From: Ferroplasma sp.
GTDB lineage: Archaea; Thermoplasmatota; Thermoplasmata; Thermoplasmatales; Thermoplasmataceae
Assembly: GCF_031200575.1 (NCBI RefSeq)
Contig: NZ_CP133597.1
Location: forward strand, 372,001 to 436,000
Length of the DNA stretch: 64,000 bases
Direction: 5' to 3'
The notes beneath the pieces are model-generated. The model was not told where the DNA came from, made no database searches, and saw nothing but the letters and a program-made list of their open reading frames with translations. Made by a program: the position numbers and the translations under genes. Within the stretch, counting starts at the first letter, position 1. Every line of letters begins with the position of its first letter. Shown in pieces: positions 1 through 64,000 of the stretch.

Positions 1-59
1 AATCTGATATACCAAAATTTCCATTAGAGCGCATCAGAGTTTCCAATACTCATTGTAAA

Positions 60-72
60 TTTATTTAATTTA
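60..72 (+). promoter_or_regulatory. TATA-like promoter of the S9 peptidase gene
   Basis: An AT-only TATA-like stretch lies about 20-25 bases before the first start codons of the S9 peptidase gene. This spacing is usual for archaeal genes transcribed without a leader, and no ribosome binding site is visible. Recognised by eye only. Confidence 0.4.
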
Positions 73-83
73 GTATTCAATAA

Positions 84-1853
84 GTGATTATGAAAGGGAA
101 CGATGCTTATAAAATAACCTTAGTTGGAGAGATTTTTTCCAGTGAGGGGAGAATATTCTTTACCAAAAGAGGAATAGAGAATGGAAAGTATACCTCACAT
201 ATAATGGAATTAGGCGATAAATTAAAACAGGTCACCTCAGGTGTAAATGAACATTTACCAGCATATAGAGACGGTATGCTGTATTATGTAAGATATGACG
301 AAAAAGGAGAAAGCCTAATGAAAATGGATCACCAATCAGAACCTATTGAAGTTGCTAGATTTAGAAAAATTAAAAAATTTATAGTCATGGATGAATGGGT
401 TTTTGTGATTGCAAGTGAAAATGAGAAAAATGATGAACCATTTATAACCACTAAAATTAAATATAGGTTCAACGGTGTAGGGTTATTCAGAAGCCGATAC
501 GCGTTGTATAAAATAGGAGAGAGCATTTCAAAAATTTACTCTGGGAATTTTGATGTAGAGGATATACAATCAGGGAAGAATAGGATAGTAATAAAAACAA
601 CAGAAAATATGGATGATTATGGCATGGCGGATCTGTATGAGATTGATAAAGATGGGAACAAGCTGATAAGAATTACTGAAAAATCTTTGGTGATTAATGG
701 GTTTGCAGTTTCGGATTCTGGTAAAATTGCCCTAAGTGGGCATATCGATCTTGATCCATGGGAAATCAATACTATTATTTATCCTGAGGAGGGAAAAACC
801 ATTAAAATTGCAAACGATTCCTATGATTCCGTGTTGTCAGATCTATTCTTTACCTCTGCTTACAAAATAAAATTTTATGGTGATGATTTGTACTGCATAG
901 GTCAGAAAGAGTCTTCATCTAATATATATCGTGTATCAGGAAACACAGTAAGCCAAATAACAGAAATAGATGGGAAAATTATAGATTTTGACATTGTAGA
1001 TGATGGTAAACTGGTTTATACCTATACTGATGCCACTCACCCATCTATAATTAAATATAAAACTGGTTATAATTTTAACGAGGGCATTAATCCAAGTATA
1101 GCAGATAAAATTGCACTTGATGGTGGTGAAGTTTTCTTTATGTTCAAGGATAAAAATTCCACTACCATAGTATTTATACACGGGGGTCCACAGACGGCCT
1201 ATGGGCATATATACTATATTGAATTTCAGTACTTCTATTCTAATGGCTATAACATACTTTATACAAATCCGCCAGGAAGCACAGGATACGGGCAAGAATA
1301 TGAAAAAGAATGTGTTGGAGACTGGGGAGGAAATGATTTTGAGTATATAAAGAAAGCAATGAAATTTGTAGTGAATAAATATGGCATATCAGATAGTTTT
1401 GCCCTTACAGGAGGGTCATATGGAGGTTTTATGACAAACTGGATCGTAACACATAGTAATATATTTAAATGTGCCATCTCTGAAAGGAGCATATCAAATT
1501 TGCTGAGTATGATAGGTACTAGTGATATTGGATTTTGGTTCAATTCACTACAAATGAATATAAAAGATCCATATAGTAAGGAAGGCATGAAAAAACTCAT
1601 GGAATACTCTCCTATAACTTATGTTAAAAATGTAAAAACCCCAGTTTTATTAATCACTGGAGAAGAGGATTACAGGTGTCCAATAGAACAGGCGGAGCAA
1701 TTTTTTGTGGGATTGAAACTTAATATGGTAGATAGCGAACTGATAAGATACCAGGGAGATAACCATGAACATGCGAGAGCAGGGGTGCCTAACAATATGG
1801 TCGACAGGCTTGAGAGAAAACTTGCATGGTTCAATAAATATATGAAAAATTAA
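84..1853 (+). CDS. S9 family prolyl oligopeptidase / acylaminoacyl-peptidase-like
   Basis: This is a serine peptidase of the prolyl oligopeptidase family, cytosolic because no signal peptide is seen. It would cleave short or N-acylated peptides, useful in a peptide-scavenging acidophile. The first ~340 residues look like the beta-propeller gate, the rest like the alpha/beta-hydrolase domain. The triad is visible: Ser about 445 in GGSYGGFM, Asp about 529 in GEEDYRC, His about 561 in GDNHEHA. The oxyanion-side motif HGGPQ is also present. Length (589 aa) is typical. Start is GTG at 84 or ATG at 90; the latter is equally good for a leaderless message. It converges on a broken transporter with only 4 bases between them. 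Exact peptide specificity cannot be read from the sequence. Confidence 0.9.
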   Translation: MIMKGNDAYKITLVGEIFSSEGRIFFTKRGIENGKYTSHIMELGDKLKQVTSGVNEHLPAYRDGMLYYVRYDEKGESLMKMDHQSEPIEVARFRKIKKFIVMDEWVFVIASENEKNDEPFITTKIKYRFNGVGLFRSRYALYKIGESISKIYSGNFDVEDIQSGKNRIVIKTTENMDDYGMADLYEIDKDGNKLIRITEKSLVINGFAVSDSGKIALSGHIDLDPWEINTIIYPEEGKTIKIANDSYDSVLSDLFFTSAYKIKFYGDDLYCIGQKESSSNIYRVSGNTVSQITEIDGKIIDFDIVDDGKLVYTYTDATHPSIIKYKTGYNFNEGINPSIADKIALDGGEVFFMFKDKNSTTIVFIHGGPQTAYGHIYYIEFQYFYSNGYNILYTNPPGSTGYGQEYEKECVGDWGGNDFEYIKKAMKFVVNKYGISDSFALTGGSYGGFMTNWIVTHSNIFKCAISERSISNLLSMIGTSDIGFWFNSLQMNIKDPYSKEGMKKLMEYSPITYVKNVKTPVLLITGEEDYRCPIEQAEQFFVGLKLNMVDSELIRYQGDNHEHARAGVPNNMVDRLERKLAWFNKYMKN

Positions 1854-1857
1854 ATAT

Positions 1858-3073
1858 TTACAAACCCTCTTTTGTTTGCTCTTTTACAATTTCCGATGTT
1901 CTCCCTGGAAATTTCATAAAAATCGTGATTATCACTGAGATAGCCGCAGGAATAACCATAAAGTATAGCATACCCGTTCTGAACGTTTTGATACTAATAT
2001 ATGAAGCCAGTAAAAGTGGGCCAATAATCCCCCAATATTGAATGCCATCAGTATTGCACCGCTAGCGCTTCCAACCGCTTCATCTTTAACCATATCCTGA
2101 CCAGCAGTCGGGGTTAAAACAGAATAAATTGACCAACCTGTACCGAACATTATTGTTAAAACTATAAACAGGATATAATTTTTGGTGAATAGGTAATGAA
2201 AATAATAGATATAAAAACTAAAAGTATGCCAACAATTAGGATAGGTTTTCTTCCTATTTTGTCACTTGAAAATCCTGCAGGCAACCCAAAAATTATGCCT
2301 CCAACACCTAGCATAGAAATTAAAACCGCTGCTTCGGCACTTGAAAAGGTTACAACATTGATCAAATATTCTGAATAATATCCAAGTATGTTTAACAGTG
2401 TAAAGCCGAAGAAAAACATTGCAACTATAGGGAATATTGTATAACGGTTAAGTGCCAATTTCAAGGGATTTTTGGCTTTCTCTTCTTTTTTAAACACTGG
2501 TGGGATAATTACGAAGAAAATAGCGGCTACTATAAATCCAAGGATTCCTGATATAAGAAATGGGATATGATAGGCAGGAAGAAATGGAAGGAATATATAT
2601 GGTGCAGCTGTGGTTCCTACTCCAGCAAAAACACCCCATAACATTGTCCCTGTACCTCTGAATTCTGGATTTGTATCTCCTAACACACCTATTGACGAAG
2701 CCTGAAACATACGGACACCGAAACCCACAATCAACCTTGAAAGAAGAACTTCAATAGCAGTAGTTGAATAGCCTGTCGTTATAGTAAATATTGAAAATAT
2801 AATTATCGATAATGAAACTGTAATTTTAGGTGAAACCTTATCAAACAAAAAACCTCCAATGACACTGAATATTGCAATACCTGCAGCATAACCACTGATC
2901 AATATACAGAGATAGAATATGGGAAGGTTAACTGCATTTATAATAAACGGGGCAGCATATTAATATGCTGATCCATCAAAATCTACTATTATCGCTGGAA
3001 GGGCCCCTGCCACAAAAATTGTAAAAAGTCCAAGTCTACTTTTTACTCCTAACTCTCTAGCTGTAGGAATCAT
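1858..3073 (-). pseudogene. MFS transporter, broken by one stop and two frameshifts
   Basis: Read in pieces on the minus strand, this gives an almost complete major-facilitator transporter of about 400 residues. The N-terminus starts at an ATG (3073-3071) reading MIPTARELGVKSRLG. An in-frame TAA follows after about 37 codons, then the frame continues through roughly eight hydrophobic helices to near 2170. The frame then shifts into one reading IMFGTGWSIYSVLTP, and shifts again near 2040 before a C-terminus ending at the TAA at 1860-1858. The loop motif SDKIGRKP (2162-2902 piece) is typical of the family. Three independent lesions make assembly error an unlikely sole explanation. Substrate unknown. 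The decay is consistent with an accessory, recently lost function. Confidence 0.85.
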
Positions 3074-4016
3074 AGAAACCAAATCTTATTTAGCTTAAAG
3101 ACTTTTCTATTTCGAAGATTTCTGGCATCATTTCCTATCCCATGTAATTATTAAATAAACATCGCTACCAAGAAACTCTTTGAAGTAATATGCTTTTGCA
3201 TCTGACATGAACTTTGTAATCATTCTTTCTATGGCACTGTAGATTTATTTTTACTGTGAACTCTGTTCTAACCTAAATTTTTAGATTGTTCAAGTTAATA
3301 TATCTATAATGTGTCCTAACTTTTATAATGCGTATGACAATTGTCATATTTATTAATTTTAAAAACATTAGCGGGATATAGCAGAAAACCATATCTCATT
3401 AATCATGCAAATTTGGGATAAAATAGTTAATGAAGATTGAGTAATGAAGTATGCTCCCAAACTTATTGTGAATATTATTGTAATTTAGAGATATACGAAT
3501 TATCATACAGGTCATAATAGTACTTCTTCAACAACCAAAAAATTTCATAGAACTACTAGATATCACAGATATAGCGAACTATAATGAATACCTAACAGAT
3601 TTCGGGACGATCCCTCTTGTATATATAAGTATATTTTTAATATTATATGTTATCTTGGTGTCATTGATACAGATAAGAAATGAAGTATTGTTGATAATGA
3701 ATTAACATAAGATAGAAACTATAGCTAGGAACAATGAAAAGGAATCATCATGTGCAGGCTCAGATATGAGTTATAAAGGACTTTTTCTACTTTTAATTGT
3801 ATGTTAGAAATGGGATATACCTAGTATGTTAAATACAGAGATAATGGTAATTCAACGATCCAAATAATAGTTGAATAGAACTGCATGGTAATGGCCAATA
3901 AAATTGCTGCTACACCAAGAGGAAATAATGTACATGGCAATTCTAAGTATGTTGGGGTATCCTACTGTTATAATACAAAATAAAATTTATGATACATTAA
4001 AAAATTAAGTGTTAAT
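3074..4016. other. Decayed or non-coding region without a supportable gene
   Basis: No open frame here has a good start, length and composition. One frame is open from about 3485 to 3703 and would encode a soluble stretch followed by a single hydrophobic helix, but it has no normal start codon, so I treat it as a possible gene remnant. The region also holds a perfect 16-base palindrome (listed separately). It sits beside a broken transporter and looks like a zone of gene loss. Confidence 0.6.
3333..3348. promoter_or_regulatory. Perfect 16-bp palindrome, probable operator
   Basis: The sequence TATGACAATTGTCATA equals its own reverse complement. It follows a TATA-like AACTTTTAT by 7 bases on the plus strand. 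The same layout, AACTTTTAT then ATGACA and TGTCAT half-sites, occurs before the MFS gene at 6989. No intact gene is found downstream on either strand, so this may be an orphaned control region. Confidence 0.55.
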
Positions 4017-4382
4017 TCATAGTATCAGCAGGAATCCACCGATTATGTCTAGGACAGGGCCTATCACAAATCCACCACCCATAAATAATATGATGAAACC
4101 GAGAATTATTATAATGACTCCATTGACTAGTTTATCCTTTCTGCGTGTTCCCCTGGCCATGGAATATATGATATAGGCAAGTATTATCCATATCACGGGA
4201 AAAATTGCCATCAGCACTGAGCTTCCTATCACTGAGAATCCGGCCGGATTGAAAAACATGAGCTGGGCAGCGCCTGCAAGCCCGGAAATAAATAGAACAA
4301 GCAATCCAATGATTCCTGAAAGCATTATTATAATTGAACCGAGCGTTGTTATGAGATACCGTATTCTGGCATTAGAGGCCAT
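4017..4382 (-). CDS. Small four-helix membrane protein, unknown function
   Basis: I do not recognise this 121-residue protein. It has about four hydrophobic segments (roughly residues 8-35, 47-72, 86-104 and 105-121) separated by a basic loop with the residues RGTRRKDK. Most of its length is membrane-embedded, and it is rich in Gly and Ile. It lies downstream of the SDR gene on the same strand with a 65-base gap that contains an AT-rich promoter-like stretch, so it may be transcribed alone. Confidence 0.7.
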   Translation of the reverse strand: MASNARIRYLITTLGSIIIMLSGIIGLLVLFISGLAGAAQLMFFNPAGFSVIGSSVLMAIFPVIWIILAYIIYSMARGTRRKDKLVNGVIIIILGFIILFMGGGFVIGPVLDIIGGFLLIL

Positions 4383-4447
4383 TCTACTACATAATAATCT
4401 TTATATAAAAATATACGTAAATACATTATCAAAACAATTTTCATTTA

Positions 4448-5281
4448 TTATCTCTGTCGCATGATCTTCCATACGTCTTCTGGTAGCTTTTCCATCATAT
4501 TGAACATGCTGGCTCCATACAGGGATTGCCCGCCATCTGCTGTAATTACCTCCCCGTTTATGTATGACGCCATATCAGATATTAGGAACGCGGCAATGCT
4601 TGCTATTTCCTCCTTTGTTCCGAGCCTTCTCTCAGGATTCCCTTCTATTATCTCATTTTCATACTGTTCTCCAGGTAAAAGCCGGGACCAGGCGCCCTCT
4701 GTTTTGAATGCCCCTGGTGCAATTGCAACAGTTCTTATCCCATAATGCCCCCATTCAGCAGCCAGTGACCTTGTCAGGGCAAGTACACCTGCCTTGGCCA
4801 CTGCCGATGGCACAACATACCCTGACCCTGTCCATGCATAGGTTGCTACTATACTAAGCACTGTACCCTTTACAGAATTTTTGATCCATCGCTTTCCCAT
4901 CTCCAGAGATGCATAGGAGCTGCCATTAAGAACTATCCCTATTATCGTATCAAAGGCTTTAGGGCTCAGGTCCTCTGTTTTGCTGATAAAATTTCCTGCT
5001 GCATTGTTAACAAGCACATTTATGCTCCCTGTTCTGTCCTCTATAGTATCAATAGCTTTTTTCAGTTCATCTGGATTTCTTACATCACATTTTTCTGCCT
5101 CGATCCTGTATCCCATTTCATTGAAGTACTCCGTCGCCTCTATGAGGTGGCTTTCCCTCCTGCTTATTATGGATACCGATGCTCCAAGTTTAAGAAACGT
5201 TTCTGACATCTGTTTTCCAAGTCCAGTGCCGCCGCCTGTTATAAGAATATTTTTGCCCTCCAGCAAATTATTTTTGAACAT
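4448..5281 (-). CDS. Short-chain dehydrogenase, 2,4-dienoyl-CoA reductase-like
   Basis: A 277-residue NAD(P)-binding Rossmann enzyme. The nucleotide site is TGGGTGLG near residue 15, and NNAAGNF near residue 90 is the form typical of 2,4-dienoyl-CoA reductases and related enoyl reductases. Where classical family members have Tyr-x-x-x-Lys, this protein has Ser-x-x-x-Lys (in SAVAKAG), so the usual Tyr is missing from that position, as in peroxisomal dienoyl-CoA reductases. The likely job is reduction of 2,4-dienoyl-CoA during oxidation of unsaturated fatty acids. The acyl-CoA dehydrogenase 450 bases upstream on the same strand supports this. Substrate assignment is inference. Confidence 0.8.
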   Translation of the reverse strand: MFKNNLLEGKNILITGGGTGLGKQMSETFLKLGASVSIISRRESHLIEATEYFNEMGYRIEAEKCDVRNPDELKKAIDTIEDRTGSINVLVNNAAGNFISKTEDLSPKAFDTIIGIVLNGSSYASLEMGKRWIKNSVKGTVLSIVATYAWTGSGYVVPSAVAKAGVLALTRSLAAEWGHYGIRTVAIAPGAFKTEGAWSRLLPGEQYENEIIEGNPERRLGTKEEIASIAAFLISDMASYINGEVITADGGQSLYGASMFNMMEKLPEDVWKIMRQR

Positions 5282-5404
5282 AATTCTCTATACCTGTTAT
5301 CTGTATAAAATCCTATTGATGGATACCTATTATATTGCCCATTTTATGCACTGGCATTCTATCCTTAGGGTGCCATATAAAAATAGAAAACGTCAAAAGT
5401 AAAA

Positions 5405-5623
5405 TTAATCATTTATTTTTACCACCTTTTTTCTTGATGTTGATCCTCTGACAATTTCTATGTTCCGGTAATCAACATTGAAATATTTTGAAAGCTGGTT
5501 TATTATATCCCTGTTTGCCCTGTTATTCTCAAATGGCTCCATGGTGTAAACATCGAACCATTCTTTTTCCGGGCTAATCCTGGATTTTCCCCTGTGCACA
5601 TGCACATTGATATAATCAGCCAT
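5405..5623 (-). CDS. DUF167 / YggU family small protein
   Basis: A 72-residue protein with the family layout: beta strands, a helix around NRDIINQLSKYF, and the conserved C-terminal GSTSRKKVVKI signature. Structures of the family show a compact alpha/beta fold, but the biochemical role is not established. It lies between an acyl-CoA dehydrogenase and a dienoyl-CoA-reductase-like gene on the same strand, with its own TATA-like stretch about 25 bases upstream, so the link to fatty acid genes may be only positional. Confidence 0.8.
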   Translation of the reverse strand: MADYINVHVHRGKSRISPEKEWFDVYTMEPFENNRANRDIINQLSKYFNVDYRNIEIVRGSTSRKKVVKIND

Positions 5624-5732
5624 GAAATTGCATCAGCACCACTGTATTTAATTTATCCCCGGGATTATGGAAGGTAAGGTTGGCGGTGTTATTGCCACAT
5701 TTCCTGTCTCCTGCCCTGGGTGCAAAATGCAG

Positions 5733-6890
5733 CTATTTAAGCATGGCACGTGAAATTATCATTTTCATTATATTCAACGCCCCTTCCGCACCGACCAGGT
5801 ATGAAAATATGCCCCTGGCACTTCTTTCTATGCCGGAATCCCTGGTATATCCATATGCCCCGAACCACATCATTACCTTTTTTACAGTATCCATTGCAAT
5901 CTGCGGCGATGTTAGCTTTGACATTGAGCTGAATATATAAAAATCCGGGTCATTCATATCTGCCATGTAGGCTGATTTATAATTCAGCAGTGATGCCATT
6001 TCAATTTCTGTATTCAGGTCCGCTGCCTCGAAGGCTATCGCCTCAAAGTCGCCAAGTTTCTTTCCGAATGCACTCCTTTCCTTTATATATTTCACACCCT
6101 CATCAAGCATCTTTACTGATAGGCCGTTGCATGCCGCTGCCACCATTATCCTTGCATGGTTGAATCCGTCCATGGAGTAATAAAACCCCTCGTTTATTTT
6201 GCCTATTATGTTCTCCTCAGGGACTTCAACATTATCATATTTGATTCCAGAAGTTGATATGCCCATTCTTCCCATGTTCTGCAGCTTTGTTATCTCCACA
6301 CCCTCAGTATCTGCCGGGACATATACCATGGTTATTCCCTTATGCCCCCTGCTTTTGTCTGTCTTAACCAGTGTCAGATGCCCGCCACCGTTTTTTCTGG
6401 CTTCCACTGCACCACTTATGTACATCTTCTCGCCGTTGATAATTACCTTCCCATCCTTTATTTCACCGGTTGTGGTTATGTTTGCCACATCGCTTCCTCC
6501 TGATGGCTCAGTGGATGCAATCCCTATGAATCTATTTCCGTTGGCAATATCCGGGAGCAGCCTGCCCTTCAGTTCTTCCTTTCCGTATTTCTGCAATATA
6601 TATGCCCATGATGTATTCAGCAAATAGTAGACAGAGGTTGCCATGCTTGTATCTACCTTTGCAATTTCCTCTGATATTATTACAGAATCCATGAAGGAAA
6701 GTCCAGGCCCACCGTATTTTCCGTTGATTAATGGGGATATAATGCCGTTTTCACCTGCTTTTTTGAAAAAGTTTTCCGGGATTTCCCCATTGTCATCTAT
6801 AGACCTGACAAAAGGCTGCAGATTTTTTTCCAGAAACTCTGCCGTATTTTCTCTCAATAATTGCTGCTCATCGCTGAATGAAAAGTCCAT
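5733..6890 (-). CDS. Acyl-CoA dehydrogenase
   Basis: A 385-residue FAD enzyme that makes the trans-2,3 double bond in acyl-CoA and passes electrons to electron-transfer flavoprotein. The family signature appears as ASTEPSGGSD near residue 125. The C-terminal region has YGYTRDSGIERSARG, where the FAD and substrate pocket forms, and ends at full length. FixC/FixX (10.3-11.9 kb) could receive its electrons through an ETF encoded elsewhere. Chain-length specificity cannot be read here. The start is at the edge of an AT-rich promoter shared with the divergent MFS gene. Confidence 0.92.
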   Translation of the reverse strand: MDFSFSDEQQLLRENTAEFLEKNLQPFVRSIDDNGEIPENFFKKAGENGIISPLINGKYGGPGLSFMDSVIISEEIAKVDTSMATSVYYLLNTSWAYILQKYGKEELKGRLLPDIANGNRFIGIASTEPSGGSDVANITTTGEIKDGKVIINGEKMYISGAVEARKNGGGHLTLVKTDKSRGHKGITMVYVPADTEGVEITKLQNMGRMGISTSGIKYDNVEVPEENIIGKINEGFYYSMDGFNHARIMVAAACNGLSVKMLDEGVKYIKERSAFGKKLGDFEAIAFEAADLNTEIEMASLLNYKSAYMADMNDPDFYIFSSMSKLTSPQIAMDTVKKVMMWFGAYGYTRDSGIERSARGIFSYLVGAEGALNIMKMIISRAMLK

Positions 6891-6956
6891 GGGATTTTAT
6901 TATTTAGTCCTTATTAAATATATCTGATAGGTTGAAAATAAATGCCCATGAACGTA

Positions 6957-6990
6957 AACTTTTATTTATGTGAATGACATACATTGTCAT
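6957..6990 (+). promoter_or_regulatory. Promoter and operator-like inverted repeat of MFS gene
   Basis: AACTTTTATTTAT at 6957-6969 is a TATA-like element about 25 bases before ATG 6989. Between them, 6974-6990 reads ATGACA-TACAT-TGTCAT, a perfect 6-base inverted repeat with a 5-base spacer. A repressor bound here would cover the transcription start. The half-sites and the AACTTTTAT spacing match the palindrome at 3333-3348. Confidence 0.55.
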
Positions 6991-8179
6991 GGATAATTTG
7001 AAGAAACTTGTGCCATACTGGTTCTTTGTTTTCACAATAGGTTTCGGGTGGTTCATCCTCTCGCCGGTTATTCCGGAGCTTATGGCGCATCTCTCAGCGT
7101 CACTGTCAGAAATAGTGCTGGTGCTTTCAGTATACGGGTATACAATGGCCATCATAGGGCTTGTAGCCGGCGTACTTTCTGCCAAATTTACGGTAAAATC
7201 ATCCATATACCTTGCCATGGCATTCTCCATAGCAGGGCTATTCATACGGATATTCGCAACCGATTATTCAGAATTCCTTATTTTATCCATAATAGCTGCA
7301 AGTGCATATCCATTTTCACTTGCACCGGTTGGCAGCATAGCAGAATCCATGGATAAAAAAAGATCTGCCACAATAACAGGATTGAGCATAGGCTTTCTCT
7401 TCCTGGGAATGTCAGCCGGAGCACTCCTTGGCCCATATATATACCTGGCCTTTTCGCTTGCAGGAATAATGGCATTTCCCGCGGCATTGACAGTAATTGC
7501 ATCTATATGGCTCTTTGTTTACCTTCCCCAGTACCCGGAAAAATACCGTGGCAAATCACTGAGGGGTGCATTTAAGCCGGGCATGGTCAAAAACTGGTAC
7601 ATAGGGCTTTCCATGGCCTCAATATCCATATTATTCGGTGATATAGCAGCCACTGCACTGGGATTCCATTTTACAGGTGTATTCCTGCTGAAACTATCCG
7701 GTGTTATGGGTGGTGTTGAATTTATGGGATCAGCCCTGGGTGCCCTCATACTGCCATTCCTTTTTGAACGCTACCACTTAATAAGATCCGGTACAGTCCT
7801 GGCAGGCCTGGTTTCCTTTATATTCGCGATTGTACTGCTCTATACCCTGGTGTATACAGATATTGCATCCATCATCACGGCATCCTTCTTTATATTCGGA
7901 TTTTTCGGAAATGCATTCTGGGTCATGGCATTGAATTCCATAATAAACTATGTTGATGATCCTGCCAGGGCAGGTTTTGCAACCTCAATGTACAGTGTTG
8001 CCACAAACATAGGGGTAGCCATCATACCGGTGGTTCTCAGTGCAGATTTCGTCAGCATAACGAAATCCATATACGGTATAATTCCAGCAGTTGTCATAGT
8101 CCTTATTGCTTTTGCGATTTCCCCTACAATACTTGCAGGAAGGCGGAAGAGCTCGGTTGAGACGGCTCAGGAGGCTTAA
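6989..8179 (+). CDS. MFS transporter
   Basis: A 12-helix major-facilitator permease of about 396 residues. An ATG also exists at 6974, but I prefer 6989 because the TATA-like element is then at the leaderless distance and the repeat ATGACA/TGTCAT falls in the control region. Hydrophobic helices fill the protein, with a basic central loop (QYPEKYRGKSLRG) between the two six-helix halves. The family moves small solutes or drugs using the proton gradient, which is large in acidophiles. Cyanate/nitrate-type MFS proteins are the closest impression, but the substrate is unknown. It is divergent from the acyl-CoA dehydrogenase. Confidence 0.85.
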   Translation: MDNLKKLVPYWFFVFTIGFGWFILSPVIPELMAHLSASLSEIVLVLSVYGYTMAIIGLVAGVLSAKFTVKSSIYLAMAFSIAGLFIRIFATDYSEFLILSIIAASAYPFSLAPVGSIAESMDKKRSATITGLSIGFLFLGMSAGALLGPYIYLAFSLAGIMAFPAALTVIASIWLFVYLPQYPEKYRGKSLRGAFKPGMVKNWYIGLSMASISILFGDIAATALGFHFTGVFLLKLSGVMGGVEFMGSALGALILPFLFERYHLIRSGTVLAGLVSFIFAIVLLYTLVYTDIASIITASFFIFGFFGNAFWVMALNSIINYVDDPARAGFATSMYSVATNIGVAIIPVVLSADFVSITKSIYGIIPAVVIVLIAFAISPTILAGRRKSSVETAQEA

Positions 8180-8233
8180 TAATATGCATTAAAGAACATT
8201 AAAATAACAATATCCACTTATCCATAGATAAGG

Positions 8234-8881
8234 ATGGAATTCAAAGCTACATATGTTTCATGGAAAGACATAGAGGACTGGACAAAGGGAATAATGAAAA
8301 TGATCGTCAAGGATGGCTATAATCCCGACATTATAGTTGGCATTGCCCGAGGAGGATTAGTCCCGGCAAGGATGGTGGCAGATTACCTTTTCAAGAAAGA
8401 CCTGCTTTCAATAAAAACCGAGCACTGGGGAGTAACTGCAACCATGGACGGAAAAGCTGTTCTCAAGGAAAAATTGAATTATGATGTGTCTGGAAAGAAG
8501 GTCCTAATAGTTGATGATATAACCGATACCGGCGAGAGCATGAGGCTTTCATATAATTATATAAAATCGCTCAATCCCTCAGAACTGAAGACAACATCCA
8601 TGCTCTATGTGAACGGATCAAGCTATACACCTGATTATTACGGAAAAGGGCTTTCCAAGGAAGAATGGGCATGGTTCGTATTCCCCTGGAACGTTTATGA
8701 GGATACATACAACCTTTCAAAGAAGTTCATGGATGTGCCTGTTGATGTAAACACCTTAAGTGAAAAATTGCGTGAAAACTACAATCTGAATGTGGAGGAT
8801 GTGAATCTCCTGGAAGTACTTAATGACATAGCCGCACTGAAAATGCTGAAAAAGCATGGAGAAAAGTTTTCCCTGCCATGA
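8234..8881 (+). CDS. Phosphoribosyltransferase (purine-type)
   Basis: A 215-residue type I phosphoribosyltransferase. The PRPP-binding loop is VLIVDDITDTGES near residues 95-107, and VGIARGGLVPARM near residue 35 forms the first substrate loop. Archaeal proteins like this are usually annotated as xanthine/guanine-type salvage enzymes, converting a purine base and PRPP into the nucleotide. The base specificity is not determined from sequence. It is followed after 40 bases by a nuclease-like gene with its own promoter. Confidence 0.85.
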   Translation: MEFKATYVSWKDIEDWTKGIMKMIVKDGYNPDIIVGIARGGLVPARMVADYLFKKDLLSIKTEHWGVTATMDGKAVLKEKLNYDVSGKKVLIVDDITDTGESMRLSYNYIKSLNPSELKTTSMLYVNGSSYTPDYYGKGLSKEEWAWFVFPWNVYEDTYNLSKKFMDVPVDVNTLSEKLRENYNLNVEDVNLLEVLNDIAALKMLKKHGEKFSLP

Positions 8882-8921
8882 AATAAACAAAATTTATTTA
8901 ACCAGGTTTCAATATATAAAT

Positions 8922-10316
8922 ATGTCATTTTTACAGGCTATAAAATCCTCAATCATAAGTGAGGAGGATGATACCTATATATCAAGGATACTGGAGGATA
9001 GAATAAAGATAAAAAGCTTTACCGTTCCAGATTACCTTTATGTAACGGATCTGATAAATCCTGTTCATTCGTATTTTTCAAGAAAATATCCCGATATCGC
9101 AGTTCCAGAAAGCGTCAATTCAAGAATGAAATATGGGGAGGAGATTCATTTCCTTGCCCGGCAGTGGTTTGAACAGATGCCAGGATTTTCCGGGTCAGAG
9201 GTAATACTTACGGCAACCCATATAGGATTAAACGTTGTTGGGAGAGCGGATTTCATGATTTACGATTCCATTGTGGAATTCAAAACAAAAAATGTGGACA
9301 GGGTAAACATGGAAAACATATACACTGTGTACAGATCCGACCTGGAGCAGCTGCTGTTCTATGCAGCCATGAACAGGAATTTCACAGCAGATAATTTTCT
9401 CGTGTTTTTCACCGGGGGAAAATTCCATGTTTACCGCGTATCTGTCAGAGACCCTGCAGCCGTTGAAAATGAAATGGTATTCAGGTTTTCTCTTATAAAG
9501 AGGGGAATAGAAAATGGGGATATAAGCGATTTTCCAAGATGCTCATATTTCGGATACGGATGCCAGTTCTCAGAGGCGGGAGTGTGCATGTGCCATTCCC
9601 TGAGGCCGGAAGATCCAGCATGGATAAAAAATGTGGCAACCGTTGCAGAGGATCATGAAATGGAATCAACCCTGGAAACACTGTACACAGAGGATACAAA
9701 AAATATTGATCTGAGGTTTTATGATCTGATATATCCCAGAAAATATTATCATAAAATAACAGGCGATTCCAGAAATTCCGACAGTGGCGCATCCATACCA
9801 TCATCATATTATGAAAAAAACAATATCAAGTTCTTCGTCATAGATTCCATCAATGGGTCGGTTCTCAGCGCAAGTGGAAGTGAAATTTCAGAGATAAACA
9901 GGGTTTCAACCCTTCCCCTGTATGGTGACGACAAGTATATTATTAAAAATATGTATGACGAAAACTCCATTATGCCATATCTACTGAAAATTAACAATTC
10001 CATGTATCCAGGCAGGTTTCCTGATACCTATTACTCTGAGCTCGCAATAATGTGTGCCAGGAGAAACAGAAAAGAAGGGGCTTTGATAACTGTTTACCCA
10101 AGGCTGGGCAACATTGTGGTGGCAAGGGATATCCATTTTGATACAGACAAAATTATAGGCATATGCAGTAAGGCCATAGGGGAAATAGTGGAGGCCATAG
10201 AAAGCAGGAATCCAGATAAACTGGATCTGTGCCCTGAATTTGCAATAAAATCCTGTGATTTTTCATCCTGCAGCTGCAAAAAAGAGATTATAAAAGGTCG
10301 TGAAAAGAGCAGGTAA
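8922..10316 (+). CDS. Cas4/RecB-like PD-(D/E)XK nuclease with Cys cluster
   Basis: A 464-residue protein. A longer frame begins at 8856, but ATG 8922 has a TATA-like box (AATTTATTTAA) about 25-30 bases upstream and no overlap with the previous gene. The nuclease motifs are visible in order: His about 76 (GEEIHFLAR), Asp about 110 (GRADF), Glu-x-Lys about 119-121 (VEFKTK) and Gln/Tyr about 143/147 (LEQLLFY). These match RecB-family metal-dependent nucleases. Four Cys between 207 and 224 could hold an iron-sulfur cluster as in Cas4. The last ~240 residues are unlike known Cas4 and end with another Cys-rich stretch. No cas genes or repeats are nearby, so a DNA repair role is more likely than CRISPR adaptation. 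Confidence 0.75.
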   Translation: MSFLQAIKSSIISEEDDTYISRILEDRIKIKSFTVPDYLYVTDLINPVHSYFSRKYPDIAVPESVNSRMKYGEEIHFLARQWFEQMPGFSGSEVILTATHIGLNVVGRADFMIYDSIVEFKTKNVDRVNMENIYTVYRSDLEQLLFYAAMNRNFTADNFLVFFTGGKFHVYRVSVRDPAAVENEMVFRFSLIKRGIENGDISDFPRCSYFGYGCQFSEAGVCMCHSLRPEDPAWIKNVATVAEDHEMESTLETLYTEDTKNIDLRFYDLIYPRKYYHKITGDSRNSDSGASIPSSYYEKNNIKFFVIDSINGSVLSASGSEISEINRVSTLPLYGDDKYIIKNMYDENSIMPYLLKINNSMYPGRFPDTYYSELAIMCARRNRKEGALITVYPRLGNIVVARDIHFDTDKIIGICSKAIGEIVEAIESRNPDKLDLCPEFAIKSCDFSSCSCKKEIIKGREKSR

Positions 10317-10318
10317 TT

Positions 10319-10588
10319 TTATCCGTATATATAGCTCACGCCTTTCTCAGGATATTTAAATTCCAGCGCGCCGAATGGGCATGCATACAGTGCGGCACCA
10401 CATTCCAGGCATCTCTCGTAATGAACAGTTATTCCATTTTCCTTGTCCTCTTCGTAGGTGCCTGCCGGGCATACCTTTGTGCATGGCTTGTCCACGCATG
10501 TTTTGCATATATCCGTATTTACGGTTATATGGCTGGTGTTGCCAACCTCATTCTTATTTAATCCCAGACGTTTTATTAAATCCATCAT
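10319..10588 (-). CDS. fixX: FixX ferredoxin-like protein
   Basis: An 89-residue iron-sulfur protein with Cys groups CKTCVDKPCTKVCPAG and CLECGAALYACPFGALEF, the pattern of FixX ferredoxins. Its start overlaps the end of fixC by 4 bases (ATGA), so the two are translated together. FixX partners FixC in moving electrons from electron-transfer flavoprotein to quinone, or to ferredoxin by bifurcation in some organisms. FixA and FixB are not in the window. Confidence 0.92.
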   Translation of the reverse strand: MMDLIKRLGLNKNEVGNTSHITVNTDICKTCVDKPCTKVCPAGTYEEDKENGITVHYERCLECGAALYACPFGALEFKYPEKGVSYIYG

Positions 10589-11850
10589 ATCACCTTTAGC
10601 ATATCTTCTATAAGGGTATAGTATCCGATACCGTTCTTTTTGACCTCACCACGAATAACATCTTTTATGTTATCCCTGGGATCATCAGTAACAGAGAACA
10701 TTCTCTCCATGATTCCTGCCATCATTTTCGGGTATGCATCAAAAGTCCTCTCATTTCCGAACAGTGTCGATATCCTTGAAGCTGCCTTCATATCCTTGAG
10801 TATAAAGCTATCCTCCAGCATCTGTTCATAGATGAAGGTATCCCTGTAGTTGCCGGAATCGAATATCTTCTTAGCAGCCTCTCCTGCAAGCCTTCCGGAT
10901 TCTATGGCATTATCCATGCCACGGATGGTGAAGCCATCATTGATCAGGAATCCTGCAGCATCCCCTGTAACCATTAAATTATCCGCATATCTGGGAGGCA
11001 GGCTGTCAAAACGGTAAAACGGTATCAAATGTGCAGAATATTCAAGCAGTTTTCCCTCTATCCCAAGTTTTTCCCTGAAGTCCTCAATTATATTAAAAGC
11101 CTTCTCTTTATGCTTTTCCAGTGAATCCAGCTTTAGTGTAAGCCCGATAGAGGTTGTTTCTTTATTTGTATAGGAGAAGCCACCACCCTTTATGCCATCG
11201 GAAAGGCCCAGAATAGTTCTGGCCTCCCCGTAATCCTCCTCTGTTTTTTTGTCTATTATTTCCTTAATTCCCACCATGAACTGCTTTGGCATGAAATCCG
11301 GGTTATCCTCAATTTTTTCAACAGGCTGCATGGGAAACTTTCTTTCCTTCACAAGTCCAAGGTACCGGGATGCAAATGCAGCAGCGCCGTCACTTTCTAT
11401 CACCAGTGGCGTTCTTATATCCCCCCTGTCGCTTCTCAATACAAGGCCCCCATCCTCGTGGTCAATACCGCTAACAAGTGTGGAGTATGATATGGGAACA
11501 CCCAGATTTTCCGCCTCTGATGCAAACCATGCATCGAACTTTGATCTCAGTATAGAATAACTGTTTTCAGTTTCCTTATTTTCGAATGAAAAACTTATCT
11601 TCTTTTCTCCAGTGTAAATCTCAAATGTCTCTTTCTTTATTGGTAGTTCAAGGGGTGCATCTTTGAATTTTGTACCCAGAAGTTTCTTCAGGGAATGAAT
11701 ATACATCCTTCCACCTGATACGTTCTTTGACCCGGAATGCTCACCCCGTTCAAGAACTATAACAGAAAGGCCCTTATTTGCAGCGGTAATTGCCGCTGAA
11801 ATTCCGGCAAGGCCCCCACCAATCACTGCCACATCAACATCATAATCCAT
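10585..11850 (-). CDS. fixC: FixC, ETF:quinone oxidoreductase-type flavoprotein
   Basis: A 421-residue FAD protein. The N-terminal dinucleotide fold is VAVIGGGLAGISAA, and the second FAD motif is VTGDAAGFLINDGFTIRGMDNAIESGR, as in FixC and geranylgeranyl-reductase-type flavoproteins. The overlap with fixX makes FixC the clear choice. Role: accepts electrons from ETF, which would be loaded by acyl-CoA dehydrogenases like the one at 5.7-6.9 kb, and delivers them to the membrane quinone pool. No transmembrane helix is evident. The cells would still need fixAB, presumably elsewhere. Confidence 0.9.
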   Translation of the reverse strand: MDYDVDVAVIGGGLAGISAAITAANKGLSVIVLERGEHSGSKNVSGGRMYIHSLKKLLGTKFKDAPLELPIKKETFEIYTGEKKISFSFENKETENSYSILRSKFDAWFASEAENLGVPISYSTLVSGIDHEDGGLVLRSDRGDIRTPLVIESDGAAAFASRYLGLVKERKFPMQPVEKIEDNPDFMPKQFMVGIKEIIDKKTEEDYGEARTILGLSDGIKGGGFSYTNKETTSIGLTLKLDSLEKHKEKAFNIIEDFREKLGIEGKLLEYSAHLIPFYRFDSLPPRYADNLMVTGDAAGFLINDGFTIRGMDNAIESGRLAGEAAKKIFDSGNYRDTFIYEQMLEDSFILKDMKAASRISTLFGNERTFDAYPKMMAGIMERMFSVTDDPRDNIKDVIRGEVKKNGIGYYTLIEDMLKVI

Positions 11851-11953
11851 GATTGCGTATAATCAATAACTTTAATAATTTTTGGTATTGGATGTTAACC
11901 TTTATAATGCCATTGCAGATCGGGAAAATTCATGGGTCCCTGCTGCCATGTAG

Positions 11954-12571
11954 TCATCCGGTAATCAATGATTTCCACACGTCCTTTTCCGTTTTCTTCC
12001 GCCTTTTCAGGTAGCCAGTCCAGTAATCGTTTATGAATTTAACAGGCACAGTGCCGTTGTAAACCCTGTAGGAACTATCCCTGGCATACATGTATTCAAT
12101 ATCATGCAGGACTATATCTTTTATTGTTGATTCCTTCATAATATAATGGCTGTTGTTCTCCCTGTCATTCAGTATGTAAAGAAGTTTCTTCCTGTTTCTG
12201 TTAAAATCTATGTATTTCAGTATTTCATTTCTTGTTCCACGTGAAAGCTGATTTCCCTCATCCATGTCCCTGTGAATCAAATCGTAAAGGCTGGTTTTAC
12301 CTATTTTTCGTTCGTCAAGCGGGAGTTTCATGATTTCAAACATACCATCACTGGATGTCAGGATTTTTATATATTTATAGTCCTTATTCCCCATCCTTAT
12401 TTTCAGGTCTATGTCACTGTCCCTGTAAACTTTTATAACAGATATGCGTTCTGGAAATGCATCGAATAGGTTAATTACCATTGCATACACAGGTTTTTCA
12501 GAATCATTAATGTCATTAAAATTTTTTTTGAGTTTTTTGATATTGCCTGCCTTAAAAACTTCGGCTTTCAT
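11954..12571 (-). CDS. Hypothetical protein, charged and soluble
   Basis: I do not recognise this 205-residue protein. It is very rich in Lys, Arg, Asp and Asn, has no Cys, no signal peptide and no membrane helix. An alpha/beta pattern runs through the first 100 residues, and the C-terminus (WTGYLKRRKKTEKDVWKSL) is a basic helix that could bind nucleic acid. It stands alone between fixC and the L44e-operon end, with AT-rich DNA on both sides. Confidence 0.65.
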   Translation of the reverse strand: MKAEVFKAGNIKKLKKNFNDINDSEKPVYAMVINLFDAFPERISVIKVYRDSDIDLKIRMGNKDYKYIKILTSSDGMFEIMKLPLDERKIGKTSLYDLIHRDMDEGNQLSRGTRNEILKYIDFNRNRKKLLYILNDRENNSHYIMKESTIKDIVLHDIEYMYARDSSYRVYNGTVPVKFINDYWTGYLKRRKKTEKDVWKSLITG

Positions 12572-12736
12572 CAGTTATTGTAATGCAATCAAAATATATA
12601 ATATATTACGAATCTCAATTTTAAGCTAACACTATGATAATTATTACGAATGATATTAATATCAGAAAGGGTTTTCGTACAATATCCTGTGTAAATACAG
12701 AGGGCGATTAAGAATAATTTAAATTTATAGTAAAAA

Positions 12737-12751
12737 GAGGCAAGGTACCTC
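12737..12751 (-). terminator. Hairpin plus T-run after the PAC2 gene
   Basis: On the minus strand GAGG-TACCTTG-CCTC is followed directly by TTTTTA (12736-12731), about 45 bases after the end of the PAC2-family gene. A short stem with a T-run is a plausible end for the five-gene L44e operon. The stem has only 4 pairs, so the T-run may be the working part. Confidence 0.4.
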
Positions 12752-12796
12752 ATTAATTACTTTATATTGTTATCATATACATCATTTGAAAGATAT

Positions 12797-13537
12797 TCAT
12801 CCGAAATACCCAAGATCCTCTTTTGAGTTTTTGTTCTGGGCTTCCTGTTTCATCTTCTCTGTTATATCCTCAAGCTGTTTAGTTTTTTCGTCAATGTCGC
12901 TGAGGTTAATCTTTGTTTTTAAAACCCTGGAGAGAACCATTATTATTTCCCTGGCACTTTTTGGATCCGCAAAATATCCTGAGGTTTCACCCATAAAACA
13001 TGCACCGGGAACTGAAAACATTTCGGTCCCAAGCCCAAGTATAAGTCCCGCAGATCCTACTATCCCGCCACTGGGTTCTCCTGAAGGGAAGACAACACCA
13101 TTCTTCTCAAGAGGCTTTATGAGCTTTTTATCGCTTACTGCCCCAAGCACTCTGGGTTTTTCTACTATTTTTCCAACACTGTATCCTCCCAGTGTGTAAA
13201 CTCTGGAAACATCGTACTTTTTGAGTAATTCCAGTATGGCATATGACAGCTCATACTGCCCTTCCTGCGTTGTTCCCTGGAAATCCCCTGTCAGGAATAT
13301 CAGGTCGTTTTTTTTGCCTGTCTTTTTATAATAAAGAGATACCCTTACCAGGTGTATCACATTATCAAAAATGAATACCTGTGGCGGCAGGAATTCTGAG
13401 TATATATCTGCCATCTTTTTCATTTTTAGTTTATCTATAAAATAATCTGCTGTAATCTTTCCCACATTTCCGATGCCCGGAAGTCCTCCTACGAATACCG
13501 GGGAATTTAACTCTGGTTCTTCATAGGTTTTAATCAT
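12797..13537 (-). CDS. PAC2 family protein (proteasome assembly chaperone-like)
   Basis: About 246 residues. The N-terminal FVGGLPGIGNVGKITADYF and the central TLGGYSVG are typical of archaeal PAC2-fold proteins, homologues of the eukaryotic proteasome assembly chaperones. Related archaeal PbaA/PbaB proteins help proteasome assembly, but the role of this member is inferred. The last 25 residues are a charged, probably coiled tail. A GTG at 13549 is possible; I chose ATG 13537, which overlaps the end of nop10 by 8 bases. It closes the L44e-S27e-aIF2alpha-Nop10 operon, a known archaeal gene order. Confidence 0.85.
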   Translation of the reverse strand: MIKTYEEPELNSPVFVGGLPGIGNVGKITADYFIDKLKMKKMADIYSEFLPPQVFIFDNVIHLVRVSLYYKKTGKKNDLIFLTGDFQGTTQEGQYELSYAILELLKKYDVSRVYTLGGYSVGKIVEKPRVLGAVSDKKLIKPLEKNGVVFPSGEPSGGIVGSAGLILGLGTEMFSVPGACFMGETSGYFADPKSAREIIMVLSRVLKTKINLSDIDEKTKQLEDITEKMKQEAQNKNSKEDLGYFG

Positions 13538-13709
13538 TATTTTTTGCACTGTTATCCTCCTCTATCAATTTTATTCTGTACTTCTGGAACTTATCTGATG
13601 GTGAATATTTCATTGGAATGGCCATCACTGTTTTACTGCTGCACACCGGGCACAAATCCTTCATTGTATACAATCCACAATGCGGGCATTTTCTTATAAG
13701 TGTCTTCAT
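13530..13709 (-). CDS. nop10: Nop10, H/ACA ribonucleoprotein subunit
   Basis: A 59-residue protein beginning MKTLIRKCPHCGLYTM. Two CxxC pairs (KCPHCG and LCPVCS) form the zinc site, followed by the conserved FQKYRIKL motif that binds Cbf5. It is part of the box H/ACA particle that converts uridine to pseudouridine in rRNA under guide RNA control. Length matches the family. It overlaps aIF2alpha upstream by 4 bases and the PAC2 gene downstream by 8 bases, so it is surely translated with them. It is short enough to be missed by automatic gene calls. Confidence 0.95.
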   Translation of the reverse strand: MKTLIRKCPHCGLYTMKDLCPVCSSKTVMAIPMKYSPSDKFQKYRIKLIEEDNSAKNND

Positions 13710-14467
13710 TGTTCATCCCTGGTAAAACTATAAGATATATTGTTTTTCTTGCATCTTGTGGAAACCGTATCAAGAACATTCTTCAGTTTTTCCTCGGCGG
13801 ATTTGTAATCCTCATCTACCACAGAAATTCTATATCTTGGAGAACCTGCATATGTAATTTCTATACTGTCATCATCCTCTATATCCAGGGCATTTTTAAT
13901 TAATTCTATTCCATTGGATGCAAGTGAATACATATCAATTTCACCCCCTATCTTAACCATGGGTATGGATATATTTTCCTTTGAAACTTTAATAAAAACA
14001 TCCTTCCAGGGCTCATCCCTGTCTTTCATAAAATCCTTTGAAGACGCAGCCTCAAAAAAGGCATCATAGACACTTCCATATTCAGATATAAGGTAATTCT
14101 CTATGTTTTTTACCTTACCGTTATCACTGATGTTTGCCTCTTTTGCAACTATTTCCAGTAATTTATATGATTTCTGGTCGTTTTTCCATTCCTCTATCTT
14201 TTCCCTTTTCTGGTGTTCATTCACCCTCTTCAGGGATAGGTCAACATGCCTTCTGTTCGGGTCTACATTCAATACCTTGCACACAGTACGCTGGTTAACC
14301 CTGACAAAGTCTTTTATATGCTTTATCCAGCCTGTCGCAACCTCGGCAATATGAATAAACCCTGAAACTCCGGGATATTCATCAAGCTGTACAATAGCTC
14401 CGTAGTTCTGTACCTCCTTTACTGTAACGACTACAAGGTCCCCAACCTCAGGCATTTCTCTGGTCAT
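13706..14467 (-). CDS. Translation initiation factor aIF2 alpha subunit
   Basis: A 253-residue protein with an N-terminal S1 domain (GDLVVVTVKEVQNYGAIVQL), a helical middle domain (DLSLKRVNEHQKREK) and an alpha/beta C-terminal domain that contacts the gamma subunit. With aIF2beta and aIF2gamma it carries initiator tRNA to the ribosome. It follows rps27e by 7 bases and overlaps nop10 by 4 bases, the standard archaeal arrangement. In eukaryotes Ser51 regulates this factor; I do not claim an equivalent here. Confidence 0.95.
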   Translation of the reverse strand: MTREMPEVGDLVVVTVKEVQNYGAIVQLDEYPGVSGFIHIAEVATGWIKHIKDFVRVNQRTVCKVLNVDPNRRHVDLSLKRVNEHQKREKIEEWKNDQKSYKLLEIVAKEANISDNGKVKNIENYLISEYGSVYDAFFEAASSKDFMKDRDEPWKDVFIKVSKENISIPMVKIGGEIDMYSLASNGIELIKNALDIEDDDSIEITYAGSPRYRISVVDEDYKSAEEKLKNVLDTVSTRCKKNNISYSFTRDEQ

Positions 14468-14474
14468 AATATAC

Positions 14475-14681
14475 CTATAATTTTACCTTCTCCACAAGTT
14501 CCCCTGATGTTGCGAGGGTGGACCCCGTGGGTTTGGCTATAGTGGCACCACATATATTGCAAACGACAACTGAGGATATCTTTGAATAAACAATCTGCTC
14601 ATTTCCACAGCTCTTGCATTTTATTTTCAGGAAGTTGTTTCCTGTATCCTTTAATTTTTTGAACTCATCTGCCATATTCAT
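14475..14681 (-). CDS. rps27e: Ribosomal protein S27e
   Basis: A 68-residue zinc ribosomal protein of the small subunit. [12 protein letters not shown] and [13 protein letters not shown] supply the four zinc ligands. Start is ATG 14681 (or ATG 14675), overlapping the end of rpl44e by 4 bases, which implies coupled translation. Size and sequence are typical for archaea. Confidence 0.95.
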
Positions 14682-14959
14682 GCCTCCACTATTTCAAATT
14701 TCTTTGCCCTCTGTGTCGGCGGTGTTATCGATTTCTTGCATACTGTGCATTTCAATCTCAGTGCAATTCTTTTGGTTGGCTTTTCCCTTCCTTCGTATCT
14801 GGGCCTTGGGAAACCTCCATATCCAGAAGTAACCCTTCTGAACCTCCTCTGCCCGGCCCTTAATTCGCTGGCCTTTCTTTTACGTACTCTTTCAACATCA
14901 TGTACCGTATGTGTTTTGCAATATGGACAGTAAGTTTTTATTTGCTTTGGCATTTTCAT
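14678..14959 (-). CDS. rpl44e: Ribosomal protein L44e
   Basis: A 93-residue large-subunit zinc protein (L42 in eukaryotic naming). Zinc ligands are [13 protein letters not shown] and [11 protein letters not shown], and the basic middle [11 protein letters not shown] is the family signature that reaches the E site. It is the first gene of the operon L44e-S27e-aIF2alpha-Nop10-PAC2. The AT-rich gap before it (14960-15068) carries divergent promoters. Confidence 0.96.
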
Positions 14960-15068
14960 AATATCAAACCTTAAACTATATTTTTTCCTGATATATAATG
15001 TTTATACAATTCAGCAGGCAAAAGAAAAATTAACAAATCTTAAATATAAATTTAACCTATAAAATTGA

Positions 15069-15386
15069 ATGTCCAATTACAGATACAAAAGGTATGGTAC
15101 CAGGGTAAATAAGAATTACAAGGAAAATAATGGTGAAAAAGCCGTCAAAAAACTTGACATGCGCCGGGAAGATGAGTTCAACTATATGTTAGGAACCATC
15201 CTGAAAGAACTGCCCGATAGTGTTAGAGGGGCGGTTAGGGGAAGTATATACTCAATAACATCCAAGAAAGGGATAAAGGACGCAAAGGATTACATAATTA
15301 AAAAGAAAAATGATGGCACAATAAATGAAAAAATGGAAAAAAGCCTGATTGATCTTATATATTCTTACAGTAAGTACAGAAATTGA
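15069..15386 (+). CDS. Hypothetical protein, small and basic
   Basis: I do not recognise this 105-residue protein. The first ~30 residues are Lys/Arg/Asn-rich and probably disordered; the rest is predicted helical with charged repeats (KKGIKDAKDYIIKKK). There are no Cys, signal peptide or membrane helices. It is divergent from the ribosomal operon and lies 71 bases before IleRS, so it might bind RNA, but this is a guess from charge and position. A TATA-like run lies about 25 bases before the ATG. Confidence 0.6.
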   Translation: MSNYRYKRYGTRVNKNYKENNGEKAVKKLDMRREDEFNYMLGTILKELPDSVRGAVRGSIYSITSKKGIKDAKDYIIKKKNDGTINEKMEKSLIDLIYSYSKYRN

Positions 15387-15457
15387 GGCAAAGCTTTTTC
15401 AGTTAATATTACGGCATTTATAAAAAATAATAAATACATTTTATTACTAATCTGCTA

Positions 15458-18400
15458 ATGACTGAAGATTTTTACCAGAATATAGATGTAAATAAGGGAT
15501 CAATTGATATCGAGAATGAAATCAGGAAATACTGGCAGGATAATAAAATAATAGAAAATATATTACATAAAGATCGTGGGCTCAAGCAATACACATTTCT
15601 GGAGGGCCCACCAACTGCCAATGGGCGGCCACATGTTGGGCACCTCATGACCAGAACTGTAAAGGATACAGTAATGAGGTACAAATACATGTCAGGCTAT
15701 GACATAGGAAGAAGGACCGGTGGATGGGACTGCCATGGTTTGCCAGTAGAACTTGAGGCAGAGAAGCATTTCGGGTTTAATACAAAGAAGGAGATAGAAA
15801 GTTTCGGCATAGAGAAGTTCAATGAATACTGCCGCAACAGTGTTTTCACATATATAGATGAATGGAACAGAATAGACAGTGAAATAGGATACTGGATAGA
15901 TGAAAAGGATTCCTATGTTACCCTGAGAAATGATTATATGGAAAGTGAATGGTACGCCCTCAAGAAAATGTTCGACGAGGGCATGCTTGTAAAGGACTAT
16001 AAAATTGTTCCATACTGCCCCCGATGTGGGACCTCATTGAGCTCGCATGAGGTTGCACAGGGATATAAAAACACAGACGATACGTCAGTTTATGTAAAAT
16101 TCCGAATAAAGGGGAGCACAAACAGGTACCTGCTGGCATGGACCACAACACCCTGGACACTCCCATCAAATGAACTTCTGGTTGTAAACAAAGATTTCCA
16201 GTATTCATTGGTGTCCTTTGAGGGAAATGAGTATTATCTCCTTTCAGACATGGTTGGCTCACTCTTCAAAAACCCGACTGTAATTAAAACGGTCAGGGGC
16301 GAGGATCTGGAGGGGCTGGAATATGAGCAGCTCATGCCATTTCTGGGCGTGGGCAAGAACGCTCTTAAAGTTGTTACAGGGGATTTCGTAACTGCAGAGG
16401 ACGGAACAGGAATAGTGCACGCAGCCCCTGCATTCGGTGCTGATGACTTTGACATAGCAAAAAAGTACGGTATTGAGCTTGTGAATCCGGTGGATACCGA
16501 AGGAAAATTTGATTCCCGTGTCCCATGGAAGGGAAAATTTGTTATGGATGCAAATCCAGAAATCATAGGCTATCTAAAGGAAAACAAGCTTCTATTCAAA
16601 AGCCAGAAAATAAAGCATACATATCCATTCTGCTACAGGTGCTCAACAAAGCTCCTGTACTATCCTCTGGATGCTTGGTTCATAAAGGTGTCCACCATAA
16701 GGGATTTGCTCAAGAAAAACAATGACCGTGTAAACTGGTATCCAGAATACCTGAAGTATGGAAGGTTCGGGAACTTTCTAGATGACGCCAAGGATTGGGC
16801 CCTGAGCAGGAACCGTTACTGGGGGACCCCATTGCCGGTATGGAAATGCAGCAATGGGCATTACCTTGCAGTAGGAAGCAGGGACGATCTGGAGAAATAT
16901 GGCGGAACCGTCCCGGACGACCTGCACAGGCCATTCATAGATGAGGTGAAGCTTAAATGCCCTGAATGCTCAGAATCCATGACCAGGGAACCATATGTTA
17001 TAGATACATGGTTCGACTCGGGAAGTGCAACATACGCGGCCATGCATTACCCGTTCAATAAAAAATTCAATACGGAAAGCATACCGGTAGATTTTATAAC
17101 AGAGGCCATCGACCAGACAAGGGGCTGGTTCTACACGCTGCATGTAATTGCCTCATTGCTCTTCGGCAGGAATGCATATAAAAATGTCATGTCCATGAGC
17201 TTTATACTGGACGAGCATGGGCAGAAGATGAGCAAAAGCAAGGGCAACTTCGTTACAGCAAATGATTTCATATCCATGTACGGTGCTGATCCGGCCAGGC
17301 TGTTCTTCTATACCGGGGCACCATGGAATTCAAAATCCATAGACAAAAAACTTATAAATGATACAAGCAGGAAGGTATTCGGCACCCTGTCCAATGTCTA
17401 CTCGTTTTTCGCCTCCAATGCAAATCTAGATGGGTTCGTATTTGAAAAGCTTGAGGCACCGGACAACCTTCTGGATAAATGGATTCTTTCGCGGCTTAAT
17501 TCTACCATTGCAAATGTTAGGAAGAACATGGATGAATTCGATATGCATATAGCCCTCAGGAACCTTATGGACCTTATCAATGATTTTTCAAATTACTATT
17601 TGAGACTCTCAAGAAAAAGATTCTGGGAGGGAAATCTGGACGACAGCAAAAGAAAGGCATACGAAACCCTTTATTATACACTGATAAACATTATAAAAAT
17701 GCTCGCGCCACTGGCACCATTTTACACAGAATATATGTACCTGAAACTTTCCGGGCCTGAAAGATCAGTACATTCTGAGAAATATCCTGAACCTGACACC
17801 TATTATATAGACACAGAACTGGAGAATGAATTCAAATATGCAATATCTGTGATGGAGCTTTCCAGGAGGGCCAGGCAGGAATCTAATATAAAGGGAAGGC
17901 AGGTTGTAAGTGAGGTGCTAATTTACAGTGACATGAACATAGAAGAATCCATACTTGATATAATATCACCGGAACTCAATTCACAGAGAATCAAATTTAT
18001 CAAAGAGGACGAAAAACCTGTAAAGGTAACAATAAAACCGGTATTCTCAAAGGTTGCACCTTTATTAAGGGGAGATACCAACAATTTTACAGAATACCTG
18101 TCAAAAACAAATCTATACAGTGAACTCAAAACAAAGGGCAAAATAACATATGAAGGCCATGAATTCACAGCGGAATACCTGGATGTCCATGAAGAGCCAC
18201 TGGAAACTTATGCATACGCAGGCGATGAAAAAACTGGCATATCTGTTTATATAAACAGGAAAATAGATGAAAATCTTATGCTGGCGGGATATGCAAGAGA
18301 AATCATAAGAAGAATTCAGATAATGAGAAAGGACCTGGATCTTGAATACTCACAGAACATTGTTACCGAGATAAATGCAGATGGGGATATTATGAAATCT

Positions 18401-18532
18401 GTTGAAAAGTTCATGGATCTGATAAAGAATGAAACCCTCAGCACAGAAATAAGAATTTCAAACAACCCACAGGGCAAAGTTTGGGATATTTCCGGTGAAA
18501 ATGTAGGAATCTATGTAAAACCTGTCAGTTGA
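15458..18532 (+). CDS. ileS: Isoleucyl-tRNA synthetase
   Basis: A 1024-residue class I synthetase that charges tRNA-Ile. The first ATP motif HVGH is in GRPHVGHLMTR near residue 60, and the KMSKS loop is QKMSKSKGNF near residue 593. The editing (CP1) domain lies between, with TTTPWTLPSN near residue 227. GWDCHGLPVE is the usual IleRS signature. The C-terminal anticodon-binding domain is complete. It converges on the Trm11-like gene with an 8-base overlap of the coding ends. Full length for the archaeal/eukaryotic type. Confidence 0.97.
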   Translation: MTEDFYQNIDVNKGSIDIENEIRKYWQDNKIIENILHKDRGLKQYTFLEGPPTANGRPHVGHLMTRTVKDTVMRYKYMSGYDIGRRTGGWDCHGLPVELEAEKHFGFNTKKEIESFGIEKFNEYCRNSVFTYIDEWNRIDSEIGYWIDEKDSYVTLRNDYMESEWYALKKMFDEGMLVKDYKIVPYCPRCGTSLSSHEVAQGYKNTDDTSVYVKFRIKGSTNRYLLAWTTTPWTLPSNELLVVNKDFQYSLVSFEGNEYYLLSDMVGSLFKNPTVIKTVRGEDLEGLEYEQLMPFLGVGKNALKVVTGDFVTAEDGTGIVHAAPAFGADDFDIAKKYGIELVNPVDTEGKFDSRVPWKGKFVMDANPEIIGYLKENKLLFKSQKIKHTYPFCYRCSTKLLYYPLDAWFIKVSTIRDLLKKNNDRVNWYPEYLKYGRFGNFLDDAKDWALSRNRYWGTPLPVWKCSNGHYLAVGSRDDLEKYGGTVPDDLHRPFIDEVKLKCPECSESMTREPYVIDTWFDSGSATYAAMHYPFNKKFNTESIPVDFITEAIDQTRGWFYTLHVIASLLFGRNAYKNVMSMSFILDEHGQKMSKSKGNFVTANDFISMYGADPARLFFYTGAPWNSKSIDKKLINDTSRKVFGTLSNVYSFFASNANLDGFVFEKLEAPDNLLDKWILSRLNSTIANVRKNMDEFDMHIALRNLMDLINDFSNYYLRLSRKRFWEGNLDDSKRKAYETLYYTLINIIKMLAPLAPFYTEYMYLKLSGPERSVHSEKYPEPDTYYIDTELENEFKYAISVMELSRRARQESNIKGRQVVSEVLIYSDMNIEESILDIISPELNSQRIKFIKEDEKPVKVTIKPVFSKVAPLLRGDTNNFTEYLSKTNLYSELKTKGKITYEGHEFTAEYLDVHEEPLETYAYAGDEKTGISVYINRKIDENLMLAGYAREIIRRIQIMRKDLDLEYSQNIVTEINADGDIMKSVEKFMDLIKNETLSTEIRISNNPQGKVWDISGENVGIYVKPVS

Positions 18533-19496
18533 TCCTTTTTAAGACAACAAACTGCCTTACCAGTGATTTGTGCTGGTACACAGGCACAACATTTTCTATG
18601 GAAAAATAATCCTTTGCATATTCAAGGAATTCCATGTTATTTATTATAATGGAACACCTCCGCCCGCTTTTCAAAAGTTCATAGAATTTTTTGAACGATT
18701 CCCTGTATAGATCAATTATATCATGATTGTCTATGCCAGAGCTCCTCCCGTACGGCATATCTGTAACTATTGCATCCACAGGATACCCCGTGTCAAGTTC
18801 TGATATGTCCCTGTTGTAAACAGTATAATCTTCAATTTTAAAATATTTGAAATTGAGTTTTGTCCCCATCACCATGTTAAGTGAAGAATCATTGCCTATT
18901 ATCTTCCTGCCGATCATTGCTGCCTCAATTAGTATCCCCCCTGTTCCGCAGAAAGGGTCCAGTACAGTTTCTCCCTCAACTGTAACTGAAGTATTTACGA
19001 GATATCTGGCATATTTCGGATGAAGAGATACAGGTGAGAAAAACGGCCTCATGGGGGCACGCCTTTCCTCAAAGGCTTTTTTATTCCTTTCATAAACCAC
19101 CATGCAGAGGTACCATTTATCCATCAATACTGCCCTTATTCTGAAATCAGGATTTTTGAAAGATACCCTTCCAGGGCCACCGATAAGTTTTCCTATTTCA
19201 GATTCCAGATTTTCTGCCTTTTCCTTCAGGGTCCCCGAAACTCTTACATAAAATAGCCCATCCGGTATTCCTGTTCCAGTAAATTTCTGGTAGTCTGTGT
19301 TTTCCTCAATAACCTGCGAAATAAAATTCACAAAGGCAGAATCCTTTAACCTATCAGGATTCCCTTCAACAAGCACATATTTTTGCCTGCATTCAATTAT
19401 ATTAAAATTATGGTATGTCTGCTCTATATACCCTATCTCTGTCCGGGCAATTTCAATGTTCTCCCCAGATATTTCAAGAACGTATTTACTGTTCAT
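18525..19496 (-). CDS. tRNA (guanine-N2) methyltransferase, Trm11/Trm-G10 type
   Basis: A 323-residue protein with an N-terminal THUMP-like RNA-binding region and a C-terminal SAM-dependent methylase. The SAM motif is DPFCGTGGILIEAAM near residue 185, and the catalytic motif is TDMPYGRS near residue 245, the D-x-P-Y form of exocyclic N-methylases. Archaeal relatives methylate G10 of tRNA. It overlaps rpoL upstream by 11 bases and IleRS downstream by 8 bases on the opposite strand. The exact site is inferred from family. Confidence 0.88.
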   Translation of the reverse strand: MNSKYVLEISGENIEIARTEIGYIEQTYHNFNIIECRQKYVLVEGNPDRLKDSAFVNFISQVIEENTDYQKFTGTGIPDGLFYVRVSGTLKEKAENLESEIGKLIGGPGRVSFKNPDFRIRAVLMDKWYLCMVVYERNKKAFEERRAPMRPFFSPVSLHPKYARYLVNTSVTVEGETVLDPFCGTGGILIEAAMIGRKIIGNDSSLNMVMGTKLNFKYFKIEDYTVYNRDISELDTGYPVDAIVTDMPYGRSSGIDNHDIIDLYRESFKKFYELLKSGRRCSIIINNMEFLEYAKDYFSIENVVPVYQHKSLVRQFVVLKRIN

Positions 19497-19800
19497 TTTT
19501 TTCTTTTTTCAGGCTTGATTTTTCAAGTTCCTTTTCGAGGTCCGAGTAAAGTGATTCATAAATCTTGTTCATTCTTTTTATTGTCCTCTTTATGGCAGCC
19601 TGTGGTTTTCCGGTGCTTACTTTTACATATATCTGCGGATTGTCGATCTCAGGATGTTTTATATAATAATAAGAATCTACAACCTTGTCATCTTTTAATA
19701 TTTCTTCGGCCAGGGGCCTGAGGAGAGTATTATCATAATTTATCATTTCCAGTTTAATTGAATCTTTATCCTTTGAAATAATGTTAAATTTGGTATCCAT
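19486..19800 (-). CDS. rpoL: RNA polymerase subunit Rpo11 (RpoL)
   Basis: A 104-residue subunit of archaeal RNA polymerase, partner of Rpo3 in the alpha-like assembly platform. The conserved core NTLLRPLAEEIL near residue 24, YYIKHPEIDNPQIYVKV near 45 and the long C-terminal helix are present. The last ~15 residues form a charged tail. It overlaps the methylase gene downstream by 11 bases, indicating one transcript. Confidence 0.92.
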   Translation of the reverse strand: MDTKFNIISKDKDSIKLEMINYDNTLLRPLAEEILKDDKVVDSYYYIKHPEIDNPQIYVKVSTGKPQAAIKRTIKRMNKIYESLYSDLEKELEKSSLKKEKNEQ

Positions 19801-19927
19801 ACAGCCTTATTTTAAATTAGTATATATTTATTATTATCAATATGCCTTTATGTGGAGGTTAAGGCATCTGTCAATGTTACACTATGTCACGTTACTCCCT
19901 CCTGATATATGTAACACATAAAGAAAG

Positions 19928-19988
19928 ATATTTAAATATTAAAGTATTATATGGTAAAGAAAGGATATTTAATCCTGGTTAAAGGTGA
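19928..19988 (+). promoter_or_regulatory. EF-1alpha promoter and ribosome binding site
   Basis: GATATTTAAATATT at 19928-19941 is a TATA-like element. GGTGA at 19984-19988 lies 6 bases before ATG 19995 and matches the end of the 16S rRNA. The gene therefore has a short leader, unlike the leaderless genes nearby. Upstream, TGTTACA and TGTAACA form a 7-base inverted repeat about 36 bases apart, of unknown meaning. Confidence 0.5.
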
Positions 19989-19994
19989 AAGAAA

Positions 19995-21275
19995 ATGGCA
20001 GAATTACCACATCTGAATTTAGTTATAATAGGGCATGTCGATCATGGAAAATCTACCTTCGTAGGCAGACTATTGTTTGAGCACGGAGAAATACCGCAGC
20101 ACATAATTGATGAGTACAAGAAGGAATCCGAGGAGAAGGGCAAGGCAACATTCGAGTTTGCCTGGGTTATGGACCGGTTTAAGGAAGAAAGGGAAAGAGG
20201 AGTTACAATCGATCTTACACACAGGAAATTCGAGACTGACAAATATTACTTTACAATTATTGATGCTCCGGGCCACAGGGACTTCGTTAAAAACATGATA
20301 ACAGGAACAAGCCAGGCAGATGCCGCAGTTCTTGTAGTCTCAGCCAGAGAGGGAGAAGGAGTTATGGCACAGACAAGGGAGCATGCTTTCCTTGCAAGGA
20401 CACTCGGTGTACCCCAGCTCATTGTGGCAATAAACAAAATGGATTCAACACAGCCACCATACAGTGAAAAGAGATTCAACGAGGTAAAGGATCAGGTAAC
20501 AAAACTTCTTGCACCTATAGGTTACAAGGATGTTCCGATCATACCCATGAGCGGTTACAAGGGAGACAACATAATGAAGGCAAGTGCAAACCTTTCCTGG
20601 TGGAAGGGCCCAACAATTATGGAAGCACTTAACAACCTTAAGGTCCCGCCAAAACCAACAGACAAACCACTCAGGATACCTGTTGAGGATGTATACTCCA
20701 TTACCGGAATAGGAACAGTCCCTGTAGGAAGAGTGGAAACCGGAGTCATAAAAATAAACGACAAGGTAACATTCATGCCTGCTAACAAATCCGGTGAGGT
20801 TAAATCAATAGAGGAGCACCACACAACAATGCCAAAGGCAGAACCAGGAGATAACATAGGATTCAACGTAAGGGGAATAGCAAAGAATGACCTGAAGAGA
20901 GGAGATGTCTGTGGGCCTTCATCTGCACCACCTACCGTTGTAAAATCATTTACAGCCCAGATAGTGGTTCTACAGCATCCCAGTGTTATCGCTGCAGGAT
21001 ACAAACCAGTATTCCATGTCCATACAGCACAGATAGCATGCAGATTTGACGAAATCATAAGAACCATAAATCCTAAGGATGGAACCACATTGAAGGACAA
21101 ACCCGATTTCATTAAGGCAGGGGACATAGCCGTGGTAAAGGTTATACCGGACAAGCCTCTTGTAATAGAGAAAGTATCTGAATTCCCACAGCTGGGAAGG
21201 TTCGCAATCAGGGATATGGGCATGACCGTTGCAGCCGGTCAGTGCATAGACCTTGAAAAGTCAACTGTAGCGTGA
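19995..21275 (+). CDS. tuf: Translation elongation factor EF-1 alpha
   Basis: A 426-residue GTPase that brings aminoacyl-tRNA to the ribosome. GTP-binding motifs are GHVDHGKST near residue 12, DAPGHRDF near 91 and NKMD near 146, followed by the two beta-barrel domains. The effector region RERGVTIDL is intact. Rps10 follows after 6 bases and EF-2 after that, the common archaeal cluster. Clear TATA-like element and ribosome binding site upstream. Confidence 0.98.
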
Positions 21276-21281
21276 TGATAT

Positions 21282-21593
21282 ATGGCATACAAAGCAAGGA
21301 TTTCACTGAGTGGCACAGAAAACAAAATAGTTGACGTTGTCTGCGATGAAATCAAATCAATAGCAAAAAGAACAGGGGTAGAGATACATGGACCTGTTCC
21401 ACTGCCTACAAAAAAACTCAAGGTTCCTGTGAGGAAGAGCCCGGACGGAGAAGGTTCTCCCACGTGGGATAGATGGGAAATGAGAGTACATAAACGCCTG
21501 ATGGATGTGGATGCTGACGAAAGAACCTTAAGGCAATTAATGAGGATATCCATACCTGATGGTGTTAGAATAGAAATACAGATAAAAAGTTAA
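21282..21593 (+). CDS. rps10: Ribosomal protein S10
   Basis: A 103-residue small-subunit protein. [18 protein letters not shown] and HKRLMDVDA are family signatures, the first forming the loop that reaches into the head of the 30S subunit. It starts 6 bases after EF-1alpha and is certainly in the same transcript. Confidence 0.97.
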
Positions 21594-21677
21594 ATTATTT
21601 TAGCTTTTAAATAAATTTTAACAATAATTAAATAATGATTTTTCATACAGGATTATAGAATTTAAACGGTGTTATTA

Positions 21678-23876
21678 ATGGGGCGAAAAGAAGAGAATGT
21701 TGCAAAGGCAATGAAATTAGTAGAACATCCAGAGTTAATAAGGAATATTGATATAGCGGCTCACATAGACCATGGGAAAACTACACTCAGTGATAACCTT
21801 ATTGCCGGTGCAGGAATGATGAGCGAGGAACTTGCTGGAAAACAGTTGCTGCTGGATTACGATGAACAGGAGCAGGCAAGAGGAATAACAATAAACGCGG
21901 CTAATGCTTCCATGGTTCATGAAGTTGAGGGAAAAGAGTACCTCATAAACCTTATAGATACTCCCGGGCATGTTGACTTTGGGGGGGATGTCACAAGGGC
22001 TATGAGAGCAGTTGATGGAACAGTCATTGTAGTTGATTCAGTTGAGGGTGTAATGCCACAGACAGAAACTGTTGTAAGGCAGGCACTGAGGGAAAGGGTT
22101 AAGCCTGTACTTTTCATTAATAAGGTTGACAGGCTGATCAATGAACTGAAGCTTAATGGCGACGAAATGCAGAAGCGTTTCATAAAAGTTATTACTGATG
22201 TAAATAAGCTAATAACAAAATATGCTCCAAAGGAATTTGCAAACGACTGGCTCGTCAATGTAAAAAATGGAACAGTTGCCTTCGGTTCTGCATATCATAA
22301 CTGGGCACTTTCAGTTCCGGCCATGGGCCTGTTTAAGGTTACATTCAAAGATATAGCAGATCTGGTTGCAGCTGGCAAACAGAAGGAACTGGCCAAAAGG
22401 GCCCCATTACATAAAGTAGTTCTGGATATGGTAATTAAGAACCTTCCCAATCCAGCAGTAGCCCAGAAATACAGAATACCACAGATATGGCATGGAGATC
22501 TTAACAGCGAGATAGGGAAGGCCATGGAAATGTGCGACGATAATGGCCCCGTGAGCATGATGATCACCAAGATTCTTATAGACCCGCACGCAGGAGAAAT
22601 AGCCGTTGGCAGGGTTTTCTCTGGAATAATAAGAAAAGGTAGTGAGCTCTATGTTACTGGAGCAGGAAAATCCAAGGTTCAGTTGCTATCCATGATGGTG
22701 GGTCCTGATAGGATATCTATAGATGAAATAGCAGCAGGGAACATAGCGGCTGTTGTTGGGCTCAAGGGCGCAATAGCAGGTTCAACAGTATCATCCATTC
22801 CAGAAATGGAAGATTTTGAACCAATGTCACATTATTCAGACCCGGTGGTTACACTTGCCATTGAAGCAAAGCACACTGCAGATCTTCCTAAGCTTATTGA
22901 TGTTTTAAGATCTGTGTCCAAGGCAGACCCATCCATACAGGTTGATATAAACCAGGAAACCGGTGAGCATCTTATATCTGGAATGGGAGAATTGCATCTG
23001 GAAATAACAATGTACAGGATAAAAAATGATTATCACGTTGACGTTGTTACATCTGCACCGCTTGTTGTATACCGTGAAACTGTTGATAAAGTAGGGGGCC
23101 CATTTGAGGGAAAATCACCCAACAAACATAACAGATTCTACTTCAAGGTAGAGCCACTGCCGGAGGGTGTTGTCCAGGCAATACTTGATGGTAAGGTACC
23201 CGATGGATCCAAAATAAAGGATAAGAAAGCAGTTGCAGCAATACTGGAAGAGGCAGGTCTTGATCATAACGAGGCAAGAAGCCTGGTTTCAGTGCACGGA
23301 GCCAATATAATGCTAGATATGACAAAGGGAATACAGTACCTTGACGAGACCATGGAGCTCTTAATAGAATCATTCAATGAATCCCTTGATAAGGGACCAC
23401 TGGCAAATGAAAAGGTATATGGACTAAAGGTAAGCCTCATGGATGCTAAACTTCATGAGGATAGCATACACAGGGGCCCGGCACAGGTAATACCGGCTGG
23501 CAGAAATTCAATATACGGTGCAATGTGCCAGGCCGGAAGGGTTCTTATGGAGCCCATGCAGAAGGTTTACATTAGCGTGCCACAGGAATTAATGGGACCT
23601 GTTACAAGCGAGCTCCAGCAGAGGCGTGGCGTTGTGGAGGACATGCAGCAGACCGGTGATGAGATCACAGTAGTAGCAAACGCTCCTGTATCCGGCATGA
23701 TCGGATTTGCCTCAGCAATAAGAAGCGCCACAGGTGGAAAGGCCATATGGAGCTCAGAAAACTCAGGATACCAGCGTGTGCCCTATGAACTGCAGGCTGG
23801 AATTGTGGCCAAGATAAGGGAGAGGAAGGGACTCAAGCCAGAACCATACGACGAGACCTATTACTCATCTCTATAA
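21678..23876 (+). CDS. fusA: Translation elongation factor EF-2
   Basis: A 732-residue translocation GTPase. GTP motifs are AAHIDHGKTTL, DTPGHVDF and NKVD. His about 598 in SIHRGPAQV is the residue changed to diphthamide in archaea and eukaryotes; Dph2 for this pathway lies at 36.4 kb. An earlier frame start at 21669 exists, but ATG 21678 has GGTG 6 bases before it. The 75-base gap after rps10 contains an AT-rich promoter-like stretch, so it may also have its own promoter. Full length. Confidence 0.97.
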   Translation: MGRKEENVAKAMKLVEHPELIRNIDIAAHIDHGKTTLSDNLIAGAGMMSEELAGKQLLLDYDEQEQARGITINAANASMVHEVEGKEYLINLIDTPGHVDFGGDVTRAMRAVDGTVIVVDSVEGVMPQTETVVRQALRERVKPVLFINKVDRLINELKLNGDEMQKRFIKVITDVNKLITKYAPKEFANDWLVNVKNGTVAFGSAYHNWALSVPAMGLFKVTFKDIADLVAAGKQKELAKRAPLHKVVLDMVIKNLPNPAVAQKYRIPQIWHGDLNSEIGKAMEMCDDNGPVSMMITKILIDPHAGEIAVGRVFSGIIRKGSELYVTGAGKSKVQLLSMMVGPDRISIDEIAAGNIAAVVGLKGAIAGSTVSSIPEMEDFEPMSHYSDPVVTLAIEAKHTADLPKLIDVLRSVSKADPSIQVDINQETGEHLISGMGELHLEITMYRIKNDYHVDVVTSAPLVVYRETVDKVGGPFEGKSPNKHNRFYFKVEPLPEGVVQAILDGKVPDGSKIKDKKAVAAILEEAGLDHNEARSLVSVHGANIMLDMTKGIQYLDETMELLIESFNESLDKGPLANEKVYGLKVSLMDAKLHEDSIHRGPAQVIPAGRNSIYGAMCQAGRVLMEPMQKVYISVPQELMGPVTSELQQRRGVVEDMQQTGDEITVVANAPVSGMIGFASAIRSATGGKAIWSSENSGYQRVPYELQAGIVAKIRERKGLKPEPYDETYYSSL

Positions 23877-23924
23877 ACCATATTTTTTGCATAGTATTTT
23901 ATTTTTTAACGTATTACATTTTTT

Positions 23925-24941
23925 ATGAAATCAATATGTCTGAACGGACATCCAAGAATAAAACATGAATTAAGATGCACTGTGTGCAATGAACCCTTTG
24001 AAATCATACCAGAAAAAAAGTTCTCTGACAACATGGATCTGAATTTTGATTATGTTAAAGAGAGAATAACACTGGGCGAAGTTTTTACTCCTGTTGTTGA
24101 TCTGGACAGCAATCTATATCTCAAGCTGGATTATTTTTCTCCCACCTATTCATATAAAGACCGTGGCACAAGAAATCTTATATCATATATAAAAACTAAC
24201 GAAAAGGAATTTCATGTGGATGCAATAAATGAGGATTCATCTGGAAACGCCGGTGCCTCTGTGGCGGCATACGGGGCCCGTGCGGGTTACAGGGTAAACA
24301 TATACGTGCCCAGAAATGCAAATGAAAACAAGCTCAGGCAGATAAGCAGTTATGGTGCCAGCATTATAAAGATTGATGGTACCAGGGATGCTGTTCAGGA
24401 GGCTGCCGAAAAATCCCCGGGTTTTTACGCATCACACATACTTAATCCTGAATTCCGTGATGGGATAAGAACGCTGGCATATGAAATATTCCTCCAATCT
24501 CAGAGGATGCCAGACAACATATTTGTACCGGTCTCTGCGGGAACCCTGCTATCTGGGCTTTATAGCGGCCTTTCCCACCTTTACATGTCAGGGGAAATTG
24601 CCAAAATCCCAAAAATTATAGGAGTGCAGCCTGAAAATATTTCCCCACTATGCTCTCTGGCAAACGGTTTGCAGTATAATCCAGATAACAGCCTCTCCTC
24701 AATTGCAGATGCTCTTGTGGCGAAGCGCCCGGTACTCATGAAGCTCATGATGAGGATAATGAATAGTGGGAATAGCTGTGTTTCTGTATCAGAAAGTGAA
24801 ATCATGAATGCAAGGAAAGACCTTGCCCAGAAAGGTTTTTACACAGAATACAGTTCCGCCACGGTATATGCTGCATACAGGAAGGGGCACTACAATGGAA
24901 AATCCATGCTGGTGTTAACTGGAAATGGGTTGAAAAATTAA
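23925..24941 (+). CDS. thrC: Threonine synthase-like PLP enzyme
   Basis: A 338-residue fold-type II PLP enzyme. Lys in SYKDRGTRN near residue 84 would bind PLP, and SSGNAGASVAAYGARAG is the phosphate-site and substrate loop. Cys pairs at the N-terminus (CLNGHP, CTVCNEP) resemble the small zinc ribbon of archaeal threonine synthases. The reaction would be O-phosphohomoserine to threonine. It is somewhat short for the family, and other beta-replacing enzymes share these motifs. It converges on the OsmC gene with a 4-base overlap. Confidence 0.85.
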   Translation: MKSICLNGHPRIKHELRCTVCNEPFEIIPEKKFSDNMDLNFDYVKERITLGEVFTPVVDLDSNLYLKLDYFSPTYSYKDRGTRNLISYIKTNEKEFHVDAINEDSSGNAGASVAAYGARAGYRVNIYVPRNANENKLRQISSYGASIIKIDGTRDAVQEAAEKSPGFYASHILNPEFRDGIRTLAYEIFLQSQRMPDNIFVPVSAGTLLSGLYSGLSHLYMSGEIAKIPKIIGVQPENISPLCSLANGLQYNPDNSLSSIADALVAKRPVLMKLMMRIMNSGNSCVSVSESEIMNARKDLAQKGFYTEYSSATVYAAYRKGHYNGKSMLVLTGNGLKN

Positions 24942-25354
24942 CGGTAGTCCTTTCCGTTGATGGTATAACAGTAGGATACCGGTATTCCTGCATTCTTTAC
25001 TGTAAGTGATACAGAGCAGTATTTTTCCAGTGAAAGATTTATTGCCTTTTTTACAGAATCCTGGTCAACATCTCCATCGAAGATATAATGTATCTCTCCA
25101 AATTTCAGCATTTTTGGATCGGTATCCCTTTTCTCAGCGGTAACCTCACACCTATAATTTTTTACATCCTTTCTCATTTTTTTAAGTATATTCAGCACAT
25201 CATCGCTGCTGCATGCGCCCATGGCCAGCATTAAAAGCTCTGTGGGTGAATGATACTGATCATTTCCAACAATAGAATTCTTTATTTTTACATCATATTT
25301 TCCATCATCTGATATAAAGCCCACATCCTTATCAAACTTGAAAGATACTTTCAT
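24938..25354 (-). CDS. OsmC family protein
   Basis: A 138-residue protein of the OsmC/Ohr fold. The first conserved Cys is in MGACSSDDVL near residue 47 and the second in EKYCSVSLTV near residue 111, the pair that reduces organic peroxides in this family. It acts in the cytosol as a dimer. It is a single gene converging on thrC. Archaeal members are mostly uncharacterised, so peroxide reduction is inferred from the two Cys. Confidence 0.88.
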   Translation of the reverse strand: MKVSFKFDKDVGFISDDGKYDVKIKNSIVGNDQYHSPTELLMLAMGACSSDDVLNILKKMRKDVKNYRCEVTAEKRDTDPKMLKFGEIHYIFDGDVDQDSVKKAINLSLEKYCSVSLTVKNAGIPVSYCYTINGKDYR

Positions 25355-25437
25355 ATGTCACAATATATATCATTGATATAAAACATTTAACTTTGAAATT
25401 TGGATATGACACATACCAGATACAGGCAAATTATAAA

Positions 25438-26019
25438 TTAAGGTGAGATAAATTTCCCTATAATCCTTTCAACCATATCCTCCGGCAGCCCAGTTTCTTC
25501 AGCAACTTCAGAGAAATCCAGTTTTTCAAGGTATTCATAAATCACATTTCTGTAAAACCCATCGTATTCTGAGGCCTGCTGCCGCAGTTTTTCAATTATT
25601 AAATCCTTCCTTCCCACAGCCTCACTCCTTTTCCTGTCCAGGGTTTCTATCTCATCATTTACCGATTTAAGCCTGTCTATAAGGCTGATTGTATCGCCTT
25701 CGGTATCCTGGTCAGGATAACTTATCTCCCTCTTTTTGATTTCCATGAAATTTCTAGAATAATCTATGGTAATGGTTGAAAAGCCCATGGACCTGTACAC
25801 TTTCCTTGGCGGGCCAATGGTGGATGGGATGCTTCCACTGGTGGTTATAAATCCCAGTTTCTCCAGAATGTCAAGCTGTTTATTTATCGCCTGCTGGGAA
25901 ACTCCAATCATCTTACTAAGTTCAAGGGCATATGAATCATAATTGGCGAGTGTTTTCAGCATTTCCCTTCTGGTACCGTTTTCCAGTGCCATTAAAATAT
26001 TCCATAGTTCGTCATCCAT
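25438..26019 (-). CDS. ArsR-like winged-helix regulator, candidate heat-shock repressor
   Basis: A 193-residue DNA-binding protein. The N-terminal winged helix covers roughly residues 1-80 (ENGTRREMLKTLA and SKMIGVSQQAINKQLDIL is the recognition helix). A coiled coil follows around residues 105-140 for dimerisation. It is 30 bases downstream of hsp20 on the same strand with a GGGTGT binding site, so both are probably one transcript. The arrangement and start resemble the Phr-type archaeal heat-shock regulator that represses hsp20. The perfect repeat at 26601-26627 is its obvious candidate target. That link is inference. Confidence 0.75.
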   Translation of the reverse strand: MDDELWNILMALENGTRREMLKTLANYDSYALELSKMIGVSQQAINKQLDILEKLGFITTSGSIPSTIGPPRKVYRSMGFSTITIDYSRNFMEIKKREISYPDQDTEGDTISLIDRLKSVNDEIETLDRKRSEAVGRKDLIIEKLRQQASEYDGFYRNVIYEYLEKLDFSEVAEETGLPEDMVERIIGKFISP

Positions 26020-26049
26020 AAAAACACCCGAAAAAATAAAAATAGATAT

Positions 26050-26589
26050 TTAATCTATTCTAACTGCCTTTCCACCGCTTTTGCTGTTCAGCTTCTTAAT
26101 AGTTATATCAAGGACGCCATTGGTGAATTTTGCTATTACACTGTCAATATCCACGCCTGTGTTGAATTCAATATTTTTATAGTATTTCCTGGATCCCTTG
26201 TCAACTTTCAGTTCTATGTTGTTCTCATTTACAATCAGGTCTATGTCTTTTTTGTCCACTCCCGGCAGTTCATAGGTTATGTACACATTTTCTTTGTCCT
26301 CGTTGAGGTCTGTCAGTGGTTCCCTGTAACCTTCCTGGGTATCGTTTCTCTGTCCAATAGAATTTCTTGGAACATTTCCGAATTCCTGGAATACCGGTTT
26401 CCCATCAGGCCCGACCTTATAGCTGAACCCATACACGTACGGACCCATTATCTTGCTGTTCGAGTCGTCCTTCATTATGGATTCCCAGAACCTGGCAATT
26501 TCCTTGTTAATTTTTCTCATATCCAGGCCAAACTCATCGTACATGTCGTTAAATATATCGTCCCAGTCATCATCTCTTCTTCCATTCAT
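26050..26589 (-). CDS. hsp20: Small heat-shock protein Hsp20
   Basis: A 179-residue alpha-crystallin-type chaperone. The crystallin domain covers about residues 90-175, with YELPGVDKKDIDLIVNENNIELKV, and a long N-terminal arm precedes it. It binds unfolding proteins as an oligomer, without ATP. The C-terminal I-x-I-like tail motif is weak here. I start at ATG 26589, not the earlier in-frame codon at 26610, because AGGTGA at 26600-26595 is 5 bases before it. An operator-like repeat overlaps the leader. Confidence 0.92.
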   Translation of the reverse strand: MNGRRDDDWDDIFNDMYDEFGLDMRKINKEIARFWESIMKDDSNSKIMGPYVYGFSYKVGPDGKPVFQEFGNVPRNSIGQRNDTQEGYREPLTDLNEDKENVYITYELPGVDKKDIDLIVNENNIELKVDKGSRKYYKNIEFNTGVDIDSVIAKFTNGVLDITIKKLNSKSGGKAVRID

Positions 26590-26594
26590 TATTA

Positions 26595-26600
26595 TCACCT
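26595..26600 (-). promoter_or_regulatory. Ribosome binding site deciding the hsp20 start
   Basis: AGGTGA on the minus strand, inside GAGGTGAT, lies 5 bases before ATG 26589. It is complementary to the CACCTCC at the 16S 3' end. It selects this start over the in-frame codon at 26610. Confidence 0.75.
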
Positions 26601-26627
26601 CAGTTAACAACCTTTAGTTGTTAACTG
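26601..26627. promoter_or_regulatory. Perfect 11-bp inverted repeat, hsp20 operator candidate
   Basis: CAGTTAACAAC and GTTGTTAACTG are exact reverse complements separated by CTTTA. They lie directly upstream of the hsp20 binding site and downstream of an AT-rich TATA-like region (about 26635-26650 on the minus strand), so a bound dimer would block transcription start. Such a long perfect repeat in 27 bases is very unlikely by chance. Confidence 0.8.
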
Positions 26628-26704
26628 TATATTATTAACTTATATTTAAATTTTTATTATATTCAAAATAAGTATAAAATTATATATATAAAATTAGTAA
26701 AAAA

Positions 26705-27223
26705 TTAATCCTCGCCTGTTTTATGTATATACTGGACACCGATCATGGATTCTACCTCCCTGTCCGAAAGATTGAATTTTCTGATCTTTATATCACTTTC
26801 CAGAAGCATCAGTTCTGCGAGGTCATCCGGATAACCTTCGGCAAATATGATTTCATCAATATGCGAGTTCATAATCATTTTAGAACATACCACACAGGGA
26901 TGTGTTGTAACATATATCTTTGATCCTTTAATCGATGATCCATTGACCGCTGCCTGTATTATTGCGTTCTGCTCAGCATGCAATCCCCTGCAGAGTTCAT
27001 GCCTTTCCCCAGAGGGGACATTCAACTCGTCTCTTATGCAGCCAACTATATCACAATTGACAGTATGTGCTGGTGGACCATTGTATCCGGTTGCCAGTAC
27101 ATTATTGTCCCTGACAATAACAGCCCCCACCTTTCTTCTTGTACAGTTAGAACGTGAAGCGGCAAGATATGCCATCCGCATGAAATATTCATCCCATGAG
27201 GGCCTCTTTAATTCTTCCTCCAT
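26705..27223 (-). CDS. dCMP deaminase family (ComE-like) protein
   Basis: A 172-residue zinc deaminase. The active site HAEQNAI with the later PCVVCSKM supplies the His-Glu and Cys-Cys ligands of the cytidine/deoxycytidylate deaminase family. It would convert dCMP to dUMP for dTMP synthesis. A longer frame starts at 27265, but ATG 27223 is 12-25 bases after a TATA-like run and matches the usual N-terminus (SWDEYFMRMAYLAASRS). It is divergent from AlaRS. Confidence 0.9.
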   Translation of the reverse strand: MEEELKRPSWDEYFMRMAYLAASRSNCTRRKVGAVIVRDNNVLATGYNGPPAHTVNCDIVGCIRDELNVPSGERHELCRGLHAEQNAIIQAAVNGSSIKGSKIYVTTHPCVVCSKMIMNSHIDEIIFAEGYPDDLAELMLLESDIKIRKFNLSDREVESMIGVQYIHKTGED

Positions 27224-27336
27224 GCTATATAAATAGATAATAAGAATATAAATATTGTTTATCATTATGAAATACAGTTAATATAAATAATCAGCATGAC
27301 AATTATATTTATTTATGGAGATGCATTATATGTAAA

Positions 27337-30009
27337 ATGGCACAGGGAGAATTTGATCTGGATTTTTTCAGGGATAATAAATTTATCAGGAAGCAATGTT
27401 CAGTATGTTCATCCTACTTCTGGACTTCGGATCCGGGTAAAACTACATGTGGGGACCCCGCATGTGAAAGTTACTCATTTATAGGGAACTCTCCTGTAAA
27501 ACGGCGATACACGCTGGACGAAATGCGTGATGAATTCCTCAACTTTTTCAGGGAAGGCAGCATGAAGCATAAAATCCTTGATTTTTACCCGGTTGTTCCG
27601 AGATGGCGCGAGGATGTGCTGCTTGTAAACGCCTCAATTTATGACTTCCAGCCCCAGGTTACATCAGGCATGGTACCACCTCCTGGCAATCCCATTGCAA
27701 TGTCACAGCCCAGTATAAGAATGCTTGACCTGGATCTTGTTGGGAAAACCGGAAGGCATCTCACCTCATTCGAGATGCTATGCCATGATGCATTCAATTA
27801 TGAAGATAAATATGTTTACTGGAAAAACGAAACTGTTGAGTATTCATACAGATTTTTGACTGACAGGCTTGGTATAGATGGTAAAATAATAACATACAAG
27901 GAAAAGCCATGGTTCGGTGGTGGCAATGCGGGCAATGCAGTTGAGGTTTTCGTTAGGGGACTTGAGGTTGCCACACTGGTTTTCATGGATCTGAAAGAAG
28001 ATCCGGAGGGCGATATAGACATAGAAGGAACCAAATATTCTCCCATGCCATTGAAGATCGTTGATACCGGGTACGGTCTTGAAAGACTGGTATGGCTCTC
28101 CGCCGGAACTCCCACAGTATATGAATCAATATTCCAGGAAACCATCAGCCACATAATGGGGAATTCCTCCGTCAGTGGCATTGATGATAAGATAATTCAA
28201 AAAATATCTGAGCTATCTGCCGAAATAGATCCATACAGGGAATCCGATCTTCTGAAACAGTTAAGGCCCTATATGGAAGAGAATAATCTGCAAATGGGGG
28301 AAGAATTTCTCCAGAGGCTGAAAAAACTCAGGGCCCTGTATTCCCTCGCAGATCACACGAAAACTCTGCTCCTGATGTTTTCAGATTATGTTATACCATC
28401 TAATGTGAAGGTAGGCTATCTGGCGCGGACACTAATAAGGAGATCCCTGAAATTTATTGAGGACACAGGGTTCAAAAAGGATTTCATGGACCTAATGGAT
28501 TTTCAGTACGGCGTATTTTCAAAAATAATTAAAAATTATGACAGGGGGTTCATATCTGATATCATATCCATAGAAAAAGAAAAATATGAAGAGATAACAA
28601 GAAGTGCAGAAATAAAGGTAAGAAAATACATAAAATCAGGAGAATTGAGGCTGGAAGATGCGATCACCCTGTATGAATCTGAGGGCATAAATGAGGAACT
28701 CATAAAAGAGAGCTACAGAAAAATTACTGGAAATGACATGGAACTGCCCGATAATTTTCAGGAAATAGTTATTGCAGGGCATGAAAAGAAAAATGTGAAG
28801 AAGAAAAAGCATGAACAGTACCCTCCTGTCCATACCAGACCCCTTTATTATGACAACACGGAAATTTCTGAGTTCACTGCCATTGCACTGTATTCAGGCG
28901 ATAAAAGAATAATACCTAACCAGACTGCATTTTACCCGGAAGGAGGGGGCCAGCCATGTGACCTAGGCTACTTTATTGCAAACGGGAAAAGGGTAAATGT
29001 CACGGATGTTCAGAAATACGGCAACTCCATAGTGCATTTTCTCGATGGTGATATACCTCAAAATTCCAGGATAAAGGGCGTAATTGACTATGCCAGAAGA
29101 AGGCAGTTAATGATACACCACTCTGCAACCCATCTGCTTCTCGGGATAATGAGAAAGTATTTCGGTGAGCATATATGGCAGAGCGGTGTCAAAAAAGATG
29201 TTGATGAATCCAGAATAGATGTAACCCACTACAGAAAAATCACACTGGAGGATATCAGGAATATAGAAGATATGTGCCTGGAGGCCATAGAACAGAACAG
29301 GAAAATAACCGTTGCTAACGTAAGCTGGAATCCTGCTATAGAGAAATATGGCTTCAGGCTCTTCGAGGGCGGTGTGCCTGTCTCTTCAAAAATAAGGGTT
29401 GTAACGATTGATGGCATAGATTCGGAGGGCTGCGGTGGTACACATCTGAAAAACACAGGTGAGATAGGATTCATTAAAATTATGAAAACCGAGACAATAC
29501 AGGAAGGGATACAGAGGATTACATTCGCCGCCGGGCCCGCTGCATTGAGATACGTACAGATTCTCCATGATACAGTGGTGAGAGAGCAGGAATATATGAA
29601 GGTAGATTTAAAGGACGTTTACAGCCATTCAATGGAAATTTTTCATGAAAATCTTGAGAATATTAAATTGATAGATAAATACAGAAAGGAAAAGATAGAG
29701 GGCATTATAAATAATCCTGCTATGGAAGGAAATATAAGCCTGTACATCACCGATCTGGACAGGGATGAACTTAACCTACTGATACAGGGAATTTTCAGGA
29801 AAAATTCACAATCCATTGTAATAAACCGTGGAAATGAAATAACAGGAATAGGGATTGAGCCTGTTGTTAACAGGCTGTCATCGTCCATGCTGGAGCACGG
29901 TATACATATCAGGGAAAAGACCAGAAATAAAAAACTATTCAGTGCAATCTCAGATAGTGGAATAAGTGAAAAGTTAATAAAGGAGATTTTAGTAGATGCT
30001 ATAATATGA
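27337..30009 (+). CDS. alaS: Alanyl-tRNA synthetase
   Basis: An 890-residue class II synthetase of archaeal type. The N-terminal zinc ribbon CSVCSSYFWTSDPG precedes the catalytic core. The editing domain carries HHSATHLL and CGGTHLKNTGE, the metal-binding motifs that hydrolyse Ser-tRNA and Gly-tRNA. A C-terminal helical domain completes it. The start ATG 27337 lies after an AT-rich promoter. The following membrane gene overlaps by 4 bases (ATGA), so the two are co-transcribed. Confidence 0.96.
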   Translation: MAQGEFDLDFFRDNKFIRKQCSVCSSYFWTSDPGKTTCGDPACESYSFIGNSPVKRRYTLDEMRDEFLNFFREGSMKHKILDFYPVVPRWREDVLLVNASIYDFQPQVTSGMVPPPGNPIAMSQPSIRMLDLDLVGKTGRHLTSFEMLCHDAFNYEDKYVYWKNETVEYSYRFLTDRLGIDGKIITYKEKPWFGGGNAGNAVEVFVRGLEVATLVFMDLKEDPEGDIDIEGTKYSPMPLKIVDTGYGLERLVWLSAGTPTVYESIFQETISHIMGNSSVSGIDDKIIQKISELSAEIDPYRESDLLKQLRPYMEENNLQMGEEFLQRLKKLRALYSLADHTKTLLLMFSDYVIPSNVKVGYLARTLIRRSLKFIEDTGFKKDFMDLMDFQYGVFSKIIKNYDRGFISDIISIEKEKYEEITRSAEIKVRKYIKSGELRLEDAITLYESEGINEELIKESYRKITGNDMELPDNFQEIVIAGHEKKNVKKKKHEQYPPVHTRPLYYDNTEISEFTAIALYSGDKRIIPNQTAFYPEGGGQPCDLGYFIANGKRVNVTDVQKYGNSIVHFLDGDIPQNSRIKGVIDYARRRQLMIHHSATHLLLGIMRKYFGEHIWQSGVKKDVDESRIDVTHYRKITLEDIRNIEDMCLEAIEQNRKITVANVSWNPAIEKYGFRLFEGGVPVSSKIRVVTIDGIDSEGCGGTHLKNTGEIGFIKIMKTETIQEGIQRITFAAGPAALRYVQILHDTVVREQEYMKVDLKDVYSHSMEIFHENLENIKLIDKYRKEKIEGIINNPAMEGNISLYITDLDRDELNLLIQGIFRKNSQSIVINRGNEITGIGIEPVVNRLSSSMLEHGIHIREKTRNKKLFSAISDSGISEKLIKEILVDAII

Positions 30010-31817
30010 GAGATTCTCAGATCATAGAAGGTATTGTTAAAAAATATTACGGCTTCTCGGATGTTGAGAATACTAAATATTCTATAATATTCCACATAAA
30101 TACTCCAGGGAACGAAAAGACGTTTGAATTGCTTCTGGCAGACCTTGATAGGATAGGTGTTACTGCATTTACAAATGACTTTCCTGATAGCCAGATAATA
30201 GTCATAAATAGCTCAAACCTCGGCAGGGAAAGGGCTGGCATTAAAACTATCATGTTCCTGATCTCAATAATAACACTGGTATATGCCGGATACTCCTATT
30301 CATCAGATTATTATTCACACATCTCATTTCATGGCGGAATTTTAGACGGTATACTGCTCTATGCGGTGCCTGTTTTAGGTGTACTTTTAACACGGGAAGG
30401 GGGTAAATATCTGTATCTGAAAAAAAGGCACATACAGTATAGATTTCCAATTTTTGTTCCATCTCCGGGAATTGGAACCCTTGGAACCATAAACTCCAAT
30501 AAAAGCCAGTTCCGGGAATCAAAATCCATGGTAATGGCGGGCACCGTTTCTCTATTATCCGGTTTTGCCCTGTCTATTATCCTTATAACATTAGGTTCAA
30601 TTACATCCCCATTTATACAGTACAGCAGTTTAGTAAGGTCTCCAATATCATATCTTAATTTTCCTGTAATTTATCCAGTTTTGATTGACCGTTTTATTCC
30701 TGTATCAATTGTTCCTGACCCACTTGCACTGGCAGGATATACCGGCCTTGTAACCACTGCCATAAACGCTATACCTGCTGGATTCCTTGATGGGGGCCTG
30801 GTATTCTCAGGGTTAGCAGGAAGGAGCTTCAGGTACATTTCATATGTTTCAATAGCCCTGCTGATTCTTGCCGCGATTCTGTATCCGTATATACTCATTC
30901 TTGTTGTTCTTCTGTTCCTCCTGGGAATTAAGGGTGCCCTTCCAATGAATAACCTTGTCATGCCAGGGCATTATGCGAAGTATCTCACCATAATTATAAT
31001 AATTATAATACTTCTGGGGTTTGCGCCACTTCCATTCCATAATACAAATAACAGCAGTGTTATTATTCCTGATTCGTACTACGTTATAGATAAACAGAGC
31101 CCGGACAATGTAAGTGTTAATATAACAGTAAATGAGCACGGATCCCGCATCATACCCTCATTCTCTGTGCACCCGGGAAAATTTTCTATAATGGGGCACA
31201 AAAGAGATAATGCCACAGCTGTAACATACATACTTGAACTTATAACATATAAATCCAACTATTCCGGGATTAAGCATTTTAATATCACTGTAAACACCGG
31301 TACTTCAATATTTCATAAAACCGTGACTGTATATTTTCTGAACCCGGTTAAAAATATTAGTGTAAATAACTCTGATGAGCCATTAACTTTAACAAAATAC
31401 CAGAACGAACCTTTCAATTTGACCCTTTACAATAACGGCACATCTCCAGTGGAGGCAACGCTGCTATCCTTTTCAGGCAACATGGGCGTTTATATGATGG
31501 TACCATCCAGGAACACATTCATAAATCTGGCAGGGGATCCCTTCACCGGATTAACCTTTACAATTAGCCCGGAAAATAACACAACAATGGAATTTGAGGT
31601 CACAACTCCAGGTATATGGAAACTGGCAATACTGGAATCAAATAACATGGCCATGATTATAACGGTACACATACTTCCCCGGCAGATATCGCCACCCCTG
31701 CCTCCTCCCATAAATATGCAGACATGGCCTGGCACCAATGAAACCGGCGGGACATTTCAATTCAACCTAACATGGTACTATTCCGGGACAATACAGGAAA
31801 ACTATTCAGAATTCTAA
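30006..31817 (+). CDS. Site-2-protease-like membrane protein lacking zinc ligands
   Basis: A 603-residue protein. Residues 80-340 hold several hydrophobic helices arranged like an M50 intramembrane protease of the EGY1 type. The metal motif His-Glu-x-x-His is replaced by Arg130-Glu131-Gly-Gly-Lys134 (in LTREGGKYLYL), while the Leu-Asp-Gly motif (GFLDGG, residues 260-264) and GIGTLGTI loop remain. It therefore looks catalytically dead. The last ~260 residues form a beta-rich outer domain with more than ten N-x-S/T sites, consistent with N-glycosylation on the surface. It overlaps AlaRS by 4 bases. A binding or chaperone role is possible, as in inactive rhomboids, but this is inference. Confidence 0.8.
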   Translation: MRDSQIIEGIVKKYYGFSDVENTKYSIIFHINTPGNEKTFELLLADLDRIGVTAFTNDFPDSQIIVINSSNLGRERAGIKTIMFLISIITLVYAGYSYSSDYYSHISFHGGILDGILLYAVPVLGVLLTREGGKYLYLKKRHIQYRFPIFVPSPGIGTLGTINSNKSQFRESKSMVMAGTVSLLSGFALSIILITLGSITSPFIQYSSLVRSPISYLNFPVIYPVLIDRFIPVSIVPDPLALAGYTGLVTTAINAIPAGFLDGGLVFSGLAGRSFRYISYVSIALLILAAILYPYILILVVLLFLLGIKGALPMNNLVMPGHYAKYLTIIIIIIILLGFAPLPFHNTNNSSVIIPDSYYVIDKQSPDNVSVNITVNEHGSRIIPSFSVHPGKFSIMGHKRDNATAVTYILELITYKSNYSGIKHFNITVNTGTSIFHKTVTVYFLNPVKNISVNNSDEPLTLTKYQNEPFNLTLYNNGTSPVEATLLSFSGNMGVYMMVPSRNTFINLAGDPFTGLTFTISPENNTTMEFEVTTPGIWKLAILESNNMAMIITVHILPRQISPPLPPPINMQTWPGTNETGGTFQFNLTWYYSGTIQENYSEF

Positions 31818-31820
31818 TGG

Positions 31821-32945
31821 TTATCTCTGCTTTTCCATTCTCTTTATTATCTCTGAAGAGAATTCAGAGCATTTCACAGGTGTTACATCCTGCCTCCCTG
31901 TAAGGTCCCGCGGGATTTTATTGTCAAGGAATGCAGCAGTAATAGCCCTCTCTATTATATCGGCAGGTTCAATCCATCCTATATGCCTGAGCATGGAACA
32001 GCCTGAAAGTATAAATGAGAGTGGATCAGCGGCATCATATCCTGCCTCAAGTGGAGAGGATGATTGCACCGCCTCGAATAGGGAACACTCATCTCCAAGG
32101 CTCGCACCGTACTCAATATTAACAGCACCGGTAAGGAAATCAAGCACAAATCTGCTGAGCACAGTATCCATCAGCAAAATGTCCAGGCTTTCAGGTTCTG
32201 CAACAAGTTTCTTCATAAACTCCCTTGTTTTGATCATTTCGAACTCAATACCATCATGCCTCTGCAGTTCATCGTAACACCACTGTCCAAATTCTGGATT
32301 TTCCCTATCATCCACAACTGTTATTTTTTTGTGGCCGTATTTTTTATAGTAATTTACTGCCTGCTTTACAACCTTCAGGGTCCTGAATTTGCTCTGGCTG
32401 AACATGTATATGCCTGAATCTGGTGTGATGGTTAAATCATAATTTTCAGAAATAAATTTTATCAGGTCGTCCGTGCTTTCTGATGAATGGTAGAAAACAT
32501 GATTACTTGCAAAGGAGTTCCGTATCACAGTAATATTGATCCTGTCGAAGGATTTTACCAGAATCTCCATGCCAGGAATATACTTAACCATCCTTAAATT
32601 GGCATAAAGCCCTAACCGCTTCCTCAGTATGGTGTTTATATCCCTGTTATCCGGCATAAGGTTCAATGTGGATTTCATAACTATGGATGTCTTCTGGATT
32701 TCATTTATTGATTCATCAGGTATGTATATCCCAAATTTTTCATACGCATCGTTTCCTATGAGGATTTTCCGCCATTCTATGGATTTGCTGCCACCATATG
32801 CTAGCTCAATGGCACTATTGATTACATCTATCATGGCACCGGTGATTTCAGGCCCTATGCCATCTCCCTCTATGTATCCAACCGTGAGCATGTCTGGGAC
32901 AACCATTCCAGCATCTGTAAATTTTACATACATTAAATGTGCCAT
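31821..32945 (-). CDS. Divergent isocitrate/isopropylmalate dehydrogenase-family protein
   Basis: A 374-residue protein of the beta-decarboxylating dehydrogenase fold. GDGIGPE near residue 27, LGLYANLRM near 111 and MLRHIGW near 318 are conserved. However the active site is altered: the region usually reading VHKGN is VDDREN, the metal site GDYISD is SRFVLDF, and the cofactor motif HGTAP is VQSSSP. The normal catalytic Lys and one metal-binding Asp are therefore absent. It may have a new substrate or be inactive. It starts at ATG 32945 or one of three nearby in-frame ATGs, and is divergent from aspA. Confidence 0.75.
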   Translation of the reverse strand: MAHLMYVKFTDAGMVVPDMLTVGYIEGDGIGPEITGAMIDVINSAIELAYGGSKSIEWRKILIGNDAYEKFGIYIPDESINEIQKTSIVMKSTLNLMPDNRDINTILRKRLGLYANLRMVKYIPGMEILVKSFDRINITVIRNSFASNHVFYHSSESTDDLIKFISENYDLTITPDSGIYMFSQSKFRTLKVVKQAVNYYKKYGHKKITVVDDRENPEFGQWCYDELQRHDGIEFEMIKTREFMKKLVAEPESLDILLMDTVLSRFVLDFLTGAVNIEYGASLGDECSLFEAVQSSSPLEAGYDAADPLSFILSGCSMLRHIGWIEPADIIERAITAAFLDNKIPRDLTGRQDVTPVKCSEFSSEIIKRMEKQR

Positions 32946-33015
32946 GCATAACAGCTTATAATTTTTTTCAATATCTCGATTAAAATATTTTTATACCAAG
33001 GTAACATTATTAATC

Positions 33016-34383
33016 ATGAGAACGGAGACAGATGTAATCGGCAATGTCCAGATTGATGACAGCATATATTACGGGATAAATACCCTCAGGGCTAAAAACA
33101 ATTTTAACATATCCGGAATAAAATCCAGGGATCGTGATCACATAAAGGCTATGGCCATAGTAAAAAAGGGTGCTGCCTATGCCAATTTTACTGGCGGGAA
33201 ATTGAGCAAGGAACTGTATGAAAGCATAAGCAAAGCCTGTGACAGGTTAATCTCCGGTGAATTTGATGAACAGTTTGTTGTGGATGTTTTCCAGGCCGGT
33301 GCCGGGACGTCTTTCAATATGAACACAAACGAGATACTGGCAAATCTTGTACTGGAATCACTCAATCATAAAAAGGGGGAATATAAATACGTACACCCTA
33401 ACGACGTAATTAACATGAGCCAGTCCACCAATGACATTTATCCAACAATGATGCGTGTAAGCATTATGCTGAAATCCACTAAATTAATTAAAAACACTGA
33501 GGCACTGATAAAATCGCTTAAATCCAAATACAAGGAATTTGCAAACATTTATAAGACGGGCAGAACCCATCTGCAGGATGCTGTAAGGGTAACCCTGGGT
33601 GATGAGTTCAATGCATGGGCCTTTGCCGTGGAACGCGATTTAAAGGAATTTGAATCGGCACTTGATTACATACTGGAGCTGAACATCGGCGGGACCGCAG
33701 TTGGAAACGGGGCGAACACACCGGAAAATTATAAGGAAAACGCTGTAAAGAAAATATCAGAAGAAACAGGGTTCAATTTCCGCCCCGGTGAAAATCTCAT
33801 GGGCATTATGCAGTTCATGACCGATTTTTCCAGGGTAATGAATTCCATGTCCAACATGGCACTGGATCTCAGCAAGATCTCTGATGATCTCCGGCTATTA
33901 TATTCAGGGCCAGGTGCAGGCCTTCATGAAATCGTTCTGCCGGCAGTACAGCAGGGCTCCTCAATTATGCCCGGTAAAATAAACCCATCAATAGCCGAGG
34001 CAATGAACATGATATGCCATTCTATCACTGGATCACAGCAGGCTGTCAATCTTTCAGTGAAAGCAGGCCAGCTGGAGCTCAACGTTATGATGCCACACAT
34101 AGATTATGAGATTTCAAAGTCCCTTGAAAGGCTTGCAAACGGAATCAAAATGCTGGATGAGGAGGCTATACAGGGAATAATCCCTGACCGCAATAAAATA
34201 AAGGAAAACATTGAAAGAAGCTTCGGATCTGCGGCGCTGCTGAACCCCTATCTAGGCTACGATACCATGGCAAAAATAGTTGAGGAATCCCTGGAAACAG
34301 GAAAGAGTATAAAGGAGCTTGTGCTCAAAACAGGGAAGATAGATGAGAAGAAGTATAATGAAATATTCAATTTCCTCAATTAA
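33016..34383 (+). CDS. aspA: Aspartate ammonia-lyase (fumarase/aspartase family)
   Basis: A 455-residue class II lyase. The signature GSSIMPGKINP near residue 317 is the flexible loop carrying the catalytic Ser. MNTNEILANL, PNDVINMSQSTND and the N-terminal YYGINTLRAKNNF agree better with aspartase than with fumarase. Reaction: aspartate to fumarate plus ammonia, feeding amino acid carbon to the citric acid cycle. A fumarase role cannot be excluded. The Lrp-type regulator is convergent downstream. Confidence 0.85.
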   Translation: MRTETDVIGNVQIDDSIYYGINTLRAKNNFNISGIKSRDRDHIKAMAIVKKGAAYANFTGGKLSKELYESISKACDRLISGEFDEQFVVDVFQAGAGTSFNMNTNEILANLVLESLNHKKGEYKYVHPNDVINMSQSTNDIYPTMMRVSIMLKSTKLIKNTEALIKSLKSKYKEFANIYKTGRTHLQDAVRVTLGDEFNAWAFAVERDLKEFESALDYILELNIGGTAVGNGANTPENYKENAVKKISEETGFNFRPGENLMGIMQFMTDFSRVMNSMSNMALDLSKISDDLRLLYSGPGAGLHEIVLPAVQQGSSIMPGKINPSIAEAMNMICHSITGSQQAVNLSVKAGQLELNVMMPHIDYEISKSLERLANGIKMLDEEAIQGIIPDRNKIKENIERSFGSAALLNPYLGYDTMAKIVEESLETGKSIKELVLKTGKIDEKKYNEIFNFLN

Positions 34384-34414
34384 AGGAAATTTGTAATACA
34401 TTTATGATAATTAT

Positions 34415-34431
34415 CAGGATTGCCCATCCTG
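34415..34431. terminator. Hairpin between aspA and the Lrp gene
   Basis: CAGGAT-TGCCC-ATCCTG can form a 6-pair stem with a 5-base loop. It is followed on the plus strand by GCTTTTAAATTT, and sits between two converging genes, so it may end transcription in both directions. Just before it, TGATAATTATCA is a 12-base palindrome. Confidence 0.5.
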
Positions 34432-34458
34432 GCTTTTAAATTTATATATCAATTTTAT

Positions 34459-34998
34459 TTATATTCCGACCCATGGGTCTTTCTTGAAGGCCTTGGAAAC
34501 AACCATTGTGTCATATTTTACAATGCCATCCTTCCTTGCAAGGCTATCCTCAAACTCCTGGATTGTTTCGAGATTCAGGAAAAGCCCCTGGAGTAGCAGC
34601 TGGTTCTGCCCCCTCCTTCTGTACAGAGAAAGTATATTCGGGTTGGCGGCAAGTGATTCTGCAATTGAATCCAGTTTATCTCCCTCGGTATCTATCCTTA
34701 TGCATACCTTTATGCTATTTTCTATAGCATGCAAATCCACAAGTGCTGAGAATCCCGTTATAATTTTTCTTCTTACAAGTTCATTGATTCTCCTCCTTAC
34801 GGTTGCCTCGCTTGTGTTAAGCATCTTTGCTATTTCGGCATTAGACATTCTGGCATTATATCTAAGAAAACACATAATTTCCTTATCAAGATCATCAAAT
34901 GGCAAAATTGAGGGGTCTATATGCCCCCATCTAACAGATAGGTCACATTCATAATTTTTATTATCCTCTGACTTCCTTGAATTATTCTCTTCCGTCAT
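34459..34998 (-). CDS. Lrp/AsnC family transcription regulator
   Basis: A 179-residue regulator. The N-terminal ~35 residues are a charged extension, followed by a helix-turn-helix (NAEIAKMLNTSEATVRRRINELVRRKII) and the ligand-binding RAM domain (IRIDTEGDKLDSIAESLAANPNILSLY). Lrp proteins sense amino acids. It converges on aspartase, so control of amino acid use is plausible but not shown. Its promoter is AT-rich, just before ATG 34998. Confidence 0.87.
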   Translation of the reverse strand: MTEENNSRKSEDNKNYECDLSVRWGHIDPSILPFDDLDKEIMCFLRYNARMSNAEIAKMLNTSEATVRRRINELVRRKIITGFSALVDLHAIENSIKVCIRIDTEGDKLDSIAESLAANPNILSLYRRRGQNQLLLQGLFLNLETIQEFEDSLARKDGIVKYDTMVVSKAFKKDPWVGI

Positions 34999-35083
34999 AA
35001 AATTATATTTTAAAGCAATATATAACTTTTTTCACATTCAAAATGAAATATATAATTTATGAATATCGAAATTAACACTTAAT

Positions 35084-35167
35084 ATGACCGCATATGTATA
35101 CATTATTCAAATGCACTGGCATTTCCCGCCATGGCAGCAGGTTTCCAGATTCATGTTAAAAAATTAA
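35084..35167 (+). CDS. Possible 27-residue micro-ORF
   Basis: The frame MTAYVYIIQMHWHFPP... (27 residues) starts about 28 bases after the TATA-like ATATAATTTA at 35050-35059, a leaderless distance, in a more GC-rich island between two promoters. It is aromatic and His-rich. There is no family to recognise and chance cannot be ruled out, so it is offered as a weak candidate only; it could instead be part of an RNA or divergent promoter. Confidence 0.2.
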   Translation: MTAYVYIIQMHWHFPPWQQVSRFMLKN

Positions 35168-35217
35168 ATCCGTGCAGTGGATAAAAATTGTTATTAACGT
35201 AATTGTAATTAAAAAAT

Positions 35218-36420
35218 GTGAAAATCTATTTCGAATCATATGGATGTACATTGCAAAAATCCGAATCATCCCTTTATCTCAATAAATTGCTTCAGGATAA
35301 AAATAATCAGGTGGTTAATAATCCTGAGGATGCTGATTTGAGCCTTATAGGGACATGCGTTGTAATAAAGCATACAGAGGACAGGATGGTAAAGCGTATT
35401 TCATCCCTGTCAAGAAAATCTGGGAAGGTTGAGGTACTGGGCTGCCTGGCCACAGTTAATGGCAATACCATAGAATCTGAAAACGTAAGGGTCATCAAGC
35501 CACGTGAGTTCAGAAGCTTTTATGAGGGTGCCCTTGATGACATAGAAATCAGTTCCGACATATATGATGGGATACCCATAAACCAGGGATGTACTGGAAG
35601 CTGCAATTTCTGCATTTCCCATATAGCAAGGGGAAAACTTCTCTCACGGCCAGTGGATAAGATAGTCAAGCAGGTAAACATGGAGCTTGATAGAAATATA
35701 CGGGAAATAAGAATTTCTTCCCTTGATACTGCAGCCTACGGAAAGGATATAGGCACAGATCTGGCTGACCTGGTGAACAGCATAACCTCCATAAATCGTG
35801 ATTTCCTCCTCAGGGTTGGAATGCTCGAACCCAGAAATACCTATGACATACTTGATAAACTTGTTCAGGCATATGCATCCCCGAAGGTATTCAAATTTCT
35901 TCATATTCCTGTGCAGAGCGCAGAAAATTCTGTACTTGAGGCAATGAACCGTGAATATACCATAGAGGAGGCGGAAGCCGTGTGGAAAAAATTCGTAAAT
36001 GTATATCCAGATATGTCAGTGGCCACGGATATAATACTGGGATATTACAATGATTCCAGGGAAGGTTTCGAAAAAACCCTTAAATTCCTTGAGAATTACG
36101 GCCCTGATATTATAAACGTTACCAGGTTCTCCCCCAGGCCCTACACTAAAGATTACAGTAAAACCCCATTGAATTCAAACCTTCTCAAGGAATGGTCCCA
36201 GGAAATCATAGATCTGCACCGTACACAGATGGAGAAAAAACTTGATCGTTTTCTCGGCAGGGAGGAAAGGGTTATGGTTACTGAGGAGGGTAAGAATGGA
36301 ACCATGGTTGCCAGGGATTCTAATTACAGGCCAGTTGTACTGAAGGGAGACTATAAAAAATACACGGACGTTAACTGTAAAATTGTGGGGCATGGAAATA
36401 ATTATCTTATCGGGGAATAG
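35218..36420 (+). CDS. MtaB-type tRNA methylthiotransferase (radical SAM)
   Basis: A 400-residue enzyme. The N-terminal MTTase domain has Cys in YGCTLQKSES, IGTCVV and VLGCLA for one [4Fe-4S] cluster. The radical SAM motif is CTGSCNFC near residue 124. A C-terminal TRAM RNA-binding domain covers about the last 60 residues. Archaeal relatives add a methylthio group to t6A37 of tRNA. Start is GTG 35218; an ATG overlapping it is followed directly by a stop. It converges on dph2 with a 19-base overlap. Confidence 0.9.
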   Translation: MKIYFESYGCTLQKSESSLYLNKLLQDKNNQVVNNPEDADLSLIGTCVVIKHTEDRMVKRISSLSRKSGKVEVLGCLATVNGNTIESENVRVIKPREFRSFYEGALDDIEISSDIYDGIPINQGCTGSCNFCISHIARGKLLSRPVDKIVKQVNMELDRNIREIRISSLDTAAYGKDIGTDLADLVNSITSINRDFLLRVGMLEPRNTYDILDKLVQAYASPKVFKFLHIPVQSAENSVLEAMNREYTIEEAEAVWKKFVNVYPDMSVATDIILGYYNDSREGFEKTLKFLENYGPDIINVTRFSPRPYTKDYSKTPLNSNLLKEWSQEIIDLHRTQMEKKLDRFLGREERVMVTEEGKNGTMVARDSNYRPVVLKGDYKKYTDVNCKIVGHGNNYLIGE

Positions 36421-37406
36421 GAATCCACTCCCACTATCTCATCCATTATATACCTGTCATTGCTCTTGAACCCGAAGATCTGTTCGAATTCTATAGGTGT
36501 AAGTATGGGTATCCTGAATTTTTCACCATCATCAATGGAAACTCTCGGGCAGCCTGTAAATACAGCGGCATCACACATAAGATTTTCTATATCCACTGGA
36601 TTTATATTGTCTGCCGTTACTATTATGGCATCCCTCCCCATTTCCTTTACCTTCCCGTAAATGCTGTACGCAAGTTTCTTCCTGTACTGACCGATTTTTG
36701 TGTCTATAATTATGGCGAATTTTTTTGCATCCAGTGCTGGCTCTATCCTGGCATATCTCTTTCTGAGAAATCTTTCAATTTCTGGTTTTATGTTCCTTAT
36801 GGACTTCTGGTTAAGGTCCAGTATGTAAACTGGCCTGTCTGTGGATAACTGGGCACCTATTCCATGGAAGAGGCCAGTGCTCACAAGTAGGTATGCATCG
36901 ACCCTGTTCGATATGGAATGTGCCGAACTGAAATTGCAGCCCAGAACCTGCCCGGGATATTTCAGCCTTCCATCAACGCTGCCTATGATTACATTGTATC
37001 CAAGTTTCTCAAGTTTTTCCCTGACATACTGCATTTCCTTATAATACTGTACGGATGAAAGAAGGCCTATATTTGAAACCCCATCTTTCGCCAGTATTGA
37101 AAAAACATCATCTTCAAGTTCCACAGTCTTATAATAGTATTCTATAAAAATAACAGGTTTTGTATATTTTATATTGGGGATCTCAGAATGCCCGAACTGG
37201 ACGATGCAGTCAACATCCCTGTAAACCTCCATGTTCCCTATATCACATGCACCGTAAAACGACTGCGAGCTAATAATAACCTTGAACTGTTCTGAAAATT
37301 TATTAAATATATTGAATGATTCCGGTTTCAATCCGTCCGGAATCTGAAGCAGTATTTTCTCTGCCTTACGATTCTTTAACTCTTCTATAGCCTCTTCTAC
37401 ATCCAT
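36402..37406 (-). CDS. dph2: Dph2, diphthamide biosynthesis radical enzyme
   Basis: A 334-residue enzyme. Three Cys are in YGACDIG near residue 53, LGCNFSSAH near residue 155 and TGCPRVS near residue 280, the ligands of the [4Fe-4S] cluster used to cut S-adenosylmethionine. It transfers the aminocarboxypropyl group to the EF-2 histidine, the first step of diphthamide formation. The EF-2 gene at 21.7 kb keeps that His (about 598). Archaeal Dph2 works as a homodimer. Good length match. Confidence 0.92.
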   Translation of the reverse strand: MDVEEAIEELKNRKAEKILLQIPDGLKPESFNIFNKFSEQFKVIISSQSFYGACDIGNMEVYRDVDCIVQFGHSEIPNIKYTKPVIFIEYYYKTVELEDDVFSILAKDGVSNIGLLSSVQYYKEMQYVREKLEKLGYNVIIGSVDGRLKYPGQVLGCNFSSAHSISNRVDAYLLVSTGLFHGIGAQLSTDRPVYILDLNQKSIRNIKPEIERFLRKRYARIEPALDAKKFAIIIDTKIGQYRKKLAYSIYGKVKEMGRDAIIVTADNINPVDIENLMCDAAVFTGCPRVSIDDGEKFRIPILTPIEFEQIFGFKSNDRYIMDEIVGVDSYSPIR

Positions 37407-37431
37407 TCACAGCTTATCGTTTTATATCTAT

Positions 37432-38427
37432 TTAAATATTAAGATTTGAGCTGTGGCCACCGAAAATGGTTGCATTGGGGGTCAGATATTTCTTTATAAA
37501 GTTGATGGCAACATAGGCATTCCCACCATCTATCGCTATGATTGGGTGTACGGGCTCCCCTGGCATTGTAGCCACATCCCCAACTGCAAATATGCCTTCT
37601 ATATTTGTCTGGAATTCATCGTTTACAAGTATATTCCTGCCATTTTTGCTCATCTCTATATTTACAGATTTGAATGTATTTGCCTTGCCAACATGCCCTA
37701 TTGCAACTATCAGGGAATCAATGTTTAATTTCTGTACGCTCTTATCCTGTGCATTTGAAATCGATATGCTGGTGACCCTATCCTTGCCCGATACTTCTGT
37801 TACGGAGCTATTCATAAGCAATGATATCTCCTTATTGTTCATCACGCTGTCCAGTGTTTTTTCAGCTGCCTTGAATTTTTCGCTATGGTGAATGACATAG
37901 ACCTTCTTCGCAGTGCCTGCAAGTTCACTTGCATAATCCAGGGCGGAATCTCCACCACCTACTATGGCGACTACCTGATCCTTGAACCTGTTTATATCCT
38001 TGACTGTGTACTCAACACCGCGGCCTTTGAATTCTTCCTCTCCAGGGCATCCAATTTTTCTTGGTGTGAAATCCCCTATGCCTGTGCATACAAGAACTGC
38101 CTTGCATGTGTATGCCTTTTCCCCATTTACCTCTACGGTAAACTTATCATCACCCGGTATTATATCTGTTACCTTGCTGCTTAGCTTGATTTCACCATCG
38201 AATAATTTTGCCTGCTCATACATCTTATCCCTGAGCTCAGTGGCATTTATCCGTGGTATACCCTGAACGTCATATACCATCTTCTCCGGGTAAAGTTCAG
38301 GTATCTGTCCACCAGTATAGTCAAGGGCCTCCAGGGTTACGCTTTTAATATCCCTGAGCCCTGCAAGAAACGTGGCAAAAAGTCCGGTTGGACCTGCTCC
38401 TATTATAACAAGATCGTAATCCTCCAT
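37432..38427 (-). CDS. Ferredoxin-NADP+ reductase (thioredoxin-reductase-like)
   Basis: A 331-residue FAD/NAD(P) enzyme. FAD site IIGAGPTGLFATFLA near residue 6, NAD(P) site AIVGGGDSALDYASEL near 155, and C-terminal FAVGDVATMPG are present. It has no Cys-x-x-Cys pair, so it is not a thioredoxin reductase; the TGGQIPELYPEK loop fits the ferredoxin-NADP+ reductase subfamily. It would supply NADPH or reduced ferredoxin. The start at 38427 is chosen over a longer frame at 38514 because of a TATA-like run about 10-20 bases upstream and the standard N-terminus. Confidence 0.87.
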   Translation of the reverse strand: MEDYDLVIIGAGPTGLFATFLAGLRDIKSVTLEALDYTGGQIPELYPEKMVYDVQGIPRINATELRDKMYEQAKLFDGEIKLSSKVTDIIPGDDKFTVEVNGEKAYTCKAVLVCTGIGDFTPRKIGCPGEEEFKGRGVEYTVKDINRFKDQVVAIVGGGDSALDYASELAGTAKKVYVIHHSEKFKAAEKTLDSVMNNKEISLLMNSSVTEVSGKDRVTSISISNAQDKSVQKLNIDSLIVAIGHVGKANTFKSVNIEMSKNGRNILVNDEFQTNIEGIFAVGDVATMPGEPVHPIIAIDGGNAYVAINFIKKYLTPNATIFGGHSSNLNI

Positions 38428-38488
38428 GCCACGAATATATAAATGCAATACAAAAACTTTGGTATAATCTAATTTATCATTATGGTGG

Positions 38489-39238
38489 TTATAGCCTGTA
38501 AAGTGTACTGCCAAAATCCTGTGATGCGGTCTCTATGGAAATATACCTTTTATTTCTGTTGGAGAGATATGCCTTAACAGTTTCCAGTGCAGTATCAGGC
38601 GTATTGTTTTTTTCACTCAGGTGGGTAAGTATAATTCTTGTATTATCCCCTGCAGAGATACCTATTGCCTCGGCTGATTGTTCATTGGAAAGATGCCCGT
38701 GATCGCTTCTTATCCTCCTTTTGAGCATTTCCGTATAGGGGCCGGTTCTCAGCATCTCTGGATCATGGTTTGCCTCAATGGCCATGATGTCAGAACCATT
38801 CATTTCATCCAGGAGTTCATCGCTTACAATTCCCAGATCGGAAACCACTGATATCCGTATTCCCCTATTACGTATTATATATACTACAGGGTCCACAGCA
38901 TCATGGTTCACTGAAACCGGGGTAACTGTGAAATTTCCTATGGCTACCTCGCCGTTTATGCCATAACCCTTTTCAAATCTCATTTTATCCAGTGTTCTAG
39001 CCCGTGAGTAAACATCTGCATGCAATTTCCTCGATATGGCCCTGGCACCAGATGAATGGTCTGAATGTTCATGGCTAATAAATATGGACTTTTCAAGGTC
39101 ATCAATGCCCAGCATGGAAGTTTTCTCCAGAAATTTTTTCAGGCTAATGCCACAGTCTATTATGATCATGTCATTTTCATCCCATATCACAGTGGAATTT
39201 CCCCTGCTTCCAGAGGAAAGCATATAAAAGTTAAGCAT
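38489..39238 (-). CDS. Metallo-beta-lactamase-fold hydrolase, YycJ-like
   Basis: A 249-residue protein with metal ligands in SHEHSDHSSG near residue 55 and later His/Asp positions (VNHDAVDP, ANHDPEML, GHLSNEQ). The N-terminal LSSGSRGNST is typical of the YycJ/WalJ group, proposed to act on DNA ends or as a hydrolase. The exact substrate in archaea is unknown. Its 3' end overlaps the untranslated upstream part of the reductase gene. Confidence 0.85.
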   Translation of the reverse strand: MLNFYMLSSGSRGNSTVIWDENDMIIIDCGISLKKFLEKTSMLGIDDLEKSIFISHEHSDHSSGARAISRKLHADVYSRARTLDKMRFEKGYGINGEVAIGNFTVTPVSVNHDAVDPVVYIIRNRGIRISVVSDLGIVSDELLDEMNGSDIMAIEANHDPEMLRTGPYTEMLKRRIRSDHGHLSNEQSAEAIGISAGDNTRIILTHLSEKNNTPDTALETVKAYLSNRNKRYISIETASQDFGSTLYRL

Positions 39239-39344
39239 AAACTCTACATACGTTTTTTCTATATTTTTTTATCCAATTTTATTCCTTATTATTGATTTAA
39301 TTATATTTATATATTTATATAATATATACTATGAGGTGGCAATA

Positions 39345-39560
39345 ATGTCAGACCTATCAGGCAATGCAGAAAAGATATACGATTCCTTAAAGGCAATGGG
39401 AGCTGTTTCAGAGGAAAAGCTGAAAACAGCAGATGATATAATGAAAAAAGCATCACTGGGGAAGGGCCTTGTTAATGCAGGGCTAAAGGAACTGATAGAT
39501 AAAAAGGTTGTAAAAAGGGTGGCAAGGCAGAAAAGTGCAGGGTATTTTATAATAAAGTAG
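39345..39560 (+). CDS. Small winged-helix-like protein
   Basis: A 71-residue protein with an alpha-helical pattern and a terminal beta hairpin (KKVVKRVARQKSAGYFIIK), as in small winged-helix DNA-binding proteins. The frame could begin at GTG 39336, but ATG 39345 has GAGGTGG at 39334-39340 as a strong ribosome binding site. A strong TATA-like region precedes it, suggesting good expression. The family is not firmly recognised; a chromatin or regulatory role is possible. Confidence 0.65.
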   Translation: MSDLSGNAEKIYDSLKAMGAVSEEKLKTADDIMKKASLGKGLVNAGLKELIDKKVVKRVARQKSAGYFIIK

Positions 39561-39663
39561 ATAAACTTTATCTATACTCTCCCTGCCTTCAATATAACAT
39601 TTATTTTATAACCATGAATTGATAAAACTTATATAGTCACATTTCCTTTATTAATTATAAGGT

Positions 39664-40791
39664 ATGGTAACTCTAATACTGAATGTGGACCGTGATAATG
39701 ATTACGGCATAAAGGCTGGTATAGAAGGTCCTGTTACAGGGTATGGCGATTGCTATAACGCAGCCCTTAAGCTAATCTCAGTGGATCCCGAGGATTCAGA
39801 TGCAAATGCACTTTTTGGTACAATTAAACTTTATGAGGATTTGAAGAGAAAAAATGAGAATGTGGAAATTGCCCTTATCACAGGGGACGATGATGTGGGA
39901 TCAAAATCTGACGAAATATTGAGTAAACAGCTTGACGATGTGCTCAGCATGGAGCATTATGATGATCTCATACTGGTTTCAGACGGTGCTGAGGATGATT
40001 ATATAACTCCCATAATATCATCAAGAATAAAAATAAGGTATGTAAAGCATATTCTGGTAAGGCATAACGAAAATATAGAATCACTTTATTATTACATTAT
40101 ACGGGGAATACGGGACAAAAAAATAGCAAGAAAATTTACGATCCCCGTAGGGCTGCTTCTGTTAAGTTACGGCCTGTCACTGCTGATTTTTACCCTTTAT
40201 TATATGATACTAACAAAATCCTATATAATTAACCCGGGAAGCGGTGCAGTAATGCTGGTAACTATAATCCTGGGGGCGTATTTTGTCGCAAGGGCAGTGG
40301 AATTAAACCAGCTTATTGTCAGGCTTGCAGTGAATATGAAAGAGTATTCGCAGGAGGCAAAGATTTCCATGCTATCCTACGTGGTTTCCTTCTTCATCAT
40401 AGTTATTGGAATTGCATACAGCTATGAATCCACAGTCAGGAGGGTGCCTATACTGAACAAAATTCTCCTGTTCCTTACAGTTTTTGTATGGTGGATATTT
40501 GCGTCCTTTGTTTCAAAGGAGCTCTTTGATGCCTTTGATATTTACATAGAGGAAAGGCATGGCATGTCCAGAATGTGGTACGGGATTGCCTTTTCACTCT
40601 CCATGGCACTGATATTCTATGGCATGATAAATTATATAAGGTACATTGTTGGTTTTATACCTCTCTCTGTGATGACCGTGTATTTCGGGTATATCATAGC
40701 CGGAATTGTAATTGCGCTTTCTGCCTCTGCAGTGCATAAATATTTTTCATCCATAAAGAGCAAAAATGGAAATGTTATGGAGATAAAATGA
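39664..40791 (+). CDS. DUF373 family membrane protein
   Basis: A 375-residue protein of an archaeal family of unknown function. The first ~155 residues are a soluble alpha/beta domain starting LILNVDRDNDYG, with conserved ITGDDDVG and LVSDGAEDDY loops that might bind metal or nucleotide. About six to seven hydrophobic helices follow from about residue 160 to 365. It overlaps mptE by 4 bases, so they form an operon, possibly linking it to pterin or cofactor metabolism. Confidence 0.85.
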   Translation: MVTLILNVDRDNDYGIKAGIEGPVTGYGDCYNAALKLISVDPEDSDANALFGTIKLYEDLKRKNENVEIALITGDDDVGSKSDEILSKQLDDVLSMEHYDDLILVSDGAEDDYITPIISSRIKIRYVKHILVRHNENIESLYYYIIRGIRDKKIARKFTIPVGLLLLSYGLSLLIFTLYYMILTKSYIINPGSGAVMLVTIILGAYFVARAVELNQLIVRLAVNMKEYSQEAKISMLSYVVSFFIIVIGIAYSYESTVRRVPILNKILLFLTVFVWWIFASFVSKELFDAFDIYIEERHGMSRMWYGIAFSLSMALIFYGMINYIRYIVGFIPLSVMTVYFGYIIAGIVIALSASAVHKYFSSIKSKNGNVMEIK

Positions 40792-41462
40792 AATTCTGTG
40801 AATGGTTTCCACTTTACCTAAGAATTACGGATTCTCTTGGGATAAACAGGACAGAGGATTATACATCATCTATGGAACTCCATAGATTAATTCATAATGA
40901 TATATCTTTACTTGAACGGTACCGTGGGAGAAATGCCTTTATAATCGGAAATGGACCTGACCTTGAGGATGCCCTTACAACTGTATCAGGGGGATACGTT
41001 GTTGTTGCCGATTCGGCCATAGACACATATATGGAACTGCGGGGGATACCTGATATTATAGTATCTGACCTGGATGGGAATATAGAATCAATAATAGATT
41101 CCTCAAGGAAAGGGTCTTCAATAGTCCTGCATGCACATGGAGATAACCGGGAAAAAATATTGCACTATGCAAAATATTTCCCAGATTCTGTGGCTACGAC
41201 ACAGAATATCCCCCTGATACATCTTTATAATTTTGGTGGATTCAGCGATGGGGACCGGGCTGCATTTCTTGCTGACCATCTTGGTGCTGGAATAATAACC
41301 TTAATAGGATTCGATTTTAACCATGTTAATAAAAAAAATTATTATGATAGTAATTCCATGATCAGAAAGAGCATAAAGCTGGCATGGGCAAAATACCTCT
41401 TAAACTGCCTTGCAAATTCCCGGGGGAGTGATTTCACTGAAGGCAGTGTTATTGAAATCTAG
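40788..41462 (+). CDS. mptE: MptE, 6-hydroxymethyl-dihydropterin pyrophosphokinase
   Basis: A 224-residue archaeal enzyme (DUF115). Motifs GNGPDLED near residue 54, VSDLDGN near 88 and HAHGDN near 108 are those of MptE, which puts pyrophosphate on 6-hydroxymethyl-7,8-dihydropterin for folate or methanopterin-type cofactors. It is unrelated to bacterial FolK. Its presence suggests a C1-carrying pterin in this organism. It overlaps DUF373 upstream by 4 bases and converges with comB. Confidence 0.85.
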   Translation: MKFCEWFPLYLRITDSLGINRTEDYTSSMELHRLIHNDISLLERYRGRNAFIIGNGPDLEDALTTVSGGYVVVADSAIDTYMELRGIPDIIVSDLDGNIESIIDSSRKGSSIVLHAHGDNREKILHYAKYFPDSVATTQNIPLIHLYNFGGFSDGDRAAFLADHLGAGIITLIGFDFNHVNKKNYYDSNSMIRKSIKLAWAKYLLNCLANSRGSDFTEGSVIEI

Positions 41463-42121
41463 TTCTTTACCAGTGGCATAATCTTTCCATCGCTATATAT
41501 AATCGGGTTTTTGTAAAGGTCGACCTGTAATGAGCTCTCTATGTCCGCTCCAGCCCCCATGATTTTGAGCCTCTTCGACCCATGGCTTTCCCTTATCTGG
41601 TTGCAGTAGTCCTGTACGTTAACATCATTACCTTCCAGTTTGCTTTTTAGCATATTCGCATATATGTAATCCTCATCAGATATTCCATCTGGCCTGTTAG
41701 AGACTATTATAGACACTCTTTCCATATCCTTAACTGCATTGTATGTTGCAGTGAAGTTTATAAAAGATGATATGTAAATATCACCAGGGTATTCAATAAT
41801 TTTAAAAAGAACCTTTATTCCATTGGTGGATGTGAACAGAAGGGTTTTTCCTGATAAATCCGTATTCATTATAACGCTGGGTGAATTGCCATAATTAAAT
41901 CCAGGAATTCTGATGCCATATCTCTCCCCGCTTGTGAGGTAATCAGGATTTTTGGATTTCATCTTTCTGGTTTCTGTTACCGTTCTCACAGGTATTATAG
42001 AAGATGCGCCCCTGTAAATCATTAGCGGTATTGTTGTGGTTGCCCTGAAAATATCTATGAGAACCTTTGTTGAATCATCAAATTTTTTTTCCTTTCTGCC
42101 ATCAATAATATTAACATTCAT
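41459..42121 (-). CDS. comB: ComB family 2-phosphosulfolactate phosphatase
   Basis: A 220-residue protein with the ComB signatures DIFRATTTI near residue 24, SGERYGIRIPGFNYGNSP near 65 and STNGIKVL near 98. In methanogens ComB removes phosphate from phosphosulfolactate for coenzyme M. Non-methanogens also carry the family, where the substrate may be different. It converges with mptE by 4 bases, and a ThDP-dependent enzyme is divergent 140 bases away. The true substrate here is unknown. Confidence 0.82.
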   Translation of the reverse strand: MNVNIIDGRKEKKFDDSTKVLIDIFRATTTIPLMIYRGASSIIPVRTVTETRKMKSKNPDYLTSGERYGIRIPGFNYGNSPSVIMNTDLSGKTLLFTSTNGIKVLFKIIEYPGDIYISSFINFTATYNAVKDMERVSIIVSNRPDGISDEDYIYANMLKSKLEGNDVNVQDYCNQIRESHGSKRLKIMGAGADIESSLQVDLYKNPIIYSDGKIMPLVKN

Positions 42122-42260
42122 CTATAACGGATATCCTTTTTATATATCTTATTTTTTATTTCTTACATATATAGAATACTAAATATATTCATATAATTCA
42201 TATTTTTATGTGTTTGCCAATCAATAGCAAACAATATATATCACCTGAAATTAAATTAAT

Positions 42261-43949
42261 ATGAACGGAGCCAGGTCTATTTTAGAAATGCTCAAAAAAT
42301 ATCATGTGGATCATGTTTTCGGCCTGATTGGGGAAACTTCCTTCCCATTATATTATGAATGGGAAAGTTTTGAGGGGATAAACCACATATCTGGCAGGGA
42401 TGAAAGGAATGTTGCAATAATGGCAGAGGCATACGCCAGGGTATCATCAAAGCCCGGAGTATGTGAAGTTCCTGGAGTTGGGGCATCCTACACTCTACCT
42501 GCCATTGTAGAAGCCTATACCAGCGGGACACCACTGATTGAACTTTCCAGTGATATTTCCACAGATTCCATGAAGAAAAACGTACTTACAGAATACGATA
42601 AAACCTTCATGTTTTCTGGTGTGACGAGGAAGGTTCTGAATGTGGCTACGCCTGGAGATATACCCAGGATGATCAGATACGGGTTCAGGATAGCAACAAC
42701 CCCACCATCCGGCCCTGTTTTTATCAATTTTCCCTTAAATGTGTATAAGGAAGGTGTCAGTGAATCGGAACTCTATTCAGACGATACATTTTCCAGATTC
42801 CCATCCATAAGGCAATCATGTGACGACGCATCAATAGCCAGGGCTGCAAAAATGGTGGTTGAGGCTTCAAGGCCTGTAATAATATGCGGTCAGGGCGTTC
42901 TTTATTCAGGTGCCTGGGCACCTATTCTGGAACTTTCAGAAATGCTTTCCATACCCGTCGGTACAACCATTTCAGGGAAAGGCAGTTTTCCTGAGAACCA
43001 TCCATTATCAATAGGTGTGGTAGGCAGCAGGGGTGGAAGTGAAATATCCCGTAACGAGGTGGACTCTGCGGATCTGATATTTTTCATTGGCACCAATACT
43101 GATTCTGCCTCAACATCATGGTGGAAGTCTCCCAATCCATCCAGGCATGTACAGATTATACAGCTGGATAGTGACGTATCCCAGCTGGGTAATAACTATA
43201 AAATTGCAATCGGTCTTCTTGGTGATGCCCTTGAAGTTCTTTCAAGAATCAATATATTAATACGGAAAATTGTTCAAAAAAGGAAGTATTCGAATGAAAT
43301 ACTGGATGCCAGAAATATATGGGAATCCAGCTTTATTGGATCAGTAAAGTATAATTCCCATGTGAACCCTGCTAAATTTATAAAATACCTGATGGAATAC
43401 GACGAAAAATTCAGGATCATCACAGCAGATCCCGGAGTAGGTGCCATTTACACTTCTGCGTTCTACCGTTGCACAAAACCGGGAAGAAAATTCCTTTTTA
43501 ACTACTCTGCCGGGGGACTGGGTTTCGCACTCCCTGCGGCCATAGGGGCATACTACGCAGCTGGATCCACGATAGTGTGCCTCACATCTGATGGGAGCAT
43601 GGGTTTTGTTCAGGGGGAACTTGAGACTGTGGCCAGATATAATATTGGGGTTAAGGTTTTCATATTCAACAATAGATCATTTGGATGGATACGGGCGACA
43701 ATGGTTTCAGATTATGGAAGGATCCTCAGTGGGATAGATTTTTATGATACTAAATATAGTAAAATTGCTGATGCATTTTCCATGAAATATATACGTATTG
43801 AAAGGGATTCAGATATAGAGCCAGGAATAAAAGATGCATTTTCTGATTCGTCTCCAGTTATTATAGAGGTCATGGTGCTTCCGGAGGATAAACTCCTGCC
43901 CCCGGTGCCTGAATGGAAACATATAGCCGATAATGCAAGAAGGCTCTGA
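42261..43949 (+). CDS. ThDP-dependent enzyme, acetolactate synthase-like
   Basis: A 562-residue enzyme with three ThDP-family domains. The catalytic Glu is in GRDERNVAIMAEAYAR near residue 48. The C-terminal ThDP site is TSDGSMGFVQGEL near residue 440, with NN about 28 residues later, giving the usual Asp-Asn pair; the first Gly of GDG is Ser here. The overall layout is acetolactate-synthase-like, but pyruvate oxidases, sulfoacetaldehyde- and benzoylformate-type enzymes look similar. No small regulatory subunit is nearby. Confidence 0.82.
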   Translation: MNGARSILEMLKKYHVDHVFGLIGETSFPLYYEWESFEGINHISGRDERNVAIMAEAYARVSSKPGVCEVPGVGASYTLPAIVEAYTSGTPLIELSSDISTDSMKKNVLTEYDKTFMFSGVTRKVLNVATPGDIPRMIRYGFRIATTPPSGPVFINFPLNVYKEGVSESELYSDDTFSRFPSIRQSCDDASIARAAKMVVEASRPVIICGQGVLYSGAWAPILELSEMLSIPVGTTISGKGSFPENHPLSIGVVGSRGGSEISRNEVDSADLIFFIGTNTDSASTSWWKSPNPSRHVQIIQLDSDVSQLGNNYKIAIGLLGDALEVLSRINILIRKIVQKRKYSNEILDARNIWESSFIGSVKYNSHVNPAKFIKYLMEYDEKFRIITADPGVGAIYTSAFYRCTKPGRKFLFNYSAGGLGFALPAAIGAYYAAGSTIVCLTSDGSMGFVQGELETVARYNIGVKVFIFNNRSFGWIRATMVSDYGRILSGIDFYDTKYSKIADAFSMKYIRIERDSDIEPGIKDAFSDSSPVIIEVMVLPEDKLLPPVPEWKHIADNARRL

Positions 43950-44020
43950 GGGGCGATGCAGGGAGGTACCGCTGTAGTTGCTTTCCTGACGGGTTGTTGA
44001 AATCCCAGAAATACCTGCCA
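43950..44020. other. GC-rich structured intergenic segment, possible RNA
   Basis: This stretch directly after the ThDP enzyme is clearly richer in G and C than the surrounding intergenic DNA and can fold: GCAGG pairs with CCTGC, TTTC with GAAA, and GGG with CCC inside. It is not a tRNA because no acceptor stem matches. A small RNA or 3' structure are both possible. The L11 promoter lies after it. Confidence 0.35.
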
Positions 44021-44085
44021 AAATAATAATAAAAAGAAAATATTAAAAATGAGTTAGAAATACGGTATAATTGAAGGTGTAATAA

Positions 44086-44562
44086 ATGGTAGCAGTCAAG
44101 ACAATGGTTGAGGGTGGAAAGGCAACAACAGGTCCACCTCTGGGCCCGGCCCTAGGTCCCCTGGGACTGAATCTGGGTCAGGTTATAAAGGATATAAACG
44201 AAAAAACAAAATCATTTGCAGGAATGCAGGTCCCTGTAACTGTTAATGTTGTGGACCCATCCACTAAAAAGTATGAGATTATAATAGGAGTTCCCCCAAC
44301 CTCAGCTTTGCTGAAAAAAGAGGCGGGGATTGAAAAGGGATCCGGCAAAAATAAGGAATCATATGCCGGAAATCTGACATTGGATCAGATAAAGAAGGTT
44401 GCGGAGTCCAAAAAATCCGCCTTACTTTCATACAATATGAAAGGAGCTGTCCTTGAAGTTCTGGGTACAGCGCTTTCACTGGGAATAACAGTGGAAGGAA
44501 AGAACGCTGCTGAAATACAGCAGAAAATCAAGGCCGGCGAAATAGATGTCGGTGAGCAGTAA
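44086..44562 (+). CDS. rpl11: Ribosomal protein L11
   Basis: A 158-residue protein of the GTPase-associated centre of the 50S subunit. GGKATTGPPLGPALGPLGLNLGQV near the start is the factor-binding N-terminal signature, and the C-terminal rRNA-binding domain is complete. GGTG at 44076-44079 is the binding site before ATG 44086. It is the first gene of L11-L1-L10-L12; the start of rpl1 overlaps its stop by 1 base. Confidence 0.97.
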   Translation: MVAVKTMVEGGKATTGPPLGPALGPLGLNLGQVIKDINEKTKSFAGMQVPVTVNVVDPSTKKYEIIIGVPPTSALLKKEAGIEKGSGKNKESYAGNLTLDQIKKVAESKKSALLSYNMKGAVLEVLGTALSLGITVEGKNAAEIQQKIKAGEIDVGEQ

Positions 44563-45206
44563 TGGCAAATAGTATTATAGAAGATATAAAAAAAGTAAAG
44601 GAATCCAAGAAACGCAAGTTTGAAGAAAGCATTGAGGTTGGAATAAACCTCAAAGATGTTGATATGGCAGACCCAAAAAACAGGATAAATGAGGAGATTA
44701 TCCTCCCTGCAGGAAGGGGCAAGGAGATAAAAATAGGTCTCATAGCCAGTGAAGAAATGCGCCTCAAGGCAAAGAATGCAGATTTCACGTATTCTCTAGA
44801 AGATCTGAATAATTTTGCGGATGACAAAAAGGCGTTTAAGAAGGTAGCCAAGGGCATAGACTTCTTTGTTGCCGAATCTACGTTGATGGGGAACATAGGT
44901 AAAAACCTGGGTATTATCCTGGGTCCAAGGGGCAAAATGCCCAAGCCAATGGCTCCCGGACAGGACCCAACCCCTGTTATAGAAAATCTGAAGAAGAGTG
45001 TCAGGGCCAGGAGCAGGGACAAGATTACATTTCATGTCCCTGTAGGCACCAGATCCATGAGTGATGAGGACCTTTACACAAATATCAACACAGTAATGAA
45101 AAGGGTAATCTCACATCTTGACAAGGGTAAGGGAAACATATCCTCTGCCTATATAAAGAGTACAATGGGCAGTGCGGTTGAAATTAATTTAGGTGATATA
45201 GAATGA
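44562..45206 (+). CDS. rpl1: Ribosomal protein L1
   Basis: A 214-residue protein that forms the L1 stalk. [11 protein letters not shown] near residue 125 is the conserved interdomain loop. The N-terminal [24 protein letters not shown] is typical. In methanogens L1 represses its own operon by binding mRNA; a similar site has not been identified here. The end overlaps rpl10 by 4 bases. Confidence 0.97.
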
Positions 45207-46162
45207 GAGAGCCAGCACAGTGGAAGGTAGATTTGGTTAATTCCATTACAGAGGAAATAAATGAAAGCCCGGTATCTGCCGTAATAAGCATAAAGGGACT
45301 TAGAAATAAGGAGTTCCAGAAGATAAGAAACGATGTCAGGGGGCAGATCAGGATACAGGTTTTCAGGGCAAGACTGCTCAGGCTCGCACTGGAGAAATCC
45401 AATAAGAAGAATATCAAAGGCTTAAGTGAATACACAAAGGGACAGGTGGCCCTGATAACAACCACAGAATCCCCGAAGAAGGTTTACGATACCCTTGTCT
45501 CCAGGAGGACAAAGGCAGCAGCACGTGGTGGTGAAATTGCCGAGGAGGATATAGTCATAGAACCCAAGGAAACATCGTTCCCACCAGGGCCAATGATATC
45601 TATATTCCAGAAGGCAGGCATACCTGCAGGAATAGAAAAGGGTAAGATAGTAATTAAGAGCGAGGTTACGCTGGTCAAAAAGGGATCTGTAATATCCAAG
45701 GACAAGGCTCAGGTTATGGAGAAACTGGAAATACTTCCAGTTACCGTGGGCCTGGAGATGATAGCTGCTTACAGCGATGGACTGATATACACATCTGATG
45801 CCCTGTCTATTACTGTAGAGCAGATAGTATCAGATATTGCCGGAGCTTTCCTTAAGGCTAAGGCACTGGCGTTGAAGACAAACTTCCTTGTACCCGAGAT
45901 AATACCTGAGCTAATGTCCAGGGCATATCTAGAGGCCCAGAGTCTGGCATTCGCCACAAACTTTGTGGATGAAAAGAATATAGATATTTTTATAAGGAAA
46001 GCTGTAATAAACGCTACAACTCTAAATTCATTAATAAATAAAGATTTAAACAATGAAAACATAGAGAATGAAAACCCTGAAAAGGAAAGCAAGCCAGAGG
46101 AAAAGAAAGATGAAGGATCTGAAGATGACGCAGCAGCGGGTCTCGGGTCTTTATTTGGATGA
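45203..46162 (+). CDS. rpl10: Ribosomal protein L10 (P0)
   Basis: A 319-residue P0-type protein that binds the 23S stalk base and L12 dimers. The family core is followed by long helices for L12 binding, and an acidic hinge with the shared stalk tail [10 protein letters not shown] at the end. The same tail occurs at the end of L12. It overlaps rpl1 by 4 bases, and the binding site for rpl12 (GAGGTGA) overlaps its stop codon. Confidence 0.97.
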
Positions 46163-46171
46163 GGTGACAAA

Positions 46172-46477
46172 ATGGAATATATATATGGAGCTTTACTGCT
46201 TCACTCAGCAGGAAAGGAAATAGATGAGGAGAACCTGAAAAAGGTCTTAACCGATGCAGGAGTAAGCGCAGATGATGCAAGGCTTAAATCATTGCTTGAA
46301 AGCATGAAAAACGTCAATATAGAGGACGTTTTAAAAAGCGCCGCAGCAGCACCTGTAGCAGCAGCACCAGCAAAGGAAGAGAAGAAGGAAGAGAAAAAGA
46401 AAGAAGAGAAGAAAGAAGAAAAGAAGGAAGACTCCGACGCAGATGCAATGGCCGGACTCAGCTCTCTTTTCGGATAA
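46172..46477 (+). CDS. rpl12: Ribosomal protein L12 (P1)
   Basis: A 101-residue acidic stalk protein. The N-terminal helical domain ([17 protein letters not shown]) dimerises and binds L10; an Ala/Lys/Glu-rich hinge follows, ending with MAGLSSLFG, which contacts elongation factors. The hinge has many KKEE-type repeats. GAGGTGA lies 6 bases before the ATG. A T-run just after the stop probably ends the operon. Confidence 0.97.
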
Positions 46478-46502
46478 AATTATTTTTTTATTTTAGATTT
46501 TT

Positions 46503-46682
46503 ATGGGTTTTTATAATATTTTATGGATTCTAATTAAATACGTCATTCCAGTGGCAATTCTCATATATTCTATAATCAAGTTTAATCCGTTTTTTATCAT
46601 GGTAGCAGTGTTATGGCTTCTTGCAACACTTGTTGTTTCATTGATAAATTTCAGCATAAAAAGCAATTTTGTAAAAGGATAA
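46503..46682 (+). CDS. Small two-helix membrane protein, 59 residues
   Basis: This frame starts at ATG 46503 and ends at TAA 46680-46682. It encodes two clear hydrophobic helices (about residues 6-27 and 30-54) and a short basic tail. The frame fills the gap between rpl12 and the convergent peroxiredoxin. I do not recognise it. Clean amphipathic boundaries and charged end residues support a real protein, but length makes it uncertain. Confidence 0.5.
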   Translation: MGFYNILWILIKYVIPVAILIYSIIKFNPFFIMVAVLWLLATLVVSLINFSIKSNFVKG

Positions 46683-46691
46683 ACACCGGTA

Positions 46692-47144
46692 TTATTCTAC
46701 CAGCTTTAATTCCATGATTTTGTCATAAACTTCTTTTGCATGTTCTTTAGGACTTACTTTTGGGTATACAAAAACTATCTTGCCATCCTTTATTAAGTAA
46801 GTAACCCTCTTTGCCGTTGCCAGCCCCATTACCCCATATTTTTTTACTATATCCTTCTGCTTATCACTTACCAGGGTAAAATTCAGATTGAATTTATCCT
46901 GAAATTTTTTATGTGACTCGCTTGAATCAACGCTTACCCCCAGGACCTTTATCCCCTTATCCTTGAAAATATCCATGTTGTCACGGAAATTTTTCGCCTC
47001 CATGGTACATCCTGGAGTGTTATCCTTCGGGTAAAAATATAGCACAACCACATCATTCTTAAAATCAGAAAGCCTGACTTTATTCCCATCCTGATCTACA
47101 GCTTCAAAGTCCGGAGCTGTATCTCCTACATTTAACGTTTCCAT
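46692..47144 (-). CDS. Peroxiredoxin, PrxQ/Bcp type
   Basis: A 150-residue thiol peroxidase that reduces H2O2 and organic peroxides. The peroxidatic Cys46 is in TPGCTMEAKNFRD. The resolving Cys five residues later, common in PrxQ, is Lys here, and no other Cys exists, so it should work by a one-Cys mechanism needing an outside thiol. GDTAPDFEAVDQDGN is the typical start. Useful to an iron-rich, acidic lifestyle. Confidence 0.93.
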   Translation of the reverse strand: METLNVGDTAPDFEAVDQDGNKVRLSDFKNDVVVLYFYPKDNTPGCTMEAKNFRDNMDIFKDKGIKVLGVSVDSSESHKKFQDKFNLNFTLVSDKQKDIVKKYGVMGLATAKRVTYLIKDGKIVFVYPKVSPKEHAKEVYDKIMELKLVE

Positions 47145-47216
47145 AAGAATGCATATATAATTTATAGATAAGCATTTTGTTGTTTAAATCAATTCAATAA
47201 CTGTATTTTCGTAATC

Positions 47217-47666
47217 CTATAGATCTTTCATTATCTTATCATTCAGGTGATGCAATATCCTCACTGCCTCACCCTTCCTGGTTGACATAATATTCTGGGC
47301 ATCATCATTGGCCTCCCCTATTGCTATATACAGCCCATCACGGTTTTTAATGAATACCATATCATCCTTCTTTATTTCCGGATCCATCTCCAGGATACCA
47401 GGAGCAAAAAGGTTTGATCCATTCATCAGGTGTGGTACAGCCCCGTTATCAACTGTAACTGTATGTGTTCTGATCTTCAGGTAATTTATGAGGTACAGTG
47501 TTGGCATGCCATTGTAAAATATTGGTTTTCCACTGAAATAATAAATTTCATTTTTTTTGTTGCTGTCGACTTCAATATCCGCCATGGAGGTGCCGTCTAT
47601 ATTGAAATGCTGAAGCCTCTGCATAAAATTCTTGTAATCCTTCTTTGATAGTATATGCCTGGACAT
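47217..47666 (-). CDS. PUA domain RNA-binding protein
   Basis: A 149-residue protein with a C-terminal PUA domain (VTVDNGAVPHLMNGSNLFAPGI near residue 73) and an N-terminal region like that of MCT-1/Tma20 homologues. Archaeal members bind RNA and may act on ribosomes or tRNA. It begins 2 bases after the preceding gene ends, so the two are co-transcribed and the partner may be its helper in RNA modification. Confidence 0.82.
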   Translation of the reverse strand: MSRHILSKKDYKNFMQRLQHFNIDGTSMADIEVDSNKKNEIYYFSGKPIFYNGMPTLYLINYLKIRTHTVTVDNGAVPHLMNGSNLFAPGILEMDPEIKKDDMVFIKNRDGLYIAIGEANDDAQNIMSTRKGEAVRILHHLNDKIMKDL

Positions 47667-47668
47667 TA

Positions 47669-49033
47669 TTAAATAATCCCCTTTAATTTTTTAAGCTGTT
47701 CATTGACATTCTGATTGTTTACCATGTCATCCATATACTCATATATTCTTTTTCCCAGAAGTATCTGGTTTTCAGAAAATATCCATTCCTCATCGTTACC
47801 TATGGCCCTTAGAAAGGCATAGTAAATTGATTTTTCTATATCATTGTGCATATTTTTTCTGCCGAACTTTATAGAATCAGCTTTGCCGTAGTTAAAATAG
47901 TAAGTTAGCAGGTCTATTAGATATTTTGAATTTTCAGACCACGGGTCCATAATTTTTGATGCCATTGATTTCTTGCTGCTTAGCAGCTTGGCATTTTCCA
48001 TAACTTCCATTGGGTTGCCCTTCAATGATTTGATCTCAGCGTCGCTCAAATTGTACAGGAGTTTGACTATTTCTGTTTTGTACTGGGGAAACAGGTATTC
48101 AAGAATCTTCCTCTGGCTGGGGGAATCCAGCACAAAACCCCTTGACGATATCTTCTCTCCTATAAACGGCCTCAATTTTTCATCGAACTCAAGTTTTTCA
48201 AGGAATTCCTCAAGCGTGTAATGCTGTGATCCGATAACGTAATAATTGTTCTTTATGGCGTATGCGGTCTTATCCTTTCTTATCCGTGCCATGAGCTGTT
48301 TCGTTGTAAGCCTTTTCTGTATAAATTCATTGATTATTTCCTGGTTATCAGGTATAAAGTCCATGAAATCAGAGTTAATTACGAAGGGTATGTCAGGGAG
48401 AAGCATGTGCTTAAGCATTATATGGACTATATTGCCATCAAAATCTTCATAGACCTCAAATGCACCATCGTATATCTGGACATTAATTTTATTTCCAGAA
48501 TTTCCGATAACTAGCCTGCCATCATTTACTGAATATGGGACATTTTCCTCCTTCAGCAAATCTTCAATGAAATTCATATCAATTTTATCCCTGCAGGTGG
48601 CTGTGAAATAATTCTTTGTTGAATAAACCCTGAGTTTCTTGAGCTTTACTACATTTGTAAATGCCAGGAGCCTGTATATGTCATTATCATAGTTCTGTAT
48701 TCCTGCTATGATTATTTCATCTGCGTTGCCTCTCTTGCAATAATTCACTGATCCATAATTGGTTTTTATCATTCCCATGAGAGGGGCCTTTTCATTTTCC
48801 AGAATTTTATACGTTTCAGACACACCAGCAAGGAACTGGTCAGCCGAATTATGGTACTTCCCGAAATTACCGGAATCCTTCATTTTCTCAATTTTTTTGC
48901 TGTAACCCTTTATGGGGCACATGAAGCAACTATCTGTACACTGGGGAAGCAGAACCTCAGGATTATCAAAAAATTTTTTGATATTTTCGATGAATACCTT
49001 TTCAGATTCCTTTGAGTTAGATTTAATTATCAT
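47669..49033 (-). CDS. Unrecognised 454-residue protein with Cys motif
   Basis: I cannot assign a family. CTDSCFMCPIKG near residue 38 has a C-x3-C-x2-C pattern, plausible for zinc or an iron-sulfur cluster; two more Cys occur at about residues 98 and 145. The rest alternates alpha and beta with no membrane helix. It overlaps spt5 upstream by 4 bases and is followed after 2 bases by the PUA protein, so an RNA-related job is likely. Relation to archaeosine synthesis was considered but not supported by a clear motif. Confidence 0.7.
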   Translation of the reverse strand: MIIKSNSKESEKVFIENIKKFFDNPEVLLPQCTDSCFMCPIKGYSKKIEKMKDSGNFGKYHNSADQFLAGVSETYKILENEKAPLMGMIKTNYGSVNYCKRGNADEIIIAGIQNYDNDIYRLLAFTNVVKLKKLRVYSTKNYFTATCRDKIDMNFIEDLLKEENVPYSVNDGRLVIGNSGNKINVQIYDGAFEVYEDFDGNIVHIMLKHMLLPDIPFVINSDFMDFIPDNQEIINEFIQKRLTTKQLMARIRKDKTAYAIKNNYYVIGSQHYTLEEFLEKLEFDEKLRPFIGEKISSRGFVLDSPSQRKILEYLFPQYKTEIVKLLYNLSDAEIKSLKGNPMEVMENAKLLSSKKSMASKIMDPWSENSKYLIDLLTYYFNYGKADSIKFGRKNMHNDIEKSIYYAFLRAIGNDEEWIFSENQILLGKRIYEYMDDMVNNQNVNEQLKKLKGII

Positions 49034-49923
49034 GCCTTATCGAGATTTCTTATTGCCTCTGCCTTTACTGTTACTGGTATAGGCACCATGGATTCTATTA
49101 GCTGTACTGTGACCTCTTCTTTCGCTGCATCTATGGCAGTTATTTTCGCCCTCTCGCCCTTGAATGGGCCTTCAACTATTTCAATGAGGGAACCCATCTC
49201 TAGACCGGTTACAGCCGGTTTAGGCGTCAGGTACTTCTCAATTTCAGAAATGTCTATGTCGCCTGTTACAAACCCCTTAAATCCTCTTATGGCTTTTGAA
49301 AGCACCTCAATTCTGTCTGCATGCATGGTTTCAATGAAGAAATATCCCTTAATTTCATATGGTGACATTATGGCCATAACCTCATTTTCTGCATTCTGGT
49401 TTCTGGCCTTTCTCTCCTCTCTGTCCCTTTCAGCATGATTTGAGAGGTCAATGGCTATGTCCAGTTCCTTTCCTATGGTGCATTTTGCTATTTTTATCAC
49501 AGGTACCAGGACGGCTTTAAAATTCTTTTCATAACTGTTGATCCCGTCCTCGGATTTTATGCTCAGGTGCACATCAAGTTCATCACCCTCATATCCGCCA
49601 ATGGGCGTATCTATTTCAAGTCCCAGATCCCTGCTCTTGTTTCCATCCAGTTCAAATTCATAATTTAGCTCCTTTTTTTCTTCGGATAAGCTGTACTCAT
49701 CCCTGAGTTTCATTTTCCATTCTATGGAGGGATCCTTTAAATGCATAGAAGTAACTATATTTACGTCAAATTTTCGCTTTGATGGTTGAATATTTTTAAC
49801 AGCAACGTTCATGGGGACTATTTTCTCCCTGTCATCTTTCTCATCCAGTTTCTTAATGCGTTTATCGCATGCTACTTTTATAACATCGGATATATCTGAT
49901 GTTAACCAGTCATATTCCATCAT
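49030..49923 (-). CDS. spt5: Transcription elongation factor Spt5 with N-terminal extension
   Basis: A 297-residue protein. The NGN domain covers about residues 143-235 (SPYEIKGYFFIET) and the KOW domain about 240-297 (GSLIEIVEGPFKGERAKI). Typical archaeal Spt5 is about 150 residues, so residues 1-140 are an extra domain; it is beta-rich and Lys/Glu/Asp-rich and not recognised. Spt5 clamps RNA polymerase with Spt4. SecE upstream is the usual neighbour. The gene overlaps the next by 4 bases. Confidence 0.88.
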   Translation of the reverse strand: MMEYDWLTSDISDVIKVACDKRIKKLDEKDDREKIVPMNVAVKNIQPSKRKFDVNIVTSMHLKDPSIEWKMKLRDEYSLSEEKKELNYEFELDGNKSRDLGLEIDTPIGGYEGDELDVHLSIKSEDGINSYEKNFKAVLVPVIKIAKCTIGKELDIAIDLSNHAERDREERKARNQNAENEVMAIMSPYEIKGYFFIETMHADRIEVLSKAIRGFKGFVTGDIDISEIEKYLTPKPAVTGLEMGSLIEIVEGPFKGERAKITAIDAAKEEVTVQLIESMVPIPVTVKAEAIRNLDKA

Positions 49924-49932
49924 TCATTCCAC

Positions 49933-50151
49933 CTAAAATACTATCTGCATTATATAATATATAATAAACCCTATTAAACCAAGCAGAACAATACCAGATC
50001 CGGCTATAAGGACAACTTTAGTATATTCGTTGCCGTTTGGCTTCTTGGCCATTTTTAGAATACGGGCATATTTCCCCTTTCCTATACCCTGAAATTTACG
50101 TTCTATTTTTTCCTGCTGTTCCACCAGCCGGTCCTCGATACTTTTGTCCAT
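49933..50151 (-). CDS. secE: SecE / Sec61-gamma protein translocase subunit
   Basis: A 72-residue single-helix protein of the SecYE-beta translocon. A charged N-terminal helix (DRLVEQQEKIERKF) is followed by KMAKKPNGNEYTKVVLIAGSGIV, the conserved amphipathic helix and membrane anchor. I start at ATG 50151 rather than the in-frame codon at 50172. It is 9 bases upstream of spt5 in the same transcript, a standard archaeal order. Confidence 0.9.
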   Translation of the reverse strand: MDKSIEDRLVEQQEKIERKFQGIGKGKYARILKMAKKPNGNEYTKVVLIAGSGIVLLGLIGFIIYYIMQIVF

Positions 50152-50361
50152 TAATATAGATAAGATAAACATAAAATAAAATCTTTTCTAAATTATACTA
50201 TCATTATGATAATCATATATTTGTGATATATATTTTTAATACTATGTTAAACGGTTATATTCATGCCATTATAAACTATTTTATTATGAACAACAGCGAT
50301 GTAAGATATCATTAACAGAAATATCAAATCAAAATAAAACTAATTATAAAAAATAAAATTT

Positions 50362-50379
50362 GTAAGGCAAAGCTGCCTT
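50362..50379 (-). terminator. 16S 3' trailer hairpin and processing-stem half
   Basis: On the minus strand AAGGCA-GCTT-TGCCTT forms a perfect 6-pair hairpin, then T-rich DNA follows, which could end 16S transcription. The same bases (GCTTTGCCTTAC) can instead pair with GTAAGGTAAAGC in the 5' leader to make a 12-pair stem with one G-U pair, the usual way that archaeal 16S is excised. Confidence 0.6.
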
Positions 50380-50384
50380 TCACA

Positions 50385-51855
<1,471 letters not shown>

Positions 51856-52048
51856 AATCCTACCTCCACTCTTATTAATAAGAAATTAGCGGCTTTACCT
51901 TACATATCGGAACCCATCATACGATGAGAACTTCATCTGTCCCAATCCTGGAATATAGATTTCATAAAGGCACATTGTGCTTATCCATCTATTTGCTGTA
52001 GATTGGTGTTGTGTTGACTTATCTTAATTACTTAGGGATATTTAAGTA
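51856..52048 (-). promoter_or_regulatory. 16S rRNA promoter and leader
   Basis: Reading the minus strand, ACTTAAATA at 52047-52039 is a good TATA box. Transcription would begin about 25 bases later, giving a leader of roughly 160 bases. Bases 51903-51892 of the leader (GTAAGGTAAAGC) pair with the 3' trailer. The rest is AT-rich with no gene. Remaining sequence to aroA (52049-52157) shows nothing else. Confidence 0.6.
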
Positions 52049-52157
52049 TTTTCAATTCTTTAACTTATATAATATTTGAAATAATAATTATAGAATATAT
52101 ATTTTCATTCTTATAAACTGACTTTAATGCACTGATTTCATTCATTGTAAAGGCTTT

Positions 52158-53414
52158 CTAAAATAAATTTGCATCGAAATATATATCAACTCCAATTTTT
52201 TTAAGGTCATTGAGGAACTCTGGATAGCTTTTATTTATACTCTCACACTTCCCGAATTCCGTATCTGAACCCGCTATTACTCCAGCTATTATACTGCTCA
52301 TGGTCATTCTATGGTCACTGTATTCCATATAATCCGGGAATAGGTTGCGGCCCTTTTTTATATAGATGCAGGAATCATTTACTGTTACCTTAGCACCAAA
52401 GCTCCTGCACATATTAACTATGCCCATGAACCGGTCAGATTCCTTTTCCCTCAGGCGCTGGTAGTTATAAATCTGTACGCCCTCCTCCGAAAATATCCCT
52501 ATCACAGATATTACCGGTGCCATATCTGGGGATACTGCTGCGTCAACTATAATTCTGTTAATATGATCTGCCTTTCTTATTTCAATGCCCTGGCTTACTG
52601 GTTTTACACTTCCCGTTGCATTGTTAATTAGTTCCACTATATTCCTGTCTGGCTGTAATGACATATAATTAAGGTTTTTGATGATTATATTGCCAGTGAA
52701 AATTCCCAGTACTATAAAGTAAGAGGCAGATGAATAGTCTCCCTCAATATCTACAGTTTTTTCAGGGCATTTCTGGTTAATAATCTGGTATCTTCCATCA
52801 TCTTCCTCAACTTTTACCCCAAAATTTGCAAGGCAGTTTTCAGTTATTTTTAAATAACCTCCTGACACTGTATTAAGCGCCCTGAAGGATCCACCACCCA
52901 AAATTGAATAATAAAATAGCATAGAGCTAACATACTGTGAACTCACGCTTCCATCGATTTCAACCGGGGTACTGGATGCCCCCCTCCCATCTACTGCGTA
53001 AAAGCCATCCTCTTTTTTATTGAACCTGGATCCAGCATCTGAAAGTGCACTGATTAAGGTATCAACCGGTCTTCTGGCCAGCGAGGGTTCCCCGGTTATG
53101 GATGTCTGGCAATTTCTGGCGCATAAAAGCCCAATAGAGAGCCTGTAGGATGTGCCAGACTCACCAACATACATGTTTTCAGGGCAGCGGAAGTCAGGCA
53201 CTATACGCATATTTTTCCTGTCATACTCGATTACCGCATTGCATTTCTCGGCAATTTTCATTGATATAATCTCATCTTCAGAAAACGATACATTGTTCAG
53301 ACGTACGGGCTTATTTGAAAATGCAGAATAAAGTACATATCTCTGGGTAAAACTCTTTGATGATGGTGCAAAGATTATCCCTCCAATATTCTCTCTCTTT
53401 ATCCTTATATTCAT
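52158..53414 (-). CDS. aroA: 3-phosphoshikimate 1-carboxyvinyltransferase (EPSP synthase)
   Basis: A 418-residue enzyme that joins phosphoenolpyruvate to shikimate-3-phosphate. The N-terminal PSSKSFTQRYVLYSA is the first substrate loop, GESGTSYRLS near residue 85 the second, and SDHRMTMS near residue 360 the C-terminal PEP site. It is the last gene of the operon aroB-aroE-shikimate kinase-aroA and overlaps the kinase by 4 bases. Confidence 0.94.
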   Translation of the reverse strand: MNIRIKRENIGGIIFAPSSKSFTQRYVLYSAFSNKPVRLNNVSFSEDEIISMKIAEKCNAVIEYDRKNMRIVPDFRCPENMYVGESGTSYRLSIGLLCARNCQTSITGEPSLARRPVDTLISALSDAGSRFNKKEDGFYAVDGRGASSTPVEIDGSVSSQYVSSMLFYYSILGGGSFRALNTVSGGYLKITENCLANFGVKVEEDDGRYQIINQKCPEKTVDIEGDYSSASYFIVLGIFTGNIIIKNLNYMSLQPDRNIVELINNATGSVKPVSQGIEIRKADHINRIIVDAAVSPDMAPVISVIGIFSEEGVQIYNYQRLREKESDRFMGIVNMCRSFGAKVTVNDSCIYIKKGRNLFPDYMEYSDHRMTMSSIIAGVIAGSDTEFGKCESINKSYPEFLNDLKKIGVDIYFDANLF

Positions 53415-54229
53415 GGCTCACTTATATGAATACCTCTGTTATTAAATCTACTTTTTATTATACTGTACCCATCGGAGAGAAGCAGTTTGCTGGCCCTGTC
53501 AATATGTTCCTCCGATTTATATAAACCGAAAATTGCTGGGCCCTTTCCGCTTCTCCCGGCCAGGAATGCACCAGTGGCAAGGATTGTTTTAACTGCTTTA
53601 CTGTCATTTCCATCATCAAAGATTAAACCATTTAGCACCATTGTTTCATAAACCCTCCCTGCCTTTAAATTATCCTCAAGACGGTTATAGAAATTTATGT
53701 ATGGTGAAAAATCCTTTTTTTTAAGATTGATACTTTCAACTGTATCTTTGCCGGTGCAGATCAGTACAAAATCCTCCTCCAGCTCATGCCTGCTCAGTAG
53801 CCTGAAATTCCCATTGTCTGTTAAGCAGTACCCACCGTAATATGACATTGCCAGATCATCCATGGCACCTGTTACAGATGTATTATTATAAATTGATGCC
53901 CTGGCAGCATTCCTTAGTATTTCGTTATCGGTAAAATTTATGGAATTCATTTTCAATAGGCCAAAAACCACTGAAATTGCAAGTGCACTGCTGCTTTTGA
54001 GACCCATGCCAGGTGGAATCTCGCTCCTGATGCTGATACTGTAATTTCCAGAAATTTTGTATATATTTCTTATATAATCTACCAGCTTCCCGATTTCAGT
54101 AGAAGGAAAAGAATCCTGATCGGTTGGTGTAATCTCAGTTTGCATAGGCAGCTTTAGTGCAGCTGCTGCCCCATGCCCGTTAACGAAGGCGGAAATTATT
54201 GAAATTCCACCATTGGCCTCCACTATCAT
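53411..54229 (-). CDS. aroK: Shikimate kinase, archaeal GHMP type
   Basis: A 272-residue kinase of the GHMP superfamily, unrelated to bacterial AroK. PPGMGLKSSSALAISV near residue 70 is the ATP loop, and ATGAFLAGRSGKGPAIFG near residue 222 is the C-terminal GHMP motif. It phosphorylates shikimate. Position between aroE and aroA, with a 19-base gap and a 4-base overlap, makes the call secure although other GHMP kinases share the fold. Confidence 0.92.
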   Translation of the reverse strand: MIVEANGGISIISAFVNGHGAAAALKLPMQTEITPTDQDSFPSTEIGKLVDYIRNIYKISGNYSISIRSEIPPGMGLKSSSALAISVVFGLLKMNSINFTDNEILRNAARASIYNNTSVTGAMDDLAMSYYGGYCLTDNGNFRLLSRHELEEDFVLICTGKDTVESINLKKKDFSPYINFYNRLEDNLKAGRVYETMVLNGLIFDDGNDSKAVKTILATGAFLAGRSGKGPAIFGLYKSEEHIDRASKLLLSDGYSIIKSRFNNRGIHISEP

Positions 54230-54248
54230 GGGATGTTATCTTATAATA

Positions 54249-55031
54249 TTATTTTATTTTTTCATAAAAAATATCCCTGAACTCCTCATATGTAACTGAA
54301 AATTCATATAACTTTTTCAGCGTTTCAATTCCCTGCCCGATAAACATATCCGCCCCGTTGACAGTTATCCCTCCTTTCAATTTTACAGCCTTCAAAAATG
54401 GGGTTTCCAGTGGATTATAGATAACATCTATTCCTGTAGCCCCTGCTGGAATCTTTTCAACAGGTATTGCCATTCTAGTATCTGGATACATTCCCAGGGG
54501 GGTACAGTTTATTATGATGTCGCATCCTTTTATGCTATCATATCCCGATGATATAATGCCGGGCATAATTTCCACACCGGGTTTTCTGGAAGCAATGGAC
54601 ACATCTGCATTGTGGTTAGCTTTCAATGCGTATGCCACGGTTCTTGCTGCACCACCGGAACCCATGATTACGATTTTTTTGCCATCAGGATCTATTCCGT
54701 TATTTTTGAGCAGCAGCAGGAAACCGTTATAATCACTGTTATATCCTGCAAGTTTGCCATTTATATTTTTGACAAGATTGGCCGATCCCGTTGCCGAAAC
54801 TACCTCATCTTTAATGTCAACCAGTTCTGCAGCCATCTCCTTATACGGCGCAGTAACATTGAACCCCAGCACATTCTCCCTGGCGAATTCAAAAAATCCT
54901 TCGAGGTTTTCCCTGTGCAAATTTACGGCATAATATCTTGAGTTTATCCCGTGGTTTCTGAAAATTTTACTGTAAATATCCTGTCCGGCTGACTGCCCCA
55001 CAGGAAATCCAATAAGGCAGGAAAATTTCAT
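54249..55031 (-). CDS. aroE: Shikimate dehydrogenase
   Basis: A 260-residue NADPH enzyme converting 3-dehydroshikimate to shikimate. The catalytic Lys is in FNVTAPYKEMA near residue 65, Asp in YNSDYNGF, and the NADP site is GSGGAARTV near residue 123. In the first substrate loop GFPVGQSAGQDIY replaces the usual G-x-P-x-x-H-S-x-S-P form, a small divergence worth noting. It overlaps aroB by 4 bases. Confidence 0.92.
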   Translation of the reverse strand: MKFSCLIGFPVGQSAGQDIYSKIFRNHGINSRYYAVNLHRENLEGFFEFARENVLGFNVTAPYKEMAAELVDIKDEVVSATGSANLVKNINGKLAGYNSDYNGFLLLLKNNGIDPDGKKIVIMGSGGAARTVAYALKANHNADVSIASRKPGVEIMPGIISSGYDSIKGCDIIINCTPLGMYPDTRMAIPVEKIPAGATGIDVIYNPLETPFLKAVKLKGGITVNGADMFIGQGIETLKKLYEFSVTYEEFRDIFYEKIK

Positions 55032-56086
55032 GTCCCATCCCTGTAAAGATTAATATATCTGCGTAATTGCTGGAACTCAATCTCCTCTATACTGGCACGG
55101 CCACTCTCATTAAGCATAACCATGTTCAGTTTTCCATGTTCAACTTTCTTGTCATTTTTCATATAACTGATCAATTTATCTGCCTCTATATCCCTGAAAT
55201 TAATCAATGGTATGCCGTATCGTGTTACAGCGTCCTTGATCTCCTCATGCAACATGCTGGAATAACCGGACTTGTACGCTATATAACTTTCCAGAATCAT
55301 GCCGTTTGCAACCGCAGTGCCATGGGATATGGTGTTTCCTGAGTATGATTCAAGGGCATGCCCAACCGAATGGCCGAAATTCAACAGGTAACGTATCTTC
55401 CTGGAATCGAGGAAATCTGCTGTAACCACGTCCAATTTTATTTCTGCACTTCTTTTTATTATGTACTGAAGGTTTTTTGAACAGTATATAGATTTAATAT
55501 CATTTTCGGTGAAGTACTTGAAAAGATGGCTGTCCATAATCAGCGCCATTTTTATTGCTTCGGCTATTCCATCCCTGAGAAGTGCTGGATCAGAATTCAG
55601 AAGAAAATCAGTGTCACTGAATATAGCCTCTGGGTTGTAGAACGTACCTATGGCATTCTTGATATTCATAAAATTTATGGCATTCTTACCCCCAATAGAA
55701 CTATCCACCTGGGCCAGGAGCGTGGTTGGGATTCCAAGATAATGGACACCTCTTTTGTACACCGATGCAGCGTAACCTGTGAGGTCTCCGAGAGTGCCTC
55801 CACCTATATAAGAAATTGAGGAATCACGTTCCACCTCCATTTTGATCAACTTCCTGAATACAGCATTCAGTGATGCCATGGACTTTGCCCTTTCCCCATC
55901 TTTCATAAATGATTTTGTGGAATTTATAGCCCTGATCTTCTTTGAATATATGCTCCTCAGGATAGAACTTACAAAACTAATATTGCCATTATATTTTTCC
56001 AGGGCCCTGTTTATTTCTATTTCAAGTCCGGACCCGATATATATTTTTACATTACTGCCATTTATGGTCCTTTCCAGCACTTCCAT
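55028..56086 (-). CDS. aroB: 3-dehydroquinate synthase
   Basis: A 352-residue zinc enzyme. NAD site GGGTLGDLTGYAASVYKRG near residue 98; zinc and substrate ligands in GIAEAIKMA (Glu), NFGHSVGHALES and SHGTAVA (His). This is the bacterial/eukaryotic type that starts from DAHP; many archaea instead use a different dehydroquinate synthase and lack AroB. It is the first gene of the aro operon, which also includes aroE, the kinase and aroA; the other pathway genes are not in the window. Confidence 0.94.
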   Translation of the reverse strand: MEVLERTINGSNVKIYIGSGLEIEINRALEKYNGNISFVSSILRSIYSKKIRAINSTKSFMKDGERAKSMASLNAVFRKLIKMEVERDSSISYIGGGTLGDLTGYAASVYKRGVHYLGIPTTLLAQVDSSIGGKNAINFMNIKNAIGTFYNPEAIFSDTDFLLNSDPALLRDGIAEAIKMALIMDSHLFKYFTENDIKSIYCSKNLQYIIKRSAEIKLDVVTADFLDSRKIRYLLNFGHSVGHALESYSGNTISHGTAVANGMILESYIAYKSGYSSMLHEEIKDAVTRYGIPLINFRDIEADKLISYMKNDKKVEHGKLNMVMLNESGRASIEEIEFQQLRRYINLYRDGT

Positions 56087-56187
56087 GCTTTATAATGTCA
56101 AGGTATTATATTTACCAATCGATTGAGGCCATGCTATGGATCTTTCAATATAAAAAAATATAACTACATTTAAATTATTACCATTCT

Positions 56188-57816
56188 ATGCTTCTCTTTG
56201 ACGATTACAGAAAGGATATACTGGAAGAAATCAAGAAAATGTACAGTGTATCGGAAAATGACATGGATATAAACGGGGACTACGGTGATTTTACACTGAA
56301 GATTTTTAAATTCCAGGATAGGAAAGAGGAGGTATACAGTAAAATCAAGGCGGCATTGAATAAGGATTATATTGAAAAAATAGAGCTTCAGGGGAATTAT
56401 ATCAACTTCTTTATCAAGGCGTGTAAAATGCTCAACGCTGTGGAGAATTCCATTGAAACCTTCGGAATGTATCCTAACATATTTCAGGATACATCCAAGG
56501 CACTGATCGAGCATACAAGCTCAAATCCTACCGGGCCAATCCACGTAGGCAGAATAAGGAATTCAATAATCGGCGATTCCATATACAGGATAATAAACCG
56601 TTTCGGGACAAGGTCATGCACACAGTATTTTGTTAACGATTCCGGCAAGCAGGTCATCTCCCTGTACCTGGGTCATGTAAAGTATCATGATGGAGAGCCA
56701 ATGACTGTAGAAAACCTCCTTGATGGTTACCAGAAGATATATTCGAACATGGAAAAGGATCCAAACATCAAAAAGGAAATACAGGAGCTGGATGAAAGAT
56801 ATGAAAGGGGGGATCGTGAATTAATAAGCAGCATACAGAAAACTGCAGCCATAGTCCTGGAATCAATAACAGCAACCCTGGAGAAACTGGGGATACACAT
56901 ATCCACATATGTGTGGGAATCTAATTTTATACTTTACGGGGACGTGTCCTCGCTGATAAACCGCCTTTCCGATGAACTAAAGCTGGAGGGAAATGCAAAA
57001 TACCTTGAGATAGGGGACAAAAAAATATTTGTGACAAGGCAGGACGGGACATCCCTCTATTTTGCCAGGGACCTCGTATACCATATGTTCAAATCAGAAA
57101 ATTTTGACTGGATTATAGACGTGCTGGGGGAAGACCACAAGGACCACGCAAAAAACCTTGACTATGTGCTTCATAATTACCTTGATTTTCCATCTAAAAT
57201 AGATTACCTGTTTTATGGATTTGTATCCCTTGACACCGGAAAGATGTCAACAAGAAAGGGGAATATAATCACGGTAAATGACCTCTACGAAAAAACCATA
57301 GAAGAATCGGAAAAAATAATAAGGGAAAAAAGGCCAGATTATTCTCAGGAAACCATAGGCCAGATCAGCAGGGCTGTAGCATCCTCATCCATAAGGTTCA
57401 ATATAGTGAAAATAAATGCTAACAAGCCGCTTACATTCAGGTGGTCTGAAGCGCTAAACTTCGAGGGGGATTCGGCACCGTATATAATGTATGCATATGC
57501 CCGTGCATGCAGCGTGCTTTCCAAGGCCGGAAACTCTACGGGTAGCAGCAAAGAATACAATGAATACGAAAAAAACCTTATAAAAGCCATGTATCTATAT
57601 CCATATTATCTTCAGAATTCAGTGGATTTTTTACGGGCGGATATCATAGCCGGTTACATGCTTTACCTTGTAAAATCTTTCAATGAATTCTATCTTAACT
57701 GCCCGGTTATAGGAAATGAGGAGGAACAGAAAAGAATAGGCATACTGAAGGCATTTAAGCGCATTATGGAGGATTCCTCTGAACTTCTGGGAATCCAGCT
57801 TCTCGAAAAAATTTAA
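56188..57816 (+). CDS. argS: Arginyl-tRNA synthetase
   Basis: A 542-residue class I enzyme. HVGRIRNSIIGDS near residue 116 is the HIGH-like ATP motif, and MSTRKGN near residue 353 is the degenerate KMSKS loop. SSNPTGPIHVG precedes it. The C-terminal helical anticodon domain is complete. It is divergent from aroB with a 101-base promoter region between them. Confidence 0.95.
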   Translation: MLLFDDYRKDILEEIKKMYSVSENDMDINGDYGDFTLKIFKFQDRKEEVYSKIKAALNKDYIEKIELQGNYINFFIKACKMLNAVENSIETFGMYPNIFQDTSKALIEHTSSNPTGPIHVGRIRNSIIGDSIYRIINRFGTRSCTQYFVNDSGKQVISLYLGHVKYHDGEPMTVENLLDGYQKIYSNMEKDPNIKKEIQELDERYERGDRELISSIQKTAAIVLESITATLEKLGIHISTYVWESNFILYGDVSSLINRLSDELKLEGNAKYLEIGDKKIFVTRQDGTSLYFARDLVYHMFKSENFDWIIDVLGEDHKDHAKNLDYVLHNYLDFPSKIDYLFYGFVSLDTGKMSTRKGNIITVNDLYEKTIEESEKIIREKRPDYSQETIGQISRAVASSSIRFNIVKINANKPLTFRWSEALNFEGDSAPYIMYAYARACSVLSKAGNSTGSSKEYNEYEKNLIKAMYLYPYYLQNSVDFLRADIIAGYMLYLVKSFNEFYLNCPVIGNEEEQKRIGILKAFKRIMEDSSELLGIQLLEKI

Positions 57817-57872
57817 AGATTCTATTCCTGGATTAACCAATAAGCTTATTTAATTATGAATTATCCATTTTT

Positions 57873-59552
57873 ATGACAAAAACTAAGATAGTAGCCACAA
57901 TCGGCCCTGCCAGTTTTAACGAATCAACAATCATAAAAATGGCGGACAAGGGGCTTTCAACAGTAAGGATCAATACCGCACACATAGATCCGGGTTATAT
58001 AACTGATGTCAGCAAAATGATATATAAAATTAATTCAGAGCATAACAGGAAACTTGGGGTAATGGTAGATTTAAAGGGCCCTGAACTGAGAACTGGAAAA
58101 TTCCCCGGCGGGACACTGAATATAGATGCCGGAAAAATATATACAATCTCAGATGTAGGCCCTGTAAAATCAGATATTTCAATAAACTATAAAATTTCCA
58201 GCTATCTTGATAAGGATACAGTTATAGCTATTAACGATGGCCGTGTAAGGTTCAATGTAGTTTCCCTGGATAATGGCATAATAAAGGCAAAGTCAATGGA
58301 TAATGGCGTGATACATGACAGGTCCCGGGTAAACATACCAGGGAAATATATAGAACTGGGGGTACTCACAGACCGGGATAAATTATTCATCGAGGAAGGC
58401 CTTAAAAATAATGTTAATTTTTATGCTTTATCATTTGTCCAGTCCCGTGAGAATGTATACGAACTTCAGGATTATATTTTCGACAAAAAGGGGCAGGGTG
58501 ATATAATCAGCAAAATAGAAACAAAAAGCGGATATGATAGTATAGAATCCATTGTAAAAGTTTCAGATTTTATTATGGTTGCCAGGGGAGACCTGGGTGT
58601 GGAGTTACCATTGAAGGAGGTTGCAATGGCACAGAAAAGGATAATAAACATATCACATAAATACGCTGTGCCCACCATAGTTGCTACACAGATGCTTGAG
58701 TCAATGGTAAACTCCGACTCACCCACCAGGGCAGAGGTCTCAGATGTTACCAATGCTATCCTGGACGATACAGACGCACTTATGCTCTCGGAGGAAACAG
58801 CCATGGGAAAATACCCTGTTGAAGCTGTAACATATCTCTACGAAATTTCAAAATACGTTGAATCGCAGTTCATGTCATTTCCAGAGCCGGAAAATTTCAT
58901 GGTTGACCCCATAGCCTTTTCAGTGGCAAAGGGTGTTAAAATAATGTCAAGCACCATTGATGTGAATTCTATTATAGCACTTACAATATCGGGCCATACA
59001 GCAAAGATCATATCTGCCATAAGGCCTGTGAATGATATATATGCAGTTGTACAGTCTGAATGGCTTGCAAGGTCCCTGAACCTGATGAAGGGTGTAATTC
59101 CGGTAGTGCTTCCCAGAGAATATGCACAGTCAGAAAATATATATGAAATAATCTCAAAAATATCCCCGCTGGCAAATTTAAAGCCCGGCGAGAAAACCAT
59201 TGTTGTTTCCGGATCTCCATCATTTTACCTTGGAGGTACTAATAATATAAGGGTACTCTCCATCGGAACCTTCATTGGCCGTGGGTATCCCGCAGGAAAG
59301 AGCATTACTGGAAAGATAGACATTGATCGTTCTGGCCAGGGCAATATAATTATTCTCGATAGATATGATAGCAGTATTGACTTTTCAAAGTACGACGCGG
59401 CTATAATAAAATCTGATGTTACAAACAGAATCATAGATACATTCATGCAGGCAGGGAAAACACTTGTTTACAATACAGAACTGGTATCTGAAATAAAAAC
59501 CGGATCAACAATAAGCATCGATGCGGACACAGGAATAATTACATGTATATAA
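57873..59552 (+). CDS. pyk: Pyruvate kinase with C-terminal PEP-utiliser-like domain
   Basis: A 559-residue enzyme, longer than the ~470 residues of basic forms. Catalytic motifs: SKIETKSGYDSI near residue 207, MVARGDLGVELP near 231 and TQMLESM near 272. The usual RxNFSH is RINTAH, so the Ser that helps bind K+ is Ala. The last ~90 residues resemble the mobile PEP-utilising domain, seen in some archaeal and bacterial pyruvate kinases. It converges on an aldehyde dehydrogenase, matching the lower part of the non-phosphorylative sugar route. Confidence 0.93.
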   Translation: MTKTKIVATIGPASFNESTIIKMADKGLSTVRINTAHIDPGYITDVSKMIYKINSEHNRKLGVMVDLKGPELRTGKFPGGTLNIDAGKIYTISDVGPVKSDISINYKISSYLDKDTVIAINDGRVRFNVVSLDNGIIKAKSMDNGVIHDRSRVNIPGKYIELGVLTDRDKLFIEEGLKNNVNFYALSFVQSRENVYELQDYIFDKKGQGDIISKIETKSGYDSIESIVKVSDFIMVARGDLGVELPLKEVAMAQKRIINISHKYAVPTIVATQMLESMVNSDSPTRAEVSDVTNAILDDTDALMLSEETAMGKYPVEAVTYLYEISKYVESQFMSFPEPENFMVDPIAFSVAKGVKIMSSTIDVNSIIALTISGHTAKIISAIRPVNDIYAVVQSEWLARSLNLMKGVIPVVLPREYAQSENIYEIISKISPLANLKPGEKTIVVSGSPSFYLGGTNNIRVLSIGTFIGRGYPAGKSITGKIDIDRSGQGNIIILDRYDSSIDFSKYDAAIIKSDVTNRIIDTFMQAGKTLVYNTELVSEIKTGSTISIDADTGIITCI

Positions 59553-59615
59553 ATGAGGTAACATTATATTAAATTATATATAAAAAATTAAATAAATTTA
59601 TCTCCTATAAAATTT

Positions 59616-61097
59616 TTAAAGGTTATCAAACACGCTGTTGTTTATGGTGTTTATAAACAATGGTTTTCTTGAATAATCCACGTAGACATTCTTCAATTTG
59701 AGATATTCCCCAATTCCGTATTTGCTACCCTCTCCTGCCTGGCCAGTCATCCTGAATCCAGTATGGTATCCCTGGGATGCCTCAGGGCCGGGCATGTTTA
59801 TGTATAGTTCACCGAACCTTACTTTCTCCGAGGCTTCAAGCATCAATTCCGGGCTCTCCGTAAATAGATATGAGGCAAGCCCGAACCTAGAGTCATTGGC
59901 CTTCTCGTAAAGTTCATCCATCGTGGAAACCTTCTGTGTACCTATTATTGGCCCGAAGATTTCATTCTGGAACAGGTTAGATTTCTGGTCAACGTTATCG
60001 ATAATTGTGGGCTCGAAGAAGTAGCCACTCCCGAATTTTCCCTGAAGTACTGGCGGTGCACCGCCCGTGAGTATTTTATAGCCGGAATTCTTAGCCTCCT
60101 GAACAGTTTTCTCCATATCAGATAGGGCACCTTTATTTATCAGAGGCCCGACATCGGATGTTTCCGGGTTGCCTACTGAAAGCTTTTTTGTTACCTTAAT
60201 GAATTTGGACATAAAGTTATCGTATATGTCCTCATGTATGTAAAGCCTCTCAGCTGCTATGCATGATTGCCCGACGTTCAGATACTTCGCCCATACAAGG
60301 CTTTTCAGTGCCTTCATTATATCTGCATCCTTCCATACCATGAAAGGTGCTTTCCCTCCAAGTTCCAGAATCAATTTCGCCATGTTGGACGATGCATTTT
60401 GCATTATTCTCTGACCCGTTGAAGTAGACCCTGTCATAGTAACAAGTGCCACCTTCTTATGGTTTACTATGTAATCACCTATTTCTGATCCCTTCCCGGT
60501 TATAAAGTTCAATACGCCTTTTGGAATTCCAGCCTCTATAAATTTCTTTACCAGCCATTCGGCGGTTAATGGCGTATCAGAGCTGGGCTTCAAAATTACG
60601 GTATTTCCTGTAAGCAATGCCGGTGCAAGTTTTCTGACCACCATTGCAGCCGGGAAATTCCAGGGTGTTATGGCAACAACAATTCCATATGGAACCTTGT
60701 ACTGGAATATTTTCCTGTCAGGGGTTGTTCCCTCAACTATGTCCCCTGTAAGTTTTCTCTCGAATTCAGCATAGTACTGTATCTGGTCAAGGACACCATC
60801 CACCTCATCAGCAGCCTCCCTTTTTATCTTCCCGACCTCCAGTGTTAAAAGGTTTTCCAGGTCACCCCTGCTTCTGGCTATAAGGTCAGCGGCACGGTAA
60901 AGTATTTTTGCCCTATCAGGGCTTCCCATTTCAGACCAGGATTTAAATGCCTCCTCAGAGGAATCCATTGCTGCATCAACATCTGATTTAGTTGCAGCGG
61001 GGAATGTATCTATAACCTCTCCTGTGCTGGGATTATATTTATTAAGAACTGCCTGGTTTGATGAATCCTTCCATATTCCATCAATATATATTTTCAT
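59616..61097 (-). CDS. Aldehyde dehydrogenase, probable glyceraldehyde/succinate-semialdehyde type
   Basis: A 493-residue NAD(P)-dependent enzyme. Catalytic Cys is in VGQSCIAAER near residue 282, catalytic Glu in LELGGKAPF near residue 245, and NAD-binding TGSTSTGQ near residue 225. Thermoplasmatales use an ALDH-type glyceraldehyde dehydrogenase in the non-phosphorylative Entner-Doudoroff pathway, and pyruvate kinase is next door, so this is the preferred guess. Succinate-semialdehyde oxidation is equally possible on sequence alone. Confidence 0.85.
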   Translation of the reverse strand: MKIYIDGIWKDSSNQAVLNKYNPSTGEVIDTFPAATKSDVDAAMDSSEEAFKSWSEMGSPDRAKILYRAADLIARSRGDLENLLTLEVGKIKREAADEVDGVLDQIQYYAEFERKLTGDIVEGTTPDRKIFQYKVPYGIVVAITPWNFPAAMVVRKLAPALLTGNTVILKPSSDTPLTAEWLVKKFIEAGIPKGVLNFITGKGSEIGDYIVNHKKVALVTMTGSTSTGQRIMQNASSNMAKLILELGGKAPFMVWKDADIMKALKSLVWAKYLNVGQSCIAAERLYIHEDIYDNFMSKFIKVTKKLSVGNPETSDVGPLINKGALSDMEKTVQEAKNSGYKILTGGAPPVLQGKFGSGYFFEPTIIDNVDQKSNLFQNEIFGPIIGTQKVSTMDELYEKANDSRFGLASYLFTESPELMLEASEKVRFGELYINMPGPEASQGYHTGFRMTGQAGEGSKYGIGEYLKLKNVYVDYSRKPLFINTINNSVFDNL

Positions 61098-61144
61098 AAA
61101 AATAACATTCCAATTTAATATAAATGTGTTTAGATTGGGATACT

Positions 61145-61204
61145 ATGAAAGCATTTTATAATTCGCCGTGGTGGCACTATGGATGGATAATTTTTGGCAT
61201 ATAG
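61145..61204 (+). pseudogene. Possible N-terminal remnant of an MFS transporter
   Basis: ATG 61145 opens a 19-residue frame MKAFYNSPWWHYGWIIFGI then stops. It closely resembles the start of many MFS transporters, where His-Tyr-Gly-Trp begins the first membrane helix. Nothing downstream continues the protein, so it looks like the front of a lost gene. A chance match is possible. Confidence 0.3.
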
Positions 61205-61344
61205 ATATTTATGATCAAAAAGATATCTTCAGTATAAGGTTGATTAAATACCACATTTCTTGGAATATCTAAAGCTACTGGCACGCAAACACATGATTTC
61301 AATAAATATAAATAGAAATAAATAATTCCATACAGTAAATTATC

Positions 61345-61350
61345 GGTGAT
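61345..61350 (+). promoter_or_regulatory. Ribosome binding site deciding the FKBP start
   Basis: GGTGAT lies 5 bases before ATG 61356, which supports that codon over the in-frame TTG at 61353. An AT-rich region further upstream can serve as promoter. Confidence 0.6.
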
Positions 61351-61355
61351 TATTG

Positions 61356-62120
61356 ATGAATGATGGTGATTTCATAGAACTGAGCTTTGAAATGAGAGCA
61401 GGGCAGGACAAAAAATTAATCTCAACTAGCAAGGAAGATCTGGCAAAAAAGGAAGATATATTCGATGACAAAAAGAAGTATAAAAATGCTGTTATTGTTA
61501 TAGGAACTGAGGGACTATTCAAGGAAATTAATGACTCATTTAAACAGGCGGAAATCGGCAAGGAGTATGAGGTTACTGTACCGGCCAAGGACGCATACGG
61601 AATGAGGGACAATAAAAATATCAAAGTAGTTCCCATGAGAGAATTCCAGAGGAATAAAATAAATCCTGAAATTGGAAAGGAGGTAAATATCAACAATAAA
61701 GTCGGAAAAATTATATCAGTAACTCCTGGAAGGGTTCTTATAGACTATAACCACGAACTGGCAGGAAAAGACCTCTATTATAAATACCAGGTTGTAAAGG
61801 TTATCGATGATGTGAAGGAGAAGGTAAATGCCATAATAGATATGGATTATACAGATTCCGAGGAGTTCACCGTTGATATTAACAACGATCTAATCAGTAT
61901 ACAGATTCCGGAAAATGCCAAATTTGATGTTAACTGGATAGATTCAAAGTTCAAGATAGCCAACGATATCAGAAAATACATACCCGACAAGGATGTGGAA
62001 ATTAAAGAACTGTACAAGAGAGAAGAAAAGAAGGAAGAGGCTGCTGAGGAACCAAAACCTGAGCAGACAAATGAAGAAAGCACTGACAAACCAAAAGACA
62101 ACGTAAAAGAAAGTCAGTAA
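61356..62120 (+). CDS. FKBP-type peptidyl-prolyl isomerase, SlyD-like
   Basis: A 254-residue protein. The FKBP core has IGKEYEVTVPAKDAYG near residue 68 with an inserted chaperone-type flap (residues ~85-135), as in archaeal long FKBPs. The C-terminal part holds a second alpha/beta region and a Lys/Glu/Pro-rich disordered tail of ~35 residues. It speeds proline isomerisation in folding proteins. trmJ begins directly after its stop, so they are co-transcribed. Confidence 0.88.
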   Translation: MNDGDFIELSFEMRAGQDKKLISTSKEDLAKKEDIFDDKKKYKNAVIVIGTEGLFKEINDSFKQAEIGKEYEVTVPAKDAYGMRDNKNIKVVPMREFQRNKINPEIGKEVNINNKVGKIISVTPGRVLIDYNHELAGKDLYYKYQVVKVIDDVKEKVNAIIDMDYTDSEEFTVDINNDLISIQIPENAKFDVNWIDSKFKIANDIRKYIPDKDVEIKELYKREEKKEEAAEEPKPEQTNEESTDKPKDNVKESQ

Positions 62121-62831
62121 ATGTTGGAACTTGATAAGTTTATTTCCGTGGTGCTTGTAGAGCCTAAATACCAGGGCAATATAGGTGCAGTGGCCAGGTC
62201 AATGGCCAACAGCGGGATAAGTGATCTAAGGATTGTAAAAACCCACGTTGAAACCGAGGCACTATACAGATCCATGCATGGCAGGTATATCCTGGAAAAT
62301 GCAAAAATTTTTGATACTTTAAGCGAGGCAGTAAAAGATTTTGATATTATTGCAGGCACATCAGATATATCAAAGTCCGGGGAAAAGTTTAGGAGGGTGC
62401 CAACAGGGCCGGAGGAATTCTGGACCCATAATGGGCTTACCGGGCAGAAGGTAGCACTGGTATTTGGAAGGGAAGACAATGGGTTAAACTATGAAGAATT
62501 GGGGCTCTGCAACTTCTTCATAAAAATCATAGGCAGCCCCGAATATCCAGTATACAATCTTTCACACGCAGTTGCAATAATTCTCTACGAAATGATAAAA
62601 TACAACTATTCTGGAAATGCAACTATAACACACGATATAATTGGCAGGGAAAAAATGGATGTCCTGATGGGGAGAATGGGGGAGTTGCTTTCCAGAATTG
62701 ATTACACCGGGGCAGAAAGTGAAATACTCATGAACATGCTTGGGAGAATAGTTGCAAGATCTAATATTACAGAATCAGAATTCTTTAAAATTATGGGCAT
62801 ACTGAGGCAGACCATTAACAGGCTCAAATAA
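62121..62831 (+). CDS. trmJ: TrmJ-like tRNA 2'-O-methyltransferase (SPOUT)
   Basis: A 236-residue SPOUT methylase. VLVEPKYQGNIGAVARSMANSG near the start, ALVFGREDNGL near residue 115 and YNLSHAVAI near residue 145 are the three motifs forming the knotted SAM site. The archaeal family methylates the 2'-OH of C32 in tRNA. A C-terminal helical extension completes it. It starts on the base after the FKBP stop. Confidence 0.9.
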   Translation: MLELDKFISVVLVEPKYQGNIGAVARSMANSGISDLRIVKTHVETEALYRSMHGRYILENAKIFDTLSEAVKDFDIIAGTSDISKSGEKFRRVPTGPEEFWTHNGLTGQKVALVFGREDNGLNYEELGLCNFFIKIIGSPEYPVYNLSHAVAIILYEMIKYNYSGNATITHDIIGREKMDVLMGRMGELLSRIDYTGAESEILMNMLGRIVARSNITESEFFKIMGILRQTINRLK

Positions 62832-62870
62832 AAAATCGGCAAACTTTATGATTATATATAGCATATAGTC

Positions 62871-64000
62871 ATGATAAAGATGATTTCTGTCCACAGAAGA
62901 GTAGACGAAATACCGGTCAGCCCATTTCTGCTGAAAATTACATTTCTTTCTTCCATGGGAATTTTTATGGATGGCTATGTCCTCTCAATATACTCAATCG
63001 CGATACTTTATATGAGGGATTATTTTCATCTCTTTTCAGGTACTCCGTTTTATGTATATTACATAGCCCTGATGGGGTCATCTCTTTTTATAGGGATGTT
63101 TTTCGGGAGTATAATCCTGGGTAATCTTTCAGATAAATATGGGAGGAAAAAAATATATGAATATGATTTAATAATAACCATGGTATTTCTGATACTCACC
63201 GCTATTTCCACAAATATTTTGGAATTTATCATCTTCGAGGTCCTGGCTGGCGTTGGGATTGGTGCTGACTATCCTATAAGTTCCTCAATCCAGGCAGAAT
63301 TTTCACCAAAAAACAAAAGGGGCAAATTCCTCGTATTCAATATATTTTCATGGACAATAGGCGGTGTAGTCCTACTGCTTGTCGCCATACCAGTAATATT
63401 GTATCTTCCTGTAACATTTAACTGGAGAGTACTTTACCTGACAGGTGCAGTAATTCCCTTTTTTGTCATACTATCCAGGAGGAACCTTCCGGAGAGTCCT
63501 TTCTGGCTTACAGGAAAGGGCAGGGATTCTGAGGCGCTGGAATCGTCAAACTATCTGGGCAAATCTGCTGGTGTGGAGGTAAATGAACTGCCATCGGTGG
63601 AAAAAGGCAATTCCAGGGTAAGAGATTTATTTTCAAAAAAGTATCTTTACTATACCATATTCGTTTCAGTGGCCTGGTTTTCCTATGATGTTTCCAGTTA
63701 CGGTGTATGGGAATACACTCCTTCTGCATTCGCCTACAGCAACTCAAACATAATTATGGTTGTGCTGGCAACGCTCCTTGAGGAACTTCCAGTATTCATA
63801 GGATTTCTTATCTGTATGTACTACGTTGAGAAGACTGGAAGAAAAAGTCTTGAACTCATAGGTTTCGGAGGGGCTGCACTATCCCTGGCCATATTTGCCA
63901 TGGTTTCAAATTTCATCGCACTGGGAATTCTTCTCACATTCTTTTCATTTGCCACCATGCATCTTTTCCACAACATGGGCCCAACAAACCTTACATATGA
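62871..64000 (+). CDS. MFS transporter, sugar/phosphate type (partial)
   Basis: The frame opens at ATG 62871 and runs past the window end without a stop (376 codons seen). The MFS signature GNLSDKYGRKKI near residue 84 and the family loop GADYPISSSIQAEF-PKNKRG near residue 137 place it in the general sugar/organic-acid transporter group. About nine to ten of twelve membrane helices are visible. Substrate unknown. A TATA-like ATTATATATA lies about 20 bases before the ATG, fitting a leaderless message. Confidence 0.88.
   Translation, partial: MIKMISVHRRVDEIPVSPFLLKITFLSSMGIFMDGYVLSIYSIAILYMRDYFHLFSGTPFYVYYIALMGSSLFIGMFFGSIILGNLSDKYGRKKIYEYDLIITMVFLILTAISTNILEFIIFEVLAGVGIGADYPISSSIQAEFSPKNKRGKFLVFNIFSWTIGGVVLLLVAIPVILYLPVTFNWRVLYLTGAVIPFFVILSRRNLPESPFWLTGKGRDSEALESSNYLGKSAGVEVNELPSVEKGNSRVRDLFSKKYLYYTIFVSVAWFSYDVSSYGVWEYTPSAFAYSNSNIIMVVLATLLEELPVFIGFLICMYYVEKTGRKSLELIGFGGAALSLAIFAMVSNFIALGILLTFFSFATMHLFHNMGPTNLTY

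Follow-up and report, generated by a model that had tools for sequence, protein, structure and literature searches.

The gene directly downstream of the alanyl-tRNA synthetase gene (alaS) in a 64,000-nucleotide stretch of Ferroplasma sp. DNA (the window, to which all coordinates below refer) appears to encode a non-cutting pseudoprotease of the site-2 protease (S2P) or M50 superfamily, maintained by purifying selection, in which basic residues stand at both zinc-histidine positions of the HExxH motif. Judged from the aligned sequences this substitution is ancient and fixed across the GTDB family that comprises Ferroplasma, Thermoplasma, Acidiplasma and relatives (19 genera; f1 below). Taken as a whole, our reading, to which we give a probability of about 0.66, is that of an f1-wide S2P pseudoprotease with a salt-bridge site and a binding or regulatory role that followed a gene duplication. 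For brevity, sequences of this kind lacking HExxH are called dead and those retaining it active.

Domain architecture and predicted structure

The features of the gene pair are collected in Table 1; the window corresponds to bases 372001-436000 of its host genome, a single contig of 1.86 Mb.

Table 1. Coordinates in the window of alaS, the downstream gene and its predicted domains and motifs
Feature	Position	Strand	Basis or remark
alaS, alanyl-tRNA synthetase, 890 aa	27337..30009	+	ORF; upstream member of the gene pair
ATGA 4-nt overlap, alaS stop / predicted pseudoprotease start	30006..30009	+	sequence
Predicted S2P/M50 pseudoprotease gene, 603 aa, ATG start	30006..31817 (coding 30006-31814)	+	
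N-terminal small alpha/beta domain, residues 1-76	30006..30233	+	AlphaFold2, pLDDT 76-90
Membrane core, M50-type, residues 77-340	30234..31025	+	AlphaFold2 helices and hydropathy
Degenerate zinc motif R130-E131-G-G-K134 in place of HExxH	30393..30407	+	sequence, ortholog alignment
L261-D262-G-G motif, residues 261-264	30786..30797	+	D262 invariant, next His lost
Tandem Ig-like beta-sandwich domains, extracytoplasmic, sequon-rich, residues 345-560	31038..31685	+	AlphaFold2, Foldseek, sequon count
C-terminal tail, residues 561-603	31686..31814	+	low confidence, pLDDT <60 (AlphaFold2)

An AlphaFold2 model of the window protein, built with 94 sequences, has a mean pLDDT of 83 and yields a multi-helix membrane core, mostly above 90, with an added ectodomain that is likewise well predicted. 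The core helices span residues 77-103, 108-140, 172-200, 239-254, 262-292, 296-306 and 322-337, and beta sandwiches follow the last of them. This core probably forms seven transmembrane segments with the N-terminus inside and the C-terminus outside, and the N-terminal domain, which the profile alignment also recovers in active orthologues, is probably cytosolic. The model of an active orthologue displays the same domain plan, and a long C-terminal tail is confined to close relatives in the alignment. In Foldseek comparisons with the PDB the sandwiches resemble tandem Ig-like proteins; as this ectodomain dominates the results for both the dead and the active models, and no match of the membrane core to a known structure was found among the matches listed, the comparison neither supports nor refutes the fold of the core.

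The ectodomain and tail (residues 345-603) contain 16 N-x-S/T sequons against 5.5 in shuffled sequences, an approximately threefold enrichment, while the N-terminal and membrane parts contain 2 against 1.5. The same holds more generally, with 10.3 ectodomain sequons versus 4.6 expected in dead forms and 12.2 versus 4.4 in active forms, and the enrichment is absent from the rest of the protein, which argues for a C-terminus located outside. The more than ten N-glycosylation sites of the original prediction are thus present as sequons, and the long glycosylated outer domain that it proposes finds support in the predicted tandem Ig-like fold together with the sequon enrichment. The Pfam STT3 profile found no match in the host genome; the NCBIfam archaeal STT3 model matched a divergent AglB-like gene at 4e-51, below the model's own cut-off, and N-glycosylation therefore stays plausible.

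Homology to the M50 family and replacement of the zinc site

Against the Pfam Peptidase_M50 profile the window protein scores weakly (1.8e-4; 21.4 bits versus a gathering cut-off of 27.2), as would be expected if the zinc-binding half of the profile has been lost. The profile is matched by 41/41 aligned relatives at E<=0.1 (best 3.8e-8), and strongly by active relatives (1.2e-23 and 4.9e-20). Profiles of the dead and active forms can be aligned over their whole length (hhalign E 2e-77, 551 columns), and the active profile in turn matches the S2P of M. jannaschii (MJ0392, PDB 3B4R), with HELGH and DGG in register; neither the dead protein nor the dead profile matched an S2P among the PDB sequences. 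The profile homology, the Pfam matches and the orthologous locus hence place the protein in the M50/S2P superfamily by common ancestry and an M50-type core, and not in the rhomboid fold of the iRhoms.

The zinc positions were assigned through alignment to HExxH orthologues and not by eye. The shared register of the active profile, the dead profile and 3B4R indicates that the two zinc-histidine positions are those of R130 and K134; E131 we take to stand where S2Ps generally have their catalytic glutamate, and D262 to correspond to their third zinc ligand. Comparison of these motifs across 77 distinct dead sequences showed that: 1) HExxH is replaced by [RK]Exx[KR] in 77/77, with position 130 being R in 75 and K in 2, and position 134 being K in 46 and R in 31. 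2) The third-ligand aspartate is retained within the NxxPxxxLDG motif, E131, D262 and G263 each being present in 77/77, P257 in 76/77 and N254 in 72/77. 3) The histidine that follows LDGG in the active forms is lost in all dead sequences. The active orthologues behave oppositely: HExxH and LDGGH occur without exception in 24 order-level and 19 class-level sequences, the same pattern was confirmed in 29 further order-level loci (some of them repeats) and 2 more, and in all sister families the alaS-linked orthologues that were read retain an intact HExxH.

The REGGK at 130-134 and the Leu-Asp-Gly motif named in the original prediction are accordingly corroborated by both the sequence and the ortholog alignment, and the basic character of both zinc positions extends to every close relative, with no intact HExxH at the alaS-linked dead locus type among the 77 f1 sequences. 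There is strong support for its central claim of a catalytically dead S2P homologue, since 77/77 sequences have other residues at both zinc-histidine positions while sister families keep HExxH, and on these alignments zinc-protease activity has almost certainly been lost. That the protein might still be an unorthodox metalloprotease using other metal ligands is suggested by the retention of the catalytic glutamate and the ligand aspartate in 77/77; yet the residues in place of both histidine ligands are cationic and would be expected to repel a metal, and the loss of the histidine after LDGG and of His 310 leaves no conserved substitute ligands, making continued catalysis extremely improbable.

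Conservation across the archaeal family

The homologue is present in 77/77 genomes of f1, among them Ferroplasma acidarmanus Fer1, Acidiplasma aeolicum, Thermoplasma sp. and Thermogymnomonas acidicola. Pairwise dN/dS values are 0.05-0.23 for the whole gene and 0.04-0.19 for the membrane core, so that the loss of the zinc motif, retention of the fold and purifying selection, which define an S2P pseudoprotease, are found together. A sequencing error or pseudogene is ruled out by the 77 distinct sequences and these dN/dS values, and a recent loss in one species by the spread over 19 genera; lateral acquisition of the dead gene is not favored, as it occupies the same locus as the active orthologues.

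The altered site is held in a new state and is not simply decaying. Fifty columns are invariant in the active forms, of which 16 are kept in the dead clade, 33 are variable (position 134, always K or R, is counted among these) and a single one carries a new, fixed residue. Other charged or His/Gln residues invariant in the actives, namely R166, Q260, H265, R268 and H310, have been lost, and within residues 77-340 only positions 130, 131, 134 and 262 are charged in 100% of the dead clade. These four carry charges of +2 and -2, i.e. a net charge of zero, as do Zn2+, Glu- and Asp- together, and this equivalence suggests that the metal has probably given way to a cluster of salt bridges. The swap would then be charge-conserving, with Zn2+ and two neutral histidines exchanged for Arg and Lys while Glu and Asp are kept, and would furnish a simple, testable rule by which a metal is lost and the fold kept.

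The same quartet could be read as a new functional site, for instance an ion or proton relay or a center of non-metal chemistry, rather than as a structural salt bridge. The absolute conservation of the four core charges in 77 sequences exceeds what stability usually requires, position 145 is Tyr in all dead sequences where the actives have Ala, and acid-loving organisms of the f1 type face very steep proton gradients. But outside the quartet there is neither a conserved nucleophile nor a complete path of polar residues, the majority of the other conserved polar positions are gone, and the free exchange of K and R at position 134 suggests a requirement for charge and not for chemistry; we hence regard such a site as improbable.

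A short HExxH paralogue and the origin of the dead copy

The f1 genomes have two S2P copies, the long dead one beside alaS and a short one of ~360 aa that retains HExxH, lacks the ectodomain and, at most of the f1 loci examined, adjoins NurA-HerA. Each genome with a match in the remaining families of the order has a single copy (one genome has two), and those single copies outside f1 that were read have HExxH and lie mostly by alaS where the neighborhood is readable. The dead gene is the positional orthologue of the alaS-linked S2Ps of the sister families, which combine HExxH with the Ig-like ectodomain. In the full tree the dead and short copies are sisters within the actives of the order (SH-aLRT 100). 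Both stems are long, and each copy moves when the other is omitted: without the dead copy the short one goes next to another family of the order (f4), and without the short copy the dead one goes beside all of the order's actives. The exact point of duplication is consequently uncertain; the alaS tree weakly joins f1 with f4. The simplest history suggested by these data is a single duplication on the f1 stem, with the ectodomain passing to one product and the zinc site to the other.

We propose that, after duplication in the f1 ancestor, the relocated copy would have kept the protease role, and that the copy left beside alaS would have specialized as a non-cutting binding or regulatory protein. 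Both of its zinc histidines have become permanently basic, with Glu and Asp kept and many other active-invariant residues released; R/K130, E131, K/R134 and D262 would then join, without a metal, into a net-neutral quartet of salt bridges at the former active site, keeping the membrane core folded and non-catalytic, and the glycosylated ectodomain might be the receiving or sensing part. A membrane binding or regulatory protein with such a glycosylated sensing domain is, on balance, the function that we favor. What it binds is the least certain element: the client could be the active S2P, one of that protease's membrane substrates or some other surface protein.

The first of these candidates leads to a more specific possibility, namely that the dead protein is the regulatory partner of the short active S2P, sensing or recruiting extracytoplasmic substrates and either passing them on to that paralogue or withholding them from it, in a split, two-subunit S2P. 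The two copies co-occur in f1, no duplicated pair of this kind was seen elsewhere in the order, and the halves of the ancestral function, ectodomain and HExxH, are complementary. S2Ps are also known to be controlled by membrane proteins in the active-site cleft, as with BofA/SpoIVFA acting on SpoIVFB (PMC9042235). Against this, the two genes are unlinked, one being at the alaS locus and the other at the NurA-HerA locus, and the record of F. acidarmanus Fer1 carries an intact dead gene but a split short one, a split that looks like an IS or assembly effect. We consider a regulatory partnership possible but rather unlikely, and its strict form, with a zinc subunit devoid of an ectodomain and a metal-free ectodomain subunit acting as substrate receptor or gate, doubtful as well. 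The F. acidarmanus record breaks off within the short S2P gene, next to an IS copy, and opens in an array of CRISPR-like repeats; the split, considered as a natural knockout, is thus probably an effect of assembly.

Comparison with known systems

The closest described parallel is the plant chloroplast protein EGY3, an S2P homologue without HExxH that has no proteolytic activity, is highly conserved in its lineage, shares the cell with the active paralogues EGY1 and EGY2 and is reported to stabilize other proteins; its authors regard it as confined to plants (PMC9355673, PMC10978774). The archaeal protein is likewise a lineage-conserved, HExxH-less S2P with an active paralogue in the same cell. 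It differs in that its clade groups inside the Thermoplasmatota S2Ps with the alaS-linked active orthologue (in a tree without plant sequences), and in possessing a tandem Ig-like outer domain and the fixed R/K-E-x-x-K/R quartet. In the literature searched we found no prokaryotic S2P pseudoprotease, EGY3 being the only S2P pseudoprotease described there; the f1 protein would hence represent a family-wide, anciently fixed archaeal case where earlier ones were restricted to plants.

The active alaS-linked S2Ps of other Thermoplasmata families share with it the N-terminal domain, core, ectodomain plan and gene neighbor, and differ in keeping HExxH and LDGGH, and so are presumably active. With such orthologues preserved by sister families and a paralogue retaining HExxH alongside it in the cell, the f1 protein offers a natural before-and-after view of the passage from protease to binding protein. 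The M. jannaschii S2P, aligned with the active relatives over HExxH and DGG, is a zinc enzyme whose solved chain of 224 residues has no Ig-like ectodomain. The iRhoms are similarly non-catalytic relatives of intramembrane proteases that exist beside active paralogues (PMC3149277), but belong to an unrelated serine-protease fold, so that the likeness is one of role only; that the archaeal protein binds clients without cutting them, as iRhoms do, is plausible by this analogy.

Linkage to alaS

A homologous alaS lies directly 5' of the S2P-homologue gene in nearly all members of the family and order. Among the dead loci it is located <=60 nt upstream in 68/77 and 254-385 nt upstream in 5/77, including Thermoplasma; in 3/77 the contig end is too near to judge adjacency, and in 1/77 (L085/L219), a complete genome, alaS is not adjacent and the S2P-homologue gene is nonetheless kept. 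The 4-base overlap originally noted is real (ATGA), and a spacing of -4 nt is the commonest one, seen in 16/77 dead and 8/24 active loci of the order. Beyond the order, alaS occurs within 100 nt of active S2Ps in four families of the class (f19, f25, f26, f28) and with one gene in between in two more (f22, f30), and the linkage is absent from many others.

The pairing of alaS with active S2Ps elsewhere in the class shows that the linkage arose before catalysis was lost, and its absence from one complete dead-clade genome shows that it is not strictly required. The expectation that alaS always precedes the gene thus holds for the great majority of loci and fails at one, and the suggestion that the protein is made together with AlaRS retains the circumstantial support of a conserved linkage but is weakened by the age of that linkage and by its absence from one complete genome. 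A functional coupling, in which the membrane protein would anchor or regulate AlaRS or respond to alanine or translation stress, would account for an adjacency that is kept throughout the order, frequently as a gene overlap, and that reappears in further families of the class. However, the same adjacency with active S2Ps, its absence from many class families and from L219, and the lack of any tRNA-related domain content in the pseudoprotease render such coupling highly unlikely. From gene order, the link is most likely an inherited operon context that provides steady co-expression without a functional tie to tRNA charging. At L085/L219 the place of alaS is taken by a gene for a large AAA ATPase, presumably VAT.

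Two further positions separate the dead clade, comprising the 77 pseudoprotease sequences with [RK]Exx[KR] in place of HExxH, from the active S2P orthologues: residue 80 (window 30243-30245), an Asn in the latter, is Lys or Arg in 74 of 76 dead-clade sequences, and residue 145 (window 30438-30440) changes from Ala to Tyr in all 77. Among the dead-clade genomes seen, only G091 has the pseudoprotease gene away from alaS (loci L219/L085), and the gene upstream of it encodes not AlaRS but a 752-aa AAA ATPase, which we take to be VAT-like. Two genome assemblies of genus g11 each carry two long dead-type copies (L013/L110 and L077/L111). At three loci with an active S2P (L202, L207 and L210, of families f22, f27 and f30) a conserved protein of ~200 aa, with an N-terminus resembling EITKVGPIVRR, is encoded between or near alaS and the S2P gene.

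The second S2P of the Ferroplasma sp. genome retains HExxH and LDGGH and lacks the ectodomain; this short copy adjoins NurA-HerA in most members of its family (f1) examined. In F. acidarmanus Fer1 (L115, L259-L261) the short active gene lies in separate parts, one at NurA beside an IS3-like element and another at the extreme end of a record that starts within a CRISPR-like repeat array, a split that is probably an assembly or IS effect.

A 2057-aa open frame with an AglB/STT3-like domain, to which Pfam STT3 gives no match, is a candidate for an unusually long oligosaccharyltransferase.

Table. Additional features on the single contig (G000:C1) of the Ferroplasma sp. genome
Feature	Position	Locus	Strand	Remark
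AglB/STT3-like domain	14054-15808	L227	-	
Second S2P copy	450393-451472	L061:4394-5473	-	359 aa; outside window
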